Positions 1 to 64,000 of a DNA stretch of 64,000 bases are shown here, piece after piece. The DNA is from Anaeromyxobacter terrae (lineage in GTDB: Bacteria; Myxococcota; Myxococcia; Myxococcales; Anaeromyxobacteraceae), in NCBI RefSeq assembly GCF_022690685.1, contig NZ_JALCYY010000002.1, forward strand, positions 1-64,000. Direction: 5' to 3'. The notes under the pieces were generated by a model, which saw only the letters and a program-made list of their open reading frames with translations, did not search any database and had not been told where the DNA came from. Every line of letters starts with the position of its first letter. The first letter of the stretch is position 1. Both the position numbers and the translations under genes were made by a program.

Positions 1-923
1 GGCGCGTCTGCCTGTCTACCGTGACGCTCCTCGGCCAGGTTTTCACCGAGGAGAACGTGGACGACCTCCTCGGCCGCGCCGCGTACCGGACCCGCGCCGA
101 GGTCGAGCACCTCGTCGCCTCCATCCAGGCGCGCGCCGCACCGCGCGCGGGGATCCGCGAGCTCCCGGAGCGCGAGCCCGCCCAGGCGAGGGCGCTGCCG
201 CTCACGGCGCCGGACACTGGCGGGGAGCGCGCCGAGCCGTCGGACGGAGCACCCGCAGCGCCGGTGCCCGCGAGCCCGACAGACGGCGCGTCCCCGACAA
301 CCCGCGAAGTCCGGAACGAGAGACCGCGCCGGTCAGAGACCGTGGCGGCCACCGAGAGCCACTGGTCGCTCCGCGTCACCCTCGACCGCGCCTGCAAGGA
401 GGACCTCGAGACGCTCCGGTGTCTTCTCTCGCACAAGATACCGGACGGCGACCTGGCGGCGGTGCTCGGCGAGGCGATCCGCTGCGCCATCGACAAGCAC
501 GGCAAGCGCAAGGGCGCGGTCGCGCCGGAGCGAAAGACGAAGCGCCCGGACCCGACCGCGGCGACGTCCCCGACGGCGACCTCCACGATCCCAGCGATAG
601 TGCGCCGCGCGGTGTGGAAGCGCGACGGCGGGCGCTGCGCCTGGGTCGGTCCGGACGGGTGCCGTTGCAGCAGCCGCTGGAAGCTCGAGCTCGACCACAT
701 CCAACCCGCCGCGCTCGGCGGCGCCTCGACGATCGACAATCTACGGCTCGTCTGCCGAGCTCATAACCTGCTTCACGCCGAGAGGACCTTCGGACGCGAG
801 CACATGGAGCGCTTCCGCCGCAACCCGGCAGACGGGCCGACGCCACAGGAGCGCGCCGGCGGGGCGCCCCCGCATCCCATCCAGCACCTGGGAGTGTGGG
901 CGCCGTGGTTGGGCAGCCTCTGA
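1..923 (+). CDS. HNH endonuclease family protein, 5' end outside window
   Basis: Probable HNH nuclease of the kind found in several copies in Anaeromyxobacter-like genomes. The C-terminal 100 residues carry the HNH core: RRAVWKRDGGRC, a second Cys pair (CRCSS), the LDHI metal-binding step, then NLRLVCRAHN. The first half is helical (ENVDDLLGRAAYRTRAEVEHLV) followed by a low-complexity Pro/Ala linker, as in DUF222-type HNH proteins. The reading frame is open upstream of the GTG at 21 to the window edge, and the residues there (LSTVTLLGQVFTEENVDDLL) read like the middle of the family's helical domain, so the true start lies outside. The role is not known; some such genes are selfish or defence-related, but nothing adjacent decides this. 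Confidence 0.75.
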   Translation, partial: RVCLSTVTLLGQVFTEENVDDLLGRAAYRTRAEVEHLVASIQARAAPRAGIRELPEREPAQARALPLTAPDTGGERAEPSDGAPAAPVPASPTDGASPTTREVRNERPRRSETVAATESHWSLRVTLDRACKEDLETLRCLLSHKIPDGDLAAVLGEAIRCAIDKHGKRKGAVAPERKTKRPDPTAATSPTATSTIPAIVRRAVWKRDGGRCAWVGPDGCRCSSRWKLELDHIQPAALGGASTIDNLRLVCRAHNLLHAERTFGREHMERFRRNPADGPTPQERAGGAPPHPIQHLGVWAPWLGSL

Positions 924-926
924 TGA

Positions 927-955
927 GTGCCTGTAAGGCACATCGAGCAGCGCAG
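927..955. repeat. Small hairpin plus dispersed 12-mer repeat after HNH gene
   Basis: Just after the HNH stop is a perfect GTGCC-TGTAA-GGCAC dyad (927-941), followed at 944-955 by CGAGCAGCGCAG. The same 12-mer occurs twice in another intergenic region (15143-15154 and 15174-15185). No U-tract follows the hairpin, so it is not a classic terminator. Confidence 0.4.
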
Positions 956-1026
956 AGGCGAGTTCTGCCCGCCGCAGGCAGCCAGCGTGAGCCGCAGCAG
1001 GGATCAGCCCGGGCGGGCAGCGCCTT

Positions 1027-2166
1027 TCAGGAGCGCTCCCGCTCCGGCGCTCGCGCGGCCCGCCGCTCCGGCTTCCCCAGCGGGCCGGTGAGCGGCGGCC
1101 GGACCTCGAGGAGCGCGCCGCTCCGCGGTCGCCGCCCCCTCGGCGCCGGGGCCCGCGCCGAGACGCGGCGCAGGAACGCGACGAGGGCGCGCTCGGCCTC
1201 GTGGAGCCCACCGCCCCTCGCGAGGCCGAGGACGTCCCCCGGCGCGAGGCAGCGCGAGACGACCTCCCCGCGCGCGAAGCCGTCGAGGACCGCCGGGCTG
1301 ATGTACGAGCCGCGCGCCACCGCGGGCGTGTTCCCGAGCCGCTGCGCGACCGCCTTCACCGCCGCCTGGGCCATCCGCTTGCGGCTCGTGCGCCCGGGCA
1401 CGAGCTGGCGCGCACCCTCCGCGAGCGCGCTCGCGCAGAGCAGCGTCCCGGCCCAGGTCCGGAAGTCCTTCGCCGTGAAGGGGCCGCCCGCGGCCTCGCG
1501 GAGGTAGGCGTTGAGGTGGCGGCGGCGGACGTCCACGATCTCCCCGCCCTCGACGAACTTGAAGACGTCGCGGCCAGGCACGGCGAGGAGCGCGCGGACG
1601 AGGCGAGCGATCCGCCGGTCGTGGACCTCGCGAACCTGCCGCTGGCCCGACTTGCCGCGGTAGTCGAACACGACCCGGTCGCCCTGCACGCGCACGTGCC
1701 CGGGCCGCACGGTCGCGAGCCCGAAGCTCCGGTTCTCGCGCGCGTACGCCTCGCTGCCGGGACGCATCCAGGTCGCCTCGAGGATCCGCGTCATGCCGGC
1801 GAGCACGCGCTCGCGGCCGAGCCCGCGCCGCCGGAAGTCCCGCTCCACCCGCGCGCGCACCTTCGGCAGCGCCTGCGCGAAGCGGAGCAGGCGGCGGTAC
1901 TTCGCGGCCGCCTGCCGGCGGACGAAGTCGGGGTGGTAGCGGTACTGCCAGCGGCCGGCCTTGTCCCGGCCGACGGCCTGGAGCTTCGCGCCGGGAGCCG
2001 GGCTCACGTGCACGTCGGTCCACGCGGGGGGCAGCCCTAGCGCCCGGATGCGCTCCACGTCCCCCGCCCCGGCGGGCCGCCCGTTCGCCTGCACGTAGCG
2101 AAAACCCTTCCGCGGCGTGCCGACGCGCCGGAGACCTTCGCGCTGGAGCCGATCGATCGCCCTCAC
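1027..2166 (-). CDS. DNA topoisomerase IB
   Basis: Eukaryal/poxvirus-type topoisomerase IB, relaxing supercoils through a 3'-phosphotyrosine intermediate. The N-terminal part has the family sequence (GFRYVQANGRP, LGLPPAWTDVHVSP, GRDKAGRWQYRYHP). The catalytic domain shows RENRSFGLATVR, the catalytic-lysine loop YRGKSGQ, the arginine in KDFRTWAGT, and the nucleophilic tyrosine in GNTPAVARGSYISP. About 379 residues from the GTG at 2166 (stop overlapping 1027), normal for bacterial members. Another in-frame GTG at 2184 is possible. The frame stays open far upstream through a repeat array, but that part has no family homology and is not included. It is transcribed away from the M48/LemA pair and separated from it by the repeat. 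Confidence 0.9.
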   Translation of the reverse strand: MRAIDRLQREGLRRVGTPRKGFRYVQANGRPAGAGDVERIRALGLPPAWTDVHVSPAPGAKLQAVGRDKAGRWQYRYHPDFVRRQAAAKYRRLLRFAQALPKVRARVERDFRRRGLGRERVLAGMTRILEATWMRPGSEAYARENRSFGLATVRPGHVRVQGDRVVFDYRGKSGQRQVREVHDRRIARLVRALLAVPGRDVFKFVEGGEIVDVRRRHLNAYLREAAGGPFTAKDFRTWAGTLLCASALAEGARQLVPGRTSRKRMAQAAVKAVAQRLGNTPAVARGSYISPAVLDGFARGEVVSRCLAPGDVLGLARGGGLHEAERALVAFLRRVSARAPAPRGRRPRSGALLEVRPPLTGPLGKPERRAARAPERERS

Positions 2167-2260
2167 CGGATCACCCGTAGGCACTGCGGGGACGGGGCGC
2201 CAGCGGAGGGGTGTCCGCGCGGGTCGATGGCGGGTCGATGGCGGGGGGAGGTCGGGTTGG

Positions 2261-2424
<164 letters not shown>

Positions 2425-2429
2425 ACGCC

Positions 2430-4316
2430 TCACGCCTCCGCGGCCCTCACCTCTCCCTCCCCTCCCTCCACCCGCGGTGCAGGCACCCCCAGCGACGCGG
2501 CGATGGCGCGCAGCACCTCGCCCTCCTCCGGGATCACCCGTCCGTCCGCCCCGGCGCACGCCTCGCACGCCGCGAGCACCCGCTCCTTCACCCGCGGGGC
2601 CGCCGCGTCGATCGCAGTGAGCGCCGCCTCGAGCCGCGCGGCGCCGACGCGGCCTCGCGGGAGGATCCGCCACGGACCGCTCGCCCCGAGCGCCGAGACG
2701 CCGGCGTCGAGGGCCGCCTGCGCGGACGGTCCTTCCGAGGAGCCGAGCCAGGCGAGGAGCGACAGGACCTCGAGGCACTCCACCTGCACGTCCTCGACGC
2801 TCCGTGCGCGCCCGCCGGATCGCGGCGCGCGCGGCACCACGCGGCGCGCAACGATCCGCTGGACGGCCCACTCGAACACGCTCGTGCGCCCATCCGCGGC
2901 GGCGAGCGCCCGGAGATCCCGGACGAGCGCCTCGCCGTCCGCCGGGGCGAGCCGCGTGAGCGCGGGCGCCGCGAGATCGAGGAGCGCCATGCGGCCCGCG
3001 CGATCCACTCCGGAGATCGCGGCGCCGAGCCGGCCCACCTCCGCCCGCAGCGCGGCCTCCTGGACCGAGGCGAGCTGGCCCGCCCGGGCGGTGTCGTCGC
3101 GGTCGACGAGGAGCGCGCGCGCAAGCGCGCCAGCGCTGGCGGGGGCCTGCGCCGCGACGGCGAGGGCGGGCGGGATCCCGGCGAGCAAGGCACGGGCGCG
3201 CACGACCTGCGGCGCGAGCGTCACCCCCGCCGTCGAGGGGGCGAACGCGGCCGCGAGGCGCTCCTCTTCGGCCGGCGGGACGGGCGGGAGCGCGGCGAGG
3301 AGTCGCGCCGCGAGGTGCGGCGCGATCCGCCGGATCCGCTCCTCGATGGGCGGGTGCGTCGCGAGGAGCCGGGAGGCGAGGCCGTCGGCGAAGAAGAGGT
3401 GGGCCGCCTCGGGCGCGGCCGGGCTGTGCAGCACCGATCCCTGGCGGGCGATCTTCGCGAGCGCGCCGGCGAGGCCGTCGGGGTTCCGCGTGAACTGCAC
3501 CGCCTCCGCGTCGGCGAGGTGCTCGCGGGTCCGCGAGACGGCGAGCCGGATGAGGAGCCCGAAGAACGCCCCGACCGATCCCGCGGCCCATACGGCCACG
3601 CCGAGGAGCCCGAGGCCCACGACCGACCGGCGCGCGCGCAGGCGCACCCGCCCGTCGTCGCGCCCGAACCCGATGCGCACGAGGAAGCGCCCGGCGAGCG
3701 CGAGCCAGGTGAGCCCTCCGACGAGCGCCATGAGCTGGAGGTTCAGGCGCGTGTCGGAGTTCACGACGTGCGAGAGCTCGTGGGCGACGACGCCCTGCAG
3801 CTCGTCGCGCGTGAGCGCCTCGATCGCGCCGCGGGTGACGGCGACGACGGCGCGGTCGGGCGCGAACCCGGCCGCGAAGGCGTTGATCCCCTCCTCGCGC
3901 GCGAGGACGTACACCGTGGGTACGGGCACCCCCGCCGCGATCGCCATCTCCTCGACCACGTTCAGGAGCTGGCGCTCCGCGGGATCGGCCGTCCCGGCGT
4001 CGACGCGCGTACCGCCGAGGAGCTCCGCCACCGAGGCCCCGCCGCCGCTCGCGAGCCGGACGCCGTGGACGAGCGCCCCGCCCGCGGTGACGAGCGAGAC
4101 GATCCCGGCGACGCCGAGGAGATCGCGCGTGCGGTCGGCCCCTGCGCGGACGAGCCCGAGCCCGAGCCCGGGGTGCAGGCCCAGCGCCAGCGTCGCGAGG
4201 CCGTACACGACCGCGATCGTGCCCACCCACGCGAGCGCGAACAGCAGCGCGAGCACCGCCGTCCGCCGCCGCGCCGCCGCCTGGGCGGCGAAGAAGTCGA
4301 GCGTCGCCCGGGACAC
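2430..4316 (-). CDS. M48 family metalloprotease (HtpX-like) with TerB-like C-terminal region
   Basis: Membrane zinc protease, 628 residues. Two hydrophobic helices (about 20-45 and 68-88) precede the catalytic domain; the zinc motif HELSH lies at about 179-183, and the third ligand is probably in REHLADAEAV near 258. Two further membrane segments flank residues 190-250. After about residue 380 comes a long Ala-rich helical extension; near the end, ACEACAGADGRVIPEEGEVLRAIAASLG matches the acidic pattern of TerB-like domains. The gene lies 10 bases downstream of lemA, a pairing common in Gram-negative bacteria and usually linked to envelope quality control. The extension makes it about twice the size of HtpX. 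The protease call is firm; the C-terminal assignment is an inference from the motif. Confidence 0.88.
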   Translation of the reverse strand: MSRATLDFFAAQAAARRRTAVLALLFALAWVGTIAVVYGLATLALGLHPGLGLGLVRAGADRTRDLLGVAGIVSLVTAGGALVHGVRLASGGGASVAELLGGTRVDAGTADPAERQLLNVVEEMAIAAGVPVPTVYVLAREEGINAFAAGFAPDRAVVAVTRGAIEALTRDELQGVVAHELSHVVNSDTRLNLQLMALVGGLTWLALAGRFLVRIGFGRDDGRVRLRARRSVVGLGLLGVAVWAAGSVGAFFGLLIRLAVSRTREHLADAEAVQFTRNPDGLAGALAKIARQGSVLHSPAAPEAAHLFFADGLASRLLATHPPIEERIRRIAPHLAARLLAALPPVPPAEEERLAAAFAPSTAGVTLAPQVVRARALLAGIPPALAVAAQAPASAGALARALLVDRDDTARAGQLASVQEAALRAEVGRLGAAISGVDRAGRMALLDLAAPALTRLAPADGEALVRDLRALAAADGRTSVFEWAVQRIVARRVVPRAPRSGGRARSVEDVQVECLEVLSLLAWLGSSEGPSAQAALDAGVSALGASGPWRILPRGRVGAARLEAALTAIDAAAPRVKERVLAACEACAGADGRVIPEEGEVLRAIAASLGVPAPRVEGGEGEVRAAEA

Positions 4317-4326
4317 GCGAGCCGAG

Positions 4327-4905
4327 CTACAGCGCGACGCGCACCGGCTCGCGCGCCTGCGGGCTCGAGAGCTCGAGCGGCCTCGCCTCGGGGAAGCCGC
4401 CCGCGACGACGGTGCCCGGGAACGTCTCCCGCGCGTTGTTGTAGTCCATCACCGCGTCGTTGTAGGCCTGCCGCGCGAACGCGACGCGGTTCTCGGTCGA
4501 GGTGAGCTCCTCGACGAGGCGCCCGACCGACTCGCTCGCCTTGAGGTCCGGGTACGCCTCGGCGACGGCGAGGAGCCGGGACAGCGGCCCGGCGAGGGCG
4601 CCCTCCGCCTGCGCGAGCCGCTCCATGGAGGCGCCGTCGCCGGGGTGCGCGGCGGCGGCGCGCGCGGCGACGACCGCCTGGTTGCGCGCCGCGACCACCG
4701 CCTCGAGCGTCCCCCGCTCGTGCGCCAGGTAGGCCCGCGTCGCCTCGACGAGGTTCGGGATGAGGTCGTATCGCCGCTGGAGCTGCACGTCGATCTGGCC
4801 GAATGCGTTCCGGAACGCGTTGCGCCGCGTGACGAGGCCGTTGTGCAGCATCACCCAGGCGACGGCGACCGCGGCGACGAGCGCGACGAGGACGAGTGCG
4901 GCCAT
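4327..4905 (-). CDS. lemA: LemA family protein
   Basis: LemA protein, 192 residues, with one N-terminal membrane helix (AALVLVALVAAVAVAWVML), a short outside segment and a coiled helical domain. Family motifs are clear: NAFGQIDVQLQRRYDLIPNL, VEATRAYLAHERGTLEAV, YPDLKASE and YNDAVMDYNNARETFPG. The start at 4905 is chosen because GGAGGAGG stands 7-8 bases upstream; a longer frame exists but has no such site. Adjacent and co-directional with the M48 protease, its usual partner. It diverges from the NAD-binding gene at 5036. Confidence 0.93.
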   Translation of the reverse strand: MAALVLVALVAAVAVAWVMLHNGLVTRRNAFRNAFGQIDVQLQRRYDLIPNLVEATRAYLAHERGTLEAVVAARNQAVVAARAAAAHPGDGASMERLAQAEGALAGPLSRLLAVAEAYPDLKASESVGRLVEELTSTENRVAFARQAYNDAVMDYNNARETFPGTVVAGGFPEARPLELSSPQAREPVRVAL

Positions 4906-5035
4906 GTTCCCTCCTCCGCGCGACGCGGGCGCGGTGACGGCCAGCATGGCACGAACGGGGAGGCCGCGCACGGAGCCGCGCGTCCCGTGTAACGGGGAGG
5001 CATGATGTCGGCGCCGCTCTCCGGAGGTCGCAGCC

Positions 5036-5740
5036 ATGCCCACCGCCTTCGTCGCAGGTGCCACCGGCTACACGGGCCGTGAGGTCGTCCGCGCGCTCCG
5101 CGCGGCGGGCGTCCGGACCGTCGCGCACGTGCGGCCCGACTCGGTTCACGCCGGCGAGTGGCGCGCGCGCTTCGAGGCGCTCGGCGCGGAGGTGGACCTG
5201 ACGCCCTGGGACGGACCGGCGATGGCGGCCGCCCTCGCCCGCGTGCGGCCGACGATCGTCTTCGCGCTCCTCGGGACCACGCGGCGCCGCGCGCGCGCCG
5301 CGGCGAGCCACGGCGCCTCGGAGAGCTACGCCTCCGTCGACTACGGGCTCACCCGGCTCCTCCTCGAGGCGGCGGTGACGAGCGGGGCCCGGCCGCGCTT
5401 CGTGTACCTCTCCGCCGCGGGCGTCCACGAGGGCACCCGCAACGCGTACCTCGCCGCGCGCGCCCGGCTCGAGCGCGACCTGCGCGCGAGCGGCCTGCCC
5501 TTCGTCGTCGCGCGGCCGCCGCTCGTGACCGGGCCGGACCGCGAGGAGCCGCGCCCGCTCGAGCGCGCCGCGGCGCTCGTCTCCGACGCCGCGCTCTCCG
5601 TCGCCGCCCTGCTCGGCGCGCGCCGGCTCGCCGCGCGCTGGCGATCGATCACCGGTGCCGCGCTCGCCGCCGCGCTCGTGCGCCTCGCGCTCGACCCAGG
5701 CGCCGAGGGGCGCGTCGTGGAGGGCGACGGGCTGCGCTGA
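5036..5740 (+). CDS. NAD(P)-binding Rossmann protein (atypical SDR)
   Basis: Atypical short-chain dehydrogenase/NAD(P)H-binding protein, 234 residues. The N terminus has the Rossmann loop GATGYTG (residues 8-14), then an acidic or Arg-containing second strand (AHVRPDS). VFALLGTTRR and YLSAAGVHEG fit the cofactor-binding core of NmrA/atypical SDR proteins. There is no clear YxxxK pair, so catalysis is uncertain and it may be a redox sensor or quinone-reductase-like protein. The end lacks membrane segments. It stands alone, divergent from lemA. Confidence 0.75.
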   Translation: MPTAFVAGATGYTGREVVRALRAAGVRTVAHVRPDSVHAGEWRARFEALGAEVDLTPWDGPAMAAALARVRPTIVFALLGTTRRRARAAASHGASESYASVDYGLTRLLLEAAVTSGARPRFVYLSAAGVHEGTRNAYLAARARLERDLRASGLPFVVARPPLVTGPDREEPRPLERAAALVSDAALSVAALLGARRLAARWRSITGAALAAALVRLALDPGAEGRVVEGDGLR

Positions 5741-6193
5741 ACGCGCGAGCCTTCCCTCCGCCTTCGTACCGCTGGGGCCTCGCGCGACCGGACGAGCCCG
5801 GAGCGGGCGCGACGCACGGTCGCACGAGAGCCCGAGTCCACGTCGCGCCGCCCGCCCGGGGAGCGGCGAACGATTTGCGTTACGTGAAGAATCTGCATCA
5901 TCTCGAAACAATCTGCGCGCGCGAACGCAATATCGTGCGTGCCCAATGAGGCGTGGCGAAACAACTGCGCCGCAAGTGATCCCGCCTCGGGAGCGCGCGC
6001 CTCGGGGTCGCACCCTGCGCGCCAATGCCCGCGCCGTCATTCGCGCAGATGGTGCACCTCACCGGTCGATATGCACCCCGCTCGACAGGTGACACGCGCG
6101 CTGCCCCCGTGCTCTTTTCGCCACGCCTGCGGCACCGGAAAACATTGCGAGCCCGCGACGGCTCCGGCCGAGCCGCCCCCTAGGAGATCAAAC
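5741..6193 (+). promoter_or_regulatory. Long AT-richer leader upstream of the OFA carrier
   Basis: A 453-base gap with no supportable gene. The segment 5870-5960 is clearly less GC-rich than its surroundings. It holds a partial inverted pair, ATTTGCGTT (5873-5881) and AACGCAAT (5924-5931), and a direct repeat AATCTGC (5890-5896 and 5910-5916) about two helical turns apart. These look like protein-binding sites for control of the transporter at 6194, but the promoter elements are too weak to place with confidence. Confidence 0.45.
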
Positions 6194-7522
6194 ATGTCAC
6201 GACGCGGATGGATCGTCGTCCTCGCCGGAACCGGCCTCAACCTCGCCCTGGGCATCCTCTACGCCTGGAGCGTCTTCTCGAAGCAGCTCGTCGAGTCCGT
6301 CGAGCGCGGCGGGTTCGGCTGGACGAAGACCGCCGCCACGCTCCCCTACACCGTCGCGATCGCCTGCTTCGCCCTGATGATGGTGCCGGCCGGCCGCCTG
6401 CAGGATCGGCTCGGGCCCCGCGTCGTCGCGTCGGCGGGCGGCGTGCTCACCGGGCTCGGCCTCATCGTCGCGAGCTTCGCCAGCTCCGGATCCACCTGGC
6501 CGGCGCTGCTCGGCTTCGGCCTCCTCGGCGGGACGGGCTTCGGCCTCGGCTACTCGGCGACGACGCCGGCCGCGGTGAAGTGGTTCCCGCCCGCGAAGAA
6601 GGGGCTCATCACCGGCATCGTGGTGGGCGGCTTCGGCCTCGCGCCGGTCTACATCGCGCCGCTCTCGAAGCACCTCATCGCCGCCTACGGCGTCGCCGGC
6701 GCGTTCCGCATCCTCGGGATCGCGTTCCTCGTGACGGCGACCGGCTTCGCGCAGCTCGTCGCGAACCCGCCCACGCCCCTCACGCCCGCGAAGGCGGCCG
6801 CGAAGGCCGGCGCGGGCCCCGACCGCACCTGGCAGGAGATGGTGCGGACGCCCACGTTCTGGTCGCTGTGGGTCCAGTACGCCTGCGCCGCGACCGCCGG
6901 CCTCATGATCATCGGCCACATGGCGAAGATCGTCGCGGTGCAGTCGCAGAACTCGATCCAGGTCGGGTTCGTGTTCGTCGCGCTGCTCGCCATCTTCAAC
7001 GCGAGCGGCCGCATCGTGGCGGGGATCATCTCCGACTACATCGGCCGCGTGGTCACCATCGGCCTCGTCTGCGTCCTGCAGGCCGTGGCGATGATGTTCT
7101 TCGCGAGCTTCTCGACGATCGCGACGTTCATCGTCGGCTCGGCGGTGGTCGGGTTCAGCTACGGCGCGTGCCTCTCGCTCTTCCCGGCCACCGCGGCGGA
7201 CAACTGGGGCACGAAGAACCTGGGCCTCAACTACGGCATCCTCTTCACGGCGTGGGGCGTGGGCGGCGTGCTCGGCCCGACGCTCGCCGGGAAGATCGCC
7301 GACCGGACCGGCTCGTACGCCAGCGCCTACGGCATGGCCGCGGTGCTGCTCCTCGTGGCGGTGGTGCTCGCGATGCTCAGCTACGTGAGCATCTCGGTGA
7401 GCATCCCGGAGAAGGAGGTCCGCATCCGGATCGGCCGCCGCGCGGCGAAGCGCGAGGAGACCCCCGCCGTCTTCCCGCCGCAGGCGCGGGCGATCGCCGG
7501 CGCGGACGCCCGTTCCATCTGA
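6194..7522 (+). CDS. OFA family MFS transporter (oxalate/formate antiporter-like)
   Basis: Twelve-helix major facilitator protein of the OFA family, 442 residues, which moves small mono- or dicarboxylates. Typical marks are LNLALGILYAWSVF in helix 1, GRLQDRLGPR after helix 2, GFGLGYSATTPAAVKWFP, and the helix-11 region NYGILFTAWGVGG. The ATG at 6194 follows AGGAGATC by a normal spacing; an upstream extension of the frame has no signal of being coding. The C-terminal tail is basic and cytosolic. Substrate cannot be read from sequence; oxalate, formate, pyruvate or lactate are all possible. A strong terminator follows. Confidence 0.85.
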   Translation: MSRRGWIVVLAGTGLNLALGILYAWSVFSKQLVESVERGGFGWTKTAATLPYTVAIACFALMMVPAGRLQDRLGPRVVASAGGVLTGLGLIVASFASSGSTWPALLGFGLLGGTGFGLGYSATTPAAVKWFPPAKKGLITGIVVGGFGLAPVYIAPLSKHLIAAYGVAGAFRILGIAFLVTATGFAQLVANPPTPLTPAKAAAKAGAGPDRTWQEMVRTPTFWSLWVQYACAATAGLMIIGHMAKIVAVQSQNSIQVGFVFVALLAIFNASGRIVAGIISDYIGRVVTIGLVCVLQAVAMMFFASFSTIATFIVGSAVVGFSYGACLSLFPATAADNWGTKNLGLNYGILFTAWGVGGVLGPTLAGKIADRTGSYASAYGMAAVLLLVAVVLAMLSYVSISVSIPEKEVRIRIGRRAAKREETPAVFPPQARAIAGADARSI

Positions 7523-7564
7523 TCCACGAGCCGCTCGCGCTCGAGCGGCCTCGAGGGAGCTCTG

Positions 7565-7602
7565 GCCGCTCGCCCGCCCCGGGCGAGCGGCTCTTCTTTT
7601 TT
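7565..7602 (+). terminator. Rho-independent terminator of the OFA gene
   Basis: Perfect 12-bp stem GCCGCTCGCCCG / CGGGCGAGCGGC with a CCC loop (7565-7591), followed by TCTTCTTTTTT. The U-run lies on the plus side only. A weaker 7-bp hairpin (7530-7549) precedes it. Confidence 0.93.
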
Positions 7603-7607
7603 CCGGA

Positions 7608-9236
7608 TCAGGCCGCCCGCACGACCACGCCGCTCGCGGTCTCCGCGAGCCGCAGCTCGGGGTGGAGCCGCTCCGCCGTGCGGAGCGCCCACTCGCGGTC
7701 GAAGAGCACGACGGGCCGATCGCGCACGTCGAGCACGAGGAGGCCCTCCACGCCGCTCGGGAAGTCGTCGACGTCGATGGCCTTGCCGTCGGCCCGGCTC
7801 ACCCAGCGCGCGAGCTGGTAGGGCACCGCCTCGACGCGGACCTCGACCCCGTACTCCGCCTCGAGCCGGTACTTCACCACCTCGAACTGGAGCTGCCCGA
7901 GGGCGCCGAGCACGAGATCGCCCGCGCGGCCCGCCGGCGGCCGGTAGAGCTGGACCGTCCCCTCCTGCGCGAGCTGCTCGATCCCGCGCGCAAACTGCTT
8001 TCGGCGGAGCGGGTCCACGAGCGCGAGGCGCCGGAAGTGCTCGGGCGCGAAGCTCGGGATGCCCTCGAAGAGGAAGCGCGACCCGCCGGTGAGCGTGTCG
8101 CCGATCTCGAGCGCGCCGGTGTCGTGGATGCCGACGACGTCGCCCGGGTAGGACTCGTCGACGATGGTCCGGTCGCGCGCCATGAACTGCGTCGGCGTCG
8201 CGAGCCGCACCTCCTTGCCGGTGCGGACGTTGTGGACCTTCATGCCGCGCGTGAGCCTGCCGGAGCAGATGCGCAGGAAGGCGACGCGATCGCGGTGCGC
8301 CTTGTCCATGTTCGCCTGGATCTTGAAGACGAACCCGCTGAACTCCTCCTGCGCCGGCGCGACGGGTCCCTGGTCGGACTCGCGGGGGCGCGGCGGCGGC
8401 ATGAGCTCGATGAAGGTGTCGAGGAACGCCTCGAGGCCGAAGTTGTTGACCGCGCTCCCGAAGAACATCGGCGAGAGCTCGCCCGCCTCGAAGCGCGCGC
8501 GGTCGAAGTCGTCGCCCGCCGCCTCGAGCAGCTCCGCGTCCTCCCGGAGCCGAGCGTAGCCCGCGTCGTCGAGCGCGTCGCGGACGGCGGGATCGTCGAT
8601 GCCGCTGACCTCGACGGGCGGCCGCTCCGCCCCCACGCCCGAGGAGGACCCGGAGTGCGCCGGGTCGAAGAGGTACACCCGCCGCGCGACGCGGTGGTAC
8701 ACGCCCGCGAACGTGCCGCCGCGGAACACCGGCCAGGTGATGGGGTACACGCCGATGCCGAGCACGCTCTCGACCTCGCCGATGAGCTCGAACGGCTCGC
8801 GCCCGGGCCGATCCATCTTGTTCACGAAGGTGAAGATGGGGATGGCGCGCTGGCGGCAGACCCGGAACAGCTTGCGCGTCTGCGCCTCGACGCCCTTCGC
8901 CGAGTCGAGGAGCATCACCGCGCCGTCGACCGCGTGGAGGGTGCGGTAGGTGTCCTCGCTGAAGTCGGCGTGGCCGGGGGTGTCGAGCAGGTTCATCTGC
9001 ATCCCGCGATATGGGAACTGCAGGACGCTCGTGGTGATGGAGATGCCGCGCTCGCGCTCCATCTCCATCCAGTCGCTCACCGCGTTGGCGCGGCCGCGCT
9101 TCGCCTTCACCGCCCCCGCGAGCTGGATGACGCCGCCGTAGAGGAGGAGCTTCTCGGTGAGCGTCGTCTTGCCCGCGTCGGGGTGGGAGATGATCGCGAA
9201 CGTGCGCCGGCGGGCGGTCTCGTGCTGGACGGTCAT
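7608..9236 (-). CDS. prfC: Peptide chain release factor 3
   Basis: RF3, a translational GTPase that removes class I release factors from terminated ribosomes. 542 residues, as in the family. G-domain motifs are in order: G1 SHPDAGKTT, switch ending DWMEMERERGISITTS, G3 LLDTPGHADFSEDTYR, G4 FVNKMDR. RF3-specific regions follow (GDVVGIHDTG, SFAPEHFRRL, QLQFEVVKYRLEAEYGVE). The start at 9236 gives the canonical MTVQHETARRRTFAIISHPDAGKTT-like N terminus; a longer frame to 9305 is without support. It converges on the OFA gene, with the terminator between them. Confidence 0.96.
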   Translation of the reverse strand: MTVQHETARRRTFAIISHPDAGKTTLTEKLLLYGGVIQLAGAVKAKRGRANAVSDWMEMERERGISITTSVLQFPYRGMQMNLLDTPGHADFSEDTYRTLHAVDGAVMLLDSAKGVEAQTRKLFRVCRQRAIPIFTFVNKMDRPGREPFELIGEVESVLGIGVYPITWPVFRGGTFAGVYHRVARRVYLFDPAHSGSSSGVGAERPPVEVSGIDDPAVRDALDDAGYARLREDAELLEAAGDDFDRARFEAGELSPMFFGSAVNNFGLEAFLDTFIELMPPPRPRESDQGPVAPAQEEFSGFVFKIQANMDKAHRDRVAFLRICSGRLTRGMKVHNVRTGKEVRLATPTQFMARDRTIVDESYPGDVVGIHDTGALEIGDTLTGGSRFLFEGIPSFAPEHFRRLALVDPLRRKQFARGIEQLAQEGTVQLYRPPAGRAGDLVLGALGQLQFEVVKYRLEAEYGVEVRVEAVPYQLARWVSRADGKAIDVDDFPSGVEGLLVLDVRDRPVVLFDREWALRTAERLHPELRLAETASGVVVRAA

Positions 9237-9392
9237 GGTCGGGGGCGCGCGACCGGGCGGCCAGCGCGCCGGCGGGTCGTAACAGCCCGCGCCGCGCCCC
9301 GTCAAGGAGAGCGCTGCGCCGGCGGGCCGGCGGGCGCCGGCCCGGCCTGCCTCCCGACGAGCGGGAGCTCGGGGGGTGCGCCGCGGGCGGCC

Positions 9393-10661
9393 TCAGGGGG
9401 CCGCGAGCTCCTGCGCCGCGTCGTCGTAGACGAAGAGGCGACCGTAGCGCGCCCACGAGACGAACCGCTCGAACACCGCCTCGAAGTCCTCGCGCGGCGC
9501 GGCGATGGCGATGAGCTCGAGCACGAAGTCCCGCTCCACCCGGCCGGCGGGGCTCCGGGCGATCGCCTCCTGCACCTGCCGGAAGAGCCCGAGGCCGAGG
9601 AGCCGCTCTCGCCAGATCGCGCGCCGCTCCATGTCGGGCGCCCGGACGAAGCGCTGGCCGAGCGGCGCGAGCACCACCGCCCGGCGGGGCGTGTCGACCA
9701 GATCGAGGAGCTCGGCGGCGTTGACCGCGTTGATGGTCCGGTCGAACCGGCTGTCGGTCTCGGCGGCGATGCGGAACACGTCCTCCCGGCCGCCGCGCGC
9801 GTCCAGGTACTCGACGAGGCCGACCACCTCGCCCGCGCTCGCGTCCGGGAGAGCCTCGACCGGCGCCCCCGCGGCGGGCACGTCGGGCATCTCCATCCCG
9901 GTGATGACGTCGTGCAGCCGGTCGACGAGCTGCGTGAGCCCCGGCGAGCGGTAGTCCCGCGGGCGCGGGAGCGGGTCATCGATCACCGCGCGGACCCGGC
10001 CCGGGTTCGCGTCGAACACGACGATCCGATCGGCCATGTACACGACCTCGGGGATGTCGTGGCTCACGAGCACGACCGCGCTCGGATGCCGGTCCGCTGC
10101 CGCCCAGATGTCGAGGATCTCGGCGCGGAGCGCCTCGGCCGTGAGCGCGTCCACCTGGCTGAACGGCTCGTCCATGAACAGCAGCTCCGGCTCGAGCGAG
10201 AGCGCGCGGGCGGTGCCGACCCGCTGCTTCATCCCGCCGGAGAGCTCGCGCGGGTAGGCGTCCGCCACCTCCGCGAGGCCGACGAGCCGCAGCACGCGCT
10301 CGGTCCGTGCAGGGATCTCGGCAGGCGACGTCCCGGCGGCGCGGAGCACCTCCGTGACGTTCCGCGCCACGGTCATCCAGGGGAAGAGCGCCGCGCCCTG
10401 GAACATGAACCCCACCGCCGGGTTCACCCCGCGGAGCGGCGCGCCGCGGAAGCGCACCTCCCCTCGCGTGGGCGCGAGGAGCCCGGCGAGGACCCGCAGG
10501 AGAGTCGACTTCCCGCAGCCCGAGGGGCCGATGAGCGCGAGCACCTCGCCCGCGCGCACCTCGAGGTCCACGTCCTCGAGCACACGGCGCGCCGGCCCGT
10601 GCGGCTGCGGGAACTCGACGACGACCTTCCTGAGCTCGCAAAGGGGTCCGTTGGTGGCCAT
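9393..10661 (-). CDS. NitT/TauT-type ABC transporter ATPase with AAA-associated C-terminal domain
   Basis: ATP-binding subunit for a nitrate/sulfonate/taurine-type importer, 422 residues. The first 240 residues hold Walker A GPSGCGKS, Q-loop FMFQGAALFPW, signature LSGGMKQR, Walker B LLFMDEP and H-loop VSHD. The remaining 180 residues (from about GMEMPDVPAAG) form a helical region like the AAA_assoc_C domain that some members of this family carry. It follows the permease by 8 bases. No periplasmic binding protein is nearby, so the substrate is unknown. Confidence 0.88.
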   Translation of the reverse strand: MATNGPLCELRKVVVEFPQPHGPARRVLEDVDLEVRAGEVLALIGPSGCGKSTLLRVLAGLLAPTRGEVRFRGAPLRGVNPAVGFMFQGAALFPWMTVARNVTEVLRAAGTSPAEIPARTERVLRLVGLAEVADAYPRELSGGMKQRVGTARALSLEPELLFMDEPFSQVDALTAEALRAEILDIWAAADRHPSAVVLVSHDIPEVVYMADRIVVFDANPGRVRAVIDDPLPRPRDYRSPGLTQLVDRLHDVITGMEMPDVPAAGAPVEALPDASAGEVVGLVEYLDARGGREDVFRIAAETDSRFDRTINAVNAAELLDLVDTPRRAVVLAPLGQRFVRAPDMERRAIWRERLLGLGLFRQVQEAIARSPAGRVERDFVLELIAIAAPREDFEAVFERFVSWARYGRLFVYDDAAQELAAP

Positions 10662-10669
10662 GCCCTCCC

Positions 10670-12385
10670 CTACCTCTGGACCGAGAAGCGCTCCTCGGCG
10701 ATCCGCCCGAGCGGGCGCCACACGAGGCGGTTGAACACGACGACGGTGACCGCCATCACCGTCACCGCGGCGGCGAGGTCGGCGAGCCGCGCCTCCGCGG
10801 CGGCCCGGCTGATCGCAGCGCCGATCCCGGGCGCGACGAGGGTGTCCTTCCCGATCGCGACGTACTCCGAGACGATGCTCGCGTTCCAGGCGCCGCCCGC
10901 GGCGGTGACCCAGCCGGTGACGAGGTACGGGAACACCGCCGGCAGGTAGAGCGCGCGGAACCGCTGCCAGCGCCCGAGCCGGTAGGCGCGCGAGGCCTCC
11001 TCGAGATCGGCGGGCACGGCGCTCGCGCCGGCGATCACGTTGAAGAGCACGTACCACTGGGTGGCGAGCGTCATGAGGAGGACGCTGCCGGCGCCGAGGC
11101 CGACGCCCGCGGCGCGGAGCCCCAGGACCACCGCCGGGAAGAGCATCGGCGCCGGGAACGAGGCGACGACCTGGACCGCCGGCTGGAGCACGCGCGCGAG
11201 CCGCGGCGAGCGGCCGATCGCGACGCCGGCCGGCACGGCCCAGAGCGTCGCGAGCGCGACCGAGGCGAGCACGCGGCCGAGCGTGATCGCCGTCTCGCGG
11301 CCGACCCCGACCCACGCGGACACGCTCTCCGCCCGCAGGAGGTGGACGAGCCGCAGCCCGCCCGCCCCGAGCACGCCGAGCAGGAGGAGGAACGCCGCCG
11401 GCGAGGCGACCGACAGCGCCGCCGCGACCGCGCGCGGCGCGGGCCGGGGCGGTCGCGGTGGCCGTCGCCGGCCGCGGAGCGCGGCGCCGAGCCGCGAGCG
11501 GCGCAGGAGATCGTAGACCCAGGAGCGCGCCGGCAGGGCGCCGCCGCCCTCGTCCAGGCGGAACCGCTCCGACCACGCGACGAGCGGCCGCCACACGAGC
11601 TGGTCGAGCAGGACGACGAGGAGCGCCATGGCGACGACGCTCGCGACCATGGCGCCGCCGTCCCCGCGCTGGACGGCGACGCTCATGTACGCGCCGATCC
11701 CGGGGAGGCGGAAGTCCCGGTCGCCGAGCACGAAGGCCTCGCTCACCATGAGGAAGAACCAGCCGCCCGCCATGCTCATCATGCTGTTCCAGACGAGCCC
11801 GATCGCGGCCGCCGGCAGCTCGACCGCGCGGAAGCGCTGCCAGGCCGAGAAGCGTCCCCAGGTGGCGACCTCCGAGAGCTCCTTCGGCACGCTCCCCACC
11901 GAGCGGTAGAAGCTGAACGTCATGTTCCAGGCCTGCCCGGTGAAGATCATGAGGATCGCCGCGAGCTCGAGGCCCACGCTCGAGCGGGGGAACGCGGCGA
12001 CGAGCGCGAGGACGAGCCCGGGCATGAACCCGAGGACCGGGATGCTCTGGAGCACGTCGAGGAGCGGGACGAGGACGCGCTCCGCGCGGCGATCCTTCGC
12101 GGCCCAGTAGCCATAGCCGATCGAGAAGGCGAGCGAGAGCGCGTAGGCCGCGACGCCGCGGAGGAGGGAGTAGAGCGCGTAGCGCGGGAGCGCAGCGACG
12201 GAGAGATCGATCTCGACGGCGGCGCGGAGCCCGCCGCCGGACCGGTGGCCGAGCCGCACGAGCCCGATCGCCGCGGCGGCGACGGCGAGGAGGAGCGCCG
12301 CGTCCACGACGCTCGGCCGGCGCGATCGGTCGAGGAGCGCGCTCGCCGCGCCGAACACCCGGTTCACCCGCTCCCGCATCCTCAT
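10670..12385 (-). CDS. Fused double ABC permease (NitT/TauT type)
   Basis: Single 571-residue protein containing two binding-protein-dependent permease domains in tandem. The N-terminal half has a GYGYWAAKDRRAERVLVPLLDVLQSIP-like start and EAA-type loop (PKELSEVATWGRFSAWQRFRAVELP). The second half repeats the pattern (GVAIGRSPRLARVL, then PADLEEASRAYRLGRWQRFRALYLPAVFP). About a dozen hydrophobic segments are visible, with an Arg/Pro-rich linker near residue 300. One fused chain therefore probably replaces a permease dimer. It is upstream of the ATPase in a two-gene operon and diverges from hemF. Confidence 0.88.
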   Translation of the reverse strand: MRMRERVNRVFGAASALLDRSRRPSVVDAALLLAVAAAAIGLVRLGHRSGGGLRAAVEIDLSVAALPRYALYSLLRGVAAYALSLAFSIGYGYWAAKDRRAERVLVPLLDVLQSIPVLGFMPGLVLALVAAFPRSSVGLELAAILMIFTGQAWNMTFSFYRSVGSVPKELSEVATWGRFSAWQRFRAVELPAAAIGLVWNSMMSMAGGWFFLMVSEAFVLGDRDFRLPGIGAYMSVAVQRGDGGAMVASVVAMALLVVLLDQLVWRPLVAWSERFRLDEGGGALPARSWVYDLLRRSRLGAALRGRRRPPRPPRPAPRAVAAALSVASPAAFLLLLGVLGAGGLRLVHLLRAESVSAWVGVGRETAITLGRVLASVALATLWAVPAGVAIGRSPRLARVLQPAVQVVASFPAPMLFPAVVLGLRAAGVGLGAGSVLLMTLATQWYVLFNVIAGASAVPADLEEASRAYRLGRWQRFRALYLPAVFPYLVTGWVTAAGGAWNASIVSEYVAIGKDTLVAPGIGAAISRAAAEARLADLAAAVTVMAVTVVVFNRLVWRPLGRIAEERFSVQR

Positions 12386-12499
12386 CCTGCGCGCCGTTCA
12401 CGGCCGCGCCTCGCGGCCATCAAGGCACGAGACGGTGCGTGCGTCCCCGCCCCTGCCGGGAGGTGGCACCGCACGGGTCCGCGCGGCATCTCGTCCGCC

Positions 12500-13408
12500 G
12501 TGCCCACGCCCGCCACGCCCGAAGCGCTCGACCGCATCTACGCCGACATGGTCGCGTTCACGCGCGCCACCCAGGACGCCCTGTGCCGCGAGCTCGAGCA
12601 GGTCGACGGCGCGGCGCGCTTCCGGGAGGACGCGTGGGAGCGGCCGGGCGGCGGCGGCGGGATCTCCCGCGTGCTCCAGGACGGGGCCGTGTTCGAGAAG
12701 GCGGGGGTGAGCTTCTCGGACGTGCACGGAGCGCTCTCCCCCGACTTCGCTCGCAGGGTGGGCGGCGAAGGCGTCGCGTTCGCCGCGACCGGGCTGTCGG
12801 TCGTGATCCACCCGCAGAGCCCGATGGTGCCGACCGCGCACATGAACGTCCGGATGATCCGGCGGGGGGAGGCAGGCTGGTTCGGCGGCGGGGCGGACCT
12901 CACGCCCTACTACCTGTTCGACGAGGACTGCGTCCATTTCCACCGCCTGATGCGCGAGGCCTGCGAGCGGCACGCGCCGGGGAGCCACGCGCGGCACAAG
13001 CGCGCCGCGGACGCCTACTTCCACCTGCGCCACCGCGGCGAGCACCGCGGCGTGGGCGGGATCTTCTTCGAGGACACGGGGGGCCCGCTCGAGCGGGACC
13101 TCGGGTTCGCGAAGGACGTCGCGTCCGCCTTCGTCGCGGCCTACCTGCCCATCGTCGACCGGCGCCGCGCCGAGCCGTACGGCGAGGACGAGCGGCGCTG
13201 GCAGGAGATCCGCCGCGGACGCTACGTGGAGTTCAACCTCGTGCTCGACCGCGGGACGGTGTTCGGGCTCGAGACCGGCGGGCGCACCGAGTCGATCCTC
13301 ATGTCGCTGCCGCCCCGGGTTCGCTGGGTGTACGGCCACGAGCCCGCGCCGGGCAGCCGCGAGGCGGCCCTCCTCGAGGTGCTCCGGACGCCGCGCGACT
13401 GGGTGTGA
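12500..13408 (+). CDS. hemF: Aerobic coproporphyrinogen III oxidase
   Basis: Oxygen-dependent coproporphyrinogen III oxidase, converting coproporphyrinogen III to protoporphyrinogen IX in heme synthesis. 302 residues from the GTG at 12500, close to E. coli HemF. Diagnostic segments are GGGGISRVLQDGAVFEKAGV, PMVPTAHMNVR, WFGGGADLTPYY, HRGVGGIFFED, RRGRYVEFNLVLDRGT and the GGRTESILMSLPP signature. The frame runs on upstream but the family N terminus is matched from here. Monocistronic by spacing; its presence implies aerobic or microaerobic growth. Confidence 0.96.
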   Translation: MPTPATPEALDRIYADMVAFTRATQDALCRELEQVDGAARFREDAWERPGGGGGISRVLQDGAVFEKAGVSFSDVHGALSPDFARRVGGEGVAFAATGLSVVIHPQSPMVPTAHMNVRMIRRGEAGWFGGGADLTPYYLFDEDCVHFHRLMREACERHAPGSHARHKRAADAYFHLRHRGEHRGVGGIFFEDTGGPLERDLGFAKDVASAFVAAYLPIVDRRRAEPYGEDERRWQEIRRGRYVEFNLVLDRGTVFGLETGGRTESILMSLPPRVRWVYGHEPAPGSREAALLEVLRTPRDWV

Positions 13409-13602
13409 TCGGAGGGCGCGCGCGGGACGCGCGACGCTGTGTGCGGCGGTGCGCTGCGGTGGTCGCGCCGCGCCCCCGATATCCCGCCGCGCCGCGCCGG
13501 CGCGCGCGCCACGCCTTTCGCGGACTTGCCCGGCGACGCGGCTTCCCCGTAGCGTGGGCTCGCCCGGCCGCCCGGCCGGTGCCGCTCGCCGGAGAATCCC
13601 GC

Positions 13603-15072
13603 ATGACGCGCCGCTCGCTGCCCCTCCTCGCCCTTTCCCTGGCCCTCGCCCTCGCGTGCGCCGCGCACGAGAAGTCCGGCGATCGCGCCGCCGCCCTGGG
13701 CGACTGGAAGACCGCCGAGCGCGAGTACGCCGCGGCGGTGCGCAAGGATCCCGAGAAGAAGGAGCTCCAGGACAAGTACCGGCAGGCGCGGGCGGCCGCG
13801 CTCGAGGACGCGACGAAGCGCGCGCAGGCGTGCGTCGCCGCGCGCGACTGGGAGTGTGCGTTCTCCGAGTCCGACTACGCGCTCGCGCTCGAGCCGACGA
13901 GCGCGGCGCTCGCCACGCTGCGGCGTGACTCCGGCCGTGAGGTGGGCTACCTCCGGCTCCGGCGCGCGCAGGAGTCGGCGAGCGGGCGCGACTGGGCCAC
14001 GGCGCTGCAGCTCGTCGAGGGCGCGCGCGCGGCGACGGACGATCTCGGCGTCGCGGCGGAGGCCCGGCGCGTGGAGCCCGGCGTCGTGCGCGGCGCGGTC
14101 GACGCGGCGGAGCGCCACCGCGCGGCCCGCCAGTTCCCCGAGGCCATCGACCTCCTCGCCCGCGCGGCGCGGGTGGACGCGAGCGTCACGCCCCGGCTCG
14201 ACGCGGTGCGCGCCGAGCACGAGCGCTGGAAGGACGCCGAGGCGGAGCGGTACGCGACCGAGGGTGACGCGCTCCTCGCGAAGCGACGCTTCGCGGACGC
14301 GAAGGCGAGCTATGACGCGGCGCTGAAGCTCCGTCCGAACGGCCGCGCCCAGCCCCGCGCGCGCTGCGCCGCGCTCCTCGCCCAGGGCGACGAGGCCCTG
14401 CGCCGGCGGGACTTCGCCGGCGCCGAGAAGGCGTTCGCGGAGGCCGCAGCGCTCGAGGTGGACGGCGGCATCGCCCTCGCCGAGCTCGACCGCGTCAAGG
14501 TGCGCCCGTACGCGGTGCGGCTCCGCTCCGTCCTCGTCCGCCCCACGCGGCCCGACGGCTGGCCCTGGGCGGGCGGCCGAACCCGCGAGCTCGACCGGGC
14601 GGTCGCGCGGCTCACGACGTACCGGGAGGGCAGCGGCCCGGCCGCCGTCGCGCTCGACCTCGCGCGCCGAATCCCGCACGCCAACCAGCCGAACCTCGTC
14701 GTGACGCTCGCCCTCCCCGACGGCCGCGCCTTCCAGAGCGCGCCCCGGCGCGGCGTCTACGCGCTGCTCGAGGGCAGCGTCGTCGTGGCGGCGAACGCCT
14801 ACGACGACCGGACGATCTCGCTGCGCGTGGTGAGCGACGAGGGCGGCGGGCGGATGACCGACGTCGGCCTCCTCACGTTCCGGCTGGCGGACCTCGTGGC
14901 GAACGGCGAGGTGGCGCTCTCGGACGGCTCGGTGACGGAGCTGCGGATCGAGGCTGACGTCGCGGACCGGCCCGACGGAACGGTCACGGGGCTCACCCAG
15001 ATCGGCGGCCCGGTCGCGCCGGCCGGGCAGCAGGGTCAGCCGGCCCGACCGGCCCCGCCCTCCGCTCGCTAG
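13603..15072 (+). CDS. Secreted or lipid-anchored TPR-like protein of unknown function
   Basis: 489 residues. The ATG at 13603 follows GGAGAA and starts a signal peptide (RRSLPLLALSLALALAC); Cys19 lies in an imperfect lipobox (ALAC), so lipid attachment is possible but not certain. Residues 25-300 are Ala/Arg-rich helical repeats of TPR style (GDWKTAEREYAAAVRKDP, AKASYDAALKLRPN, FAGAEKAFAEAAALE). The C-terminal third is beta-rich (VVTLALPDGRAF, GVYALLEGSVVVAANAYDDRTISLRVV), resembling a C2-like or carbohydrate-binding sandwich, followed by a Pro/Gln tail. No named family recognised. It could be an envelope scaffold. Confidence 0.7.
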   Translation: MTRRSLPLLALSLALALACAAHEKSGDRAAALGDWKTAEREYAAAVRKDPEKKELQDKYRQARAAALEDATKRAQACVAARDWECAFSESDYALALEPTSAALATLRRDSGREVGYLRLRRAQESASGRDWATALQLVEGARAATDDLGVAAEARRVEPGVVRGAVDAAERHRAARQFPEAIDLLARAARVDASVTPRLDAVRAEHERWKDAEAERYATEGDALLAKRRFADAKASYDAALKLRPNGRAQPRARCAALLAQGDEALRRRDFAGAEKAFAEAAALEVDGGIALAELDRVKVRPYAVRLRSVLVRPTRPDGWPWAGGRTRELDRAVARLTTYREGSGPAAVALDLARRIPHANQPNLVVTLALPDGRAFQSAPRRGVYALLEGSVVVAANAYDDRTISLRVVSDEGGGRMTDVGLLTFRLADLVANGEVALSDGSVTELRIEADVADRPDGTVTGLTQIGGPVAPAGQQGQPARPAPPSAR

Positions 15073-15142
15073 CGCGGAGCCCGGTCGATCGGGTCGCGTC
15101 ACGAGGCGCGCGACGGCGTCGGCGATCCGGGCACCTGACGAC

Positions 15143-15185
15143 CGAGCAGCGCAGGCGGGCCACCGAGGCCCGTCGAGCAGCGCAG
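15143..15185. repeat. Paired 12-mer repeats flanking a hairpin
   Basis: Two copies of CGAGCAGCGCAG (15143-15154 and 15174-15185) flank the dyad CGGGCC-ACCGA-GGCCCG (15156-15172). A third copy is at 944-955. All three are intergenic. It lies between convergent genes. Confidence 0.4.
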
Positions 15186-15193
15186 GGACTGCG

Positions 15194-15634
15194 TCAGTCG
15201 AGGCGCCGGACCATGCAGACCGCGCTCGCCGGGCAGAGGGCGGCGAACTCCGCGCTCGCGCGGACCGCCGCGGGCACGTTGCTCCGATCGATCCGGGCGT
15301 AGCCCGCCCGCGCGAACAGGCCCTCCGCGGTGGTGGTGAGCAGGTACACGGTCCCGACGCCGAGCTCCCGCGCCCGCTCGAGCGCGCGGGCGTGCAGCGC
15401 CTCGCCGATCCCCTCTCCCCGCCGTGACGGCACGACCGCGAGGGAGCGGAGGAGGACGTCGTCCCCGTAGCGCTCGAGCGCGACGCAGCCCACGAGCGCG
15501 CCGCTCGGCGCCCGCGCCACGAGGAAGAGCTGGTTCGGCGCGCCCACGTCGGCCTCCGGGAGCCGGGCCTCGGTGAGGAGCGCGCGGAGGCGCGGGAGAT
15601 CCGCCGGCTCGGCGTCGTCGAAGTGCACGTCCAT
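15194..15634 (-). CDS. GNAT N-acetyltransferase, ArsN2-like
   Basis: GNAT fold acetyltransferase, 146 residues from the ATG at 15634, which has GGGAGAGGGA upstream. The acetyl-CoA loop is in SLAVVPSRRGEGIGEALHARAL. VYLLTTTAEGLFARAGY and the C-terminal EFAALCPASAVCMVRR match the ArsN2 family, linked elsewhere to arsenic resistance. No other ars gene is in the window, so the substrate is unproven. The stop of the upstream DUF454 gene lies 18 bases before this start, so the two are probably one transcript. Confidence 0.8.
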   Translation of the reverse strand: MDVHFDDAEPADLPRLRALLTEARLPEADVGAPNQLFLVARAPSGALVGCVALERYGDDVLLRSLAVVPSRRGEGIGEALHARALERARELGVGTVYLLTTTAEGLFARAGYARIDRSNVPAAVRASAEFAALCPASAVCMVRRLD

Positions 15635-15651
15635 GTCCCTCTCCCGGTCGA

Positions 15652-16083
15652 TCATCGAGACAGCCCTCTCGCGGCGCGGCTCGGGATCCGCGCGATGAAC
15701 ACGAGGCCGGCGAGCATCACCGCGGCCATCGCGGCGAGCGCGTACCCGGGGACGGTCAGGGCGAACGTCGCGTACGCGAGGCTCGCCGCCATCGAGCCCG
15801 CCGCGACGAGCTTCACCCAGAACGGCAGCGCCCGCTCCCGCTGCCAGCGCTGCAGGGGAGGGCCGAACACGCGGTGGTGGTAGAGCCAGCGGTGGAACCG
15901 CTCCGAGCTCGACGAGAAGGCCCAGAGCGCCACGAGCATGAACGGCGTGGTCGGGACGAGCGGGAGCACCGCCCCGACGACGCCGAGGACGAAGCAGGTC
16001 CAGCCGAGGGCGAGCAGGGCCCAGCGGCGGTGGGCGCGCGGGCGGGGCGTCGCGGGGTCGGGGGCGTACGCGGGCACGGCCAT
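15652..16083 (-). CDS. YbaN/DUF454 family inner-membrane protein
   Basis: Small membrane protein, 143 residues, of the YbaN (DUF454) family. The core reads LALGWTCFVLGVVGAVLPLVPTTPF, ALWAFSSSSERFHRWLYHHRVFGPPLQRW, then two C-terminal helices. The Gly/Pro-containing first helix and the cytosolic Ser/Arg/His segment are the family signature. Function is unknown in all members. An in-frame extension to 16113 is possible. It diverges from pdxH and precedes the ArsN2-like gene. Confidence 0.85.
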   Translation of the reverse strand: MAVPAYAPDPATPRPRAHRRWALLALGWTCFVLGVVGAVLPLVPTTPFMLVALWAFSSSSERFHRWLYHHRVFGPPLQRWQRERALPFWVKLVAAGSMAASLAYATFALTVPGYALAAMAAVMLAGLVFIARIPSRAARGLSR

Positions 16084-16140
16084 GTACTTGGCCGAGGATG
16101 GGCGGGGGCGCAAGGGGATGCAGCGGTTATGCTACCCACG

Positions 16141-16725
16141 ATGCCCGACCCGCTCGATCCCATCGCCCGCTTCCACGCGGTCCTCGCCCGCGCCGCCGGC
16201 GCCTCCGGCGACGACCCCACCGCGGCGGCCCTCGCGACCGCCGACGCGAGCGGGAGGCCTTCGGTCCGGATCGTCCTCGTGAAGGAGGCCGGCGCGGAGG
16301 GGTTCGCGTTCTTCACGAACCGGGAGAGCCGCAAGGGGCGCGAGCTGGCGGCGAACCCGCGCGCGGCGCTCTGCTTCCACTGGCCGGCGATCGGCGAGCA
16401 GGTGCGCGCGGAGGGCGCGGTCGCCCTCCTCGACGACGCCGCCTCGGACGCGTACTTCGCCACGCGCCCGCGCGCGAGCCAGCTCGGCGCGTGGGCCTCC
16501 CGGCAGAGCGCGCCGCTCGAGTCGCGCGCCGCGCTCGAGGAGGCGGTCCGTTCCGTCGAGGCGCGCTTCTCCGGCGGGGAAGTCCCCCGGCCGCCGTTCT
16601 GGGGCGGCTACCTCCTGCGGCCGGACCGGATCGAGTTCTGGACGAGCGCGGACGGCCGGCTCCACCACCGGACGCTGTTCACGCGCGCCGCGGAAGGCTG
16701 GACGACGTCGCTCCTCAACCCCTGA
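16141..16725 (+). CDS. pdxH: Pyridoxamine 5'-phosphate oxidase
   Basis: FMN enzyme making pyridoxal 5'-phosphate from pyridoxine or pyridoxamine 5'-phosphate. About 194 residues; an in-frame ATG at 16129 would add four. Family segments are present: ALATADASGRPSVRIVLVKE, GFAFFTNRESRKGRELAANP (FMN phosphate site), ALCFHW, RPRASQLGAWASRQS, PPFWGGYLLRPDRIEFW and the ending R.L.....W....L.P. The enzyme normally dimerises with FMN at the interface. It is followed 12 bases later by a YciI-like gene, so the two may be coupled. Confidence 0.94.
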   Translation: MPDPLDPIARFHAVLARAAGASGDDPTAAALATADASGRPSVRIVLVKEAGAEGFAFFTNRESRKGRELAANPRAALCFHWPAIGEQVRAEGAVALLDDAASDAYFATRPRASQLGAWASRQSAPLESRAALEEAVRSVEARFSGGEVPRPPFWGGYLLRPDRIEFWTSADGRLHHRTLFTRAAEGWTTSLLNP

Positions 16726-16737
16726 CCGGAGGTCCCC

Positions 16738-17019
16738 ATGCCGCTCTACGCGCTCGTCTACGACACCGTCCCCGACTACCTCGCACGGCGCCCGCAGTTC
16801 CGGGCGGAGCACCTCGCGGCCGCCGAGCGCGCGCACCGCGAGGGCAAGCTCCTCCTCGCCGGCGCGTTCGATCCCCCGGACGCGGCGCTGCTCGTGTTCC
16901 GCGGCGACGGCCCCGAGGGCGCCGAGGCGTTCGCGCGGGCCGACCCGTACGTCCGGAACGGGCTCGTCGCCTCCTGGCGCGTGCGCGAGTGGAAGGTGGT
17001 CCTCGGCGCGCTCGGCTGA
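16738..17019 (+). CDS. YciI-like protein
   Basis: 93-residue YciI/YCII domain protein. Recognised by YALVYDTVPDYLARRPQFRAEHL, the EGKLLLAGAF turn with FDPPDAALLVF, and the FARADPYVRNGLVASWRVREW ending. Family members have an active-site His/Asp pair (here the H in RAEHL and the D in ADPY) and resemble chlorinated-muconolactone lyases, but their real reaction is mostly unknown. It has a good GGAGG upstream of the ATG and is 12 bases after pdxH. Confidence 0.88.
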   Translation: MPLYALVYDTVPDYLARRPQFRAEHLAAAERAHREGKLLLAGAFDPPDAALLVFRGDGPEGAEAFARADPYVRNGLVASWRVREWKVVLGALG

Positions 17020-17146
17020 GCGGCGCCGCGCGGGCGCCTCGGGTGCCGTGACGAACCGAGGGGGTCGGGTCGGCCCTCGCGTCCCTCCCCGGGCCGCACC
17101 CGCGGGATGCCCCACCCGCCGGGTCCAGCCCAATTACGCTCCCCGC

Positions 17147-18406
17147 GTGCTCCCGTCCCTCCGCGCGCTCGCCCCGCTCCTCCTCTGCGCCGCCCTGGCG
17201 GCCGGGTGCCGGGCTCGCGAGGACACCCGGTCCGCCGATCGCCTCGTCCTGCGCTACCAGCCGCTCGGGCCCGACCCGGCCCCGTTCCGCGCCCTCGTCG
17301 CGGCGTTCGAGCGGGAGAGCGGCGTCGAGGTCGAGGTGCAGGCGCTGCCGAACGCGGCGGATCTCGCTCACCAGCTCCTCGTCACCTCGCTCGGTGCGGG
17401 CGGCCAGGACGTCGACGTGTTCGTCCTCGACGTCGTCTGGGTGGCGGAGCTCGCGCGGGCCGGGTGGCTCGCGGATCTCTCGGACGCGTTCCCGCCCGCG
17501 CGCGTGCGCGAGGAGTTCCTCGCCGGCCCCGCCGGCGCCGTGGTGCAGGGCGGCCGGACGTTCGCGGTGCCCTGGTACGTGGACGTGGGGCTCCTCTACT
17601 ACCGCAAGGACCTCGTGCCGGAGCCGCCGCGCACGTACGCGGCCCTCGCGGCGGCGATCCGCGCCGCGCGGGCGGAGGCCCCCGGGATCGCAGGCTTCCT
17701 GTGGCAGGGCCGCCAGTACGAGGGGCTCTCCTGCAACTTCTTCGAGGCGCTGTGGGGGCACGGCGGCGCGGCGCTCGACGGCGATCGGCTGCGGCTCGAC
17801 ACGCCCGCCGCGCGCGAGGCGCTGGGCCATCTGCGCCGGCTCGTCGCCGACGGGCTCTCGCCGCGGTCGGTGGTCACCGCCGCAGAGGAGGACGCGCGGC
17901 GGGCGTTCCAGGAGGGCCGCGCCGTGTTCATGCGCAACTGGCCCTACGCGTGGCCGCTCCTGCAGGATCCCGCCTCGAAGGTCCGCGGCAAGGTGGGCGT
18001 CGCGCCGCTCCCCGGCGCGGACGGCCCCGCGCCCGGGGCGCTCGGGGGATGGCAGCTCGCGGTCTCCTCGCGCGCGCCGGCCGCGCGGCGCGCCGCGGCG
18101 ATCCGGCTCGTCGCGCACCTCACCTCTCCCGACGCCAACGCCGTCCTCGCGATCGCCTACGGCCGGAACCCGGCGCGGCATGCGTCGTACGAGGACCCGC
18201 GCATCCGCGCGGAGGCGCCGTTCATCGCCGCGCTCCTCCCGCGCGTCGAGGCGGCGCGCGCGCGCCCGGTCACGCCGTACTACATGCTCGCCGCCGACGC
18301 GCTGCAGGGAGAGCTCTCCGCGGCGGTGTCGGGGCTGCGCTCGCCCGCGGAGGCGCTCGCGCGGGCGCAGGCGCAGGCGGACGCGATCGCCGGGGTGGAG
18401 CGGTGA
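17147..18406 (+). CDS. Sugar-type ABC transporter solute-binding lipoprotein (family 1)
   Basis: Extracellular solute-binding protein of the maltose/trehalose type, 419 residues. The GTG at 17147 opens a signal peptide with a good lipobox (LAAGC, Cys21). Mature features include FRALVAAFERESGVEVEVQALP, DVDVFVLDVVWVAELARAGWLADL, PWYVDVGLLYYRKDL and FMRNWPYAWPLL, like ThuE/MalE-type proteins. It starts a four-gene operon in which each gene overlaps the next by four bases. The substrate is probably a disaccharide or related sugar, but this is inferred from subfamily only, with no glycosidase nearby. Confidence 0.9.
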   Translation: MLPSLRALAPLLLCAALAAGCRAREDTRSADRLVLRYQPLGPDPAPFRALVAAFERESGVEVEVQALPNAADLAHQLLVTSLGAGGQDVDVFVLDVVWVAELARAGWLADLSDAFPPARVREEFLAGPAGAVVQGGRTFAVPWYVDVGLLYYRKDLVPEPPRTYAALAAAIRAARAEAPGIAGFLWQGRQYEGLSCNFFEALWGHGGAALDGDRLRLDTPAAREALGHLRRLVADGLSPRSVVTAAEEDARRAFQEGRAVFMRNWPYAWPLLQDPASKVRGKVGVAPLPGADGPAPGALGGWQLAVSSRAPAARRAAAIRLVAHLTSPDANAVLAIAYGRNPARHASYEDPRIRAEAPFIAALLPRVEAARARPVTPYYMLAADALQGELSAAVSGLRSPAEALARAQAQADAIAGVER

Positions 18407-19275
18407 GCGCGCGAGGGGAGCGGCGCCTGGGCGCCGCGCTCGTCGCCCCCGCGGGCGCGGCGCTGGCGCTCGTCGCGCTCGGCCCGCTCCTCGCCACGGC
18501 CTGGCTCTCGCTCCGGCACCGCGTCCCGGTGCTCGGGGAGGATCGCTTCGTCGGGCTCGCGAACTACGGCGCGCTCGCGCACGACGCGCGCTTCCTCGGC
18601 GCGCTCGCGAACACCGCGTACTTCACCGCCCTCGCGGTCGCCCTGGAGCTCGTCCTCGCGCTCCCGCTGGCGCTCGCGCTCCACCACGCCGGACGGGGCC
18701 GCGGCGGGATCCGCGCGGCGGTGCTCGTCCCCTGGATCCTGCCCACCGTCGTCGCGGCGAAGCTCTGGGCCCTCCTCCTCCAGCCGGACCTCGGCCTCCT
18801 CGCCCGGATCTGGCCCGACGGCGCGGGGGCGGTGCTCACCCGGCCCCGGCTCGCCCTGCACGCGGCGATCTTCGTGGACGTCTGGAAGACGACGCCCTTC
18901 GTCGCCCTCCTCCTCCTCGCCGGCCTGCAGGCGATCCCGGAGGACCTCGCCCGCGCGGCGCGGGTGGACGGCGCGTCCGCGCTCCGCGTGTTCCGCTCGA
19001 TCACGCTGCCGCTCCTGCGCCCGGCGATCCTCCTCGCCCTCCTGTTCCGCAGCCTCGACGCCTTCCGGGTGTTCGACGTCGTCTTCGTCCTCACCGAGGG
19101 CGGACCCGGCCACACGACCGAGCCGCTCTCGCTCTACGCGTACCGGACCCTCCTCCGCGCCGGCAGCTTCGGGCTCGGCGCGGCGATCTCGCTCGTCACG
19201 TTCCTGTGCGTGGTGGCGATCGGGCTCGCGTGGCTCTCCGCCCTCGGCGAGCGGCGTCCCGCGGAGGCGCCATGA
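18403..19275 (+). CDS. Sugar ABC transporter permease, MalF type
   Basis: Inner-membrane permease, 290 residues, with six predicted helices. It begins with GTG overlapping the upstream TGA. The permease EAA loop is IPEDLARAARVDGASALRVFRSITLPLLRP. VLVPWILPTVVAAKLW and FDVVFVLTEGGPGHTTEPLSLYAYR are typical of MalF/UgpA members of the CUT1 family. It pairs with the MalG-type permease that follows. Confidence 0.92.
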   Translation: MSARGERRLGAALVAPAGAALALVALGPLLATAWLSLRHRVPVLGEDRFVGLANYGALAHDARFLGALANTAYFTALAVALELVLALPLALALHHAGRGRGGIRAAVLVPWILPTVVAAKLWALLLQPDLGLLARIWPDGAGAVLTRPRLALHAAIFVDVWKTTPFVALLLLAGLQAIPEDLARAARVDGASALRVFRSITLPLLRPAILLALLFRSLDAFRVFDVVFVLTEGGPGHTTEPLSLYAYRTLLRAGSFGLGAAISLVTFLCVVAIGLAWLSALGERRPAEAP

Positions 19276-20075
19276 GCCCGCGCACCGCCTGGACGATCGC
19301 CCTCCCCTACCTCGCGTTCTTCCTCCTGCCCCTCGGCTGGCTCGCGCTCACCTCCTTCTGGCCCGACGCCGAGCTCGCCCGGCCCCTCCCCTCTCACCTC
19401 ACGCTCGAGAACCACGCCGCCGCGCTCGCCGGCGGCGGCCTCGCGCGCGCCGTCCTGAACTCGCTCCTCGTGAGCGGCGCGACCGCGGCGCTCGCCCTCG
19501 CGCTCGCCGCCCCGGCCGCGTTCGCCATCGCCCGGCTCGGCGTGCGCGGCGGCCGCGCGCTCCTGGCTGCCGCGCTCGCCGTCTCCATGTTCCCGCCCAT
19601 CGCCACCGCGGCCCCGCTCTACGCCGCGCTCAGGGCCGCGCGGCTCCTCGACACCCTCCCCGGCCTCGTCCTGCCCTACACGAGCTTCTCCGTGCCCCTC
19701 GCGCTCTGGCTCGTCACCGGCACCTTCCGCGCCCTCCCCCTGGAGCTCTACCGCGCCGCCCGCGTGGACGGGTGCACGCCGCTCGGCGCGTTCCGCCGGG
19801 TGCTCCTCCCGCTCGCCGCGCCCGGCGTCGCGACCGCGGGGCTCCTCGTGTTCGTCTTCGCCTGGAACGAGCTCCTCTACGCCGTGACGTTCCTCACCTC
19901 GCCCTCGCGCCGCACCGTGCCGGTCGCGCTCGCGCTCTTCGGCGGGGAGTTCCGGGACCCGTTCGTCGTCCTCGCCGCGGCGTCGATGCTCGCCACCGTG
20001 CCGGTCGTCGCCATCGCGGTCCTGTTCCAGCGGCGGGTCGTGGCGGGGCTCACGGCCGGCGCGGTGAAGGGGTGA
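19272..20075 (+). CDS. Sugar ABC transporter permease, MalG type
   Basis: Second permease of the heterodimer, 267 residues. The ATG overlaps the previous TGA. Features are the PLPSHLTLENHAAAL region before the permease domain, SMFPPIATAAPLYAALRA, the EAA loop LPLELYRAARVDGCTPLGAFRRVLLPLAAPG, and VFAWNELLYAVTFL, all typical of MalG/UgpE. Confidence 0.92.
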   Translation: MSPRTAWTIALPYLAFFLLPLGWLALTSFWPDAELARPLPSHLTLENHAAALAGGGLARAVLNSLLVSGATAALALALAAPAAFAIARLGVRGGRALLAAALAVSMFPPIATAAPLYAALRAARLLDTLPGLVLPYTSFSVPLALWLVTGTFRALPLELYRAARVDGCTPLGAFRRVLLPLAAPGVATAGLLVFVFAWNELLYAVTFLTSPSRRTVPVALALFGGEFRDPFVVLAAASMLATVPVVAIAVLFQRRVVAGLTAGAVKG

Positions 20076-21109
20076 GCGTGGCCGGCGTCCGCCTCGAGCT
20101 CGAGTCGCTCGCGAAGTCGTACGGCGGCGTGCCCGCGCTGCGCGGCGTGAGCCTCTCGGTCGGCGACGGGAAGCTCGTCGCCGTGGTCGGCCCGTCGGGC
20201 TGCGGGAAGTCCACGCTGCTGTCGCTCGTCGCCGGCCTCGACGCGCCCGACGCGGGCGTCATCCGGATCGACGGCCGCGTCGTGAACGACCTCTCCCCGC
20301 GGGAGCGGGACGTCGCGATGGTGTTCCAGAGCTACGCCCTCTACCCGCACATGACCGTGCGGCGGAACCTGGCCTTCCCGCTCGACGTGGCCGGCGTCCC
20401 GCGCCGGGAGATCGCGGCGCGGGTGGAGGAGGTCGCGGCGCTGCTCGGCCTCGCGCCGCTGCTCGACCGGCGCCCCGCCGCGCTCTCCGGCGGGCAGCGC
20501 CAGCGCGTCGCGCTGGGGCGGGCGCTCGTGCGCCGCCCGAAGGTGTTCCTCCTCGACGAGCCGCTCTCGAACCTCGACGCAGCGCTGCGGCTCGGCGTGC
20601 GCGCCGAGCTGAAGAAGCTGCACGAGCGGCTCGGCGCGACGTTCGTGTACGTCACGCACGACCAGGCCGAGGCGATGACGCTCGCCGACCGGATCGCGGT
20701 CCTCCGCGACGGCGCGCTGGAGCAGGTGGGGACGCCGCGCGAGATCTACGGCGCGCCGGCCACGGCGTTCGTGGCGCGCTTCGTCGGGACGCCGCCCGTG
20801 AACCTCGTCGCGCCGGAGGTGCTCGGGCTCCCCGAAGGCCCCATCGACGTGGCGCTCCGGCCCGAGGACCTGCGGGTCTCGCGCGAGGCCGGGGCAGCCG
20901 GTCTCGCGGCGCGCGTCTGGCTCGTCGAGCCGATGGGCTCGGAGACGTGGGTGACGGTGGAGCGCGCGGGCGCGCGGCTCGTCGCGCGCTGCGAGGCCGC
21001 CTTCGACGCGCCGCCGGGCGCTCCGGTGCGGCTCGGGTTCGATCCGCGCCGGCTGCAGCGGTTCGAACGCGAGACGGGGCGACGCGTCGTGCCCGATCGC
21101 CCCGGGTGA
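20072..21109 (+). CDS. Sugar ABC transporter ATPase, MalK/UgpC type
   Basis: ATPase of the CUT1 importer, 345 residues from a GTG overlapping the upstream TGA. Walker A GPSGCGKST, Q-loop MVFQSYALYPHMTV, signature LSGGQRQR, Walker B VFLLDEPLSNLDA, switch His in VTHDQAEAMTLADR. A C-terminal regulatory TOBE region starts about residue 240 (VGTPPVNLV, ALRPEDLRV, VWLVEPMGSETWVTV). The operon is then complete: binding protein, two permeases, ATPase. Confidence 0.94.
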   Translation: MSVAGVRLELESLAKSYGGVPALRGVSLSVGDGKLVAVVGPSGCGKSTLLSLVAGLDAPDAGVIRIDGRVVNDLSPRERDVAMVFQSYALYPHMTVRRNLAFPLDVAGVPRREIAARVEEVAALLGLAPLLDRRPAALSGGQRQRVALGRALVRRPKVFLLDEPLSNLDAALRLGVRAELKKLHERLGATFVYVTHDQAEAMTLADRIAVLRDGALEQVGTPREIYGAPATAFVARFVGTPPVNLVAPEVLGLPEGPIDVALRPEDLRVSREAGAAGLAARVWLVEPMGSETWVTVERAGARLVARCEAAFDAPPGAPVRLGFDPRRLQRFERETGRRVVPDRPG

Positions 21110-21139
21110 GGCCGCGCGCCCGGTGCCGGGCGCGCGGCC
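21110..21139 (+). terminator. Terminator-like GC hairpin after the sugar ABC operon
   Basis: A near-perfect dyad GGCCGCGCGCCCGG / CCGGGCGCGCGGCC begins one base after the ATPase stop. It has no U-run, so it may stall RNA polymerase or protect the 3' end rather than act as a classic terminator. Confidence 0.45.
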
Positions 21140-21180
21140 CGATGCGTTGCGTCCGGCCGCAGGGCCGCTAATGAACCGGC

Positions 21181-21901
21181 ATGCCCGACCCATCGCAGCC
21201 GCTCCTCTACGGCGAGCTCGCGGGGTGGTTCCACCTGCTCACCTCGCCGGACGAGTACGCGGACGAGGCCGCGTTCTACCGGGAGGCGCTGGTCGGCGTC
21301 GCCGGGCCCGTCGCGACGCTCCTCGAGCTGGGGAGCGGCGGCGGCAACAACGCCTCCCATCCGCTGCACGCTCACGGACGTGTCCGAGGCCATGCTCGCG
21401 CAGAGCCGCGCGCTCAACCCCGAGTGCGAGCACGTGCCGGGGGACATGCGTGGCCTGCGGCTGGGACGGACGTTCGACGCGGTGCTCGTGCACGACGCGA
21501 TCACGTACATGACGAGCGAGTCCGACCTCCGCGCCGCCATCGCGACGGCCCTCGTCCATTGTCGCCCGGGAGGGGCGGCGCTGTTCGTGCCGGACTGTAC
21601 GCGCGAGACGTTCACGACGCGCACCGACCACGGCGGACGCGACGGCGACGGGCGGGCCCTCCGATACCTCGAGTGGACGTGGGATCCCGATCCCGGCGAC
21701 TCGACGTACCTCGTGGACTTCGCGTATCTCCTCCGAGAGGGCGGGGACGTTCGGGCCCTCCACGATCGCCATGTGTGCGGGCTCTTTCCGCGCGCGCGCT
21801 GGCGCGCGCTGATCGCCGAGGCGGGCTTCGAGCCGCGACCGCTGCCTCGGGACCCCGGCGCGGACCTCGGGAGCGAGGTCTTCCTGGCAGTGCGCCCGTG
21901 A
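21181..21901 (+). pseudogene. Class I SAM-dependent methyltransferase, interrupted by a frameshift
   Basis: The N-terminal part (21181-21360) reads LLYGELAGWFHLLTSPDEYADEA then the SAM-binding loop LELGSGGGNNASH. The rest continues in another frame from 21365: CTLTDVSEAMLAQSRALNPECEHVPGDMRGL, then VLVHDAITYMTSESDL and the family's end. Total length 721 bases is not a multiple of three. In intact relatives I would expect a few residues (an LKARF-like strand) between ASH and the L-TDVS strand; here only CCGC stands there, as if about 14 bases were lost. It is either a real inactivating deletion or a sequencing error. Confidence 0.75.
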
Positions 21902-22132
21902 TCCACGGAGCATCGCGACGACGGTCGCCCGCCGCATGGGGCACGGTCCGTGGCGCGCCAGCGCCACGGCGACTCCGTTCACGGTCGCCCGGCCCCTGCG
22001 TCCGACGCACGCCGGCTCGCCCGCCCCCTGGGCCCCGCGGCGCCCAGGCGGGGCGCGCGGCGCGCTCGCCCGCACCGGGCGGGCCGCGGCGGTGTACGAA
22101 GGCGCCTGAACCGACACGAGAGGTGACGAGCG

Positions 22133-22453
22133 ATGGCCGGCAAGCTCCCCGAGAACTTCCTCCGCTTCAAGGGCACGCACCCCGAGATCTACGCCGCGTT
22201 CGAGGAGCTCGGGCGCACGCTGCACGAGAGCGGGCCGCTCTCCGAGCGCGAGCGGCGGCTCGTGAAGCTCGGCATCGCGGTGGGGCTCGGCACGGAGGGC
22301 GGCGTCCACTCCGCCGTCCGCTTCGCGAACGCCGGCGGCTGCTCGCGCGAGGACATCGCGCACGTCGTCCGGCTGGCCATCACGACCATCGGCTGGCCGC
22401 GGGCGCTCGCCGCCATGAGCTGGGTGGAGGATCTGGTCGGCGAGGAGAAGTAG
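22133..22453 (+). CDS. Carboxymuconolactone decarboxylase family protein
   Basis: 106-residue helical protein of the CMD/AhpD-like superfamily, shown by LPENFLRFKGTHPEIYAAFEELGRTLHESGPLSERERRLVKLGIAVGLGTEGGVHSAV, VVRLAITTIGWPRALAAMSWV. The place of the AhpD CxxC is taken by GTEGGVH; only one Cys (GGCSRED) remains, so AhpD-type peroxidase activity is unlikely. Members without the Cys pair have varied or unknown activity. Monocistronic, convergent with the RND operon. Confidence 0.85.
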   Translation: MAGKLPENFLRFKGTHPEIYAAFEELGRTLHESGPLSERERRLVKLGIAVGLGTEGGVHSAVRFANAGGCSREDIAHVVRLAITTIGWPRALAAMSWVEDLVGEEK

Positions 22454-22515
22454 CGAGCCCGCGCCCGCGCCGGCGGGTCGGCGCGAGCGGGGCGGCTGCG
22501 GCACCGGGTACTCGG

Positions 22516-25500
22516 TCAGTACACGTCGGTGCCGGTCGCGAGCGCGGCCTCGAGCGGCGGCGGGGGCCGGCGCTCCTTCTCCTCGGCGGTGCGGCTGCGC
22601 GCGCCCTCGCGCTGCAGCTCGGCGGCGCGCCCGTGCCGCGCGAGCATGTAGTAGAGGACCGGCACCGCGTAGCGGGAGAGCAAGGTCGCCGCGACCGCGC
22701 CGGCCATGAGCGCCACCGCGAGGCCCTGGAAGATCGGGTCCGCGAGCATCACGGCGCTCCCGACGATCACGGCGAGCGCCGTGAGCGCCATCGGCCGGAA
22801 CCGGACGAGCACCGCCTCCTCCACCGCCGCCGCGAGCGGCATCCCCTCGCGCAGCTTCAGCTCGGCGAAGTCCACGAGGATGATGCTGTTGCGGACGACG
22901 ATCCCCGCCCCTGCGATGAAGCCGATCATGCTCGTCGCGGTGAAGAAGGTCCCGCCGAGCGCGTGCGCCGGCAGGATCCCGATGAGCGACAGCGGGATCG
23001 GGACGAGGATCACGATGGGCATGGAGAAGCTCTGGAACCAGCCGACCATGAGCACGTAGATGAGCAGCATCACCGCCGCGAAGGCGAGGCCGAGGTCGCG
23101 GAAGACCTCGAGCGTGATGTGCCACTCCCCGTCCCACTTGAGCGAGGGCGACTCGGTGTCCGCCGGGTGGGCGAGTCCGTAGCGCGCGACCGGCTCGCCT
23201 CGGTCCCCGCGGAGTCCGTCGAGCTTCTTCTCGAGCGCGAGGAGCGCGTAGAGCGGGCTCTCGATCTGGCCGGCCAGATCGGCGGTGACGTAGGAGACCG
23301 GCTTCAGGTTCTTGTGCTGGATCTCGGCCGCCTCGCGGGTCCGCTCGACGCGGACGAGCTCGGAGAGCGGCACCTGGCCGCGCGCGCCCGGGACGGTGAG
23401 CGCGAGGAGCGTGTCGAGCCTGGAGCGCTGCGCCGGCGCGAGCTGGAGGACGAGCGGCACCTGCGCCGCGCCGCGCTCGACGTGGAACGCGCCGAGCGGC
23501 ACGCCGTAGCCGGCGGCGGCGAGGGTCTGCACGACGTGCGCGGGCGCCACGCCGTGGAGCGCCGCCTTCTCCCGGTCCACCGCCACGACGAGCTTGGGGG
23601 CCGTGGGATTGAGCGTCGAGTCCACGTCCACGATGCCGGGCACGGCGCGGAACGCCTCGCGCACCTCGCCGGTGATCCGATCGCGGGTCGCCGCGCTCGG
23701 GCCGTAGATCTCGGCCACCATCGTGGCGAGCACCGGCGGGCCGGGCGGGATCTCCACCACCTTCACGCGCGCGTCGTGCGGCTTCGCGAGCGCCTCGATC
23801 TCCGGACGCACCCGGACCGCGATGGCGTGGCTCGAGGCGTGGCGGTCCCCCTTCGCGACGAGGTTCACCTGGAGGTCCACCTGCTCCGGCGCCTCGCGCA
23901 TGAAGCTGTGCCGCACCATGCCGACGAAGGTGAACGGCGCGGCCACGCCGGAGTGGACCTGGACGCTCTCCACCTCCGGCTCGGCGAGGAGCCGGCGCGC
24001 CACCTGCTGGCCGAGGGCGAGCGACTCCTCTCGGGCGGCGCCCGCGGGGAGATCGAGCTGCACCTGGAACTCCCGCTTGTTGTCGAAGGGGAGCATCTTG
24101 ACCTTCACGGCGCCGGTGAAGAGCAGCGCCGTCGCGGCGAGGAGCAGCACCGCGACGCCGGCGAGGAAGCCGACGCGGACCTTCCAGGTCCCGAGCAGCC
24201 AGCGGACCATCCGGCGGTCGGCGCGCGCGAGCCGCCCCTCGGGCGCGGTCTCGGGGTGCGCCGACGGCAGGTCGTGCTCGGGCTCCGGCGCGTCCCGCGC
24301 CGGATCGGAGGGGTGGAGGCCGCTCGCGTCCGTGTCCGGGAGGTGCGCCTCCTTGCGGAAGATCTTCATCGCCGCCCAGGGGCTCACGACGAACGCGATG
24401 ACGAGCGAGAAGACCATCGCGACGCTCGCGCCCACCGGGATGGGCCGCATGTAGGGGCCCATGAGCCCGCGCACCATCGCCATCGGCAGGATGGCCGCGA
24501 TGACGGCGACCGTGGCGAGGATGGTCGGGTTCCCGACCTCGTCCACCGCGTCGAGCACGACCCGCGCGAAGCTCCGGCGCGGGCCGGGCAGGTACATGTG
24601 GCGGTGGATGTTCTCGACCACCACGATCGCGTCGTCGACCAGGATGCCGATCGAGAAGATGAGCGCGAACAGCGTGACGCGGTTCAGCGTGTAGCCGTTC
24701 AGGTAGGTGAGGAGCAGGGTCAGGGCGAGCGTCACCGGCACGGCGACCGCGACGACGAGCGCCGAGCGCCAGCCCATGGCGAGGAGGATGAGGGCGATGA
24801 CCGAGAGCGTCGCGATGAGGAGGTGCTCGATGAGCTCGTTCGACTTCTCGCCCGCGGTCTCGCCGTAGTTGCGGGTGATCGTCGCGTCGACCGAGGCCGG
24901 GATGAGCCCGCCGCGCAGCGCGTTCACCTTGGCGATGACCCGGTCGGCGAGCTCGGTCGCGTTCGTCCCGGGCCGCTTCGCCACCACCACCGTCGCGGCC
25001 TGCTCGAACCCGGGCCGCTCCTTCGAGGCGGTGAGCACCACCGCGGGCTCGGGCTCGGGCCCGTCCGTCACGCGGGCCACGTCCTCGACGTAGAGCGGCC
25101 GGCCGTCGCGCACCGCGACGACGACGCGCCGGAGCTCCTCCGCGGACCGCGCGAACCCGCGGGCCTCGACCTCCACGCGCGCGCCGCCGTCGACGAGCGC
25201 GCCGGCGGGGAGCTGCGCCTGGGCGGACTGGAGCGCCTGGTGGAGCTCGCCGATGGAGACGGACAGGGTGCGCAGCTTCGCCGGATCGGGCTCGATGCGC
25301 ACGACGCGCCGCGCGGCGCCCTCGACGCGCACCTGCGCGGTGCGCTCGACGTCCGAGATCTCCCGGGCGACCTGCTCGGCGAGCTTGCGCAGCTCGCCCG
25401 CCGGGAGCGCCTCCCGGCCGTGCAGCGTCACGGTGAGGAAGGGGACGTCGTCGATGGTGAGCGCCCGGACGACGGGCGGCATCGTGCCTTGCGGCAGCAG

Positions 25501-25875
25501 CTCCGGGTGCGCGCCGAGCTCCTGGTGGACCTTCACGAGGCTCGGCTCGAGCGGCTCGTTCACCTTGAACCGCACGGTGATGAACCCGGCGTTCGGCCGG
25601 CTCGTGCTGTAGAGGTACTCCACCCCCGGGATGCCCCACAGCCGCCGCTCGAGCGGCGTCACGACCTGGCTCTCCACCTCGGAGGGCGTGGCGCCCGGGA
25701 ACGGCACCATGACGTCGACCATGGGGACGACGATCTGCGGCTCCTCCTCGCGCGGCGTCAGCGACACGGCGAGCACGCCGAGCAGGATCGACGCGAAGAC
25801 GATCACCGGCGTCAGCTTCGAGCGCAGGAACGGGCGCGCGAGGCGCCCGGCGAGGCCATACTCCTGCTCCTTCAC
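22516..25875 (-). CDS. RND efflux transporter, inner-membrane pump subunit
   Basis: Proton-driven pump of about 1119 residues. The N-terminal helix is followed by a large periplasmic part (TPREEEPQIVVPMVDVMVPFPGATPSEVESQVVTPLERRLWGIPGVEYLYSTS). The proton-relay helix reads FSIGILVDDAIVVVENIHRH. A second periplasmic domain (AEIYGPSAATRDRITGEV...FRAVPGIVDVDS) and six more membrane helices follow, including FIAGAGIVVRNSIILVDF. GTG start at 25875 overlaps the membrane-fusion gene's stop. The subfamily looks like the AcrB/MdtB-like group with broad substrates rather than heavy metal, judging by the lack of Met-rich clusters, but this is tentative. Confidence 0.92.
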   Translation of the reverse strand: MKEQEYGLAGRLARPFLRSKLTPVIVFASILLGVLAVSLTPREEEPQIVVPMVDVMVPFPGATPSEVESQVVTPLERRLWGIPGVEYLYSTSRPNAGFITVRFKVNEPLEPSLVKVHQELGAHPELLPQGTMPPVVRALTIDDVPFLTVTLHGREALPAGELRKLAEQVAREISDVERTAQVRVEGAARRVVRIEPDPAKLRTLSVSIGELHQALQSAQAQLPAGALVDGGARVEVEARGFARSAEELRRVVVAVRDGRPLYVEDVARVTDGPEPEPAVVLTASKERPGFEQAATVVVAKRPGTNATELADRVIAKVNALRGGLIPASVDATITRNYGETAGEKSNELIEHLLIATLSVIALILLAMGWRSALVVAVAVPVTLALTLLLTYLNGYTLNRVTLFALIFSIGILVDDAIVVVENIHRHMYLPGPRRSFARVVLDAVDEVGNPTILATVAVIAAILPMAMVRGLMGPYMRPIPVGASVAMVFSLVIAFVVSPWAAMKIFRKEAHLPDTDASGLHPSDPARDAPEPEHDLPSAHPETAPEGRLARADRRMVRWLLGTWKVRVGFLAGVAVLLLAATALLFTGAVKVKMLPFDNKREFQVQLDLPAGAAREESLALGQQVARRLLAEPEVESVQVHSGVAAPFTFVGMVRHSFMREAPEQVDLQVNLVAKGDRHASSHAIAVRVRPEIEALAKPHDARVKVVEIPPGPPVLATMVAEIYGPSAATRDRITGEVREAFRAVPGIVDVDSTLNPTAPKLVVAVDREKAALHGVAPAHVVQTLAAAGYGVPLGAFHVERGAAQVPLVLQLAPAQRSRLDTLLALTVPGARGQVPLSELVRVERTREAAEIQHKNLKPVSYVTADLAGQIESPLYALLALEKKLDGLRGDRGEPVARYGLAHPADTESPSLKWDGEWHITLEVFRDLGLAFAAVMLLIYVLMVGWFQSFSMPIVILVPIPLSLIGILPAHALGGTFFTATSMIGFIAGAGIVVRNSIILVDFAELKLREGMPLAAAVEEAVLVRFRPMALTALAVIVGSAVMLADPIFQGLAVALMAGAVAATLLSRYAVPVLYYMLARHGRAAELQREGARSRTAEEKERRPPPPLEAALATGTDVY

Positions 25876-26879
25876 GGCTGCACCTCCACCGGCTCCCCGT
25901 CGCGCAGCGCGCCGGGGGCGTCGATCACGGTCTCCTCGGGCCGGAGGCCGGCGCGGACCGCGAAGCCGTCGCCGGTCGGCTCGCCGAGCGAGAGCCAGCG
26001 CAGCTCGGCCTTGCCGCCCGAGGCCACGAACACGCCGGTGAGATCGCCGCGCTCGACGAGCGCGCTCCGCGGCACCCAGGCGCCGCGCGCGCCCTCCGGC
26101 GCGCCCGGCACCTCGAGTCGCGCGAACGCGCCCGAGCGGAGCTCGCCCGTGACGCTGCGCACGCGCGCGCGCAGGCCGCGCCGGTGCGAGACCGGGTCGC
26201 CGCCCGGGGTGAGGGCGGTGATCTCGGCCTGGCCCTTCGCGTCGCCCGAGACGAACGGGAGCGCTCGCCCGAGCGCGAGCCCGGCCGCCTCCGCCTCGGT
26301 GAGGCTCGCCTGGAGCTCGAGCGTGTCGCCCTCGAGCTCCAGGAGCGGCTGGCCGGGGCCGACCATGTCGCCCGCCGAGATGCGGCGCGTCTGGAGGGTG
26401 CCGGCGAACGGCGCGCGGATCTGGGCGTAGTCGAGGTTCGCGCGCGCCGCGGCGAGGCCCGCCTGGGCCTGCGCGCGCTGGGAGACCGCCATCTCGAGCT
26501 CGGAGGGCGTCGCCGCGCGCTCCGCGGCGAGGGCGCGGATGCGCTTCTCGTGCGCCGCGGCCGCCGCGTAGCCGCTCTCGGCCGCGGCGAGCGCGCCGCG
26601 CAGGTCGTCGTCGGAGAGCGACACGAGGAGCTGGCCCTGCTTCACGCGCTGGCCCTCCTCGACGTGCAGCGCCGAGACGTGGGCGGCGATCCGCGTCGAG
26701 AGGGTGGCGCGGCGCGCAGCGATCACGTTCGCCGGGACGAGGTGGCCACCCGTGGGCGTCGTGTCGCCGTGGACGGGCCGGACGCGCCGCGGCGTGGCGG
26801 CCTGTGGCGCGGCGGCGGGCGAGGCGACGACGAGCGCGGGCGCGAGCAGCGCCAGCGCGGCGAGGGCAGCGGTCTTCAT
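25872..26879 (-). CDS. RND efflux periplasmic adaptor (membrane fusion protein)
   Basis: Adaptor subunit, 335 residues. A signal peptide (MKTAALAALALLAPALVVASPAAA) precedes a lipoyl-like half (RIAAHVSALHVEEGQRVKQGQLLVSLSDDDL), a coiled-coil hairpin (about residues 95-150) and the second lipoyl half (IRAPFAGTLQTRRISAGDMVGPGQPLLEL). The barrel and membrane-proximal domains follow. ATG overlaps the TolC-like gene's stop. No lipobox is seen. It links the pump to the outer-membrane channel. Confidence 0.92.
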   Translation of the reverse strand: MKTAALAALALLAPALVVASPAAAPQAATPRRVRPVHGDTTPTGGHLVPANVIAARRATLSTRIAAHVSALHVEEGQRVKQGQLLVSLSDDDLRGALAAAESGYAAAAAHEKRIRALAAERAATPSELEMAVSQRAQAQAGLAAARANLDYAQIRAPFAGTLQTRRISAGDMVGPGQPLLELEGDTLELQASLTEAEAAGLALGRALPFVSGDAKGQAEITALTPGGDPVSHRRGLRARVRSVTGELRSGAFARLEVPGAPEGARGAWVPRSALVERGDLTGVFVASGGKAELRWLSLGEPTGDGFAVRAGLRPEETVIDAPGALRDGEPVEVQP

Positions 26880-28228
26880 GGCGTGATCCCTTCGATGGGC
26901 AGGTTGAGCGCGAGCGCGAGGCGGGCGCGCGCGACGCGCGCCTCGAGCCGGCTCGCGAGGAGCAGGGCGCGGGCGCCGGCGAGGCCGGCCTCCGCGTCCA
27001 GGACGTCGGTGAGCGGGAGGAGGCCCTGGCGGTGGCGCGCGCCGCGGAGGTGGCGGGCCGACTCGGACGCCGCCACCGCCTCCTCGGCGGAGCGGATCCG
27101 GACGTCGGCGGTCTCGACCGCGCGGCGCGCCTCGCCGACCTCCCGGGTCGCCTCGCGCTCACGCCAGACGAGGGCCTCTCCCGCCGCGCGGGCCCGCGCC
27201 TGCGCCGCGCGCGTGGCCTGTGCGTCGGCGAGCGAGAGGTCCCAGCGCAGCATGAGGCCGAGCGTCGTCCAGCTGCCGCCGCGGGAGAGATCGCTCCCCT
27301 CGCGCATCGTCTCGGCGCTCGCCTGCGCGAAGAGCGACGGGAGCAGGCTCCCGCGCGCGGCGGAGACGCCAGCGTCCGCGGCGTCGCGCTGGAGCCGCGC
27401 CGCCACGAGATCGGGCCGGTCCGGCGGAGGCGGCGCGCCGTCGGCGACGGGCGGCAGCGGCGGGAGGGCCGCCACGGGCGTCGCGAGCTCGGCCTCCCCG
27501 ACCGCGTCACCGGCGACGAGCGCGAGCCCGGAGCGGGCGGAGGCGCGCCGCTGGAGCGCGGCGGCGCGCTCGGCCTCCGCCTGGGCGCGGAACGCGGAGG
27601 CGCGGGCGAGGTCCGCGTCGAGCGCGAGCCCCTGGGCGTTCCGCTCGCGCACGAAGCGCTCCGTCTCCTTCGCCTGCGCGAGGAGGTCGTCGGCGTAGCG
27701 GACACCTTCCTCCGAGACCTGCGCGCCGAAGTAGGCCTCGACGACGGCGGCGGCCATCTCGAGCCGGCGCCGCTCGTGGCTCGCCGCCTCGGCCCCGGCC
27801 ATCGCGCCCGCGGCGCGCGACCCGGCCGCGACGCGGCCCCCGGTGAAGACCGGCAGGTTGAGCGCGGCGCCCGCGCCCCAGCCCCCTACCGCGTCCGGGT
27901 GGTTGAGCCGCGCCGGGTCGAAGTCCGACTGGCCGATGCGGGCCTGATCGAGCTTCAGCCCGAAGGCCATCATCGGCTCGTCGGTGCGGACGCCACGGCC
28001 GGAGAGGGAGAGCGTCGGGAGGTGTCCGGCGCGGGCGCGCGCCGCCTCCGCGCGCGCGGCCTCGACCTGGGCGGAGGACGCCTTGAGGCCCGCGTTCTCC
28101 TGCCAGGCCGCGCGGATCGCCTCCTGGATGGTGACGGGCGGCGCCGCGGCGGCGCCGGCGGGGACGGCCGCGAGCGCGGCGAGCGCCGCGACCGTGAGCC
28201 GCTTCCACGTGATCGAATGGCTTTTCAC
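26876..28228 (-). CDS. TolC family outer-membrane efflux protein
   Basis: Outer-membrane channel subunit, 450 residues, first gene of the RND operon. The signal peptide (TVAALAALAAVPAGAAAAPP) is followed by two OEP repeats with long Ala/Arg/Glu helices: the first with TIQEAIRAAWQENAGLKASSAQVEAARAEAARARAGHLPTLSLSG and LNLPVFTGGR, the second with RPDLVAARLQRDAADAGVSAARGSLLPSLFA and LRWDLSLADAQ. Start is a GTG at 28228 lying inside an inverted repeat (28221-28258); no good ribosome site is seen. The dyad could bind a repressor or fold over the start. Confidence 0.9.
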   Translation of the reverse strand: MKSHSITWKRLTVAALAALAAVPAGAAAAPPVTIQEAIRAAWQENAGLKASSAQVEAARAEAARARAGHLPTLSLSGRGVRTDEPMMAFGLKLDQARIGQSDFDPARLNHPDAVGGWGAGAALNLPVFTGGRVAAGSRAAGAMAGAEAASHERRRLEMAAAVVEAYFGAQVSEEGVRYADDLLAQAKETERFVRERNAQGLALDADLARASAFRAQAEAERAAALQRRASARSGLALVAGDAVGEAELATPVAALPPLPPVADGAPPPPDRPDLVAARLQRDAADAGVSAARGSLLPSLFAQASAETMREGSDLSRGGSWTTLGLMLRWDLSLADAQATRAAQARARAAGEALVWREREATREVGEARRAVETADVRIRSAEEAVAASESARHLRGARHRQGLLPLTDVLDAEAGLAGARALLLASRLEARVARARLALALNLPIEGITP

Positions 28229-28258
28229 AGGCGATGCGAGCCGTCATCGCGTGAAAAG
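28221..28258. promoter_or_regulatory. Inverted repeat spanning the start of the RND operon
   Basis: CTTTTCAC (28221-28228) and GTGAAAAG (28251-28258) are perfect reverse complements, with inner arms GCGATG and CATCGC and a two-base bulge. The left arm contains the GTG start of the TolC-like gene. It is either an operator or an RNA hairpin covering the start. Confidence 0.6.
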
Positions 28259-28333
28259 TTTCGGCAGCGAGCTCGTCTTTGCGCCGATGGGGCTTCGGCG
28301 AATCGCTTCGACCGGCGACGGCTCTACGCGAGG

Positions 28334-28963
28334 CTAGGTCTTCTCGCCTTCGCGCATCCACGCCTTGAGTGTCGCAACCCGCTTGCGCCATGCGCGGCTC
28401 GTGCGGACGTCCAGGAAGGCGCCGGAGAGCGCGTCCACGATGGCGGAGAGCCGCTCGGCGAGCTCGAGCCGCTCGAGCAGCCGATCGTCCTCCTCCTCGG
28501 TCAGGAGCTCCGGCAGCTTCGCGGCGCGCACGTCCAGGAACTCCGCGTCGAGCGTCGTCTCGTACACCCGCTCGGCGTGCTCGATGCGCACGCGCGCCTG
28601 GTGCACGAGCAGGCCGGCGTCGAGGGCCCGGCGCACCTGCGCCGAGTACGGCGCGAGCGCGCCGCGCGCGACGAGCTCCGTCACGTCCCCCGCGATGCCG
28701 CGGAGCGTGAGGCGCCCGACGAAGACGACCGTCACCCCCGCGCCGTCGAGCTCGATCACGGGCTCGGTCGACTCGGAGCGCCACAGGAGCCAGGTCAGCA
28801 GCTCGCGGCCGAGGTAGGTCCGGCCGCGCAGGAGCTGCTCGCGCGCCTTGTCCTTCTCGACCTCGGCCTCGTCGCGGCGCTCCTCCTCGGTGGGGAGCCC
28901 GTCCACCCCCGCGTCGCCCCGCTGGACGGCCGCGTCGGTCCGCGCCTGCTCACGCCTCGACAT
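28334..28963 (-). CDS. Conserved protein of unknown function paired with RdgC-like gene
   Basis: 209 residues, charged and mixed alpha/beta. The first 45 residues are very hydrophilic (REQARTDAAVQRGDAGVDGLPTEEERRDEAEVEKDKAREQLLRGRTYLGRELLTWLLWRS), then beta segments (PVIELDGAGVTVVFVGRLTLRGIAGDVTELVARG) and helices. YSAQVRRALDAGLLVHQARVRIEHAERVYETTLDAEFLDVRAAKLPEL and the C-terminal RAWRKRVATLKAWM show no known family to me. Its ATG lies 14 bases inside the upstream RdgC-like gene, a strong sign of co-translation and shared function. Confidence 0.75.
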   Translation of the reverse strand: MSRREQARTDAAVQRGDAGVDGLPTEEERRDEAEVEKDKAREQLLRGRTYLGRELLTWLLWRSESTEPVIELDGAGVTVVFVGRLTLRGIAGDVTELVARGALAPYSAQVRRALDAGLLVHQARVRIEHAERVYETTLDAEFLDVRAAKLPELLTEEEDDRLLERLELAERLSAIVDALSGAFLDVRTSRAWRKRVATLKAWMREGEKT

Positions 28964-29588
28964 CGCTCACCTCCCGCCTGGACGACTCGAGCCCCACGAG
29001 CTCCGGCGTCGGCGCGAGCGCGGCGTCCGGGGTCCCCGCCTTCGCGGCGAGCGCGCCGGGGGTCAGCGGCGCGAGCTTCAGCTCGAGCGCGCCCTCGAGC
29101 GCGGCGGCGATCTCGTCCACCGCCTTGCGCGAGGCGGCCCAGATCTGCACCTGGCCGGCCTTCAGGTTGAGGCTGACGTCGTGCACGCGCGAGGTGGGGG
29201 TCGCGCGCTGGCGGAGCAGGTGCCGGACGGCCTCCTTGCGCTCCGCCTTCTCGCGCTTCGCCGGCGGCCGCCCGTGCTCCTTCTCGAACGCGACGCGCCA
29301 GCGCTCCAGCTCGGTGCGCAGCGCCGCGCCCGGCACCTTGAGCGTGTCGATGCGGAAGGCGAAGAGCGCGTACTCCCCCTGGATGATCGAGGCGAAGGAC
29401 GTCGCGTCCTGGTCCTCGAGCTCCACGAAGCCGGCGGCGCGCTCCTCGTCGCCCTTGGCCGGGTCGAGCGGCTCGAAGGCGGCGGAGGCGAGCCCCTTCG
29501 CGAGCCAGCGCCGGGTATCCGAGAGAGGCTTCTTGCCCGGCTCCCACCGGAACCGGGCGAACGTGACGGCACCACCGAGGACGGGCAT
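28950..29588 (-). CDS. RdgC-like recombination-associated protein
   Basis: 212 residues matching the short RdgC-like proteins of myxobacteria: MPVLGGAVTFARFRWEPG, DTRRWLAKGLASAAFEPLDP, GFVELEDQDAT, YALFAFRIDTLKVPGAALRTELERW, EKEHGRPPAKREKAERKEAVRHLLRQRATPTSRVHDVS, and IWAASRKAVDEIAAALE. E. coli RdgC is about 300 residues, so this form is shorter at the C terminus. RdgC binds double-stranded DNA as a ring and restrains RecA; that role is carried over from the family. Its 3' end overlaps the following gene. Confidence 0.75.
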   Translation of the reverse strand: MPVLGGAVTFARFRWEPGKKPLSDTRRWLAKGLASAAFEPLDPAKGDEERAAGFVELEDQDATSFASIIQGEYALFAFRIDTLKVPGAALRTELERWRVAFEKEHGRPPAKREKAERKEAVRHLLRQRATPTSRVHDVSLNLKAGQVQIWAASRKAVDEIAAALEGALELKLAPLTPGALAAKAGTPDAALAPTPELVGLESSRREVSDVEA

Positions 29589-29700
29589 GGGCCGCGCAAC
29601 ATGAGCGAGTCCCGGCCCGCCGTCAACTGCGTCCCCCGCCCCCGGCTCGCGCGGGCCCTGCCCTGCGCTCCTCGACGGTCGCCGGATCCCGATCGGCCGC

Positions 29701-30699
29701 TCAGCGCTCGCGTTCTCGATACGCGCGCAGCTTCCGCCAGAGGGTGTTCCGCCCGATGCCGAGCGCGCGCGCCGCCTCGACCTGCGAGCCGCCGCACGCC
29801 TCGAGGACGCGCAGGACGTGCTCGCGCTCGACCTCCGCGAGCGTCCGCGCCGGCGCGTCCGCGCGGGTGGCGGGCGCGAGGAGCTCCTCGGGCAGGTGCT
29901 CGGGGCGGATCTCCGCGCCGCGCGCGAGCACCGTCGCGTGCCGCATCGCGTTCTGGAGCTCGCGGACGTTGCCCGGCCACGCGTACGCGACGAGCAGCCG
30001 CTCAGCCTCCGGCGTGAGCCCCTCCGCCGGCCTCCGCTCCGCCGCCAGGAACTGACGCGCGAGCGGGAGCACGTCCTCGCCGCGCTCGCGCAGCGGCGGC
30101 AGGCGGAGCACGAGGACCTTGAGCCGGTAGTAGAGGTCCTCCCGGAAGAGGCCCGCCGCCACGCGCTGGGCGAGATCGCGGTGCGTGGCGCAGACGAACC
30201 GGACGTCCACCCCGAACGCGCGCGTGTCGCCCACGCGGCGGATCTCGCCGTCCTCGAGCGCGCGCAGGAGCTTCGCCTGGAGCACGAGGGGCATCTCGGC
30301 GATCTCGTCGAGGAAGAGCGTCCCCCCGTCCGCCGCCTCGAGGAGCCCCTGCTTCTCGGCGGTCGCGCCCGTGAACGCGCCGCGCACGTGGCCGAACAGC
30401 TCCGACTCGAGCAGCTCCGCGGGCAGGGCCGCCACGTTGACCGGCACGAACGGCCTGGCGCCGCGAGGGCTCGCCGCGTGGAGGGCACGCGCGACGACCT
30501 CCTTTCCGGTGCCGCTCTCGCCCAGCACCACCACGGGCGCGTCGGAGTCGGCGAAGTCGTGCGCGCGGCGGAGGGCCGCCCGCATGGCAGGGCCCTCCGC
30601 GACGAGGTGGGCGGTGCGCGCGATGCGCGGGACGACGGTGTCGAGCCCGCAGACGTCGCAGGCCTCGTGCACGCGGAGCGGCGGCAGGGGACGTTCCAT
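29701..30699 (-). CDS. Sigma-54-dependent activator lacking a sensor domain, N-terminal CxxC
   Basis: Bacterial enhancer-binding protein, 332 residues. Only about 35 residues precede the AAA+ domain, and they contain CDVCGLD (Cys14/Cys17). The AAA+ domain is complete: Walker A GESGTGKE, sigma-54 contact loop GAFTGA, Walker B GTLFLDEI, arginine region LFREDLYYRLKV and PWPGNVREL-type YAWPGNVRELQNAM. A Fis-type HTH ends the protein (GSQVEAARALGIGRNTLWRKLRAYR). It has neither a receiver nor a GAF domain. It diverges from the Fe-S repair gene at 30816, so it probably controls that gene, with the CxxC perhaps sensing a metal or NO (inference). Confidence 0.9.
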   Translation of the reverse strand: MERPLPPLRVHEACDVCGLDTVVPRIARTAHLVAEGPAMRAALRRAHDFADSDAPVVVLGESGTGKEVVARALHAASPRGARPFVPVNVAALPAELLESELFGHVRGAFTGATAEKQGLLEAADGGTLFLDEIAEMPLVLQAKLLRALEDGEIRRVGDTRAFGVDVRFVCATHRDLAQRVAAGLFREDLYYRLKVLVLRLPPLRERGEDVLPLARQFLAAERRPAEGLTPEAERLLVAYAWPGNVRELQNAMRHATVLARGAEIRPEHLPEELLAPATRADAPARTLAEVEREHVLRVLEACGGSQVEAARALGIGRNTLWRKLRAYRERER

Positions 30700-30768
30700 G
30701 GTGTTCCAATCCGGTGCTTAACGCCGAGCCCCGGGCCCCACAACCGCGGGATCGGCGGCTCTCCCGGG

Positions 30769-30784
30769 CGGCACGCCGCGTGCT
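30769..30784 (+). promoter_or_regulatory. Candidate sigma-54 promoter of the Fe-S repair gene
   Basis: CGGCACGCCGCGTGCT has the obligatory GG (30770-30771) and GC (30782-30783) ten bases apart, as in the -24/-12 consensus (TGGCAC-N5-TTGC). It stands 32 bases before the ATG at 30816, leaving a leader of about 20 bases. A sigma-54 activator gene diverges from it. The same form, GGCAC-N5-GTGCT, precedes dctA at 55871. Confidence 0.65.
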
Positions 30785-30815
30785 CTTCGGAGCCCCGAAA
30801 GGAAACCCGACCCGA

Positions 30816-31514
30816 ATGCCCCACCTCGACCGCAGCGCCACCGTCGCCCAGATCGTCGCCGACCACGCCGTCGCCGCCCGCGTCTTCCAGAAGCACCAGA
30901 TCGACTTCTGCTGCCACGGGAACGTCACCCTCCCCGAGGCCTGCGCCGGCCGGCAGCTCGATCCCGACGCCGTGTTCGCGGAGCTCGAGGCGGCCCTCCC
31001 CTCGAGCGGGGAGGCCTCGCTCGAGGCGGACCCGCGATCGCTCACGGTGCCCGCGCTCGTGGCCCACATCGTCTCCCACCACCACGCCTACCTCCGCCGC
31101 GCGATCCCGTTCATCGCCCCCCTCGCGGACAAGGTCGCCCGCGTCCACGGCCCGAAGAACGAGAAGCTCGAGGAGCTGCGCCTCACCTTCGCGGAGCTGG
31201 CGGACGCGCTCGAGCCGCACCTCGACGACGAGGAGCAGGTGCTCTTCCCCGCGCTCATGTCGCGCAGCCCGGACCCGGCGCTCGTGCGGCGCGAGCTCGA
31301 TCGCATGTACGAGGAGCACGTCGCGGTCGGGGAGCTGCTCGCGCGGATGCGCGCGCTCGCCGACGGCTACGCGACCCCGGAGTGGGGCTGCTCCACGTAC
31401 CGGGTCCTGATGAGCGAGCTCGAGACGCTCGAGGGCGACGTGCTCCGCCACGTCCACCTCGAGAACCACGTGCTCATGCCGCGGTTCGCCGCAGGCCGGG
31501 GCGCGCGGTGCTGA
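30816..31514 (+). CDS. ric: Iron-sulfur cluster repair di-iron protein (RIC/ScdA/YtfE family)
   Basis: 232 residues from the ATG at 30816, which has AAAGGAAAC upstream. The N-terminal ScdA_N domain has the signature FQKHQIDFCCHGNVTL (Cys32-Cys33). The hemerythrin-like domain shows the di-iron ligands in VAHIVSHHHAYLRR, LEPHLDDEEQVLFP, MYEEHVAVGE and VHLENHVLMPRF. These proteins repair Fe-S clusters damaged by NO or oxidation. A longer frame is rejected because only this start has a ribosome site. It overlaps the following hemerythrin gene by 7 bases. Confidence 0.95.
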   Translation: MPHLDRSATVAQIVADHAVAARVFQKHQIDFCCHGNVTLPEACAGRQLDPDAVFAELEAALPSSGEASLEADPRSLTVPALVAHIVSHHHAYLRRAIPFIAPLADKVARVHGPKNEKLEELRLTFAELADALEPHLDDEEQVLFPALMSRSPDPALVRRELDRMYEEHVAVGELLARMRALADGYATPEWGCSTYRVLMSELETLEGDVLRHVHLENHVLMPRFAAGRGARC

Positions 31515-32008
31515 GCTCGCCGGCGCCGGCGCCGGCGGTCACCGCCCCGCTCCGCGAGCAGCGCGCCCGGCTGCGCGAGACGCTCGCCGCGATCGGGGAC
31601 CGCGTCGGCGCGCTCGCCGGGCTCGGGGCCGACGGCGCGGCCGCCGAGATGCGCGCCATCGTGGCCGCGCTCGACGCGTGCCTCCGGCCGCACCTCGCCT
31701 GGGAGGAGCGGACCCTGCACCCCGTGGTGGACAAGTACGCCTGCGAGGGGCCGGCCGCGTTCAGCGCGTCGATGCGCTACGAGCACGACATCATCCACCG
31801 CTGGAGCGCGGAGCTCGCGCGGAGGTCCGGCGGCGACCCGCGCGCCTTCGCGAGGCACGCGGATCGCCTGCTCGGCGTCGTGCTCGCGCACTTCGAGCTC
31901 GAGGAGCACGTCCTGTTCCCGATCCTCGATCGCACGCTCGGCCGGGAGGCATACCGCGCGCAGGTCGGCGATCCGCCACCGGCGTCAGACCGCCGCGGGA
32001 GCAGCTGA
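31508..32008 (+). CDS. Hemerythrin domain protein
   Basis: 166-residue four-helix hemerythrin-like protein. The ligand pattern includes LDACLRPHLAWEERTLHPVVDKY, MRYEHDIIHRWSAELAR and LAHFELEEHVLFPILDRTL, giving the His/Glu set for a di-iron site. The GTG start overlaps the ric gene, so both are co-translated and presumably act together in NO or oxygen handling. Its end overlaps the convergent Rnk-like gene by 24 bases. Confidence 0.85.
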   Translation: MLSSPAPAPAVTAPLREQRARLRETLAAIGDRVGALAGLGADGAAAEMRAIVAALDACLRPHLAWEERTLHPVVDKYACEGPAAFSASMRYEHDIIHRWSAELARRSGGDPRAFARHADRLLGVVLAHFELEEHVLFPILDRTLGREAYRAQVGDPPPASDRRGSS

Positions 32009-32404
32009 CGCCTCGGCGGGCTGCGCGACCGACAGGATGCGGAGCCTCGCGACGCGCCCGTCCGGGAGCCTCCAGTCGATGTCGTCGCCGATCGAGAGCC
32101 CGAGCAGGGCCGCGCCGATCGGCGCGAGCACAGAGATCCGCCCCGAGGACGCGTCGGCGTCCCGCGGGTAGACCAGCACGACCTCGCGGCGCACGCCGGT
32201 CGCCTCGTCCACGAAGGCGACGCGCGCGTTCAGCGTGACGACGTCGGGCGGCGCGACCTCCACCGCGATCGCCCGGTCGAGCTCGGCGTCGAGCTGCTCG
32301 GCGGCGGTGGCGTCGCGGCTCGCGAGGTGCTGGTCGACGAGCGCGCGCAGGCGCTCGAGATCGGCGCGGAGGACGTGGATGGGCTTGCGGACGGGGGCGG
32401 ACAT
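31985..32404 (-). CDS. GreA/Rnk-family nucleoside diphosphate kinase regulator-like protein
   Basis: 139 residues. The C-terminal half is a GreA/GreB-type domain: VTLNARVAFVDEATGVRREVVLVYPRDADASSGRISVLAPIGAALLGLSIGDDIDWRLPDGRVARLRILSV. The N-terminal helices (PIHVLRADLERLRALVDQHL) form a short coiled coil, as in Rnk. Rnk-type proteins bind RNA polymerase but lack the full acidic GreA tip. The ATG at 32404 follows GAAGGAG. Confidence 0.88.
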   Translation of the reverse strand: MSAPVRKPIHVLRADLERLRALVDQHLASRDATAAEQLDAELDRAIAVEVAPPDVVTLNARVAFVDEATGVRREVVLVYPRDADASSGRISVLAPIGAALLGLSIGDDIDWRLPDGRVARLRILSVAQPAEASAAPAAV

Positions 32405-32848
32405 GACGGCTCCTTCGGCGGGAACCACGGCCGGCGCGCGCGCCGGAGCGTGGGGAAGATGGCTGGGGGCCACCGCGGATGGCGGCGGCGGCGTGCTGTC
32501 GGGTGGCGCCTCGCCCTCGGTTACCGCAGGGAGCGCGAGGCGCGGGCGAGGAGGCAGGCCGTCTCGCGAGCGCACGCCCAGCTCGGCGTACCCTGCGTCA
32601 CCCCGCGCCGCGAGAGCGGCGGGAGCTGCGGGCGCGAGCGATGGCGGGCGAGAGACGACATGCTCCTCTTCGTCTATCGGCGGGCGGGCGGCGCGTCAAG
32701 GCGCGAAGCCTCGCCTCTCCTCCCGCCGAGTCGGAGCCGCGGCGGATTGCGGGCCGGGTCGACGACGCATGCGTCGACCGCCACCTCGGCGTATTCGTAT
32801 TTCACGCCTCGCGCCGCGCCCGGCGCCGCGCTGAACGGAGGGAACCCG
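32405..32848 (+). promoter_or_regulatory. Intergenic region with palindrome upstream of the aldo/keto reductase
   Basis: No gene is supportable here. The last 100 bases are less GC-rich. It contains a perfect 14-bp palindrome CGACGCATGCGTCG at 32763-32776, about 73 bases before the reductase start. A regulator-binding site is likely but unproven. Confidence 0.45.
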
Positions 32849-33793
32849 ATGGAGTACCGCAAGCTCGGCAACAGCGACCTCGTCGTGTCCGAGATCTCGC
32901 TCGGCTCCTGGCTCACCTACGGCGGCGGCGTGGCGCGCGCGGAGGCAGAGGGCTGTGTCCGCGCCGCGTTCGACGCCGGCATCAACTTCATCGACACCGC
33001 CAACGTCTACTCGGGCGGGCGGGCGGAGGAGCTCCTCGGCGAGGTGCTCCGGGGCGTACCGCGCGACTCCTACGTCCTCGCGACGAAGCTCTACTTCCCG
33101 ATGTCCGAGACGGACCGCGGCCTGTCCGCCGCGCAGATCCGCAAGCAGCTCGACGCCTCGCTCCGGCGCCTGCGCGTCGATCACGTCGACCTGTACCAGT
33201 GCCACCGCTACGACCCGGAGACCCCGCTCGAGGAGACGATGGCGGCGCTCACCGAGGCGGTGCGGCAGGGCAAGACCCGCTACCTCGGGTTCTCGGAGTG
33301 GAGCGCGGACCAGATCCGCGCCGCGCTCGCGCTCCCTGGCGAGCGCTTCGTGTCGAGCCAGCCGCAGTACTCGATCCTCTGGCGCGAGCCGGAGGCCGAG
33401 GTCTTCCCGCTCTGCGCGCAGCAGGGGATCGGCCAGATCGTGTGGTCCCCGCTCGCCCAGGGCATCCTCACCGGGAAGTACCTCCCCGGCGCCGCCCCGC
33501 CCCCCGGCTCGCGCGCCGCGAGCACGACGATGGGCGTCTTCATCCAGCGGCGGCTCGACGACCGCGTGCTCGAGGGCGTGCAGCGGCTCCGCCCGATCGC
33601 GGCCGAGCTCGGGCTCACGCTCTCCCAGCTCGCGCTCGCGTGGGTGCTCCGGCGGCCGGAGGTCTCGTCCGCGATCATCGGCGCCTCGCGGCCTGCGCAG
33701 GTGACGGAGAACGCGAGGGCGTCTGGCGTGAAGCTCTCCCCGGACGTGCTGCGTCGCATCGACGAGGCGTTCGCCCTCCAGGCGTCCTCGTAA
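32849..33793 (+). CDS. Aldo/keto reductase, voltage-gated potassium channel beta-subunit-like
   Basis: NADPH-dependent aldo/keto reductase, 314 residues. The catalytic tetrad is visible: D in FIDTANVY, Y in the same motif, K in LATKLY, and H in DLYQCHRYD. The family opening EYRKLGNSDLVVSEISLGSW and NADPH-site segments (GLTLSQLALAWVLRRPEVSSAIIGASRPAQVTEN) support the KCNAB/AKR6-like group. The start follows GGAGGGAAC. Physiological substrate unknown; a stress or methylglyoxal role is common in this group. Confidence 0.92.
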   Translation: MEYRKLGNSDLVVSEISLGSWLTYGGGVARAEAEGCVRAAFDAGINFIDTANVYSGGRAEELLGEVLRGVPRDSYVLATKLYFPMSETDRGLSAAQIRKQLDASLRRLRVDHVDLYQCHRYDPETPLEETMAALTEAVRQGKTRYLGFSEWSADQIRAALALPGERFVSSQPQYSILWREPEAEVFPLCAQQGIGQIVWSPLAQGILTGKYLPGAAPPPGSRAASTTMGVFIQRRLDDRVLEGVQRLRPIAAELGLTLSQLALAWVLRRPEVSSAIIGASRPAQVTENARASGVKLSPDVLRRIDEAFALQASS

Positions 33794-34190
33794 CCCACCG
33801 TGAATCGCGAAGCGCACCGGAGCGCCCCGCGGCGATCGCGCGCGCTTCGTCATCACCACCGTCAGTGAACATGCCGGGGTCGCGTGAACCTTCCCAGGGT
33901 CGCGCTCGGTCGGGCGACTCGAGGTGACGCTGGGCACCGTCCCGCTCTCGCGCGATTTTCGTCACCGCCGACATTCACTGATGGTTGCTGAGCGATATCA
34001 CCCACGTGATCTCGACCTCAGCAACCGCGCGGCGACCGGGCACTCTTCCCTCTCGGTCGCAGGTCAGGCTAGACTCACCCCAGTCGGGCTCAAGACATGT
34101 CGTGAATTGTCCACTTAGGGTGCGCCGTCACCGACAGGAGATCACCCAAAACGGGGATCCGGTCGACGCTCCGAGAGGGAGGAGTGCGTC
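33794..34190 (+). promoter_or_regulatory. Structured leader upstream of the giant lipoprotein
   Basis: 397 bases without a gene, and clearly AT-richer than its flanks. It contains TCAGTGAA (33862-33869) and its complement TTCACTGA (33974-33981), plus a strong hairpin listed separately. AGGAGAT near 34136 lies too far from the ATG at 34191 to be its ribosome site; GAGGGAGGAG (34172-34184) is the likely one. Confidence 0.6.
33983..34026. promoter_or_regulatory. 44-nt inverted repeat in the lipoprotein leader
   Basis: Outer arms GGTTGCTGAG (33983-33992) and CTCAGCAACC (34017-34026) are perfect complements. The inner segments CGATATCAC and GTGATCTCG pair at eight of nine positions around a CCAC centre. 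The hairpin lies about 165 bases before the ORF and has no U-tract after it, so an operator or RNA leader element is more likely than a terminator. Confidence 0.7.
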
Positions 34191-37100
34191 ATGAGGGGGA
34201 AGATCTCACTTTTGTGGGTCGCAGCGCTGCTCGCGTGCAACGGCACGGGCGGCCCGGAACGCGGCGCACTGGAATCGACCGATTTCGCCGTGGTGAACGA
34301 GGCGGGGGGCGACGTGTTCCCGCCCCCGACCGGCTCCCAGGCGGCGCCCGCCGCCGGGTTCGACGGGACGAACCACCTCGTCGTCTGGTCGGATGCCCGC
34401 GGCGGCACGGGCCAGGACCTGTACGGCGCCCAGGTGAGCAAGGCCGGCGTCGTGCTCGGCTCCTCCCCGATCGTCATCTCCGCGGCGCCCGGCGATCAGG
34501 TCTCCGCGGCCGTGGCCTTCGACGGAACGAACTACCTCGTCGTGTGGCAGGACTCGCGCGGCTCCACGGGACGCGACATCTACGGCGCCCGCGTGACGCC
34601 CGACGGCACGGTCCTCGATCCGGGCGGGATCCCGATCAGCACCGCGCTCGAGCACCAGGTCGAGCCCGCGGTGGCGTTCGACGGGACGAGCTACCTCGTG
34701 GTCTGGGAGGATCGCCGGAGCGGCTTCGCCGACGTGCGCGGCGCGCGCGTGAGCCCGAACGGAACGGTCCTCGCGGCGGATCTCCTGATCTCCGGGGCGA
34801 CCGGGCACCAGACGCAGCCCGCCGTCGCGTGCGCGACCGGCGGGTGTCTCGTCGCCTGGCGCGATGGACGAGCGGGTGGACCCGACGTGTACGGCGCGCG
34901 GGTGGCGGGGACGAGCGTGCTCGAGCCCGCCGGCCTGCCGATCTCGCGGGCGGGGAGCAGCCAGGGACGCCCGGCCATCGCGTCGGACGGGACCGGGTAC
35001 CTCGTGGTCTGGAACGACACGCGCTCGGGGACGAGCGACGTCTACGGCACGCGCGTCACCGCGGCCGGAGCGATCCTCGACGCGTCCGGCCTCGCGATCG
35101 CGACGGCAGCGGATGCGCAGCAGTCGCCGGACGCCCAGTTCGAGGGCGCCTACTACGTCGTCGCCTGGCACGACCGGCGGAGCGGCGTCGCGTTCGACCT
35201 GTACGCGGCACGCGTCACGGGCGCGGGCGCGGTCGTCGATCCCTCCGGGTTCCTCGTCGCCAGCGGCACGGGCGGGGTCACGACCTCGGTCGCCTCCGAC
35301 GGCGCGGGACAGGTGCTCGTCGCGTTCGACGCCCTCCAGACGCTCGGCGACCTCACCACCGTCACGCGCGTCCGGACCCAGGCGATCACGGTCCGCGCGG
35401 AGCTCACCGCGTCGCTCATCGGGAACGGCTCGGGCTCCGTCGTCTCCGAGCCGGCGGGCGTCGACTGCGGCGCGACCTGCGCCGCGATGTTTGACGCGCC
35501 CACGGTGGTGACGCTCACGCCCACCGCGGCCCCCGGCTCGACGTTCGTCGGCTGGTCCGGCGCCTGTGCCGAGGCGGGCCTCGGACCCTGCACGCTCACG
35601 GTGGACGAGTCTCGCCTCGCGATCGCGAAGTTCTCGCCGCTCTACGCGCTCACGGTGACGCGCGCGGGCGCGGGGACCGGGGACGTCGCGTCGGATCCGG
35701 CGGGGATCGTCTGCGGCGCGACCTGCGCCGCGGACCTCGTCGAGGGGACGGTCGTGACGCTCTCCGCCAGCCCGAGCGCGACGTCCGTGTTCGCCGGCTG
35801 GTCCGGCGCCTGCTCGGGCATGGGGACCTGCGTCGTCGCGATGAACGCGGCGCAGGCGGTCACCGCGACGTTCGTCCCGGCCTACAAGCTCTCGGTGTCC
35901 AACATCGGCGGCGCGACCGGCACGGTGAGCGGCGGCGCCACCGGGCCCGTGGGGGCGGGCACCATCGCGTGCACCACCGGCTCCACCGCGGGCTGCAGCG
36001 CGCTCGTCGCGAGCGGTGACTCCGTCACGCTGCACGCCGCGCCCGGCGACGGCGCCGTGTTCAAGGGGTGGAGCGGCGCGTGCACCGGCCTCGGCGACTG
36101 CACGCTCGCGATGAGCGCCGCCAAGACCGTCACGGCGAGCTTCCAGCCCTCGACCTACACGGTGAAGGTGGGCAGCTCCGGCGGCGGAGTCGGCACGATC
36201 ACCGGCGAGGGCATCTCCTGCACGACCGGGTCGACGACGGGCTGCACCGCCGTCGTGGCCAACACGACCCCGTACCAGGTGCTGACCCTGACCGCGACGC
36301 CCGACGCGAGCTCGCTCTTCAAGAGCTGGAGCGGATGCACGAGCTCCTCCGGGAACACCTGCTCGGTCACGGTCTCCTCCGCGAAGACGGTGAGCGCCGT
36401 CATCCAGCCGAGCACGTACCCCCTCACGGTGACGACGTCGGGCACGAGCGCCGGCGGCACGGTCACGGGGCCGGGGATCGGCTGCACGACGGGCTCGACG
36501 GCGGGCTGCTCGGCCACCGTAGGGAACGGCGACACCGTGATCCTCACGGCCGCGCCGGACGCGACGTCGGTGTTCAAGCGCTGGAGCGGGTGCACCTCCT
36601 CGGACGGCGCGACCTGCACCATCACCATGACGAGCGCCAAGACAGCCACCGCCTACTTCGAGCCCGCCCAGTACAAGCTGACGGCGACGACGTCGGGCGT
36701 GAGCTCCGGCGGCACGATCACGGGGGCCGGCCTCTCCTGCACCACGGGGTCCCCGGACGGCTGCTCCGCGATGATCGCGAACGGCGCCACGGTGACGCTC
36801 ACCGCGACCGCCGACGCGGCCTCGGTGTTCAAGCGCTGGAGCGGGTGCACCTCCTCGGACGGCGCGACCTGCACCGTCACCATGACGGGCGCCAAGACCG
36901 CCACCGCCTACTTCGAGCCCGCCCAGTACAAGCTCTCGGTGTCGATCTCCGGCCTCTCCGGCTCGAGCGGCTCCGTCAGCGGGCCCGGCGTGAGCTGCCT
37001 GCCCGGCGCGACCGAGGGGTGCTCGACGATGGTCGCGAACGGCGCGACCGTCACGCTCCTCGCCGAGCCCGCCCCCGGCTCGATCTTCAAGAGCTGGACG

Positions 37101-38246
37101 AACTGCACGTCCGTGGACGGCGCGACCTGCACCGTCGCCATGACGAGCGCCAAGACGGTCACCGCGACGTTCCAGCCGAGCGAGTACCCGCTCACGGTGT
37201 CCATCTCCGCCGCCTCGGGAGCGAGCGGCTCGGTCAGCGGCCCGGGCATCAGCTGCGCCTCGGGCGCGACGGCGGGTTGCTCCACCTCCGTCGCGAACGG
37301 CGCGACCGTCACGCTCCTCGCCGAGCCCGCCCCCGGCTCGATCTTCAAGAGCTGGACGAACTGCACGTCCGTGGACGGCGCGACCTGCACCGTCGCCATG
37401 ACGAGCGCCAAGACGGTCACCGCGACGTTCCAGCCGAGCGAGTACCCGCTCACCGTCTCCATCTCCGGCGTCTCGGGGGCGAGTGGCTCGGTCGCCGGCC
37501 CCGGCATCGGCTGCACGCCGGGCGCGACGACGGGCTGCTCCACCTCCGTGGCGAACGGCGCGACCGTCACGCTCGTCGCGGAGCCCGCCCCCGGGTCGCT
37601 CTTCAAGAGCTGGGCGAACTGCACGTCCGTGAGCGGCACGAGCTGCACCGTCACCATGACGGGCGCGAAGACGGTCACGGCGACGTTCATGCCGAGCGAG
37701 TACGCGCTCACCGTCTCCATCACCGGCGTCTACGGTGCGAGCGGGACCGTGAGCGGCCCCGGGATCTCCTGCGCCCCGGGCGCGACGACGGGCTGCTCCG
37801 CCTCCGTGGCGAACGGCGCGACCGTCACGCTCCTCGCCGAGCCCGCCCCGGGCTCGATCTTCAAGAGCTGGGCGAACTGCACGTCCGCGGACGGCGCGAC
37901 CTGCACCGTCACCATGACGAGCGCGAAGACGGTCACCGCGACGTTCCAGCCGGCGACGTACGCGCTCACCGTCTCGACCACCGGGCTCGGCCACGGCACC
38001 GTCAGCGGGCCGGGCATCGCGTGCTCGACCGGCTCGGCGAGCGGCTGCACCGCGGCGATCGACAACGGCGCGACCGTGACGCTCGACGCCACGCCCAGCT
38101 CGACCTGCGACACGTTCAGCGGCTGGTCGGGCGGAGGGTGCACCGGGACGGGAGCGTGCACCGTCACGATGACGTCGGCGAAGACGGTGACGGCCTCCTT
38201 CGGGAGCACCGGCGCAACGCTCTGCTACCCAGTGACGCAGCCCTGA
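34191..38246 (+). CDS. Giant secreted lipoprotein: seven-repeat propeller plus 11 InlB-B/Flg_new_2-like modules
   Basis: 1351 residues. The signal peptide ends in a lipobox (LLAC, Cys16). Residues about 50-400 hold six clear repeats and one weak one of the form FDGTNYLVVWxDxRxGxxDIYGARV, consistent with a seven-bladed propeller. From about 402 to 1340 there are 11 modules of 80-90 residues ending GW/SWxxC...CTVTMTSAKTVTATF, each with four cysteines, like the divergent InlB B-repeat seen in bacterial surface proteins. It is probably a surface or matrix protein for adhesion; the binding partner is unknown. Modules 7-10 are almost identical at DNA level. Confidence 0.85.
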   Translation: MRGKISLLWVAALLACNGTGGPERGALESTDFAVVNEAGGDVFPPPTGSQAAPAAGFDGTNHLVVWSDARGGTGQDLYGAQVSKAGVVLGSSPIVISAAPGDQVSAAVAFDGTNYLVVWQDSRGSTGRDIYGARVTPDGTVLDPGGIPISTALEHQVEPAVAFDGTSYLVVWEDRRSGFADVRGARVSPNGTVLAADLLISGATGHQTQPAVACATGGCLVAWRDGRAGGPDVYGARVAGTSVLEPAGLPISRAGSSQGRPAIASDGTGYLVVWNDTRSGTSDVYGTRVTAAGAILDASGLAIATAADAQQSPDAQFEGAYYVVAWHDRRSGVAFDLYAARVTGAGAVVDPSGFLVASGTGGVTTSVASDGAGQVLVAFDALQTLGDLTTVTRVRTQAITVRAELTASLIGNGSGSVVSEPAGVDCGATCAAMFDAPTVVTLTPTAAPGSTFVGWSGACAEAGLGPCTLTVDESRLAIAKFSPLYALTVTRAGAGTGDVASDPAGIVCGATCAADLVEGTVVTLSASPSATSVFAGWSGACSGMGTCVVAMNAAQAVTATFVPAYKLSVSNIGGATGTVSGGATGPVGAGTIACTTGSTAGCSALVASGDSVTLHAAPGDGAVFKGWSGACTGLGDCTLAMSAAKTVTASFQPSTYTVKVGSSGGGVGTITGEGISCTTGSTTGCTAVVANTTPYQVLTLTATPDASSLFKSWSGCTSSSGNTCSVTVSSAKTVSAVIQPSTYPLTVTTSGTSAGGTVTGPGIGCTTGSTAGCSATVGNGDTVILTAAPDATSVFKRWSGCTSSDGATCTITMTSAKTATAYFEPAQYKLTATTSGVSSGGTITGAGLSCTTGSPDGCSAMIANGATVTLTATADAASVFKRWSGCTSSDGATCTVTMTGAKTATAYFEPAQYKLSVSISGLSGSSGSVSGPGVSCLPGATEGCSTMVANGATVTLLAEPAPGSIFKSWTNCTSVDGATCTVAMTSAKTVTATFQPSEYPLTVSISAASGASGSVSGPGISCASGATAGCSTSVANGATVTLLAEPAPGSIFKSWTNCTSVDGATCTVAMTSAKTVTATFQPSEYPLTVSISGVSGASGSVAGPGIGCTPGATTGCSTSVANGATVTLVAEPAPGSLFKSWANCTSVSGTSCTVTMTGAKTVTATFMPSEYALTVSITGVYGASGTVSGPGISCAPGATTGCSASVANGATVTLLAEPAPGSIFKSWANCTSADGATCTVTMTSAKTVTATFQPATYALTVSTTGLGHGTVSGPGIACSTGSASGCTAAIDNGATVTLDATPSSTCDTFSGWSGGGCTGTGACTVTMTSAKTVTASFGSTGATLCYPVTQP
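36922..37954 (+). repeat. Near-identical 258-bp tandem modules inside the lipoprotein gene
   Basis: Four consecutive modules of 258 bases (86 codons). Modules 7 and 8 share an identical stretch of over 120 bases ending at 37190 and 37448; modules 9 and 10 differ by scattered changes. This similarity suggests recent duplication or gene conversion and makes module number likely to vary. Confidence 0.85.
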
Positions 38247-38306
38247 CGGCGCGGGCGGGGCCGGTCCGCTGACCGCCCCGCCCCCCGGCATCACGACGGC
38301 GTCCAC

Positions 38307-38338
38307 CGCGCGGGCCTCCGGGCCCGCGCGTTCTTTTT
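38307..38338 (+). terminator. Rho-independent terminator of the giant lipoprotein gene
   Basis: Stem CGCGCGGGCC / GGCCCGCGCG with a TCCG loop (38307-38330), followed by TTCTTTTTT. Confidence 0.93.
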
Positions 38339-38497
38339 TGCTCTCCGGCGCCGCCGCCTCCGCGGCCAGGATCGGGCGCGGAGCCGGGTCCGAATCCGCT
38401 CGCGACGCGGCGCGTCGCCTGCTGGCTCCCAACTGGCTGCCTCCAGCCGTGCAGCCCACCCCTCCCCTCCCCCCTGGGGCGTTTCGGCGCACCCCAC

Positions 38498-38511
38498 AAC
38501 CTGTAAAGGTT
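38498..38511. promoter_or_regulatory. Short dyad upstream of the Liv operon
   Basis: AACCT-GTAA-AGGTT, a perfect 5-bp dyad, lies 34 bases before the livG ATG in a locally AT-richer stretch. It could be an operator; no regulator gene is adjacent. Confidence 0.35.
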
Positions 38512-38544
38512 TCCTCTCCACCTGGGTTCCACGCCGGAGGCCGG

Positions 38545-39297
38545 ATGCCCGAGGAGACGATCCTCGAGACGCGCGACCTCGTGAAGGAGTTCGCCGGCTT
38601 CGTCGCCGTGAACGGGGTCTCGCTGCGCGTGGCGCGGGGCAGCATCCACGCGCTCATCGGCCCGAACGGCGCGGGCAAGACGACGGTCTTCAACCTCCTC
38701 ACCCGGTTCCTGCCGGCGACGCGCGGGGCGATCCTCTTCAATGGCGAGGACGTGACGCACGCGCGCCCCGCCGACGTGGCGCGGCGCGGCATCGTCCGCT
38801 CGTTCCAGATGTCGGCGGTGTTCCCGGCGCTCACCGCGCTCGAGAACGTGCGGATCGCGCTGCAGCGTCCGCTCGGCACCTCCTTCCACTTCTGGCGCTC
38901 GGAGCGGACGCTCCAGGCGCTCGACGCGCGCGCGGTCGAGCTCCTCGCGGCGGTCGGGCTCGAGGCGGACAGGGACACCGTCGCGGTCGAGCTGCCCTAC
39001 GGGCGCAAGCGCGCGCTCGAGCTCGCGACGACGCTCGCGCTCGATCCGGAGCTGCTCCTCCTCGACGAGCCGACCCAGGGGATGGGCCACGAGGACGTCG
39101 GGCGGGTGGTCGCGCTCATCCGCCACGTCGCGGCGGGGCGGACGGTGCTGCTCGTCGAGCATAACCTGTCGGTCGTCCAGGACCTCGCGCGACGGGTGAC
39201 GGTCCTCGCGCGCGGCGCGGTGCTCGCGGAGGGGAGCTACGACGAGGTCTCGCGCGATCCCGCCGTGCTCGAGGCGTACATCGGAGCGCCCGCGTGA
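38545..39297 (+). CDS. livG: Branched-chain-type ABC transporter ATPase, LivG-like
   Basis: ATPase of a Liv-type importer, 250 residues. Walker A GPNGAGKTT, Q-loop VRSFQMSAVFPALTALENV, Walker B LLLLDEP followed by TQGMGHEDV, H-loop LVEHNL. The ABC signature reads LPYGRKRALE rather than LSGGQ, as is common in LivG proteins. The ATG follows GGAGG. First gene of a six-gene operon; the next gene overlaps it by four bases. Confidence 0.92.
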   Translation: MPEETILETRDLVKEFAGFVAVNGVSLRVARGSIHALIGPNGAGKTTVFNLLTRFLPATRGAILFNGEDVTHARPADVARRGIVRSFQMSAVFPALTALENVRIALQRPLGTSFHFWRSERTLQALDARAVELLAAVGLEADRDTVAVELPYGRKRALELATTLALDPELLLLDEPTQGMGHEDVGRVVALIRHVAAGRTVLLVEHNLSVVQDLARRVTVLARGAVLAEGSYDEVSRDPAVLEAYIGAPA

Positions 39298-40010
39298 CCG
39301 AGCCCGCCCGCCCCGAGCTCCTGCGCGTCGCAGGGCTCCACGCGTTCTACGGTGAGTCGCACGTGCTGCACGGGGTCGACTTCGCCGTGAGCGCGGGCGA
39401 GCTCGTCACCCTCCTCGGCAGGAACGGCTCGGGCCGCACGACGACGCTCAAGGCCATCCTCGGGCTCGTGGGACGGCGCACGGGGTCGATCGTGGTGAGC
39501 GGTCACGAGACCATCGGGCTCCCGACGCACCGCATCGTCCAGCTCGGCCTCGGCTTCTGCCCGGAGGAGCGCGGCATCTTCGCGAGCCTCACCGCGGAGG
39601 AGAACCTGACGCTCCCGCCGGTCGTCCGCTCGGGCGGCATGTCGCTCGAGGAGATCTACGAGATGTTCCCGAACCTCCGGGAGCGCCGGAAGAGCCCCGG
39701 CTCGCGGCTCTCCGGCGGCGAGCAGCAGATGCTCGCGATGGCCCGGATCCTCCGCACCGGCGCGCGTTTGCTCCTCCTCGACGAGATCACCGAGGGGCTC
39801 GCGCCGGTCATCGTCCAGGCACTCGGGCGCGCCGTCCGCGCGCTCCGCGACCGCGGGTTCACGGTGATCCTGGTCGAGCAGAACTTCCGCTTCGTCGCGC
39901 CGCTCGCCGACCGCCACGTGCTGCTCGAGCGCGGGCGCGTGGTGGACACGATCGCCCGGGACGAGCTCCCGGGGAGGATGGAGTCGCTGCAACGCTTCCT
40001 GGGCGTCTAG
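39294..40010 (+). CDS. livF: Branched-chain-type ABC transporter ATPase, LivF-like, with Arg in Walker A
   Basis: Second ATPase, 238 residues from a GTG overlapping livG. Signature LSGGEQQMLAMARIL, Walker B LLLLDEITEGLAPVIV, and H-loop-like region VILVEQNF (Gln in place of His, usual for LivF). The P-loop reads GRNGSGRTTT: the invariant Walker A lysine is Arg. I recall this Arg form in some LivF proteins from other groups, but that cannot be checked here. Confidence 0.9.
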   Translation: MTEPARPELLRVAGLHAFYGESHVLHGVDFAVSAGELVTLLGRNGSGRTTTLKAILGLVGRRTGSIVVSGHETIGLPTHRIVQLGLGFCPEERGIFASLTAEENLTLPPVVRSGGMSLEEIYEMFPNLRERRKSPGSRLSGGEQQMLAMARILRTGARLLLLDEITEGLAPVIVQALGRAVRALRDRGFTVILVEQNFRFVAPLADRHVLLERGRVVDTIARDELPGRMESLQRFLGV

Positions 40011-40035
40011 CGCCGCCCACCACGAAGGAGCGCAC

Positions 40036-41247
40036 ATGAGCCGGATTCCTCGAGTCGCCTGCTGTCTCGCCGCGCTGCTCGCGGCGCCCACCCTCGCCGC
40101 CGACAAGGTCTCGGACGGCGTCGTCAAGATCGGCGTCCTCACCGACATGACGGGCTACTACTCCGACCTCGCCGGCCCGGGCTCCGTCCTCGCCGCGCGG
40201 ATGGCGGTCGAGGACTTCGGCGGCAAGGTCCTCGGCAAGCCCATCCAGCTCGTGTCCGCCGATCACCAGCTCAAGGCGGACGTCGCGTCCAACACCGCCC
40301 GCAAGTGGTTCGACCAGGAGCAGGTGGACGTCATCGCAGACCTCGTCTCGTCGTCGACCGCGGGCGCCGTCATGCCGGTCGCCGCGGAGAAGAAGCGCAT
40401 CACGCTGCTCTCCGGACCGGGCACGACCGCGTTCACGGGCGAGAAGTGCACCGCCTACAACGTGCACTGGACGTACAACAACTGGGCGCTCGCGAACGGC
40501 ACGGGCCGCGAGGTCGTGCGCCAGGGCGGGGACACCTGGTTCTTCGTCACGGCCGACTACATCTTCGGCCGCTCGCTCGAGGAGGACACCTCGAAGGTGG
40601 TGAAGGCCGCGGGAGGCAAGGTCCTCGGCTTCGCGCGCCACCCCTCCCCCGGCACGACCGACTTCTCGAGCTACCTGCTCCAGGCGCAGTCGTCCGGCGC
40701 GAAGATCGTCGGGCTCGCGAACGCGGGCGCCGACACCGTGAACTGCATCAAGCAGGCGAACGAGTTCGGCGTCACTCCCAAGCAGAGCCTCGCGGGCCTG
40801 CTCGTCTTCATCACCGACGTCCACAGCCTCGGGCTCGACACCGCGAAGGGCATGTACCTCACCACCGCGTTCTACTGGGACCTGAACGACGACACGCGCA
40901 AGTGGTCGCAGCGCTTCTTCGAGAAGCACAAGAAGATGCCGACGATGGTCCAGGCCGGCGTGTACTCGTCGATCATGCACTACCTGAAGGCGGTGCAGGC
41001 GGCCGGGACGGACGACGCGGACGCGGTGATGGCGAAGATGAAGGCGACGCCGGTGAACGACTTCTTCGCGAAGAACGCGCGCATCGGGCCGGACGGGCTG
41101 CTCCGCCACGACATGTACCTCGCCCGCGTGAAGGCGCCGGGCGCTTCCAAGAAGCCCTGGGACTACTACGAGATCGTGAAGACGATCCCAGCCGCCGAGG
41201 CGTTCCCGACCGTCGAGCAGCAGGCCTGCCCGCTCGCGAAGAAGTAG
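40036..41247 (+). CDS. Branched-chain-type ABC transporter periplasmic binding protein
   Basis: Receptor of the Liv-type importer, 403 residues with a cleavable signal (RVACCLAALLAAPTLAA). The mature part reads VVKIGVLTDMTGYYSDLAGPGSVLAARMAVEDFGGKVLGKPIQLVSADHQLKADVA, TARKWFDQEQVDVIADLVSSSTAGAVM, typical of periplasmic binding fold type I. YKVHWT-like YNVHWTYNNWAL and the GAKIVGLANAGADTVNCIKQANEFG segment point to the subgroup often annotated for organic acids or aromatic compounds rather than leucine. Substrate not determined. Confidence 0.9.
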   Translation: MSRIPRVACCLAALLAAPTLAADKVSDGVVKIGVLTDMTGYYSDLAGPGSVLAARMAVEDFGGKVLGKPIQLVSADHQLKADVASNTARKWFDQEQVDVIADLVSSSTAGAVMPVAAEKKRITLLSGPGTTAFTGEKCTAYNVHWTYNNWALANGTGREVVRQGGDTWFFVTADYIFGRSLEEDTSKVVKAAGGKVLGFARHPSPGTTDFSSYLLQAQSSGAKIVGLANAGADTVNCIKQANEFGVTPKQSLAGLLVFITDVHSLGLDTAKGMYLTTAFYWDLNDDTRKWSQRFFEKHKKMPTMVQAGVYSSIMHYLKAVQAAGTDDADAVMAKMKATPVNDFFAKNARIGPDGLLRHDMYLARVKAPGASKKPWDYYEIVKTIPAAEAFPTVEQQACPLAKK

Positions 41248-41254
41248 CCCCCCG

Positions 41255-42118
41255 ATGCAGGCGCTCTTCGGGCAGCTCCTCGTCGGCCTCATCAACGGGT
41301 CGTTCTACGCGCTCCTCTCCCTGGGGCTCGCGATCATCTTCGGGCTGCTCAACGTCGTGAACTTCGCCCACGGCGCGCAGTACATGATGGGCGCCTTCGC
41401 CGCCTGGATGGCGGCGACGTACCTCGGGATCGGCTACTTCTGGGCGCTGCTGCTCGTGCCCGCGGCGATGGGTCTCGTCGGCGTCGCCGTGGAGCGGCTG
41501 CTCCTGCGGAGGCTGTACGGGCTCGACAACCTGTACGGCCTCCTCCTCACCTTCGGGCTCACCCTCATCGCCGAGGGCCTGTTCCACCAGGCCTACGGGA
41601 ACTCCGGGAGCACCTACCCCGTGCCCGCCGCGCTGCGCGGCGGCGTGAACCTCGGGTTCATGTACCTGCCGATCTACCGCGCGTGGGTGGTGGTCGTGTC
41701 GGTCGTCGTGTGCACGGCGAGCTGGTTCGTCATCGAGCGGACCAAGCTCGGCGCGTACCTGCGGGCCGGGACGGAGAACCCGAGGTTGCTGCAGGCGTTC
41801 GGCGTGAACGTCCCGCTCATGTTCACGATCACCTACGGCTTCGGCGTCGCCCTCGCGGCGTTCGCCGGCGTGATGGCGGCGCCCGTGTACCAGGTGACCC
41901 CGCTCATGGGCAGCTCGCTCATCATGGTCGTGTTCGCCGTGGTCGTCATCGGCGGGATGGGCTCCATCGCCGGCTCGATCTTCACCGGCCTCGGCATCGG
42001 CCTCGTGGAGGGGCTCACGCGCTACCTGTACCCGGAGGCCTCGAGCGTCGTCGTGTTCGTCGTGATGGCGCTCGTCCTGCTCGTCCGCCCCGCCGGGCTC
42101 TTCGGGAGGCAGCGGTGA
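41255..42118 (+). CDS. livH: Branched-chain-type ABC transporter permease, LivH-like
   Basis: Membrane subunit, 287 residues. LINGSFYALLSLGLAIIFGLLNVVNFAHGAQYMMGAF is the LivH start, and AFAGVMAAPVYQVTPLMGSSLIMVVFAVVVIGGMGSIAGSIFTGLGIGLVE is its conserved end. Eight to nine hydrophobic segments. It lies 8 bases after the receptor gene and overlaps the next permease gene. Confidence 0.94.
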   Translation: MQALFGQLLVGLINGSFYALLSLGLAIIFGLLNVVNFAHGAQYMMGAFAAWMAATYLGIGYFWALLLVPAAMGLVGVAVERLLLRRLYGLDNLYGLLLTFGLTLIAEGLFHQAYGNSGSTYPVPAALRGGVNLGFMYLPIYRAWVVVVSVVVCTASWFVIERTKLGAYLRAGTENPRLLQAFGVNVPLMFTITYGFGVALAAFAGVMAAPVYQVTPLMGSSLIMVVFAVVVIGGMGSIAGSIFTGLGIGLVEGLTRYLYPEASSVVVFVVMALVLLVRPAGLFGRQR

Positions 42119-43059
42119 GCGCGCCCGCGCTGCGGCGCCTCGCGTGGGCGGCGATGGTGCTCCTCGGCCTCGCCGCGCCTTACCTCGTCTACCCGGTGTT
42201 CGCGATGAACGTGCTCTGCCTCGCGCTGTTCGCGAGCGCGTTCAACCTCCTGCTCGGCTACGCCGGGCTCCTCTCCTTCGGCCACGCGGCGTTCCTCGGC
42301 GCCGCGGCCTACGTCACCGGGATCACGCTGCGCACGTGGGGGCTGCCGACGGAGCTCGGCGTCCTCGCGGGCACCGCGGTCGCGACGCTGCTCGGGCTCG
42401 TGTTCGGCGCGCTCGCGATCCGCCGCTCCGGCATCTACTTCGCGATGATCACCCTCGGCTTCGCGCAGCTCGTCTACTTCCTCGTGGTCCAGCTGCCCTG
42501 GACCGGCGGCGAGGACGGGCTCCAGGGCATCCCGCGCGGGAAGGCGCTCGGCCTCCTCGCGCTCGACGGGCCGGTCACGACGTACTACTTCGTCTACGTC
42601 GCGTTCCTCGCCGGCTTCTGGCTCATCCAGCGGGCCATCCACTCGCCCTTCGGGCACGTGCTCCGCGCCATCCGCGAGAACGAGCCGCGGGCGCTGTCGC
42701 TCGGCTACGACGTCGCGCACTACAAGCTGCTCGCGTTCGTCCTCTCGGCCGCCCTCTCGGGCCTCGCCGGCTCGCTCAAGGCGGTCGTGCTCCAGTTCGC
42801 GTCGCTCTCGGACGTCCACTGGCACCGCTCCGGCGAGGTCGTGCTCATGACGCTGCTCGGCGGCATGGGGACGGTGCTGGGGCCGTCGGTCGGCGCGCTG
42901 CTCGTCGTCACCCTCGAGAACTACCTCGCCGACGTGGGGTCCTGGGTGACGGTCATCACCGGCGCGGTGTTCGTCGCGTGCGTCCTCGCGTTCCGGCGCG
43001 GCATCGTCGGCGAGGTGCGCGCGCTCGTGCGCCGCTCGTTCATCGGAGGGAAGCCATGA
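42115..43059 (+). CDS. livM: Branched-chain-type ABC transporter permease, LivM-like
   Basis: Second permease, 314 residues from a GTG overlapping livH. Conserved LLGYAGLLSFGHAAFLGAAAYVTG, IRRSGIYFAMITLGFAQLVYFL, GEDGLQGIPR, HVLRAIRENEPRALSLGYDVAHYKLLAFVLSAALSGLAGSL and VMTLLGGMGTVLGP are LivM marks. The stop overlaps the dehydrogenase ATG by four bases. Confidence 0.94.
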   Translation: MSAPALRRLAWAAMVLLGLAAPYLVYPVFAMNVLCLALFASAFNLLLGYAGLLSFGHAAFLGAAAYVTGITLRTWGLPTELGVLAGTAVATLLGLVFGALAIRRSGIYFAMITLGFAQLVYFLVVQLPWTGGEDGLQGIPRGKALGLLALDGPVTTYYFVYVAFLAGFWLIQRAIHSPFGHVLRAIRENEPRALSLGYDVAHYKLLAFVLSAALSGLAGSLKAVVLQFASLSDVHWHRSGEVVLMTLLGGMGTVLGPSVGALLVVTLENYLADVGSWVTVITGAVFVACVLAFRRGIVGEVRALVRRSFIGGKP

Positions 43060-43841
43060 CGGAGGGGCTCGCGGGGCGCGTCGCGGTCGTCACCGGGGCG
43101 GCCAGCGGCATCGGGCTCGAGATCGCGACGCAGCTCGCGCGGGCGGGCGCGCGCGTGACGCTCGCGGACCTGAACGGCCCCGCCGCCGCCGCGGCGGCGG
43201 GCGCGCTCGCGGAAGGCGGCCTCGCCGCGCGCGGCGTCGCCTGCGACGTGACGAGCGAGGCGGAGGTGCGCGCGGTCCTCGACGAGGTGGTGGCCGAGGA
43301 CGGCCGCCTCGACGTGCTCGTGAACAACGCGGGGCTGCAGCACGTCGCCCCCATCGACGAGTTCCCGACGGAGCGGTTCGAGATGCTCCTCCGCGTCATG
43401 CTCGTCGCGCCGTTCCTCGCGACGAAGCACGCCTTCCCCGCGATGAAGCGCCAGGCCTTCGGCCGGATCCTCAACGTCGCGTCGATCAACGGCCTCGTCG
43501 GCTTCGCCGGGAAGTGCGCCTACAACAGCGCGAAGCACGGCCTCATCGGGCTCACCAAGGTGGCGGCGCTGGAGGGCGCGCAGCACGGCATCACCGTGAA
43601 CGCCCTCTGCCCGGGCTACGTCGAGACGCCGCTCGTCCGGAACCAGCTCGCGGATCTCGCGCGCACGCGCCGCGTGCCGCTCGAGCGCGTCTTCGAGGAG
43701 GTCATCTATCCCCTCGTCCCGCTGCGCCGCCTCCTCACGCCGGCGGAGGTCGCCGCCTACGCCCTGTTCCTCGCGAGCGACGCCGCCGGCGGCATCACCG
43801 GCGCCGCCGCGGTCATCGACGGAGGGTACACGGCGCAGTAG
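43056..43841 (+). CDS. bdhA: 3-hydroxybutyrate dehydrogenase-like SDR
   Basis: Classical short-chain dehydrogenase, 261 residues: TGAASGIG cofactor loop, NNAG, catalytic Ser in VASINGLVGF and the YNSAK pair, then LCPGYVETPLVRNQ, which with DLARTRRVPLERV matches the D-3-hydroxybutyrate dehydrogenase group (interconverts 3-hydroxybutyrate and acetoacetate with NAD). It ends DGGYTAQ. It is the last gene of the Liv-type operon, translationally coupled to livM, suggesting that the importer's substrate or its breakdown product is a short hydroxy acid. Confidence 0.85.
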   Translation: MTEGLAGRVAVVTGAASGIGLEIATQLARAGARVTLADLNGPAAAAAAGALAEGGLAARGVACDVTSEAEVRAVLDEVVAEDGRLDVLVNNAGLQHVAPIDEFPTERFEMLLRVMLVAPFLATKHAFPAMKRQAFGRILNVASINGLVGFAGKCAYNSAKHGLIGLTKVAALEGAQHGITVNALCPGYVETPLVRNQLADLARTRRVPLERVFEEVIYPLVPLRRLLTPAEVAAYALFLASDAAGGITGAAAVIDGGYTAQ

Positions 43842-43867
43842 CGAGGCTCCGCGCGCCGTGCCGCGGG

Positions 43868-44917
43868 TCAGCGCGTGTGCACCGTCACGAGCGCGGAGAG
43901 GCCCGCGCGGAGCGAGAGATCCGGCGGCGGCCCGACCCAGGCGATCCGCACCGGCACGCGCTCGACCACCTTGACGAAGTTGCCCGAGGCGTTGTCCGGC
44001 GGGAGGAGCGCGAAGCGCGCGCCGGTGCCGCCGGAGACGCTCTCGACGCGCCCCTCGATCGTGCGCCCGGAGTAGGCGTCGATCTCGACGTCCACCCGCT
44101 GCCCGGGGCGGATCGCGCCGGTCTGCGTCTCCTTGAAGTTCGCGACGACGTAGGTCCGGTCCGGCACGAGCTGCCCGAGCACCTGGCCGGGCGCCACGAT
44201 CTGGCCGACGCGCGCCCCGAGCCGGGTCACGGCGCCGTCCGCCGGCGCGCGCACCTCCGTGTAGCCGAGCTGGAGCTTCGCCAGCGCGAGCGCGGCCTCC
44301 GCGCTCTGCACGCGCGCGTGGGCGAGCTCGGCGTTGGCGAGCGCCGCGGCGTACTGGGCGCGGTTCGCGCCGGCGCCCGCGCGCGCGGTCTCGCTCGACA
44401 CGCGGGTCGTGTCGTACTGGCTCGCCGCGATGGCCTCGCCCTTCTTGAGCTCGTCGGCCCGCCGGAGGTCCGCGAGCGCCTTCTCCGCCTCGGCCTCGGC
44501 GCGCGTCACCGTCGCGCGCGCGGCGCCGATCTGCGCGTCGGCGGCCCGAGCCTGGGCGCGCGCGGTCGCGACCTCCGCCTCGGCCTGCCGGACGCGCAGC
44601 TCGTAGTCGGCCGTGTCGAGCCGCAGGATGGGCTGTCCTGCCTTCACCGGCGCGTTCTCCTCGACGAGCACCTCGGCGATCGGGCCGCCGACGCGCGCCG
44701 CCACCGCGACCACGTCGGCCTCGACCTGCGCGTCGTCCGTCACCTCCTCGCCCCGGTGCAGGTACTCCCAGGCGGCGAAGGCGCCGAGGAGCAGGAGCGC
44801 CAGCGCGGCGCCGCCGCCCATGATCAGCCGGCGCCGCGACCGTGCCGGGGCGGGCGCGGGTGGAGGCGCCGCCGGGAGCGGCCGGACTTCGTGGAGCTTC
44901 GGATCGGTGGGGGTCAT
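43868..44917 (-). CDS. EmrA/HlyD-type membrane fusion protein
   Basis: Periplasmic adaptor for an MFS exporter, 349 residues. A Pro-rich cytosolic head is followed by one membrane helix (LIMGGGAALALLLLGAFAAWEYL), TDDAQVEADVVAVAARVGGPIAEVLVEENAPVKAGQPILRLD (lipoyl half), a long coiled coil (about residues 105-200) and the second lipoyl half with YTEVRAPADGAVTRLGARVGQIVAPGQVLGQLVP, then VVANFKETQTGAIRPGQRVDVEIDAYSG. The last gene of the TetR-EmrB-EmrA operon, two bases after the pump gene. Confidence 0.93.
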   Translation of the reverse strand: MTPTDPKLHEVRPLPAAPPPAPAPARSRRRLIMGGGAALALLLLGAFAAWEYLHRGEEVTDDAQVEADVVAVAARVGGPIAEVLVEENAPVKAGQPILRLDTADYELRVRQAEAEVATARAQARAADAQIGAARATVTRAEAEAEKALADLRRADELKKGEAIAASQYDTTRVSSETARAGAGANRAQYAAALANAELAHARVQSAEAALALAKLQLGYTEVRAPADGAVTRLGARVGQIVAPGQVLGQLVPDRTYVVANFKETQTGAIRPGQRVDVEIDAYSGRTIEGRVESVSGGTGARFALLPPDNASGNFVKVVERVPVRIAWVGPPPDLSLRAGLSALVTVHTR

Positions 44918-44919
44918 CT

Positions 44920-46533
44920 TCACATCTCCATCTCGACGTGGACCGGCTCGCCGGGGCCACGCTTGGCCTTGAGGAAGAAGAGCAGCGGCAGGACGCACAG
45001 AAAGAGGAGCCCCGTGAGGAGGAGCACCTTCTCGAAGGCGAGCACCATCGCCTGCCGCCTGACGATGCCGTCGAGGGCGCGGAGCGCCGCCTCGTGGGCC
45101 GCGACCGCATCGAACCCGCGCTGCTGGAACCCCGCCGCGAGCTGCGCGAGGCGGCCCTGCACCTCCGGCCGTTCGATCGTGAGGTGGCTCGCGACGGCTG
45201 CGCGCGCGTGGACGCCGTAGCGGGAGAGCAGGGTCGCGAACACCGCGAGGCCCACCGAGGCGCCCACCTGGCGGAGGAGCGAGTTCAGGCCCGTCGCGTC
45301 GGCGAGCCGCATGCGCGGGACGTTCGACAGCGCGACGGTGGTGAGGGGCACGAACAGGAAGCTGAAGCCCACGCCCTGGACCAGGATCGCGTGGGTGATG
45401 CCGGCCGCGGAGGTCGCGAGCGTCACGTGCGACACGGCGAAGGCGCCGTAGGCGACGAGGAGCACCCCGACCCCGATGAGGAGCCGCGCCGACACCCTGC
45501 CGTAGAGCCGCCCCACGATCGGCGTCACCGCCATCATGACGAGCACGCGCGGCATGAGCGCGAGCCCCGACTGCATGGCGGTGAACCCGAGCAGCTCCTG
45601 CATGAAGAGCGGCAGGAGGAACATGCTCGCCATGAGGATCGAGAACATCACCGCGCCGACGAGCGTCCCGGAGGTGAAGACCGGGTCCTTGAAGAGCCGG
45701 AGGTTCACGGCCGGCGCGCGGGCGGTGAGCTCGCGCCACACGAACAGCGCGAGGCCGACGACCGCCACGGCCGCGGCGGCGACGATGAGACGGGACTGGA
45801 ACCAGTCCTCCTGCTGCCCCTCCTCGAGGAAGAACTGCAGGGCGGCGAGGCCGACGGCGAGGAGCGCGATCCCGAGCCAGTCGAGGTTGCGACGCTGGTC
45901 GGCCGCCGCGGCGGCGTTCGCGGCGCGGATGTCCTCCGGCTCCTGGACGAACTGCCAGACCATGAACAGGCCGAGCGCGCCGACCGGCAGGTTGATGAAG
46001 AAGATCCACGACCAGTGATAGTTGTCGACGATGTAGCCGCCGAGCGTCGGGCCGATCGCGGGTCCGACCATCACGGCCATCCCGAAGAGCGCCATCGCCA
46101 TGCCCTGCTCCTTCGGCGGGAAGGTCTGGCGCAGGATGGCCTGCTCGGTGGGCTGCAGCGCTCCCGCTCCGAACCCCTGGAGCGCGCGGAAGAGGACGAG
46201 CTCCGGGAGGCTCGAGGCGACGCCGCACAGCGCGGAGCCGGCGAGGAAGAGCACGAGGCTCGCCATGTACACGCGCTTCTGCCCGAAGAGCCGGCCGAGG
46301 AACGCGGTGAGCGGCATCACGATCACCGTCGCGATCACGAAGCCGGTCGTGATCCAGGTGATCTCCTGGACCGTGGCGCCGACGGCGCCGCGGATCTGCG
46401 GCAGCGCGACGTTCACGATCGACGAGTCGATCGCGCCCATGAGCGTCCCGAAAGTCACCGAGACGGTCACGAGCCACTTGTTCGGCACCGGCCTCGCGCC
46501 GGCGAGCGGCGCGGAGAGCGTCGTGGCGCTCAC
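44920..46533 (-). CDS. DHA2 family MFS efflux pump (EmrB/QacA type)
   Basis: Fourteen-helix drug/H+ antiporter, 537 residues. Marks of the family: NKWLVTVSVTFGTLMGAIDSSIVNVALP, GFVIATVIVMPLTAFLGRLFGQKRVYM, LFRALQGFGAGALQPTEQAIL (motif C region AVMVGPAIGPTLGGYIVDNYHWSWIFFINLPVG). A C-terminal basic tail ends at HVEMEM. GTG start at 46533 overlaps the TetR gene's stop. Probably exports toxic organics; real substrates unknown. Confidence 0.94.
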   Translation of the reverse strand: MSATTLSAPLAGARPVPNKWLVTVSVTFGTLMGAIDSSIVNVALPQIRGAVGATVQEITWITTGFVIATVIVMPLTAFLGRLFGQKRVYMASLVLFLAGSALCGVASSLPELVLFRALQGFGAGALQPTEQAILRQTFPPKEQGMAMALFGMAVMVGPAIGPTLGGYIVDNYHWSWIFFINLPVGALGLFMVWQFVQEPEDIRAANAAAAADQRRNLDWLGIALLAVGLAALQFFLEEGQQEDWFQSRLIVAAAAVAVVGLALFVWRELTARAPAVNLRLFKDPVFTSGTLVGAVMFSILMASMFLLPLFMQELLGFTAMQSGLALMPRVLVMMAVTPIVGRLYGRVSARLLIGVGVLLVAYGAFAVSHVTLATSAAGITHAILVQGVGFSFLFVPLTTVALSNVPRMRLADATGLNSLLRQVGASVGLAVFATLLSRYGVHARAAVASHLTIERPEVQGRLAQLAAGFQQRGFDAVAAHEAALRALDGIVRRQAMVLAFEKVLLLTGLLFLCVLPLLFFLKAKRGPGEPVHVEMEM

Positions 46534-47132
46534 CGGTGCGCCCCCCTGAGGAAGAGCTCGAGCAGCGCTCCGGAGGCGCGCTCGAACGGCGCGTCGTCCT
46601 GGATGGAGCGGGTGAGCACGATCCGGACCATGCCCACGAACGCGAGGGCGAACACGCCGGCCTCGTCCTTCCGGAGCTCTCCCGTCGCGATCCCTCGGCG
46701 GACGACCGCGTCCACCCGCGCGGTGAGCTCGTCGCCGAGCCGTGCCGGCCGGGCGCGGGCGGGCCCCTCGCCCGCCTGCACGAGCACGGTGAGGAAAGGA
46801 CCGTGCGCCCGCGCGTGCTCGGTGATGGCCTCGAGGTAGGCGCGGAGCTGCGCCGCCACGGGCTCGCCCTTCGCCGCCGCGAGCGCCGCGTCGACCCGCG
46901 CGAGGAGCCGCTCGCGCCGCGAGCGTGCGAGCGCCCCGAGGAGCGCCTCGCGATCCGAGAAGTGGTTGTAGACGGTGCCCACCGCGACGCCTGCCCGCGC
47001 CGCGATGCGCTCCATGCGCGCGGCGTGCAGCCCCTCCCCCGCGAACTCGTGCTCCGCCGCCTCGAGGATGGCGCGGTTGGTCTCCTCGCGGAGGCGATCG
47101 CGCAGGCGGGGCTGGGCTGAGGAGCGGGTCAT
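46530..47132 (-). CDS. TetR family regulator of the efflux operon
   Basis: 200-residue TetR/AcrR repressor. The HTH region reads AILEAAEHEFAGEGLHAARMERIAARAGVAVGTVYNHFSDREALLGAL. The C-terminal helical part is the ligand pocket (VDAVVRRGIATGELRKDEAGVFALAFVGMVR). The ATG at 47132 has GGAG upstream; an ATG at 47147 is alternative. It is first in the operon and its start region carries several ATTC/GAAT half sites, pointing to autorepression together with the pump genes. Confidence 0.92.
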   Translation of the reverse strand: MTRSSAQPRLRDRLREETNRAILEAAEHEFAGEGLHAARMERIAARAGVAVGTVYNHFSDREALLGALARSRRERLLARVDAALAAAKGEPVAAQLRAYLEAITEHARAHGPFLTVLVQAGEGPARARPARLGDELTARVDAVVRRGIATGELRKDEAGVFALAFVGMVRIVLTRSIQDDAPFERASGALLELFLRGAHR

Positions 47133-47160
47133 TCGATGAATCTCCATTCAACTTATGAAC
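47131..47160. promoter_or_regulatory. Overlapping ATTC/GAAT dyads at the TetR gene start
   Basis: Three overlapping dyads run in series: ATTC-GAT-GAAT (47131-47141), TGAAT-CTCC-ATTCA (47137-47150) and TTCA-ACTTA-TGAA (47147-47159). The segment spans the TetR start and ribosome site and is very AT-rich for this DNA. It is the probable operator. Confidence 0.6.
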
Positions 47161-47441
47161 GCCACTTAATGCTATTTGTCGCACCCGTCAACGGGCGTGC
47201 GCCCTGGGCCGCGCGGCCGGGCGCCGCGAGCGCTGGAACCCATGGACCGGCGCACGCCCCCTCCGGGCGCGAGGGGGCCCCCGAGCCGGGGAGAATCGCC
47301 CCGCCCCTCGCGCGCACCGTCCCCCTTCTCCCCGACGCGGCGCGCTCGCGCTTGCCCGCCCCTGCTCGATCGGCCGCAACCCACTCGGCCGGCTTCTCCG
47401 TGACGTGCCGGCGAAGGCGGCACATCTTACGCTCGGTCACC
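47133..47441. other. Intergenic region between TetR operon and small gene
   Basis: 309 bases. Apart from the operator at its left end and AT-rich bases to about 47190 that may hold the minus-strand promoter, I see no gene or hairpin of note. Confidence 0.5.
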
Positions 47442-47675
47442 ATGCCACCCGCCGATCCTCGACCCCCTGCCCCGCCGCCGCGCTCGCGGCGCTGGGCGCG
47501 CGCGCGTGTCGTCCGCGCGGTCGCCCGCGTCGCCTGGATGGACGTCGTCGCCTTCCTGGGGGCGAGCGCCGCGATGCTCCCGATCCTCCGCCGCCGGCGC
47601 CCGCTCGGCCGCGAGCTACGTCCGGGCGACGCGGTCGCCCCGACGCCCACCGATCGCCGCGCCTCGCAGGCCTGA
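47442..47675 (+). CDS. Small protein with one hydrophobic segment, unknown function
   Basis: 77 residues. A Pro/Arg-rich start is followed by ARVAWMDVVAFLGASAAMLPILRRRRPLG, a short hydrophobic stretch ending in an Arg cluster, then a polar tail. It ends 7 bases before the glycosyltransferase start, so is likely co-transcribed. No ribosome site is obvious. The arrangement suggests a small membrane-bound protein, but coding status is less certain than for its neighbours. Confidence 0.5.
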   Translation: MPPADPRPPAPPPRSRRWARARVVRAVARVAWMDVVAFLGASAAMLPILRRRRPLGRELRPGDAVAPTPTDRRASQA

Positions 47676-47682
47676 GCCCGGA

Positions 47683-48810
47683 ATGCGCATCGGCATCGTC
47701 ACCGAGTACTACTACCCCAGCATCGGCGGCGTTCAGGAGCACGTCCACCACTTCGCCCGCGAGGCGCGCCGCCTCGGGCACGTCGCCCGGATCGTCACGA
47801 GCGAGATGCCGGATCTCGCGGCCAGCGGCGGTGCCGGCAGCCCCGGGGTCGCAGAGGCGCCGGACGTGCTGCGCGTCGGGCGGAGCGTCCCGATGTACCT
47901 GAACGGCGGGTTCGGGCGCGTCTCCGTGGGCTACGGCCTCTCCCGCACGGTGCGCGAGACGCTGGAGCGCGAGCGGTTCGACGTCGTGCACGTGCACTGC
48001 CCGCTCACCCCGGTCCTCCCCTGGCTCGCGATCCACCACGCGCGCTGCCCCGTGGTCGGGACCTTCCACACGAACTTCCACCCCGGGCGCGCCTGGTCGC
48101 TCACCCAGCTCTGGCAGCGCCGCTACCTCGAGCGGCTCGACGCGGCCGTGGCGGTGTCCCACGCGGCGGCGGGACCGTACGAGCAGCGGCTGCGCGCCAC
48201 GTTCCGCATCATCCCGAACGGCGTGGACACTGAGCGCTTCGGCTCGGGCCAGCGGCTCGCGCGCTTCGACGACGGGCGCCTCAACGTGCTCTGGGTCGGC
48301 CGGCTCGAGCCACGCAACGGCCTCGACGTCATGCTCGAGGCCTTCGCGCTCCTGCGCCGGGAGGTGTCCGCGCGGCTCCTCGTCGTCGGCGACGGGCCGC
48401 TTCGCCCCCGCTACGAGGACCTGGTCCCGCCCGAGCTCCGCGACGACGTGGTGTTCGCCGGCGTCTCCCGGGACGACCGGCCCGACTGGTACGCGACCGC
48501 CGACGTCTACTGCGCGCCCACCCGCATCGCGTCGTTCGGCGTGACGCTCCTCGAGGCGATGAGCGCGGGGAAGCCGGTCCTCGCGTCGGACATCGCGGGC
48601 TTCCGCGAGGTGATGCAGCACGAGCGCGAGGGTGAGCTCCTCCCGCCGGCCGACCCGGCGGCGTGGGCACGCGCGCTCGCGCGGCTCGCCGCGGACCGGG
48701 ACCTCGCCGCCGCGTACGGCGCGCGCGGCAAGCTCACCGCGACGCGCTACGCCTGGCCGCGCGTGGCGCGCCAGGTGCTCGAGCTGTATCGCGCGGTCGG
48801 GGCCGGCTAG
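47683..48810 (+). CDS. GT4 family glycosyltransferase, PimA-like
   Basis: Retaining GT-B glycosyltransferase, 375 residues. N-terminal MRIGIVTEYYYPSIGGVQEHVHHFAREARRLGH and VVGTFHTNFH mark the acceptor domain; the donor-binding domain has NGVDTERF, VLWVGRLEPRNGLDVMLEAFALL, LLVVGDGPL and PTRIASFGVTLLEAMSAGKPVLASDIAGFREV, with the GT4 E-x7-E pattern. Resembles phosphatidylinositol mannosyltransferases. Here it is followed by a deacetylase-flippase fusion, which suggests lipid-linked or envelope glycan synthesis. Confidence 0.92.
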   Translation: MRIGIVTEYYYPSIGGVQEHVHHFAREARRLGHVARIVTSEMPDLAASGGAGSPGVAEAPDVLRVGRSVPMYLNGGFGRVSVGYGLSRTVRETLERERFDVVHVHCPLTPVLPWLAIHHARCPVVGTFHTNFHPGRAWSLTQLWQRRYLERLDAAVAVSHAAAGPYEQRLRATFRIIPNGVDTERFGSGQRLARFDDGRLNVLWVGRLEPRNGLDVMLEAFALLRREVSARLLVVGDGPLRPRYEDLVPPELRDDVVFAGVSRDDRPDWYATADVYCAPTRIASFGVTLLEAMSAGKPVLASDIAGFREVMQHEREGELLPPADPAAWARALARLAADRDLAAAYGARGKLTATRYAWPRVARQVLELYRAVGAG

Positions 48811-48826
48811 GATCTGCTGGGGATCC

Positions 48827-50611
48827 ATGCCGCTCCGCAAGCAGGCCCTCCTCGCGCTCGCCCTCGCCGCGCTCGTCGCGCTCCTGGCCGCGGCCGCGCT
48901 CCTCGCCGCGCGGGGCAGCCCCGTCGCGGGGATCGCCCTCGCGGCGGTCACCCTCGCGATCGCCGTGGCCGCCGCCGACGCGCTCTGGCCGGCGTTCGAT
49001 CCGGGCGGGACGAGCCTGCGCGCCGGTCGCCGCGACCGGGCCGAGGTCGCCCTCACCTTCGACGACGGGCCGGGGCCCGACACGGCCGCGGTGCTCGACG
49101 CGCTCGACCGCGCCGGAGTGAAGGCCACCTTCTTCGTGCTCGGCCGCGCCGCCGAGGCGGCCCCGGAGCTCGTGCGCGAGGCGGCGCGCCGCGGGCACCT
49201 CGTCGCGCAGCACGGCCACGGCCACGAGAAGCTCCACCTCGCCGGGCCGGCCACCCTCGCGGCGGAGATCGACCGCGGCGCGGCTGCCATCCGCGCGGCG
49301 GGGGTCGAGCCGGCGCCGTTCTTCCGCGCGCCGCACGGCTTCAAGTCGGCGCTGCTCCGCCGCGCCCTGCGGCGGCGCGGCCTCGTGCTCGCCGCGTGGA
49401 CGCGCGGCGTGTGGGACACCGAGCGACCGGGCGCCGCCGCGATCGCGGAGCGCGCCTGCGCGCGCATGCGAGGCGGCGAGATCCTCCTCCTCCACGACGG
49501 CGCGGGCGAGGTGGCCGGCGAGCGCGAGCCGGCGCCGGAGCGCCGCCGGGAGCAGACGGCGGAGGCGATCCCCGAGATCGTCCGCCGCTGGCGCGCAGCG
49601 GGCTTCCGGTTCGTGACGCTCGACCGGCTCGAGCGGCCCCCGCGCGCCGCAGGCGGCGGCGTCGCCGCGCGGCTCGGCGGGCTCGCCGTCCTGACCCTCC
49701 TCATCACGCTCGGGCTGCGCCACGCCGACGTCCGCGGCGTCGCGCGCGCGCTCGCCGGCGCGGACCCGGCGCTGCTCCTCGCGGCGGCGCTCGCGAACGT
49801 CGCCGGGCTCGCCGCGCAGGCGCTGCGCTGGCACGTCCTCGTCCGCCCCGTGGCGCCCCGCGCGACGTACGGCGCGAGCTTCCGCGCGCTCGTCGGCGGC
49901 TACGCGCTCGGGCTCGTGCTGCCGGCGCGCGCCGCCGACCCCGCCCGCGCGCACCTGCACGCCCGTGCGAGCGGGAGCCCCACCGCGACGCTCCTCGCCA
50001 CCGTCGGCCTCGATCACCTCACCGCGTCGTTCGCGTTCCTCGGCGGCCTGGGCCTCTTCGGGCTGTTCGCGCCGTTGCCGGGCTGGGCGCGCTCGGCCGC
50101 CTGGTCCACCCTGGCCGTCGCGACCGCCGCCGCCGCCCTCGCCGCGCTCCTGGCGCGGCGCGAGGCGGCGGCCGCGCACGCGGGGTGGCTCGCGCGGACC
50201 TGGGCGCGCCTCAGGGGCGGGCTCACCGCGGCGGGCGACCCGCGCGTCGTCGCGAGGTCGCTCGCCGCCGCGCTCGTCGGCTGGGCGGCGGAGACGCTCG
50301 TCGCGCTCCTCTGCCTCCCCGCGCTCCACATGCCCGCCTCGGTCACCGTGGCCGTGCTCATGGTGGTCGCGACGACGCTCTCCGCCGCGGTCTCGGTCTC
50401 GCCTGGAAACGCCGGCGTCTTCGAGCTCGCCGCCGTCGTCGCCCTCGAGGCGCTCGGGGTCGACCGGGAGCTCGCCCTCGCGTACGCGCTCGGCTTCCAC
50501 GCCGTGCACGTCGTCCCGGTCGCGCTGCTCGGGGTGGCGTTCGCCGCCCGCGGCGGGACGCGCGCCCTCACCGGCGCGGCGGCGGGTGCTCCGCCGGACC
50601 AGGCCCGCTGA
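48827..50611 (+). CDS. Polysaccharide deacetylase fused to a UPF0104-type flippase-like membrane domain
   Basis: 594 residues. Two N-terminal helices, then a NodB-type deacetylase: VALTFDDGPGPDTAAVLDAL (metal Asp), HLVAQHGHGHEKLHL (metal His), FFRAPHGFKSALLRRAL, and ILLLHDGAG. From about residue 280 the rest is a multi-helix domain like lysylphosphatidylglycerol synthase/flippase N-terminal domains (UPF0104): VAGLAAQALRWHVLVRPVAP, GGYALGLVLPARAADPARAHLHARA and SVSPGNAGVFELAAVVALEALGVDRELALAYALGFHAVHVVPVALLG. The ATG at 48827 lies 17 bases after the glycosyltransferase gene. Probably trims an acetylated lipid-linked sugar while it is moved across the membrane (inference). Confidence 0.88.
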   Translation: MPLRKQALLALALAALVALLAAAALLAARGSPVAGIALAAVTLAIAVAAADALWPAFDPGGTSLRAGRRDRAEVALTFDDGPGPDTAAVLDALDRAGVKATFFVLGRAAEAAPELVREAARRGHLVAQHGHGHEKLHLAGPATLAAEIDRGAAAIRAAGVEPAPFFRAPHGFKSALLRRALRRRGLVLAAWTRGVWDTERPGAAAIAERACARMRGGEILLLHDGAGEVAGEREPAPERRREQTAEAIPEIVRRWRAAGFRFVTLDRLERPPRAAGGGVAARLGGLAVLTLLITLGLRHADVRGVARALAGADPALLLAAALANVAGLAAQALRWHVLVRPVAPRATYGASFRALVGGYALGLVLPARAADPARAHLHARASGSPTATLLATVGLDHLTASFAFLGGLGLFGLFAPLPGWARSAAWSTLAVATAAAALAALLARREAAAAHAGWLARTWARLRGGLTAAGDPRVVARSLAAALVGWAAETLVALLCLPALHMPASVTVAVLMVVATTLSAAVSVSPGNAGVFELAAVVALEALGVDRELALAYALGFHAVHVVPVALLGVAFAARGGTRALTGAAAGAPPDQAR

Positions 50612-50625
50612 GTGAGAGAGAGAGC

Positions 50626-50645
50626 GGCGAGGTGGAGGCCTCGCC
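50626..50645. terminator. Hairpin between convergent genes
   Basis: GGCGAGG-TGGAGG-CCTCGCC, 7-bp stem between two convergent stops (50611 and 50661). No U-run on either side, so its action as a terminator is uncertain. Confidence 0.35.
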
Positions 50646-50660
50646 CCTCCCGCGCCCGCC

Positions 50661-51092
50661 TCACGCGTGCGCGCTCGCCTCTCCCGGCCCCGCCGCTCGC
50701 GCCGCCCGCCGCGCGCGGACGGGCTCGTGCACCCGGGCGAGCTCGGCGAGCGCGAACGCCCCGCACGCCATCACCGCGTCGCGCGCGGCCACGTCGAGGA
50801 ATGCGCCCGTCGCGATGACGTTCAGCGCGATCGCGGCGAGCCACGCCATCGCGACGAAGCCGAAGATCCGCGCGAACCCGAGCAGGATCGCCGCCCCGAC
50901 CACGATCTCCACGATCCCCGCGGCGCGCAGGAACAGCTCGGGGCGGACCGGCAGGAGCCGGACCGCGAGCGGGCTCAAGTACATCCTCCAGTCGGTGAGC
51001 AGGTTCGTGAACTTGTCGAGCCCGGCGACGATCGGCACGACGCCAAAGGCCACCCGCAGCACCCGGTACGCCATCACGGTGTTCCTCTCCAT
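50661..51092 (-). CDS. DoxX-like membrane protein
   Basis: 143-residue four-helix membrane protein of the DoxX/MauE-like type: VLRVAFGVVPIVAGLDKFTNLLTDW, LLPVRPELFLRAAGIVEIVVGAAILLGFARIFGFVAMAWLAAIALNVIATG. The start at 51092 follows GAGGAGGGAG. It diverges by 70 bases from an ECF sigma gene, an arrangement suggesting it is in that sigma factor's regulon. The molecular role of DoxX proteins is poorly defined (quinol or thiol linked). Confidence 0.82.
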   Translation of the reverse strand: MERNTVMAYRVLRVAFGVVPIVAGLDKFTNLLTDWRMYLSPLAVRLLPVRPELFLRAAGIVEIVVGAAILLGFARIFGFVAMAWLAAIALNVIATGAFLDVAARDAVMACGAFALAELARVHEPVRARRAARAAGPGEASAHA

Positions 51093-51162
51093 GACTCCCT
51101 CCTCGTGCAATCCGATGCGCGCCGGCGGCGCGAGGTTACGTTTGCCTGAAAGGGAGGCCGTC

Positions 51163-51849
51163 ATGGAGCACGGCACCGTCCTCGCGCAGGTCCCGCCGGC
51201 CGCGGGCTCCGCGCTTCCCGACCTCGAGCTCGTGCGGCGCGTCCAGGCCGGAGAGCGCGCGCTGTTCGAGCTGCTCATCCGCCGTCACAACCCGCGCGTC
51301 TACCGCGCGATCCGCGCGCTCCTCCGCGACGAGGCGGAGGTGGAGGACGCGATGCAGCAGACCTACCTCCTCGCGTTCGCGCGGCTCGGCGAGTTCGCCG
51401 GCGCGGCGGCGTTCTCGACGTGGCTCACCCGGATCGCCCTCAACGAGGCGCTCGGGCGGCTGCGCCGGAGCGGCAAGGTGGAGCGGCTCGACGCTCCCGA
51501 GGCGGAGGACGAGGCGCCCGGACCGCCCGATCGCTCTCCGGAGGATCGGGCCGCGGCGGGCGAGGCGATGGCGTTCCTGCAGCGCGCCCTCGATCGCCTC
51601 CCGCCCGCCCATCGCGTGGTCTTCATGCTGCGCGAAGTGGAGGAGCTCTCCACCGCGGAGGCGGCGGAGGCGCTCGGCATCTCCGCCGTCCTCGTGAAGG
51701 TCCGCCTCCATCGCGCGCGCCGCGCGCTCCGCGAGGTGCTCGCCGCCGCGAGCGGCCAGGCGTACGCCGAGGCGTTCCCGTTCCTCGCGCCACGCTGCGA
51801 CCGGATCGTCGCCGCGGTCATGCCCCGCGTGACCGAGCCGCGCTCATAA
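51163..51849 (+). CDS. ECF-type RNA polymerase sigma factor
   Basis: 228 residues. Region 2 is clear (LVRRVQAGERALFELLIRRHNPRVYRAIRALLRDEAEVEDAMQQTYLLAFARLGEFAGAAAFSTWLTRIALNEAL) and region 4 HTH follows (LDRLPPAHRVVFMLREVEELSTAEAAEALGISAVLVKVRLHRARRALRE). GGGAGG lies before the ATG. No anti-sigma gene is adjacent; the neighbours are a divergent DoxX gene and a cupredoxin gene 54 bases on, so control may be through a membrane or redox signal. Confidence 0.92.
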   Translation: MEHGTVLAQVPPAAGSALPDLELVRRVQAGERALFELLIRRHNPRVYRAIRALLRDEAEVEDAMQQTYLLAFARLGEFAGAAAFSTWLTRIALNEALGRLRRSGKVERLDAPEAEDEAPGPPDRSPEDRAAAGEAMAFLQRALDRLPPAHRVVFMLREVEELSTAEAAEALGISAVLVKVRLHRARRALREVLAAASGQAYAEAFPFLAPRCDRIVAAVMPRVTEPRS

Positions 51850-51903
51850 GGGTCGAGCGGTAACCGCGCCGCGCCTCCCACGTCGATCGGTGCTGGAGGT
51901 CGT

Positions 51904-52446
51904 ATGCGAAGCATGACGACGAGGTGGGGGGCGCTGCTCGCGGCGGTGGTCGCGTGTGGCGGCGGAGGGTCGTCCAGCGACTCGGGCAGCGGGACGACCC
52001 CGGCGATGACGCCGGGGACGACGCCCACCGTGAACCCGACGGCGCAGAACGAGATCACGATCCAGGGCATGGCGTTCAGCCCGCTGAAGCTGGAGGTGGC
52101 GCCGGGCGCCACCGTCACGGTGCGGAACCTCGACGGCATTCCGCACTCGGTCACGAGCGAGAGCACGGCGGGCGCGTTCCGCCCGGGCGCGGCGAGCGGG
52201 GTCTCGTTCGACACGGGGCAGTTCACGGGCCAGCGGACGTTCACGATCCCCGCGAACGCGCCCCTCGGCGCGACGATCCCCTACTACTGCTCGGTCCACC
52301 TCGGCACGATGGCGACGCCGAACGGCGAGATCGTGGTCACCGCCACGCCCGGCTCGACGACCACCGGCACGCCCACGACTCCGACGACGCCGGCGACTCC
52401 GTCGACGCCCACGATGCCGACGCCCACGCCCTCGGGCCCGTACTGA
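51904..52446 (+). CDS. Cupredoxin-domain lipoprotein (blue copper protein)
   Basis: 180 residues. Lipobox VVAC gives Cys18; a Ser/Gly/Thr linker follows. The cupredoxin domain (about 49-146) has all four type-1 copper ligands: His81 (GIPHSV), Cys129, His132 (YYCSVHLGTM) and Met136. The C-terminal tail is Thr/Pro repeats (PTTPTTPATPSTP). Likely an outer-membrane-attached electron carrier. The close upstream ECF sigma gene suggests coregulation. Confidence 0.9.
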   Translation: MRSMTTRWGALLAAVVACGGGGSSSDSGSGTTPAMTPGTTPTVNPTAQNEITIQGMAFSPLKLEVAPGATVTVRNLDGIPHSVTSESTAGAFRPGAASGVSFDTGQFTGQRTFTIPANAPLGATIPYYCSVHLGTMATPNGEIVVTATPGSTTTGTPTTPTTPATPSTPTMPTPTPSGPY

Positions 52447-52538
52447 GCCCGGGCGGCGGGGAGCGCCCGGCGGGCCCGCCGCCCGCCCGCCTGGCGCGCC
52501 TTGTCCCGCGCAGGGCGGCGGCGTAGCCTCGCGCCTCC

Positions 52539-54245
52539 ATGCGCCGCCGCCTTGCCGCCGCGCTGCTCGCGGCCAGCCTGCTCCCCCGATCCGCGGCCGG
52601 CGACCCGGAGCGCACGATCGTGGTGGGGGCGGATCGCGACTACCCGCCGTACGAGTTCCTCGACGCCCAGGGGCGTCCCGCCGGCTACAACGTGGAGCTC
52701 ACCCGCGCCATCGCGGAGGTGATGGGCCTGCGGGTCGAGTTCCGGTTCGGGAACTGGGCGGAGATCCGAGCGGCGCTCGAGGCGGGCCAGATCGACGCGC
52801 TGGAGGGCATCTCCTTCTCCGAGGCGCGCGCCGCCACCCTCGACTTCGCCCCGCCGCACGCGATCGTCCAGCACGCCCTCTTCGCGCGGAAGGGCACGCC
52901 GGCGGTCACCTCGCTCGACGCCCTCCGCGGCAAGGAGGTCATCGTCTTCGGCGGCGGGATCATGGACGAGGAGCTCACGCGCCGCGGGATGGGCGCCGCG
53001 CTCGTCCGGACCGGCACCCCCGCCGACGCGATGCGGCTCCTCGCCTCCGGCCGCCACGACTACGTCGCGCTCGCGCTCCTCCCCGGCGTGTACCTCGAGC
53101 GCGAGCTCGGGCTCTCGAACGTGGAGCCGGTCGTCCGCGAGGTCGCGAGCGAGCCCTACGGCTACGCGGTTCGGAAGGGCAACGCGGCGCTCCTCGCCCG
53201 CCTCGACGAGGGGCTCGCGATCCTCAAGAAGACCGGCCGCTACGACGCGATCCACCAGCGCTGGCTGGGGGTGCTCGAGCCGCGGGGCCTCAGCTGGGAG
53301 GCGGCCCTGCGCTGGGCGGCGCTCGTGCTGGCGCCGCTCCTCGCCGTCCTCGGGGCGGTGCTCCTCTGGTCGCGCGCGCTCTCGCGGCAGGTGGCGCAGC
53401 GGACCGCCTCGCTCGCGGCGGAGGTGAAGGAGCGCCAGCGCGCGATGGAGGAGCTGCGGCGGCACCAGGCCGAGCTCCTGCAGGCGGACAAGCTCGCGGC
53501 GCTGGGGGTCCTCGTCTCGGGCGTCGCCCACGAGATCAACAACCCGACCGGCCTCATCCTGCTCGACACGACCACCGTGCGCGCGGCGCTCCTCGACGCC
53601 CTCGACGCCCTCGACGCGCGCGGCGGCACGGAGGGGCTGGCGCTCGCGGGGCTCCCCTACGCGAGGATGCGCGAGGAGCTCCCGCTCCTCCTCGACGAGA
53701 TGGCCCAGAGCGGGCGGCGGATCCAGCGCATCGTCGAGGACCTCAAGGACTTCGCGCGGCGCGACGACGCCCCGCCGCTCGCCCGCGTGGATCTGAACGA
53801 GGTCGCGCGGGCCGCGGCCCGGCTCGCCGGCGCGGCGCTGCGGAGGGCGACCGCGCGCTTCGAGCTCGAGCTCGCGCCGGCGCTGCCGGCCGTGCTCGGG
53901 AGCGGGCAACGCATCGAGCAGGTGGTGGTGAACCTGCTCGTGAACGCCTGCGAGGCCCTGCCCGCGCCGGGCCGCGGCGTGCGGCTCACCACGCGGCGAG
54001 AGGACGGGCGCGTCGTGCTCGAGGTGCGGGACGAGGGCGTCGGCATCGCGGCCGAGCACCTCGCGCGCGTCGAGGAGCCCTTCTTCACGACGAAGCGCGC
54101 CCGGGGCGGGACGGGGCTCGGCCTCTCGGTCTCGGCGAGCATCGTGAAGGAGCACGGCGGCACGCTCGCGCTCACCTCCACCCCGGGCGCGGGCACGACC
54201 GCCACCCTCGCCCTCCCGGCCGCGCCGGAGGCGGCGGCCGCATGA
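52539..54245 (+). CDS. Sensor histidine kinase with periplasmic SBP_bac_3-type domain
   Basis: 568 residues. After a signal-like helix, residues 25-245 form a family 3 solute-binding fold (TIVVGADRDYPPYEFLDAQGRPAGYNVELTRAIAEVMGL, ALEAGQIDALEGISFSEARAATLDFAPP, KKTGRYDAIHQRWLGVLEP). A membrane helix (about 265-285) and coiled coil lead to the kinase: H-box VSGVAHEINNPTG (His331), N-box VVNLLVNACEAL, DEGVGI, and TGLGLSVSASIV. The kinase core is of the DctB/NtrB-like class. The stop overlaps the response-regulator start by four bases. It probably senses a dicarboxylate or amino acid for the dctA gene downstream. Confidence 0.93.
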   Translation: MRRRLAAALLAASLLPRSAAGDPERTIVVGADRDYPPYEFLDAQGRPAGYNVELTRAIAEVMGLRVEFRFGNWAEIRAALEAGQIDALEGISFSEARAATLDFAPPHAIVQHALFARKGTPAVTSLDALRGKEVIVFGGGIMDEELTRRGMGAALVRTGTPADAMRLLASGRHDYVALALLPGVYLERELGLSNVEPVVREVASEPYGYAVRKGNAALLARLDEGLAILKKTGRYDAIHQRWLGVLEPRGLSWEAALRWAALVLAPLLAVLGAVLLWSRALSRQVAQRTASLAAEVKERQRAMEELRRHQAELLQADKLAALGVLVSGVAHEINNPTGLILLDTTTVRAALLDALDALDARGGTEGLALAGLPYARMREELPLLLDEMAQSGRRIQRIVEDLKDFARRDDAPPLARVDLNEVARAAARLAGAALRRATARFELELAPALPAVLGSGQRIEQVVVNLLVNACEALPAPGRGVRLTTRREDGRVVLEVRDEGVGIAAEHLARVEEPFFTTKRARGGTGLGLSVSASIVKEHGGTLALTSTPGAGTTATLALPAAPEAAAA

Positions 54246-55651
54246 GCGATCCGGGCTCCCCCGCGTTCGGCATCCTGCTCGTGGACGACGAGCCGGCCTG
54301 GCTGCGCGCCATGAGCCTCACCCTCGAGCGCACCGCCGGCATCCGCCGCGTCGTCACCTGCCAGGATCCGCGGCGCGTGCTCCAGATCCTGGACGGCGAC
54401 GACATCGGCGTCGTGCTCCTCGACCTCACGATGCCGCACCTCTCGGGCGAGGAGCTGCTGCCGCGGATCGCCGCGGAGCACCCCGAGGTGGCCGTCATCG
54501 TCGTCTCCGGCCTGAACCAGGTCGAGACCGCCGTCCGGTGCATGAAGCTCGGCGCGTTCGACTATCACGTGAAGACCGAGGAGGAGGACCGGCTCGTCGC
54601 GGGCGTGCTGCGCGCGCTGCGCATGCAGGAGCTCCAGCGCGAGAACGTCGAGGTCGCGACGCGGCTCCTGTCCGGCGAGCTCCGCCACCCGGAGGCGTTC
54701 GCCGGGATCGTGACGCGCGATCCCACCATGCGGACGCTCTTCTCCTACGTGGAGGCGGTGGCGAGGAGCGCGCAGCCGCTGCTCGTCACGGGCGAGAGCG
54801 GGGTGGGCAAGGAGCTCGTCGCGCGGGCCGCCCACGCGGTCTCCGGCTGCCCCGGGAAGCTCGTCGCCGTGAACGTCGCGGGGCTCGACGACGCCGTGTT
54901 CGCCGACACGCTCTTCGGGCACGTGCGCGGCGCCTTCACCGGCGCGGACCAGCCGCGGCGCGGCATGGTGGAGGAGGCGGCCGACGGGACCCTGTTCCTC
55001 GACGAGATCGGCGATCTCTCGATGGCGTCGCAGGTGAAGCTCCTGCGCTTCCTGCAGGACGGCGAGTTCTTCCCGCTCGGGAGCGACCGCCCGCGGAGGG
55101 TGAAGGCGCGCGTCATCGCCGCCACCCACCAGGACCTCGCCGCGAAGGAGCGGGCCGGCAGCTTCCGGCGCGACCTCTTCTACCGGCTCCGCACCCACCG
55201 CGTCCGGGTGCCGCCCCTGCGCGAGCGGAAGGACGACCTGCCGCTGCTCCTCGACCACTTCCTCGGAGAGGCCGCCCGCGCGCTCGGCAAGAAGAAGCCG
55301 ACCCCGCCCCGCCAGCTCCCGCTGCTCCTCGCGACGCACGACTTCCCCGGCAACGTGCGCGAGCTGCGCGCGATGGTGTTCGACGCGGTCACGCTCCACG
55401 TGGATCGCGTGCTGTCGATGGACGCGTTCGTGGAGGCGATCGGGCGCGTCGCGGACGGTGGCCGCGCCGACCCGGAGGCCGACGCGAACCCGTTCGCCGG
55501 CGCGGAGCGGCTGCCCACGTTCGACGAGGCGCTCGAGCTCCTCGCGCGCGAGGCGATGACGCGCGCCGGCGGGAACCAGACGCTCGCGGCGCGCCTCATC
55601 GGCCTCTCGCAGCCGGCGCTCTCGAAGCGCCTCAAGGCCTGGCGCCGGTAG
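54242..55651 (+). CDS. Sigma-54-dependent response regulator (DctD/NtrC type)
   Basis: 469 residues. Receiver domain with ILLVDDEPAW and the phosphorylated Asp61 in VVLLDLTMP. AAA+ domain: Walker A GESGVGKE, contact loop GHVRGAFTGA, Walker B GTLFLDEIG, FRRDLFYRLRTHRVRVPPLRERKDDL, and DFPGNVRELRAM. Fis-type HTH at the end (GGNQTLAARLIGLSQPALSKRLKAW). The usual partner is the kinase just before it; dctA, 304 bases on, has dyads and a -24/-12 promoter fitting its mode of action. Confidence 0.94.
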   Translation: MSDPGSPAFGILLVDDEPAWLRAMSLTLERTAGIRRVVTCQDPRRVLQILDGDDIGVVLLDLTMPHLSGEELLPRIAAEHPEVAVIVVSGLNQVETAVRCMKLGAFDYHVKTEEEDRLVAGVLRALRMQELQRENVEVATRLLSGELRHPEAFAGIVTRDPTMRTLFSYVEAVARSAQPLLVTGESGVGKELVARAAHAVSGCPGKLVAVNVAGLDDAVFADTLFGHVRGAFTGADQPRRGMVEEAADGTLFLDEIGDLSMASQVKLLRFLQDGEFFPLGSDRPRRVKARVIAATHQDLAAKERAGSFRRDLFYRLRTHRVRVPPLRERKDDLPLLLDHFLGEAARALGKKKPTPPRQLPLLLATHDFPGNVRELRAMVFDAVTLHVDRVLSMDAFVEAIGRVADGGRADPEADANPFAGAERLPTFDEALELLAREAMTRAGGNQTLAARLIGLSQPALSKRLKAWRR

Positions 55652-55667
55652 CTCCGGCCGCGAAGGG

Positions 55668-55705
55668 CCATTCCCTCCGGAATGGTCATGCCTCGCGGAA
55701 TGACC
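55668..55705. promoter_or_regulatory. Candidate enhancer (UAS) for the sigma-54 regulator
   Basis: CCATTCC-CTCC-GGAATGG (55668-55685) overlaps a second dyad, GGTCAT-N10-ATGACC (55684-55705), so that GGAATG occurs twice 19 bases apart. It lies about 190 bases upstream of the -24/-12 promoter of dctA, a normal enhancer distance. Confidence 0.65.
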
Positions 55706-55870
55706 GCTCGCGCGCGCTGCGGATCCTGCGTGCCTGCGCGCCGGCGCGCGGTCTCCCTCACGCACCGATGACGATCGGAATGCCCCTTCGTGCCGGCCCG
55801 CCCGGTCCGATGGGTCGTGGCACGCGCCCCGGCGTGCATTTTTTCGACTTCCGCCGGATCGGCGCGCCCG

Positions 55871-55885
55871 GGCACATCGCGTGCT
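55871..55885 (+). promoter_or_regulatory. Candidate sigma-54 promoter of dctA
   Basis: GGCACATCGCGTGCT has GG (55871-55872) and GC (55883-55884) ten bases apart. The predicted transcript starts near 55896, giving a leader of about 60 bases before the GTG start. The same GGCAC-N5-GTGCT form is seen at 30770. Confidence 0.68.
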
Positions 55886-55955
55886 GTGGACGAGCGCGCT
55901 CCCGTCCTCGCGGCGCGGCGCGACGGCGGCGCGGCGCCGCCAGGAGGAGGCTCAC

Positions 55956-57284
55956 GTGAAGCGTCTCGCTCGCAGCCTTTACCTGCAGGTCCTCGTCGCG
56001 GTGGCGCTCGGCGCCCTCGTCGGCCACCTCGCCCCGGCGACGGGCGCGTCGCTGAAGCCGCTCGGCGACGCGTTCATCAAGCTCGTGAAGATGCTCATCG
56101 CGCCCATCGTGTTCACGACGGTGGTGACGGGCATCGCGAAGATGGGCGACCTGCGCAAGGTCGGCCGCGTGGGGCTGAAGGGGCTGCTCTACTTCGAGGG
56201 GCTCACGACGCTCGCGCTCGCCATCGGGCTGGTCGTCGCCCGCCTCGCCCAGCCCGGCGCCGGCATGGACGTGAACCCGGCCACCCTCGACGCCAAGGCG
56301 GTCGCGACCTACACCGCCGGCGCCCAGCAGCACGGGACGGTCGACTTCATCCTGAACGTCATCCCGAAGGACGTCGCCGATGCGTTCGCGAAGGGCGACA
56401 TCCTCCAGGTCCTGCTCTTCTCGATCCTGTTCGGCATCGCGCTCGCCGGGCTGCGGGAGACGGGGAAGCCCGTCCTCGACTTCATCGACGTCCTCGCCTC
56501 GGTGCTCTTCAAGATCGTCGGGATGGTGATGCGGCTCGCGCCCATCGGCGCGTTCGGCGCGATGGCGTTCACGGTCGGGAAGTACGGCGTGGACACGCTC
56601 CTCAGCCTCGGCAAGCTCATCGCCTGCTTCTACGCGACGAGCACGCTGTTCGTCGTCGTCGTCCTCGGCCTCGTGATGCGGAGCTGCGGGCTCGGCATCC
56701 TGCGGTTCCTCCGCTACATCAAGGAGGAGATCTTCGTGGTGCTCGGGACGTCCTCGTCCGAGTCCGCGCTCCCGCTCATGATGCGGAAGATGGAGCGGCT
56801 CGGCTGCTCGAAGCCGGTCGTCGGCCTCGTCGTGCCGATGGGCTACTCCTTCAACCTCGACGGGACGTCCATCTACCTCACGCTCGCGACGCTGTTCATC
56901 GCCCAGGCGACGAACACGCACGTCTCGCTCGGGCAGGAGCTCGAGATCCTGGCGGTGCTGCTCCTCACCTCGAAGGGCGCCGCGGCGGTCACCGGCGGCG
57001 GCTTCATCACCCTCGCCGCGACGCTCTCCGCGGTCGGAAACATCCCCGTGGCGGGCCTCGCGCTCCTCCTCGGCATCGACCGCTTCATGTCGGAGGCGCG
57101 CGCCATCACGAACCTCATCGGGAATGGCGTCGCGTCGGTGGCGGTTTCCCGCTGGGAGGGCGAGCTCGATCTCGCCCGGGCGCGCGCGGTCCTCGCGGGC
57201 GCCGATCCCGGAGACGCCGCGGAGCCGACGCCGACGCCGGCGCCGCTCCTCGAGGACGTCCCGCTCACCGCGGCCGAGGGTTAG
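55956..57284 (+). CDS. dctA: C4-dicarboxylate transporter DctA
   Basis: DAACS-family symporter for succinate, fumarate and malate, 442 residues. [20 protein letters not shown], the [21 protein letters not shown] serine-rich loop, [32 protein letters not shown], and [19 protein letters not shown] followed by [20 protein letters not shown] are the family signatures. The GTG at 55956 has AGGAGGAG 7 bases upstream; no better start is seen. Preceded by the kinase-regulator pair. Confidence 0.95.
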
Positions 57285-57314
57285 CTCGCCCGCGCATTCG
57301 CTCCAGGAGGCTTC

Positions 57315-57416
57315 ATGAAGCAGCTCATCTCGATCCTCTCGCGGCTGTGGAACGGCCTCTGCGAGGCCGACCGCCGCACCGCGCTCCGCAGCACGCCGGA
57401 AGTCCCCCGCAAGTAG
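57315..57416 (+). CDS. Small protein (33 residues) downstream of dctA
   Basis: ATG at 57315 with AGGAGG nearby upstream, 30 bases after the dctA stop; the ORF ends TAG at 57414-57416. The product begins MKQLISILSRLWNGLCEADR, an amphipathic, membrane-surface-like helix, then a basic tail ending PRK. It is followed by a hairpin that may terminate the dctA transcript. Short size means coding potential cannot be proved by sequence alone, but the ribosome site and position favour a real small protein. Confidence 0.6.
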   Translation: MKQLISILSRLWNGLCEADRRTALRSTPEVPRK

Positions 57417-57438
57417 CGACGCGGAGATCCCGGCGCGG

Positions 57439-57482
57439 ACGCCGGCGGTGGCCTCCCTCCGGCCGCCGCCGGCGTTCGCCTT
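57439..57482 (+). terminator. Long hairpin after dctA and the small gene
   Basis: A 15-bp stem ACGCCGGCGGTGGCC / GGCCGCCGCCGGCGT with one G-U pair and a TCCCTCC loop (57439-57475), followed by TCGCCTTT. The U-run is weak. Confidence 0.65.
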
Positions 57483-57547
57483 TCCCCTCCCCCGCGACGC
57501 CCCTCCCGCGACGGCGCCCGCGCCCGGCCGGCGATACACTGTGGGCA

Positions 57548-58294
57548 ATGGATCGCGGCGCCCGGTGGCACGAGCGGCTCGGCGCGGCGGCGGCGAACGT
57601 CCACCGCTGGCTCAGGGCGCGCGAGCTCGTCACGCTCCTCCTCGTCGCGGCGCTCGCGGGCGGCGTCCTCGCGTTCCTAGAGATCGCCGACGCGGTGCAG
57701 GAGAACCAGACCCGCGCGATCGACGAGGAGATCCTCCTCGCCATGCGCACGCCCGGGGATCCTTCCGATCCCCTCGGGCCGGAGTGGGTCGAGGAGGTCG
57801 GTCGCGACCTCACCGCGCTCGGCGGCGTACCGGTGATCACGCTCGTCACCTCCGCGGTGGCCGCCACGCTCTGGCTCGCGGGACGGCGCCGCTCCGCGAC
57901 CCTGCTCGTCGTCGCGGTGGTGGGCGGGGCGCTCCTCTCGTTCGCGCTGAAGCGGGGCTTCGACCGGCCCCGCCCCGAGCTCGTGCCGCACGGGACCACG
58001 GTCTACACGTCGAGCTTCCCGAGCGGCCACTCGATGCTCTCCGCCGTCGCCTACCTGACGCTCGGGGCGCTCGTCGCGCGCGTGCTGCCGCAACGGCGGC
58101 AGAAGGCGTTCGTCATCGGCTGGGCGCTGCTCTTCACCGGCCTCATCGGCGTGAGCCGCGTCTATCTCGGCGTGCACTGGCCGTCGGACGTCCTCGCCGG
58201 CTGGACCGTGGGCGCGAGCTGGGCGGTCGCGTGCTGGCTCGCGGCGGACTACCTCGACCGTCGCGCCAGGCGACGGAGCGGGCGCACGGGTTAG
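57548..58294 (+). CDS. PAP2 family membrane phosphatase
   Basis: Lipid or undecaprenyl-diphosphate phosphatase-like protein, 248 residues. The three catalytic motifs are KRGFDRPRP, PSGHS (in SSFPSGHSMLSAVAYLTLGALV) and SRVYLGVHWPSDVLAGW. Five to six membrane helices, with a basic cytosolic end. Actual substrate (undecaprenyl diphosphate, phosphatidylglycerol phosphate or similar) cannot be told. Confidence 0.92.
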   Translation: MDRGARWHERLGAAAANVHRWLRARELVTLLLVAALAGGVLAFLEIADAVQENQTRAIDEEILLAMRTPGDPSDPLGPEWVEEVGRDLTALGGVPVITLVTSAVAATLWLAGRRRSATLLVVAVVGGALLSFALKRGFDRPRPELVPHGTTVYTSSFPSGHSMLSAVAYLTLGALVARVLPQRRQKAFVIGWALLFTGLIGVSRVYLGVHWPSDVLAGWTVGASWAVACWLAADYLDRRARRRSGRTG

Positions 58295-58506
58295 CTCCCT
58301 CCCGGTCCGTGGCGAGGTGGCATCCACACCCACCGGGGTGAGCCAGCGCCAGGTGTGCGGCGACTTCACGCGCCCGCCCGCGCCCCTCCTCGTCCAACCC
58401 CGCGAGCCCAGGGGCACTTCGCGGGCGCCCGGCGCTGGTCCGCGCCGTGCACAGATGAGAGCTCGCCCGGCGCCCCTTTCCCCGGACGACTGCTCGGAGG
58501 TGTTCC

Positions 58507-58989
58507 ATGAGACCCGGCCGCCTCGCCTCGATCGCCACCCTCACCGCCCTCCTCTCGACCGCCTGCGTGACGACCTCGACGACCTCCACGACCTGGGGCG
58601 AGGGCTCCGCCCAGGAGTGGGAGCGCGTCGGCTACGTCGCCTCGATCCGCGAGACCGTGGAGCGGCAGCAGGGAAACCCGGGCGCCGGCGCGGTGGCGGG
58701 CGCGATCATCGGCGGCATCCTCGGCAGCGCGATGGGCGGCCACACGCACTACGACCGCTGGGGCTACGCGCACAGCCAGGGGAGCGGCGCCGGCGCGGTC
58801 GCAGGCGCCGTCGGCGGAGCCGTGGTCGGCGCGGCCGCGAGCCAGGGCGGCGCCGAGCGGCGCACGTACGAGGTCTTCGTCCGGTTCGACGACGGCGGGA
58901 CGGAGACGTTCGTCTACGACCAGCCGTTCGACTTCCGCGTCGGCGACGAGGTCCGGCAGACGCCGCGCGGCCTCGAGTGGAGGCGTTAG
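58507..58989 (+). CDS. Glycine-zipper outer-membrane lipoprotein
   Basis: 160 residues. Signal peptide with lipobox STAC (Cys20) and a Ser/Thr linker. Two glycine-zipper segments: GAGAVAGAIIGGILGSAMGG and GAGAVAGAVGGAVVGAAAS, as in SlyB/Rick_17kDa antigen proteins. A C-terminal beta domain (YEVFVRFDDGGTETFVYDQPFDFRVGDEVR) closes it. Sits in the outer membrane and likely stabilises the envelope. Its stop overlaps the convergent DUF438 gene. Confidence 0.9.
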   Translation: MRPGRLASIATLTALLSTACVTTSTTSTTWGEGSAQEWERVGYVASIRETVERQQGNPGAGAVAGAIIGGILGSAMGGHTHYDRWGYAHSQGSGAGAVAGAVGGAVVGAAASQGGAERRTYEVFVRFDDGGTETFVYDQPFDFRVGDEVRQTPRGLEWRR

Positions 58990-60602
58990 CGAGCTCGCGC
59001 GCCGCGCGTGAAGAAGGTCCGCACGACACCCGGGCCATCCGGCTCCGAGTGCGCGAGGCACCCGACGGCGAGCGCACGCTCGACGAGGGGGCCGGGAACG
59101 AACGGCGTCACGAGCTCGAACACGTCGCCCGACGCGAGCACGGCGAGCTCCTGCATGATCTCCTGCACCGGGTGCGCGCCGGCCGCCAGCATGGGCCGTG
59201 CGTCCAGCCGGCGGGAGACCGGCGCGCCCTCGAGCCACGCCGGCCGGAGCTGAGCATCCGCCGCGGGCGCAGCGGCGGCGTGGGCATGCGCCGCCTCCGG
59301 CGCCGGGCCGCGGCCGTCGACCGCATGCGCGGGGCAGGCCTCGACGGGCCTGGCGGGTTCGGCGCCGGGGCGCGCCCCGGCCCAGGACAGGAGGCGCTGC
59401 TCGCCCTGGAGCGCCCGCTTCTCCGTGAGATCCTGCGTCAGCTCGAGGCAGCCCAGGTACGCGCCGGCCTCGTCGCGGAGCGCGCGGTACTCGATGTGGA
59501 CGAACCGTCCGTGGAGCTGGATCCAGAAGGTGGCGCGGTCCTGCGTGCCGGCGCGGAAGCCGGCGAGGATCTCCTCGACCGTCCCGACCGACGCGGGCGG
59601 GTGGCAGAACTGGACCTTGCGACCGATGACGGCGCGGCTGCGCGAGAACACCCGGTCCTTGCCGTGGCTGAACCAGCGGACGCGATCCTCTGCGTCGACG
59701 AAGGTCGCGTCGAGCGGCAGCGCGCCGAGGATCGCCTCGAGCTCGGCGGGGGCGAGGCTCCCAGTGGGCAGCCTCACGCGCGCGCCGGCCGCGGGACCCT
59801 CGTCGATCCCGGCCGACTCCGGGCGCCAGCGCGCCTCGGGCTCGACGAGGCAGTAGCCGATCTCGTCGCTCTGCCTTGCGATCTCCCACCACTCGCGCTC
59901 GTCGAGGACGTCGAGCGACATGGGCAGCAGGATGTTTTCCTCCTTGTCCACCATGTCGCGGATCGCCCGCGCGAGGGGGCGCAGCGCGCCGCCCGCGATC
60001 GCGCGCGCCGCGGCGGGATCTCCGGCGGCCGACGCGAGCGCCGCGTGCGCGCCGCGCAGCAGCGCGCGCGTCTCGTCGTGCTTGCCCCACATGACCTGCG
60101 GCGGCCCGGTGATGCCGTGGCGCTCGAGGAACGGGAAGAGCAGGTGCTCCTTGCGCAGGTAGTGCTTCTCGACGTCGGTGAGCGCGTTCAAGCGCACGCG
60201 CGCCTGCAGGAGGTGCACGCCCGCGGCGCCCTCGGTCGCGACCGTCGCGAGCGCGTCGGCGGCGTGCTCGAGCGCGTGGACCTGCTTCGCGAGCGCCGCG
60301 TTCTCCTCGGAGAAGACGCGCGCGGGGTGGCCGGCCGGCGGCGTGCGCGCGCCGGAGAGATCGATGCCGCCCTGCAGCGCCGCCGAGTGGAGGTGGCAGA
60401 GCCGCGTCACCTCCTCGGGCCGGAGTCCCTCGGCGATGAGCTCCTGCTCCACCTCCACCACGAGCCCGTACGGCACCTGGCCGAGCAGCCGCTGGAGCTG
60501 CCGCTGCACCGCGTCCGGCGCCGCGCCGTCGTGAAGCTGCAGGATGAGGTGCTTCAGGAGGGCCTTCCGAGGGGGGGCGCCGGTTTCGATGAGCTCGCTC
60601 AT
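58986..60602 (-). CDS. DUF438 / hemerythrin / PAS multidomain protein
   Basis: 538 residues from the ATG at 60602. Residues 1-90 are DUF438-like (RKALLKHLILQLHDGAAPDAVQRQLQRLLGQVPYGLVVEVEQELIAEGL). A hemerythrin domain follows (LTDVEKHYLRKEHLLFPFLERHGI, WGKHDETRALL, IRDMVDKEENILLPMSLDVL). A PAS domain comes next (ILGALPLDATFVDAEDRVRWFSHGKDRVFSRSRAVIGRKVQFCHPPASVGTVEEI). The C-terminal part, after an Ala/His-rich linker (about residue 430), is DUF2249-like (LDARPM...HPVQEIMQELAVLASGDVFELVTPF). The layout suggests an O2, NO or redox responder. It diverges from the E2-like gene. Confidence 0.9.
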   Translation of the reverse strand: MSELIETGAPPRKALLKHLILQLHDGAAPDAVQRQLQRLLGQVPYGLVVEVEQELIAEGLRPEEVTRLCHLHSAALQGGIDLSGARTPPAGHPARVFSEENAALAKQVHALEHAADALATVATEGAAGVHLLQARVRLNALTDVEKHYLRKEHLLFPFLERHGITGPPQVMWGKHDETRALLRGAHAALASAAGDPAAARAIAGGALRPLARAIRDMVDKEENILLPMSLDVLDEREWWEIARQSDEIGYCLVEPEARWRPESAGIDEGPAAGARVRLPTGSLAPAELEAILGALPLDATFVDAEDRVRWFSHGKDRVFSRSRAVIGRKVQFCHPPASVGTVEEILAGFRAGTQDRATFWIQLHGRFVHIEYRALRDEAGAYLGCLELTQDLTEKRALQGEQRLLSWAGARPGAEPARPVEACPAHAVDGRGPAPEAAHAHAAAAPAADAQLRPAWLEGAPVSRRLDARPMLAAGAHPVQEIMQELAVLASGDVFELVTPFVPGPLVERALAVGCLAHSEPDGPGVVRTFFTRGARAR

Positions 60603-60814
60603 GCGGAGAGGAAGAGCAAGGTCCTCGCCAGCCACGCAACCGCCTTGGATCACTGCTTTTCCTGAGCCATCGCGGCACCCGGCACCCGGATTTCGTTGCT
60701 GCGCCCACCGCGATGCCGTTGCGCTGATCGGCCGGTGCGCGCTGCCGCGCGGGCGCGGCGCCACTAGGGTTCGATCTCGGGCACGGTGCTCGGCGGGTGG
60801 CGGGGAGCGGGGGG
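60603..60814. promoter_or_regulatory. Divergent intergenic region between DUF438 protein and E2-like operon
   Basis: 212 bases, slightly AT-richer in the middle (60640-60700), with a direct repeat CGGCACCCGGCACCC. It must hold promoters for both directions, but no element can be placed. Confidence 0.35.
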
Positions 60815-61204
60815 ATGAAGCGGCTGTTCGGCGGCGACTGGTTGGCGGGTCCGGTCCATGACGCGCTGCGCGACCGCGCGATGGTCGAGCAGAGCCTCCC
60901 CGCCGCGACGCGCGCCGTGGTGGTGGACGGCGTCCGCGGCTGGCTCTTCCCGGTGACGACCACGGCGGGCGACCTCTTCCAGCTCTTCCTCTGGTTCGAC
61001 GGTGCCGTCTACCAGGTCACGGTCGCGAGCCCCGACGTCTCGGGCCACGACCCGCACGCCTGCCACCTGTTCCCGCACGGCCGGATCTGCCTGTCCGCGG
61101 ATCCGGCGGGCGGCATGCCCACGCTCCAGGCCGCCTACGCGAAGAGCGTGCTGTGGGCGAACGGCTTCAGCGAGTTCCAGCGCACGGGAGCGTTCCCGTT
61201 CTGA
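60815..61204 (+). CDS. Prokaryotic E2-like (ubiquitin-conjugating fold) protein
   Basis: 129 residues. The C-terminal half has the E2 active-site architecture: HACHLFPHGRICLSADPAGG, where HxFPHGRICLS stands in the place of the eukaryotic HPN...GxICLD motif, with Cys92 as probable catalytic residue. The following helices (LQAAYAKSVLWANGFSEFQRTGAF) fit the end of the fold. A beta-meander core precedes it (GDLFQLFLWFDGAVYQVTVASP). ATG at 60815 has GGGAGCGGGGGG upstream; a GTG at 60797 is also in frame. First in a three-gene set with a 63-residue protein and a JAB-E1 fusion, so it most likely receives an activated small protein. Confidence 0.82.
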   Translation: MKRLFGGDWLAGPVHDALRDRAMVEQSLPAATRAVVVDGVRGWLFPVTTTAGDLFQLFLWFDGAVYQVTVASPDVSGHDPHACHLFPHGRICLSADPAGGMPTLQAAYAKSVLWANGFSEFQRTGAFPF

Positions 61205-61221
61205 ACCCCGGAGGAGAAGCC

Positions 61222-61413
61222 ATGTCCGATGCCACCGTCGCAGATCTCCGTGAGCTGTTCCTCGACGATCGGCGCACCGAGGACGCACCGCCCCGAGAGC
61301 GGCGCCGCCGCGTGTTCGTCGATCCGGCGGGGCGCATCGTGATCGGCGACCGCCAGCCGCGCGGGGACGAGGGCCAGTCGCTCTCCGAGATCCACCCGGC
61401 CGTCTTCGCCTGA
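61222..61413 (+). CDS. 63-residue protein between E2-like and JAB-E1 genes; modifier candidate
   Basis: Small protein with GAGGAGAAGC before the ATG. It has an N-terminal helix (ATVADLRELFLDD), a very charged linker (RRTEDAPPRERRRR), a beta hairpin (VFVDPAGRIVIGD), and ends SEIHPAVFA. It is somewhat shorter than ubiquitin and lacks a Gly-Gly end. By position it may be the ubiquitin-like modifier, an adaptor, or a target, but no family is recognised. Ends 5 bases before the next GTG, so it is translationally coupled. Confidence 0.65.
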   Translation: MSDATVADLRELFLDDRRTEDAPPRERRRRVFVDPAGRIVIGDRQPRGDEGQSLSEIHPAVFA

Positions 61414-61418
61414 CGCCC

Positions 61419-63245
61419 GTGCGCATCCTCGATGCGGTGCTCCGCGCCCTCGAGGAGGAGATCGCGGCGCATCCGCCGGAGCGCGGCGGCGCGCTCGTCG
61501 GCCCGCGCGGCGTACCCCTCGTCACGCAGCTCGTCCCCGATCCGGAGGGGGCGGCCACCGCGGCGAGCTACCGCCCCTCGCGCGCGCTCGACGCGCGCGT
61601 CAAGGCGCTCGAGCGCCAGGACGGGCTCGAGCTGAAGGGCATCGTCCACTCCCACCCTCCTCTCCTCGACGCGCCGTCCGCGCAGGACGTAGCGGAGCTC
61701 GCGGAGGGCCTGCGCCTCAACGGCCACCTCTCGACCTACCTCGCGCCCATCGTCACGCGCTGCGAGCCCGGCGATCGCGTCGCGCCGCACGCGCTCGCGC
61801 TCGCGGCGGGAAAGGTGTCGTTCTTCGGCGCCTGGCGCGCGGGCGAGGGCCACGCGGCCGTTCGGCCCATGCGAGTGGCCGTGGTGCCGCTCCTGCGCGA
61901 CGCGCAGCGGCTCGCGCGCGCGCTCGGCGGCGAGGTCGCGGGCCTCCCCGTCGTGGACGTCGCGGAGGCGGGAGACGCCGCCCTCCCTGCGGCCCGGGTG
62001 ATCGCGAGCGGGCTCGAGCTCCTCGTGGTCGTGGGGGACGGCTACCCGGCGCTGCCGCCCCTCGTGCTGGCCACGCCCGCGGGCGGAGAGACCGAGCAGC
62101 TCGAGCTCGCGTGGCCGCTCGGCGTCGCGGAGGAGGACCGGCTCGCGGCGGCGGTGCGCGCCGTCGTCATCCCGCCGGGCCCCTACCGCGGCGCCTTCGG
62201 GCCGCGCGGCGGACCGGCGCTCACCGCCGACCGGGAGCGGGCGCGGCTCGCCGGATGGGGACGGCTCCTCGCGGGCGGCGATCCCACGGCCGAGGCGGAG
62301 CGGCTCCGGGGGGCGCTCTTCGCGCGGAGCGCCGGGCTCGTCTCGGACTCGCTGCGCCAGCGGACGGTGCTCGTCGCCGGGTGCGGGTCGGTCGGGTCGT
62401 ACCTCGCCGAGGAGCTCGCGCGGAGCGGTGTGGGCGCGCTCGCGCTCGTGGATCCCGAGCCGGTCGAGGGGGAGAACCTCTCGCGCAGCGGGTACGAGAT
62501 CGGGGATCTCGGACGCCCCAAGGTCGAGGCGCTCGCGCGGCGCGTCCTCGCCGTCCAGCCCGCGATCCGCCTCGCGCTCCACCCGAGCACGGTCGATGCG
62601 CTCGGGTCCCCCGCGCTCGACGCGCTCGTCCGGGCGGCCGACCTCGTCCTCGCCGCCACCGACGATCCCGCCGCGCAGCGCCTCCTCGACCGGTTCGCCT
62701 ACGCGCGCGCCCGGCCGGCGCTCTTCGTGGGCCTGTACGCGGGCGCGCAGGGCGGCGAGGTGGTGATGACGGTCCCGGGCAGGACGCCCTGCTACCTCTG
62801 CGCGACGCGCACGCGCGGCGCCCTCGCGAGGGAGAGCGGCGGCGCGCGCGAGGTCGACTACGGCACGGCGCGGCTCCGCGGCGAGCTCGCGATCGGGGCG
62901 GACGTGCACCACGTGGCGAGCGCGGCGGCGAAGCTGGGGCTCTCGCTGCTCCTCGCGGGGAGCGGCGCGCCGCTCGCGGCGCTGGCCGAGAGCGCGCTCG
63001 CCGACGGGACGCCGTACCTCACCACCTCCACCGTGCCCGGCTACTGGTTCTATCCGCAGGTGTTCGGGGACACGCCGGGGCAGCACGCCTACCAGAGCGT
63101 CTGGCTCACGCCCGCGTCGCGGGCGGAGTGCCCGGTGTGCGGCGATCCCTCCTACCGCGTGGACCCGTTCGAGGTGCCGCTGCGCGCCCCGCGCGCGTCG
63201 GCCTTCGCGGACGTGCTGCGCGAGGGCGACCGGAACGGCGACTGA
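61419..63245 (+). CDS. JAB/JAMM peptidase fused to E1-like (ThiF) adenylation domain
   Basis: 608 residues from a GTG. JAB domain (about 1-140) has the full JAMM set: Glu21 (PPERGGALVG), His77 and His79 (IVHSHP), Ser87 and Asp90, matching HxHx7SxxD. A segment with YPALPP (about 200-250) follows. The E1 domain (about 300-600) has the nucleotide loop GCGSVG (321-326), Asp345, Asn353, Arg356, Lys368, and the Asp pair in ATDD (415-416). Two CxxC pairs (458/461 and 571/574) form a probable zinc site. No other Cys is in the crossover region. It is probably both activator and de-conjugating or processing peptidase for the modifier used by the E2-like protein. Confidence 0.88.
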   Translation: MRILDAVLRALEEEIAAHPPERGGALVGPRGVPLVTQLVPDPEGAATAASYRPSRALDARVKALERQDGLELKGIVHSHPPLLDAPSAQDVAELAEGLRLNGHLSTYLAPIVTRCEPGDRVAPHALALAAGKVSFFGAWRAGEGHAAVRPMRVAVVPLLRDAQRLARALGGEVAGLPVVDVAEAGDAALPAARVIASGLELLVVVGDGYPALPPLVLATPAGGETEQLELAWPLGVAEEDRLAAAVRAVVIPPGPYRGAFGPRGGPALTADRERARLAGWGRLLAGGDPTAEAERLRGALFARSAGLVSDSLRQRTVLVAGCGSVGSYLAEELARSGVGALALVDPEPVEGENLSRSGYEIGDLGRPKVEALARRVLAVQPAIRLALHPSTVDALGSPALDALVRAADLVLAATDDPAAQRLLDRFAYARARPALFVGLYAGAQGGEVVMTVPGRTPCYLCATRTRGALARESGGAREVDYGTARLRGELAIGADVHHVASAAAKLGLSLLLAGSGAPLAALAESALADGTPYLTTSTVPGYWFYPQVFGDTPGQHAYQSVWLTPASRAECPVCGDPSYRVDPFEVPLRAPRASAFADVLREGDRNGD

Positions 63246-63275
63246 GGCGGAGACCAGTGACGGCGGCCGCGTCGG

Positions 63276-63929
63276 TCAGCGCGACGGCGGCTGGACCTCC
63301 GACTCCTCCTCGAGCGCGGGGACGATCTGCTCCTGGCGCGCCTTCGTCTCGCGCGTCGCCGCGCCGGTGCAGCAGAACGGCGCGACCGCCTCCGCGAGGC
63401 GGACGAAGGCGGCGATCTCGCGATCGAGCCGCGCGGCGAGCGCGGGGTCCCGGAGCCGCCCGTCGGCGTCGAACGCCTCGCTCGCGTGGGCGAGCGCGAA
63501 CATGTCCGGGAAGACGAGCGCGCCGCAACCCTCGAGCGGGATACGGGTCTGCCAGAGCCCGCGGACCCCGCCCATCGGCGAGGGGGACGCCGCGAGGAGG
63601 TACACGCTCCTGCCGCGCCACGGCATCGGGCGCGCGCGCGACACCCAGTCGAGGGCGTTCTTGAGCGGCCCGGCGATCGAGTAGTTGTACTCGGGCGCCG
63701 CGAGGAGGATCGCGTGCGCCGCCTCGACCCGGCGCTTCAGCTCGAGCGCGCCCGCCGGGAGGCCGCTCGCCCGGTCGACGTCGCCGTCGTAGACCGGCAT
63801 CGCGAACTCCGAGAAGCGGGCGAGGTCCACGTCCGCCCCCTCGCGCCGCGCGATCTCGCACGCGAGCGCGACGAGCTTGTGGTTCAGGGATTCCTTCCGC
63901 ATCGACGCCGCGAACGCGAGCAGCCTCAT
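63276..63929 (-). CDS. NAD(P)H-dependent FMN reductase family protein
   Basis: Flavodoxin-like FMN reductase, 217 residues from the ATG at 63929. Phosphate loop LAFAASMRKESLNHKL, the LLAAPEYNYSIAGPLKNALDWVSR FMN-site signature, and the VYLLAASPSPMGGVRG segment are typical. Reduces FMN, quinones or chromate in other members. The C-terminal tail (about 30 residues) is Glu/Gln/Arg-rich and unusual. It converges on the JAB-E1 gene. Confidence 0.9.
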   Translation of the reverse strand: MRLLAFAASMRKESLNHKLVALACEIARREGADVDLARFSEFAMPVYDGDVDRASGLPAGALELKRRVEAAHAILLAAPEYNYSIAGPLKNALDWVSRARPMPWRGRSVYLLAASPSPMGGVRGLWQTRIPLEGCGALVFPDMFALAHASEAFDADGRLRDPALAARLDREIAAFVRLAEAVAPFCCTGAATRETKARQEQIVPALEEESEVQPPSR

Positions 63930-64000
63930 CCGACCACCCCCGGGCACGCGCCTCGGCTGCCCGCCGAGAATGTACGCAGCGCGCGAGGAGTGGCGGTTCC

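Follow-up and report, generated by a model that had tools for sequence, protein, structure and literature searches.

Nearly all ubiquitin-type pathways studied so far attach a tag of the beta-grasp fold; in bacteria, the well-studied examples act in phage defence. According to Iyer et al. (2006, PMC1779556), E1 proteins typically carry a JAB joined to one of their ends; in the tabulated part of their classification, type 6e comprises a polyubiquitin-like protein (polyUbl), an inactive E2/RWD protein, a JAB-E1 fusion and a metal-binding protein, and among the table rows listed A. dehalogenans is placed under type 4b (PMC1779556). In CBASS, Cap2 conjugates cGAS, a protein without the beta-grasp fold, via a C-terminal Gly or Ala (PMC10097602), and in the Bil system BilC matures BilA, exposing the BilA C-terminus (review PMC11354881). 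Here we describe a three-gene cassette located in a 64,000-nucleotide stretch of DNA (the window), which belongs to an Anaeromyxobacter genome: synteny is shared with A. soli, and the JAB-E1 protein is 84% identical to that of A. soli.

Gene organisation and distribution of the cassette

The three ORFs that the preliminary description had placed side by side, for an E2-like protein, a 63-residue protein and a JAMM-E1 fusion, are all present, co-directional on the + strand, and the intergenic gaps of 17 and 5 bases make the arrangement operon-like. The first gene (60815-61204; ATG 60815, stop 61204), called from the ORF and an alignment of orthologues, encodes the E2-like protein P0001 of 129 aa. 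The second (61222-61413; ATG 61222, stop 61413) encodes the 63-residue P0003, our candidate modifier, and is preceded in the sequence by a Shine-Dalgarno-like GGAGGAG at 61210-61216. The third (61419-63245; GTG 61419, stop 63245) encodes the 608-aa fusion P0002, identified from Pfam and PDB matches and from alignment. Divergent from the trio, on the - strand at 58989-60602, lies a gene for a protein with DUF438, hemerythrin, PAS_10 and DUF2249-like domains.

Of the genomes searched, ten yielded the E1 gene, namely all eight Anaeromyxobacter genomes of at least 99% completeness and two of the sister genus; the family's remaining genera and one 66%-complete genome gave none. The trio is complete in each of the ten, with both small partners adjoining the E1 gene, so that the co-occurrence check proposed at the outset gave no case of a JAB-E1 gene lacking either of them. 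In one draft genome the trio locus is broken across contigs. In the sister-genus genome G011 a frameshift breaks the E2-like gene in two (L035 8742-9133), either a sequencing error or decay.

Nine loci could be compared together with their flanks. These represent at least six different neighbourhoods, to which the trio alone is common: no fourth conserved gene was seen across the nine, and there was no shared Ubl gene, DUF6527, sulfur, transporter or tailoring gene. As no fourth gene is shared across at least six contexts, the unit of the cassette is exactly three genes. The preliminary description had taken the oxygen/NO-sensor-like neighbour as a hint of stress control; this loses its footing, since the hemerythrin-PAS gene, along with an FMN reductase gene, flanks the trio in only three of the nine loci, relatives of the two being located elsewhere or missing in the others. 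Its remark that no CD-NTase or effector is in view holds for the surroundings of the trio, where we recognised neither of these nor a known immune or defence regulator.

Outside the family, a search of 195 genomes of the phylum, a tblastn search of plasmids and a scan of viral contigs returned only E1-domain or chance matches; a single-protein scan of genome contigs detects close relatives only, distant cassettes in other phyla being beyond its reach. A further Myxococcota locus (G025; L039 8201-10308, - strand) carries an E2-like gene that stands alone, together with an E1 sharing about 30% identity with that of the window, and is akin to a plasmid locus (L066) with JAB, E2-like and E1 genes. 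Apart from its trio, genome G011 also has a Prok-E2_E (Bub-type) gene (L085, G011:C2:123501-123857) with an E1 match nearby. On a Spirosoma plasmid (L064 1970-3788) a YegP-like gene stands beside an E1-like gene; YegP has been reported to adjoin capK/capS (PMC13373217).

The fusion protein and its two small partners

The reading of P0002 as a complete JAMM peptidase joined to an E1 domain is borne out by Pfam, which identifies residues 10-103 (61446-61727) as Prok-JAB (E 1.6e-11) and residues 310-511 (62346-62951) as ThiF (E 1.6e-32). The JAMM motif (E21, H77-S-H79, S87, D90) follows the JAMM/JAB peptidase pattern E...HxHx(7)Sx(2)D in full and is invariant across nine orthologues. The E1 part shows the features of the E1/ThiF adenylation superfamily: a glycine motif at the nucleotide site (GSVGS), D345, and the MoeB-type residues R303, R356, K368 and D415, which in an alignment with MoeB are invariant in the nine orthologues. 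The same is true of two CxxC pairs (458/461 and 571/574), the second of which (63129-63140) belongs, by alignment, to the presumed E1 zinc site. Outside these pairs, no cysteine of P0002 is conserved in the nine-orthologue alignment, nor does the E1 part hold a conserved catalytic Cys of the ThiF or Cap2 type. The top solved relatives in the PDB are MoeB, ThiF, UBA5, MccB and Cap2, with Citrobacter BubCD lower down. In a tree of E1 domains the cassette family forms its own clade (support 98/98), placed towards Bub, Cap2 and the other E2-linked E1s and away from the MoeB-like ones, in a tree with a weak backbone. Between the two domains lies a middle region (residues 132-300, 61812-62318) with an invariant Y209-P210-x2-P213-P214 and no conserved Cys. 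This YPxxPP motif recalls E2/RWD domains; such an identity was considered for the region, yet searches with hhalign and in PDB and Pfam gave it no support.

P0001 carries the motif A82-C83-H84-x5-R90-[IL]-C92, of which C83, H84 and C92 are invariant across orthologues. C92 (codon at 61088-61090) is the ICLS cysteine that had been named as the active-site residue; its presence and invariance agree with that proposal, and we regard it as the candidate catalytic cysteine. A profile of eight P0001 orthologues was compared by hhalign with a set of twelve Prok-E2_B domains (ten from Myxococcota and two from Cap2-type proteins) and gave a score of 29.2 (P 3e-4), with a probability of only 39%. The alignment superposes H-x7-C of P0001 on the catalytic cysteine motif, Cys92 falling on the catalytic Cys. 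By comparison, 300 column shuffles reached at most 24.1, the reversed profile 15.1 and the cassette's other domains 10.5-12.0. No profile similarity was seen to the Bub-type Prok-E2_E, and neither P0001 nor P0003 has a match in Pfam, NCBIfam, PADLOC or PHROGs; the Prok-E2_A search gave no match in anything searched and is hence uninformative. An AF2 model of P0001 from a three-sequence alignment (pLDDT 45) has the element order H-EEEE-E-E-H, i.e., a helix, four strands, two short strands and a helix, which suits a UBC fold at the low confidence of the model. With this model, Foldseek found no match under E 0.2. The YPxxPP-type motif of E2s is absent from P0001, the one in the cassette being that of the P0002 middle region. 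P0001 is thus probably an E2-like protein, with a putative UBC fold.

The P0003 ORF is a real gene. Compared over 63 codons, the window and A. soli show 2 differences at first, 2 at second and 18 at third codon positions, a pattern of purifying selection, and the ORF adjoins every JAB-E1 gene. Charged residues are abundant in the protein and hydrophobic ones scarce. Its AF2 model (pLDDT 67, pTM 0.27) consists of a helix (3-20), a hairpin (30-42) and C-terminal helices (54-62), and no beta-grasp or Ubl match was found for it. A hairpin segment, VDPxGRIVIGD, resembles part of S-adenosylmethionine synthase, probably a local chance similarity. Conservation is highest over the last ten residues, LSEIHPAVFA (61381-61410), six of which are invariant; it exceeds that of every other among the 54 ten-residue windows (permutation p 0.0004). 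The C-terminal consensus is ...SxVHx[AG]VFA, ending in alanine, with no C-terminal glycine. Five of nine orthologues end precisely at VFA, and four extend 2-4 residues beyond it (AP, APLR, APRS or AGQG). A conserved free C-terminus of this kind, next to an E1 and a protease, would be expected of a tag.

A proposed conjugation pathway and its alternatives

Judged from the sequences, there is about an even chance that the trio is a clade-specific, self-contained ubiquitin-like conjugation pathway with P0003 as its tag. What the sequences show directly is the gene structure, the conservation of exactly three genes, the invariant JAMM, adenylation and E2-Cys residues, the conservation peak at the P0003 C-terminus and an E1 with no conserved cysteine beyond the two CxxC pairs; from these we infer all catalytic steps, among them a hand-over of P0003 from its adenylate directly to the cysteine of the E2. 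In this scheme the C-terminal alanine of P0003 would be adenylated by the E1 half of P0002; activated P0003 would pass to the E2-like P0001, probably at Cys92, and P0001 would place it onto an amine of target proteins. The JAMM half of P0002 would take the conjugates off again and, where P0003 has a short tail past ...VFA, may also mature the precursor. Direct transfer is proposed because the E1 of P0002 has no obvious ThiF- or Cap2-type thioester Cys.

Several observations speak against a conjugation pathway. P0003 has no C-terminal glycine and is non-Ubl by its model (pLDDT 67, pTM 0.27), and five of its nine orthologues need no maturation. The E2 fold of P0001 is tentative, with a low-confidence AF2 model (pLDDT 45), no Foldseek match under E 0.2 and an hhalign probability of only 39%, the YPxxPP motif sits in P0002 instead, and the E1 has no ThiF/Cap2-type Cys. 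The fuller statement, of an entire E1-E2-JAMM pathway with a dedicated, tiny, non-beta-grasp tag that ends in Ala, a non-defence role and possibly a direct hand-over of the adenylated tag to the cysteine of the E2, is more tentative, and we would put it somewhat short of an even chance.

The charge of P0003, its few hydrophobic residues and the lack of a predicted beta-grasp fold would also suit a docking role between E1 and E2, as an adaptor or regulator, with a MoaD/ThiS-like beta-grasp protein encoded elsewhere in the genome as the real tag. Such a role is unlikely, given that an adaptor does not require the conservation peak at the extreme C-terminus and that no Ubl gene accompanies the cassette in any context.

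As to what conjugation would serve, the bacterial E1-E2-JAMM sets studied in most depth act in defence, and PADLOC E1-E2 profiles match the E1 part of P0002. An anti-phage operon like Cap2/Cap3, Bil or possibly Bub is nonetheless quite improbable: unlike patchy defence genes, the cassette is present in all eight near-complete Anaeromyxobacter genomes and in two of the sister genus, and its neighbours are ordinary and changing; among them we recognised neither a CD-NTase nor an effector nor a known regulator of immunity. Given its universal presence in the genus and neighbours of this kind, we favour a housekeeping or stress role over phage defence, and the suggestion in the preliminary description that the role may be non-defence is probably right.

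We see little chance for a peptide-maturation or natural-product pathway, where the E1 would activate the P0003 C-terminus as MccB does the microcin C7 peptide and the product would be a modified peptide. Neither a JAMM peptidase nor an E2-like protein is necessary for such chemistry, and the trio has no conserved transporter or tailoring gene next to it, although MccB is among the top PDB matches of the E1 and P0003 is small, weakly folded and precursor-like. Least probable of all is a sulfur-carrier pathway, with a P0003 thiocarboxylate feeding a cofactor or metabolite, for which types 4a-4e of Iyer et al., combining JAMM, E1 and a small carrier, offer a parallel (PMC1779556), but several of their E1s are joined to rhodanese and work with a ThiS/MoaD-like carrier, whereas the cassette has no rhodanese domain, shares no sulfur gene and includes an E2-like protein.

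Comparison with known systems

The fusion of JAB to E1 is not in itself new. The preliminary description held that known systems usually keep JAB separate, a view at odds with Iyer et al. (2006, PMC1779556), who call the fusion typical; it is standard in Iyer type 6e/Bub operons, of which the plasmid loci L060 and L063 are examples, L060 having the JAB-E1 fusion. With type 6e/Bub the cassette shares an N-terminal JAMM and a C-terminal E1 in one polypeptide, a separate small E2-type gene and a compact operon. It differs in its E2-like protein, which has an invariant Cys and matches Prok-E2_B where Bub has a Prok-E2_E/RWD-like protein without Cys. It also has no (poly)Ubl and no DUF6527 or metal-binding protein, has an additional 170 residues separating JAB from E1, and encodes a small partner of 63 residues that is non-Ubl (helix, hairpin, helix by model). 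Taken together, a Cys-bearing, E2_B-like protein, a JAB-(170-residue region)-E1 fusion and a non-Ubl partner fit none of types 6a-6e as tabulated, in a comparison that covers Iyer et al. (2006), later citing papers and the plasmid loci, newer Bub and E1-superfamily literature lying outside it.

Type II CBASS Cap2/Cap3 and the 6A-MBL systems resemble the cassette in having an E1, a JAMM and an active-Cys E2 of the Prok-E2_B kind, to which the E2-like P0001 probably corresponds, and the non-beta-grasp CBASS tag ending in Gly or Ala is a precedent for the Ala-ending P0003. In type II CBASS, however, Cap2 is an E2-E1 fusion accompanied by a CD-NTase and an effector, whereas the cassette has JAB-E1, a separate E2-like gene and neither of these partners. 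The JAMM of Cap2/Cap3 and 6A-MBL is separate or C-terminal, while that of the cassette is N-terminal on the E1. 6A-MBL further combines an E2-E1-JAB triple protein with an MBL, which the cassette does not have, and the 6A-MBL profile NF058523 scored 82.9 bits, below its cut-off of 320. The Bil system (BilABCD) has E2, E1, JAMM and a modifier that is matured C-terminally by the JAMM, much as is proposed for the cassette, yet its tag BilA is an ISG15-like two-Ubl protein, its JAMM is separate and its E1 has its own catalytic Cys domain (PMC11354881); in the cassette the JAMM is fused to the E1 and a two-Ubl protein is absent. MccB and PaaA systems share with the cassette an E1-like adenylation domain, which in them activates a non-Ubl substrate, as is proposed for P0002, but they have no JAMM or E2 partner. 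If the conjugation pathway is real, E1-E2-JAMM chemistry would have been adopted for another tag, probably for ordinary physiology; relative to known systems the cassette, free of a polyubiquitin-like protein and of DUF6527, is set apart by its Cys-bearing E2-like protein and by a partner that is non-beta-grasp by model.
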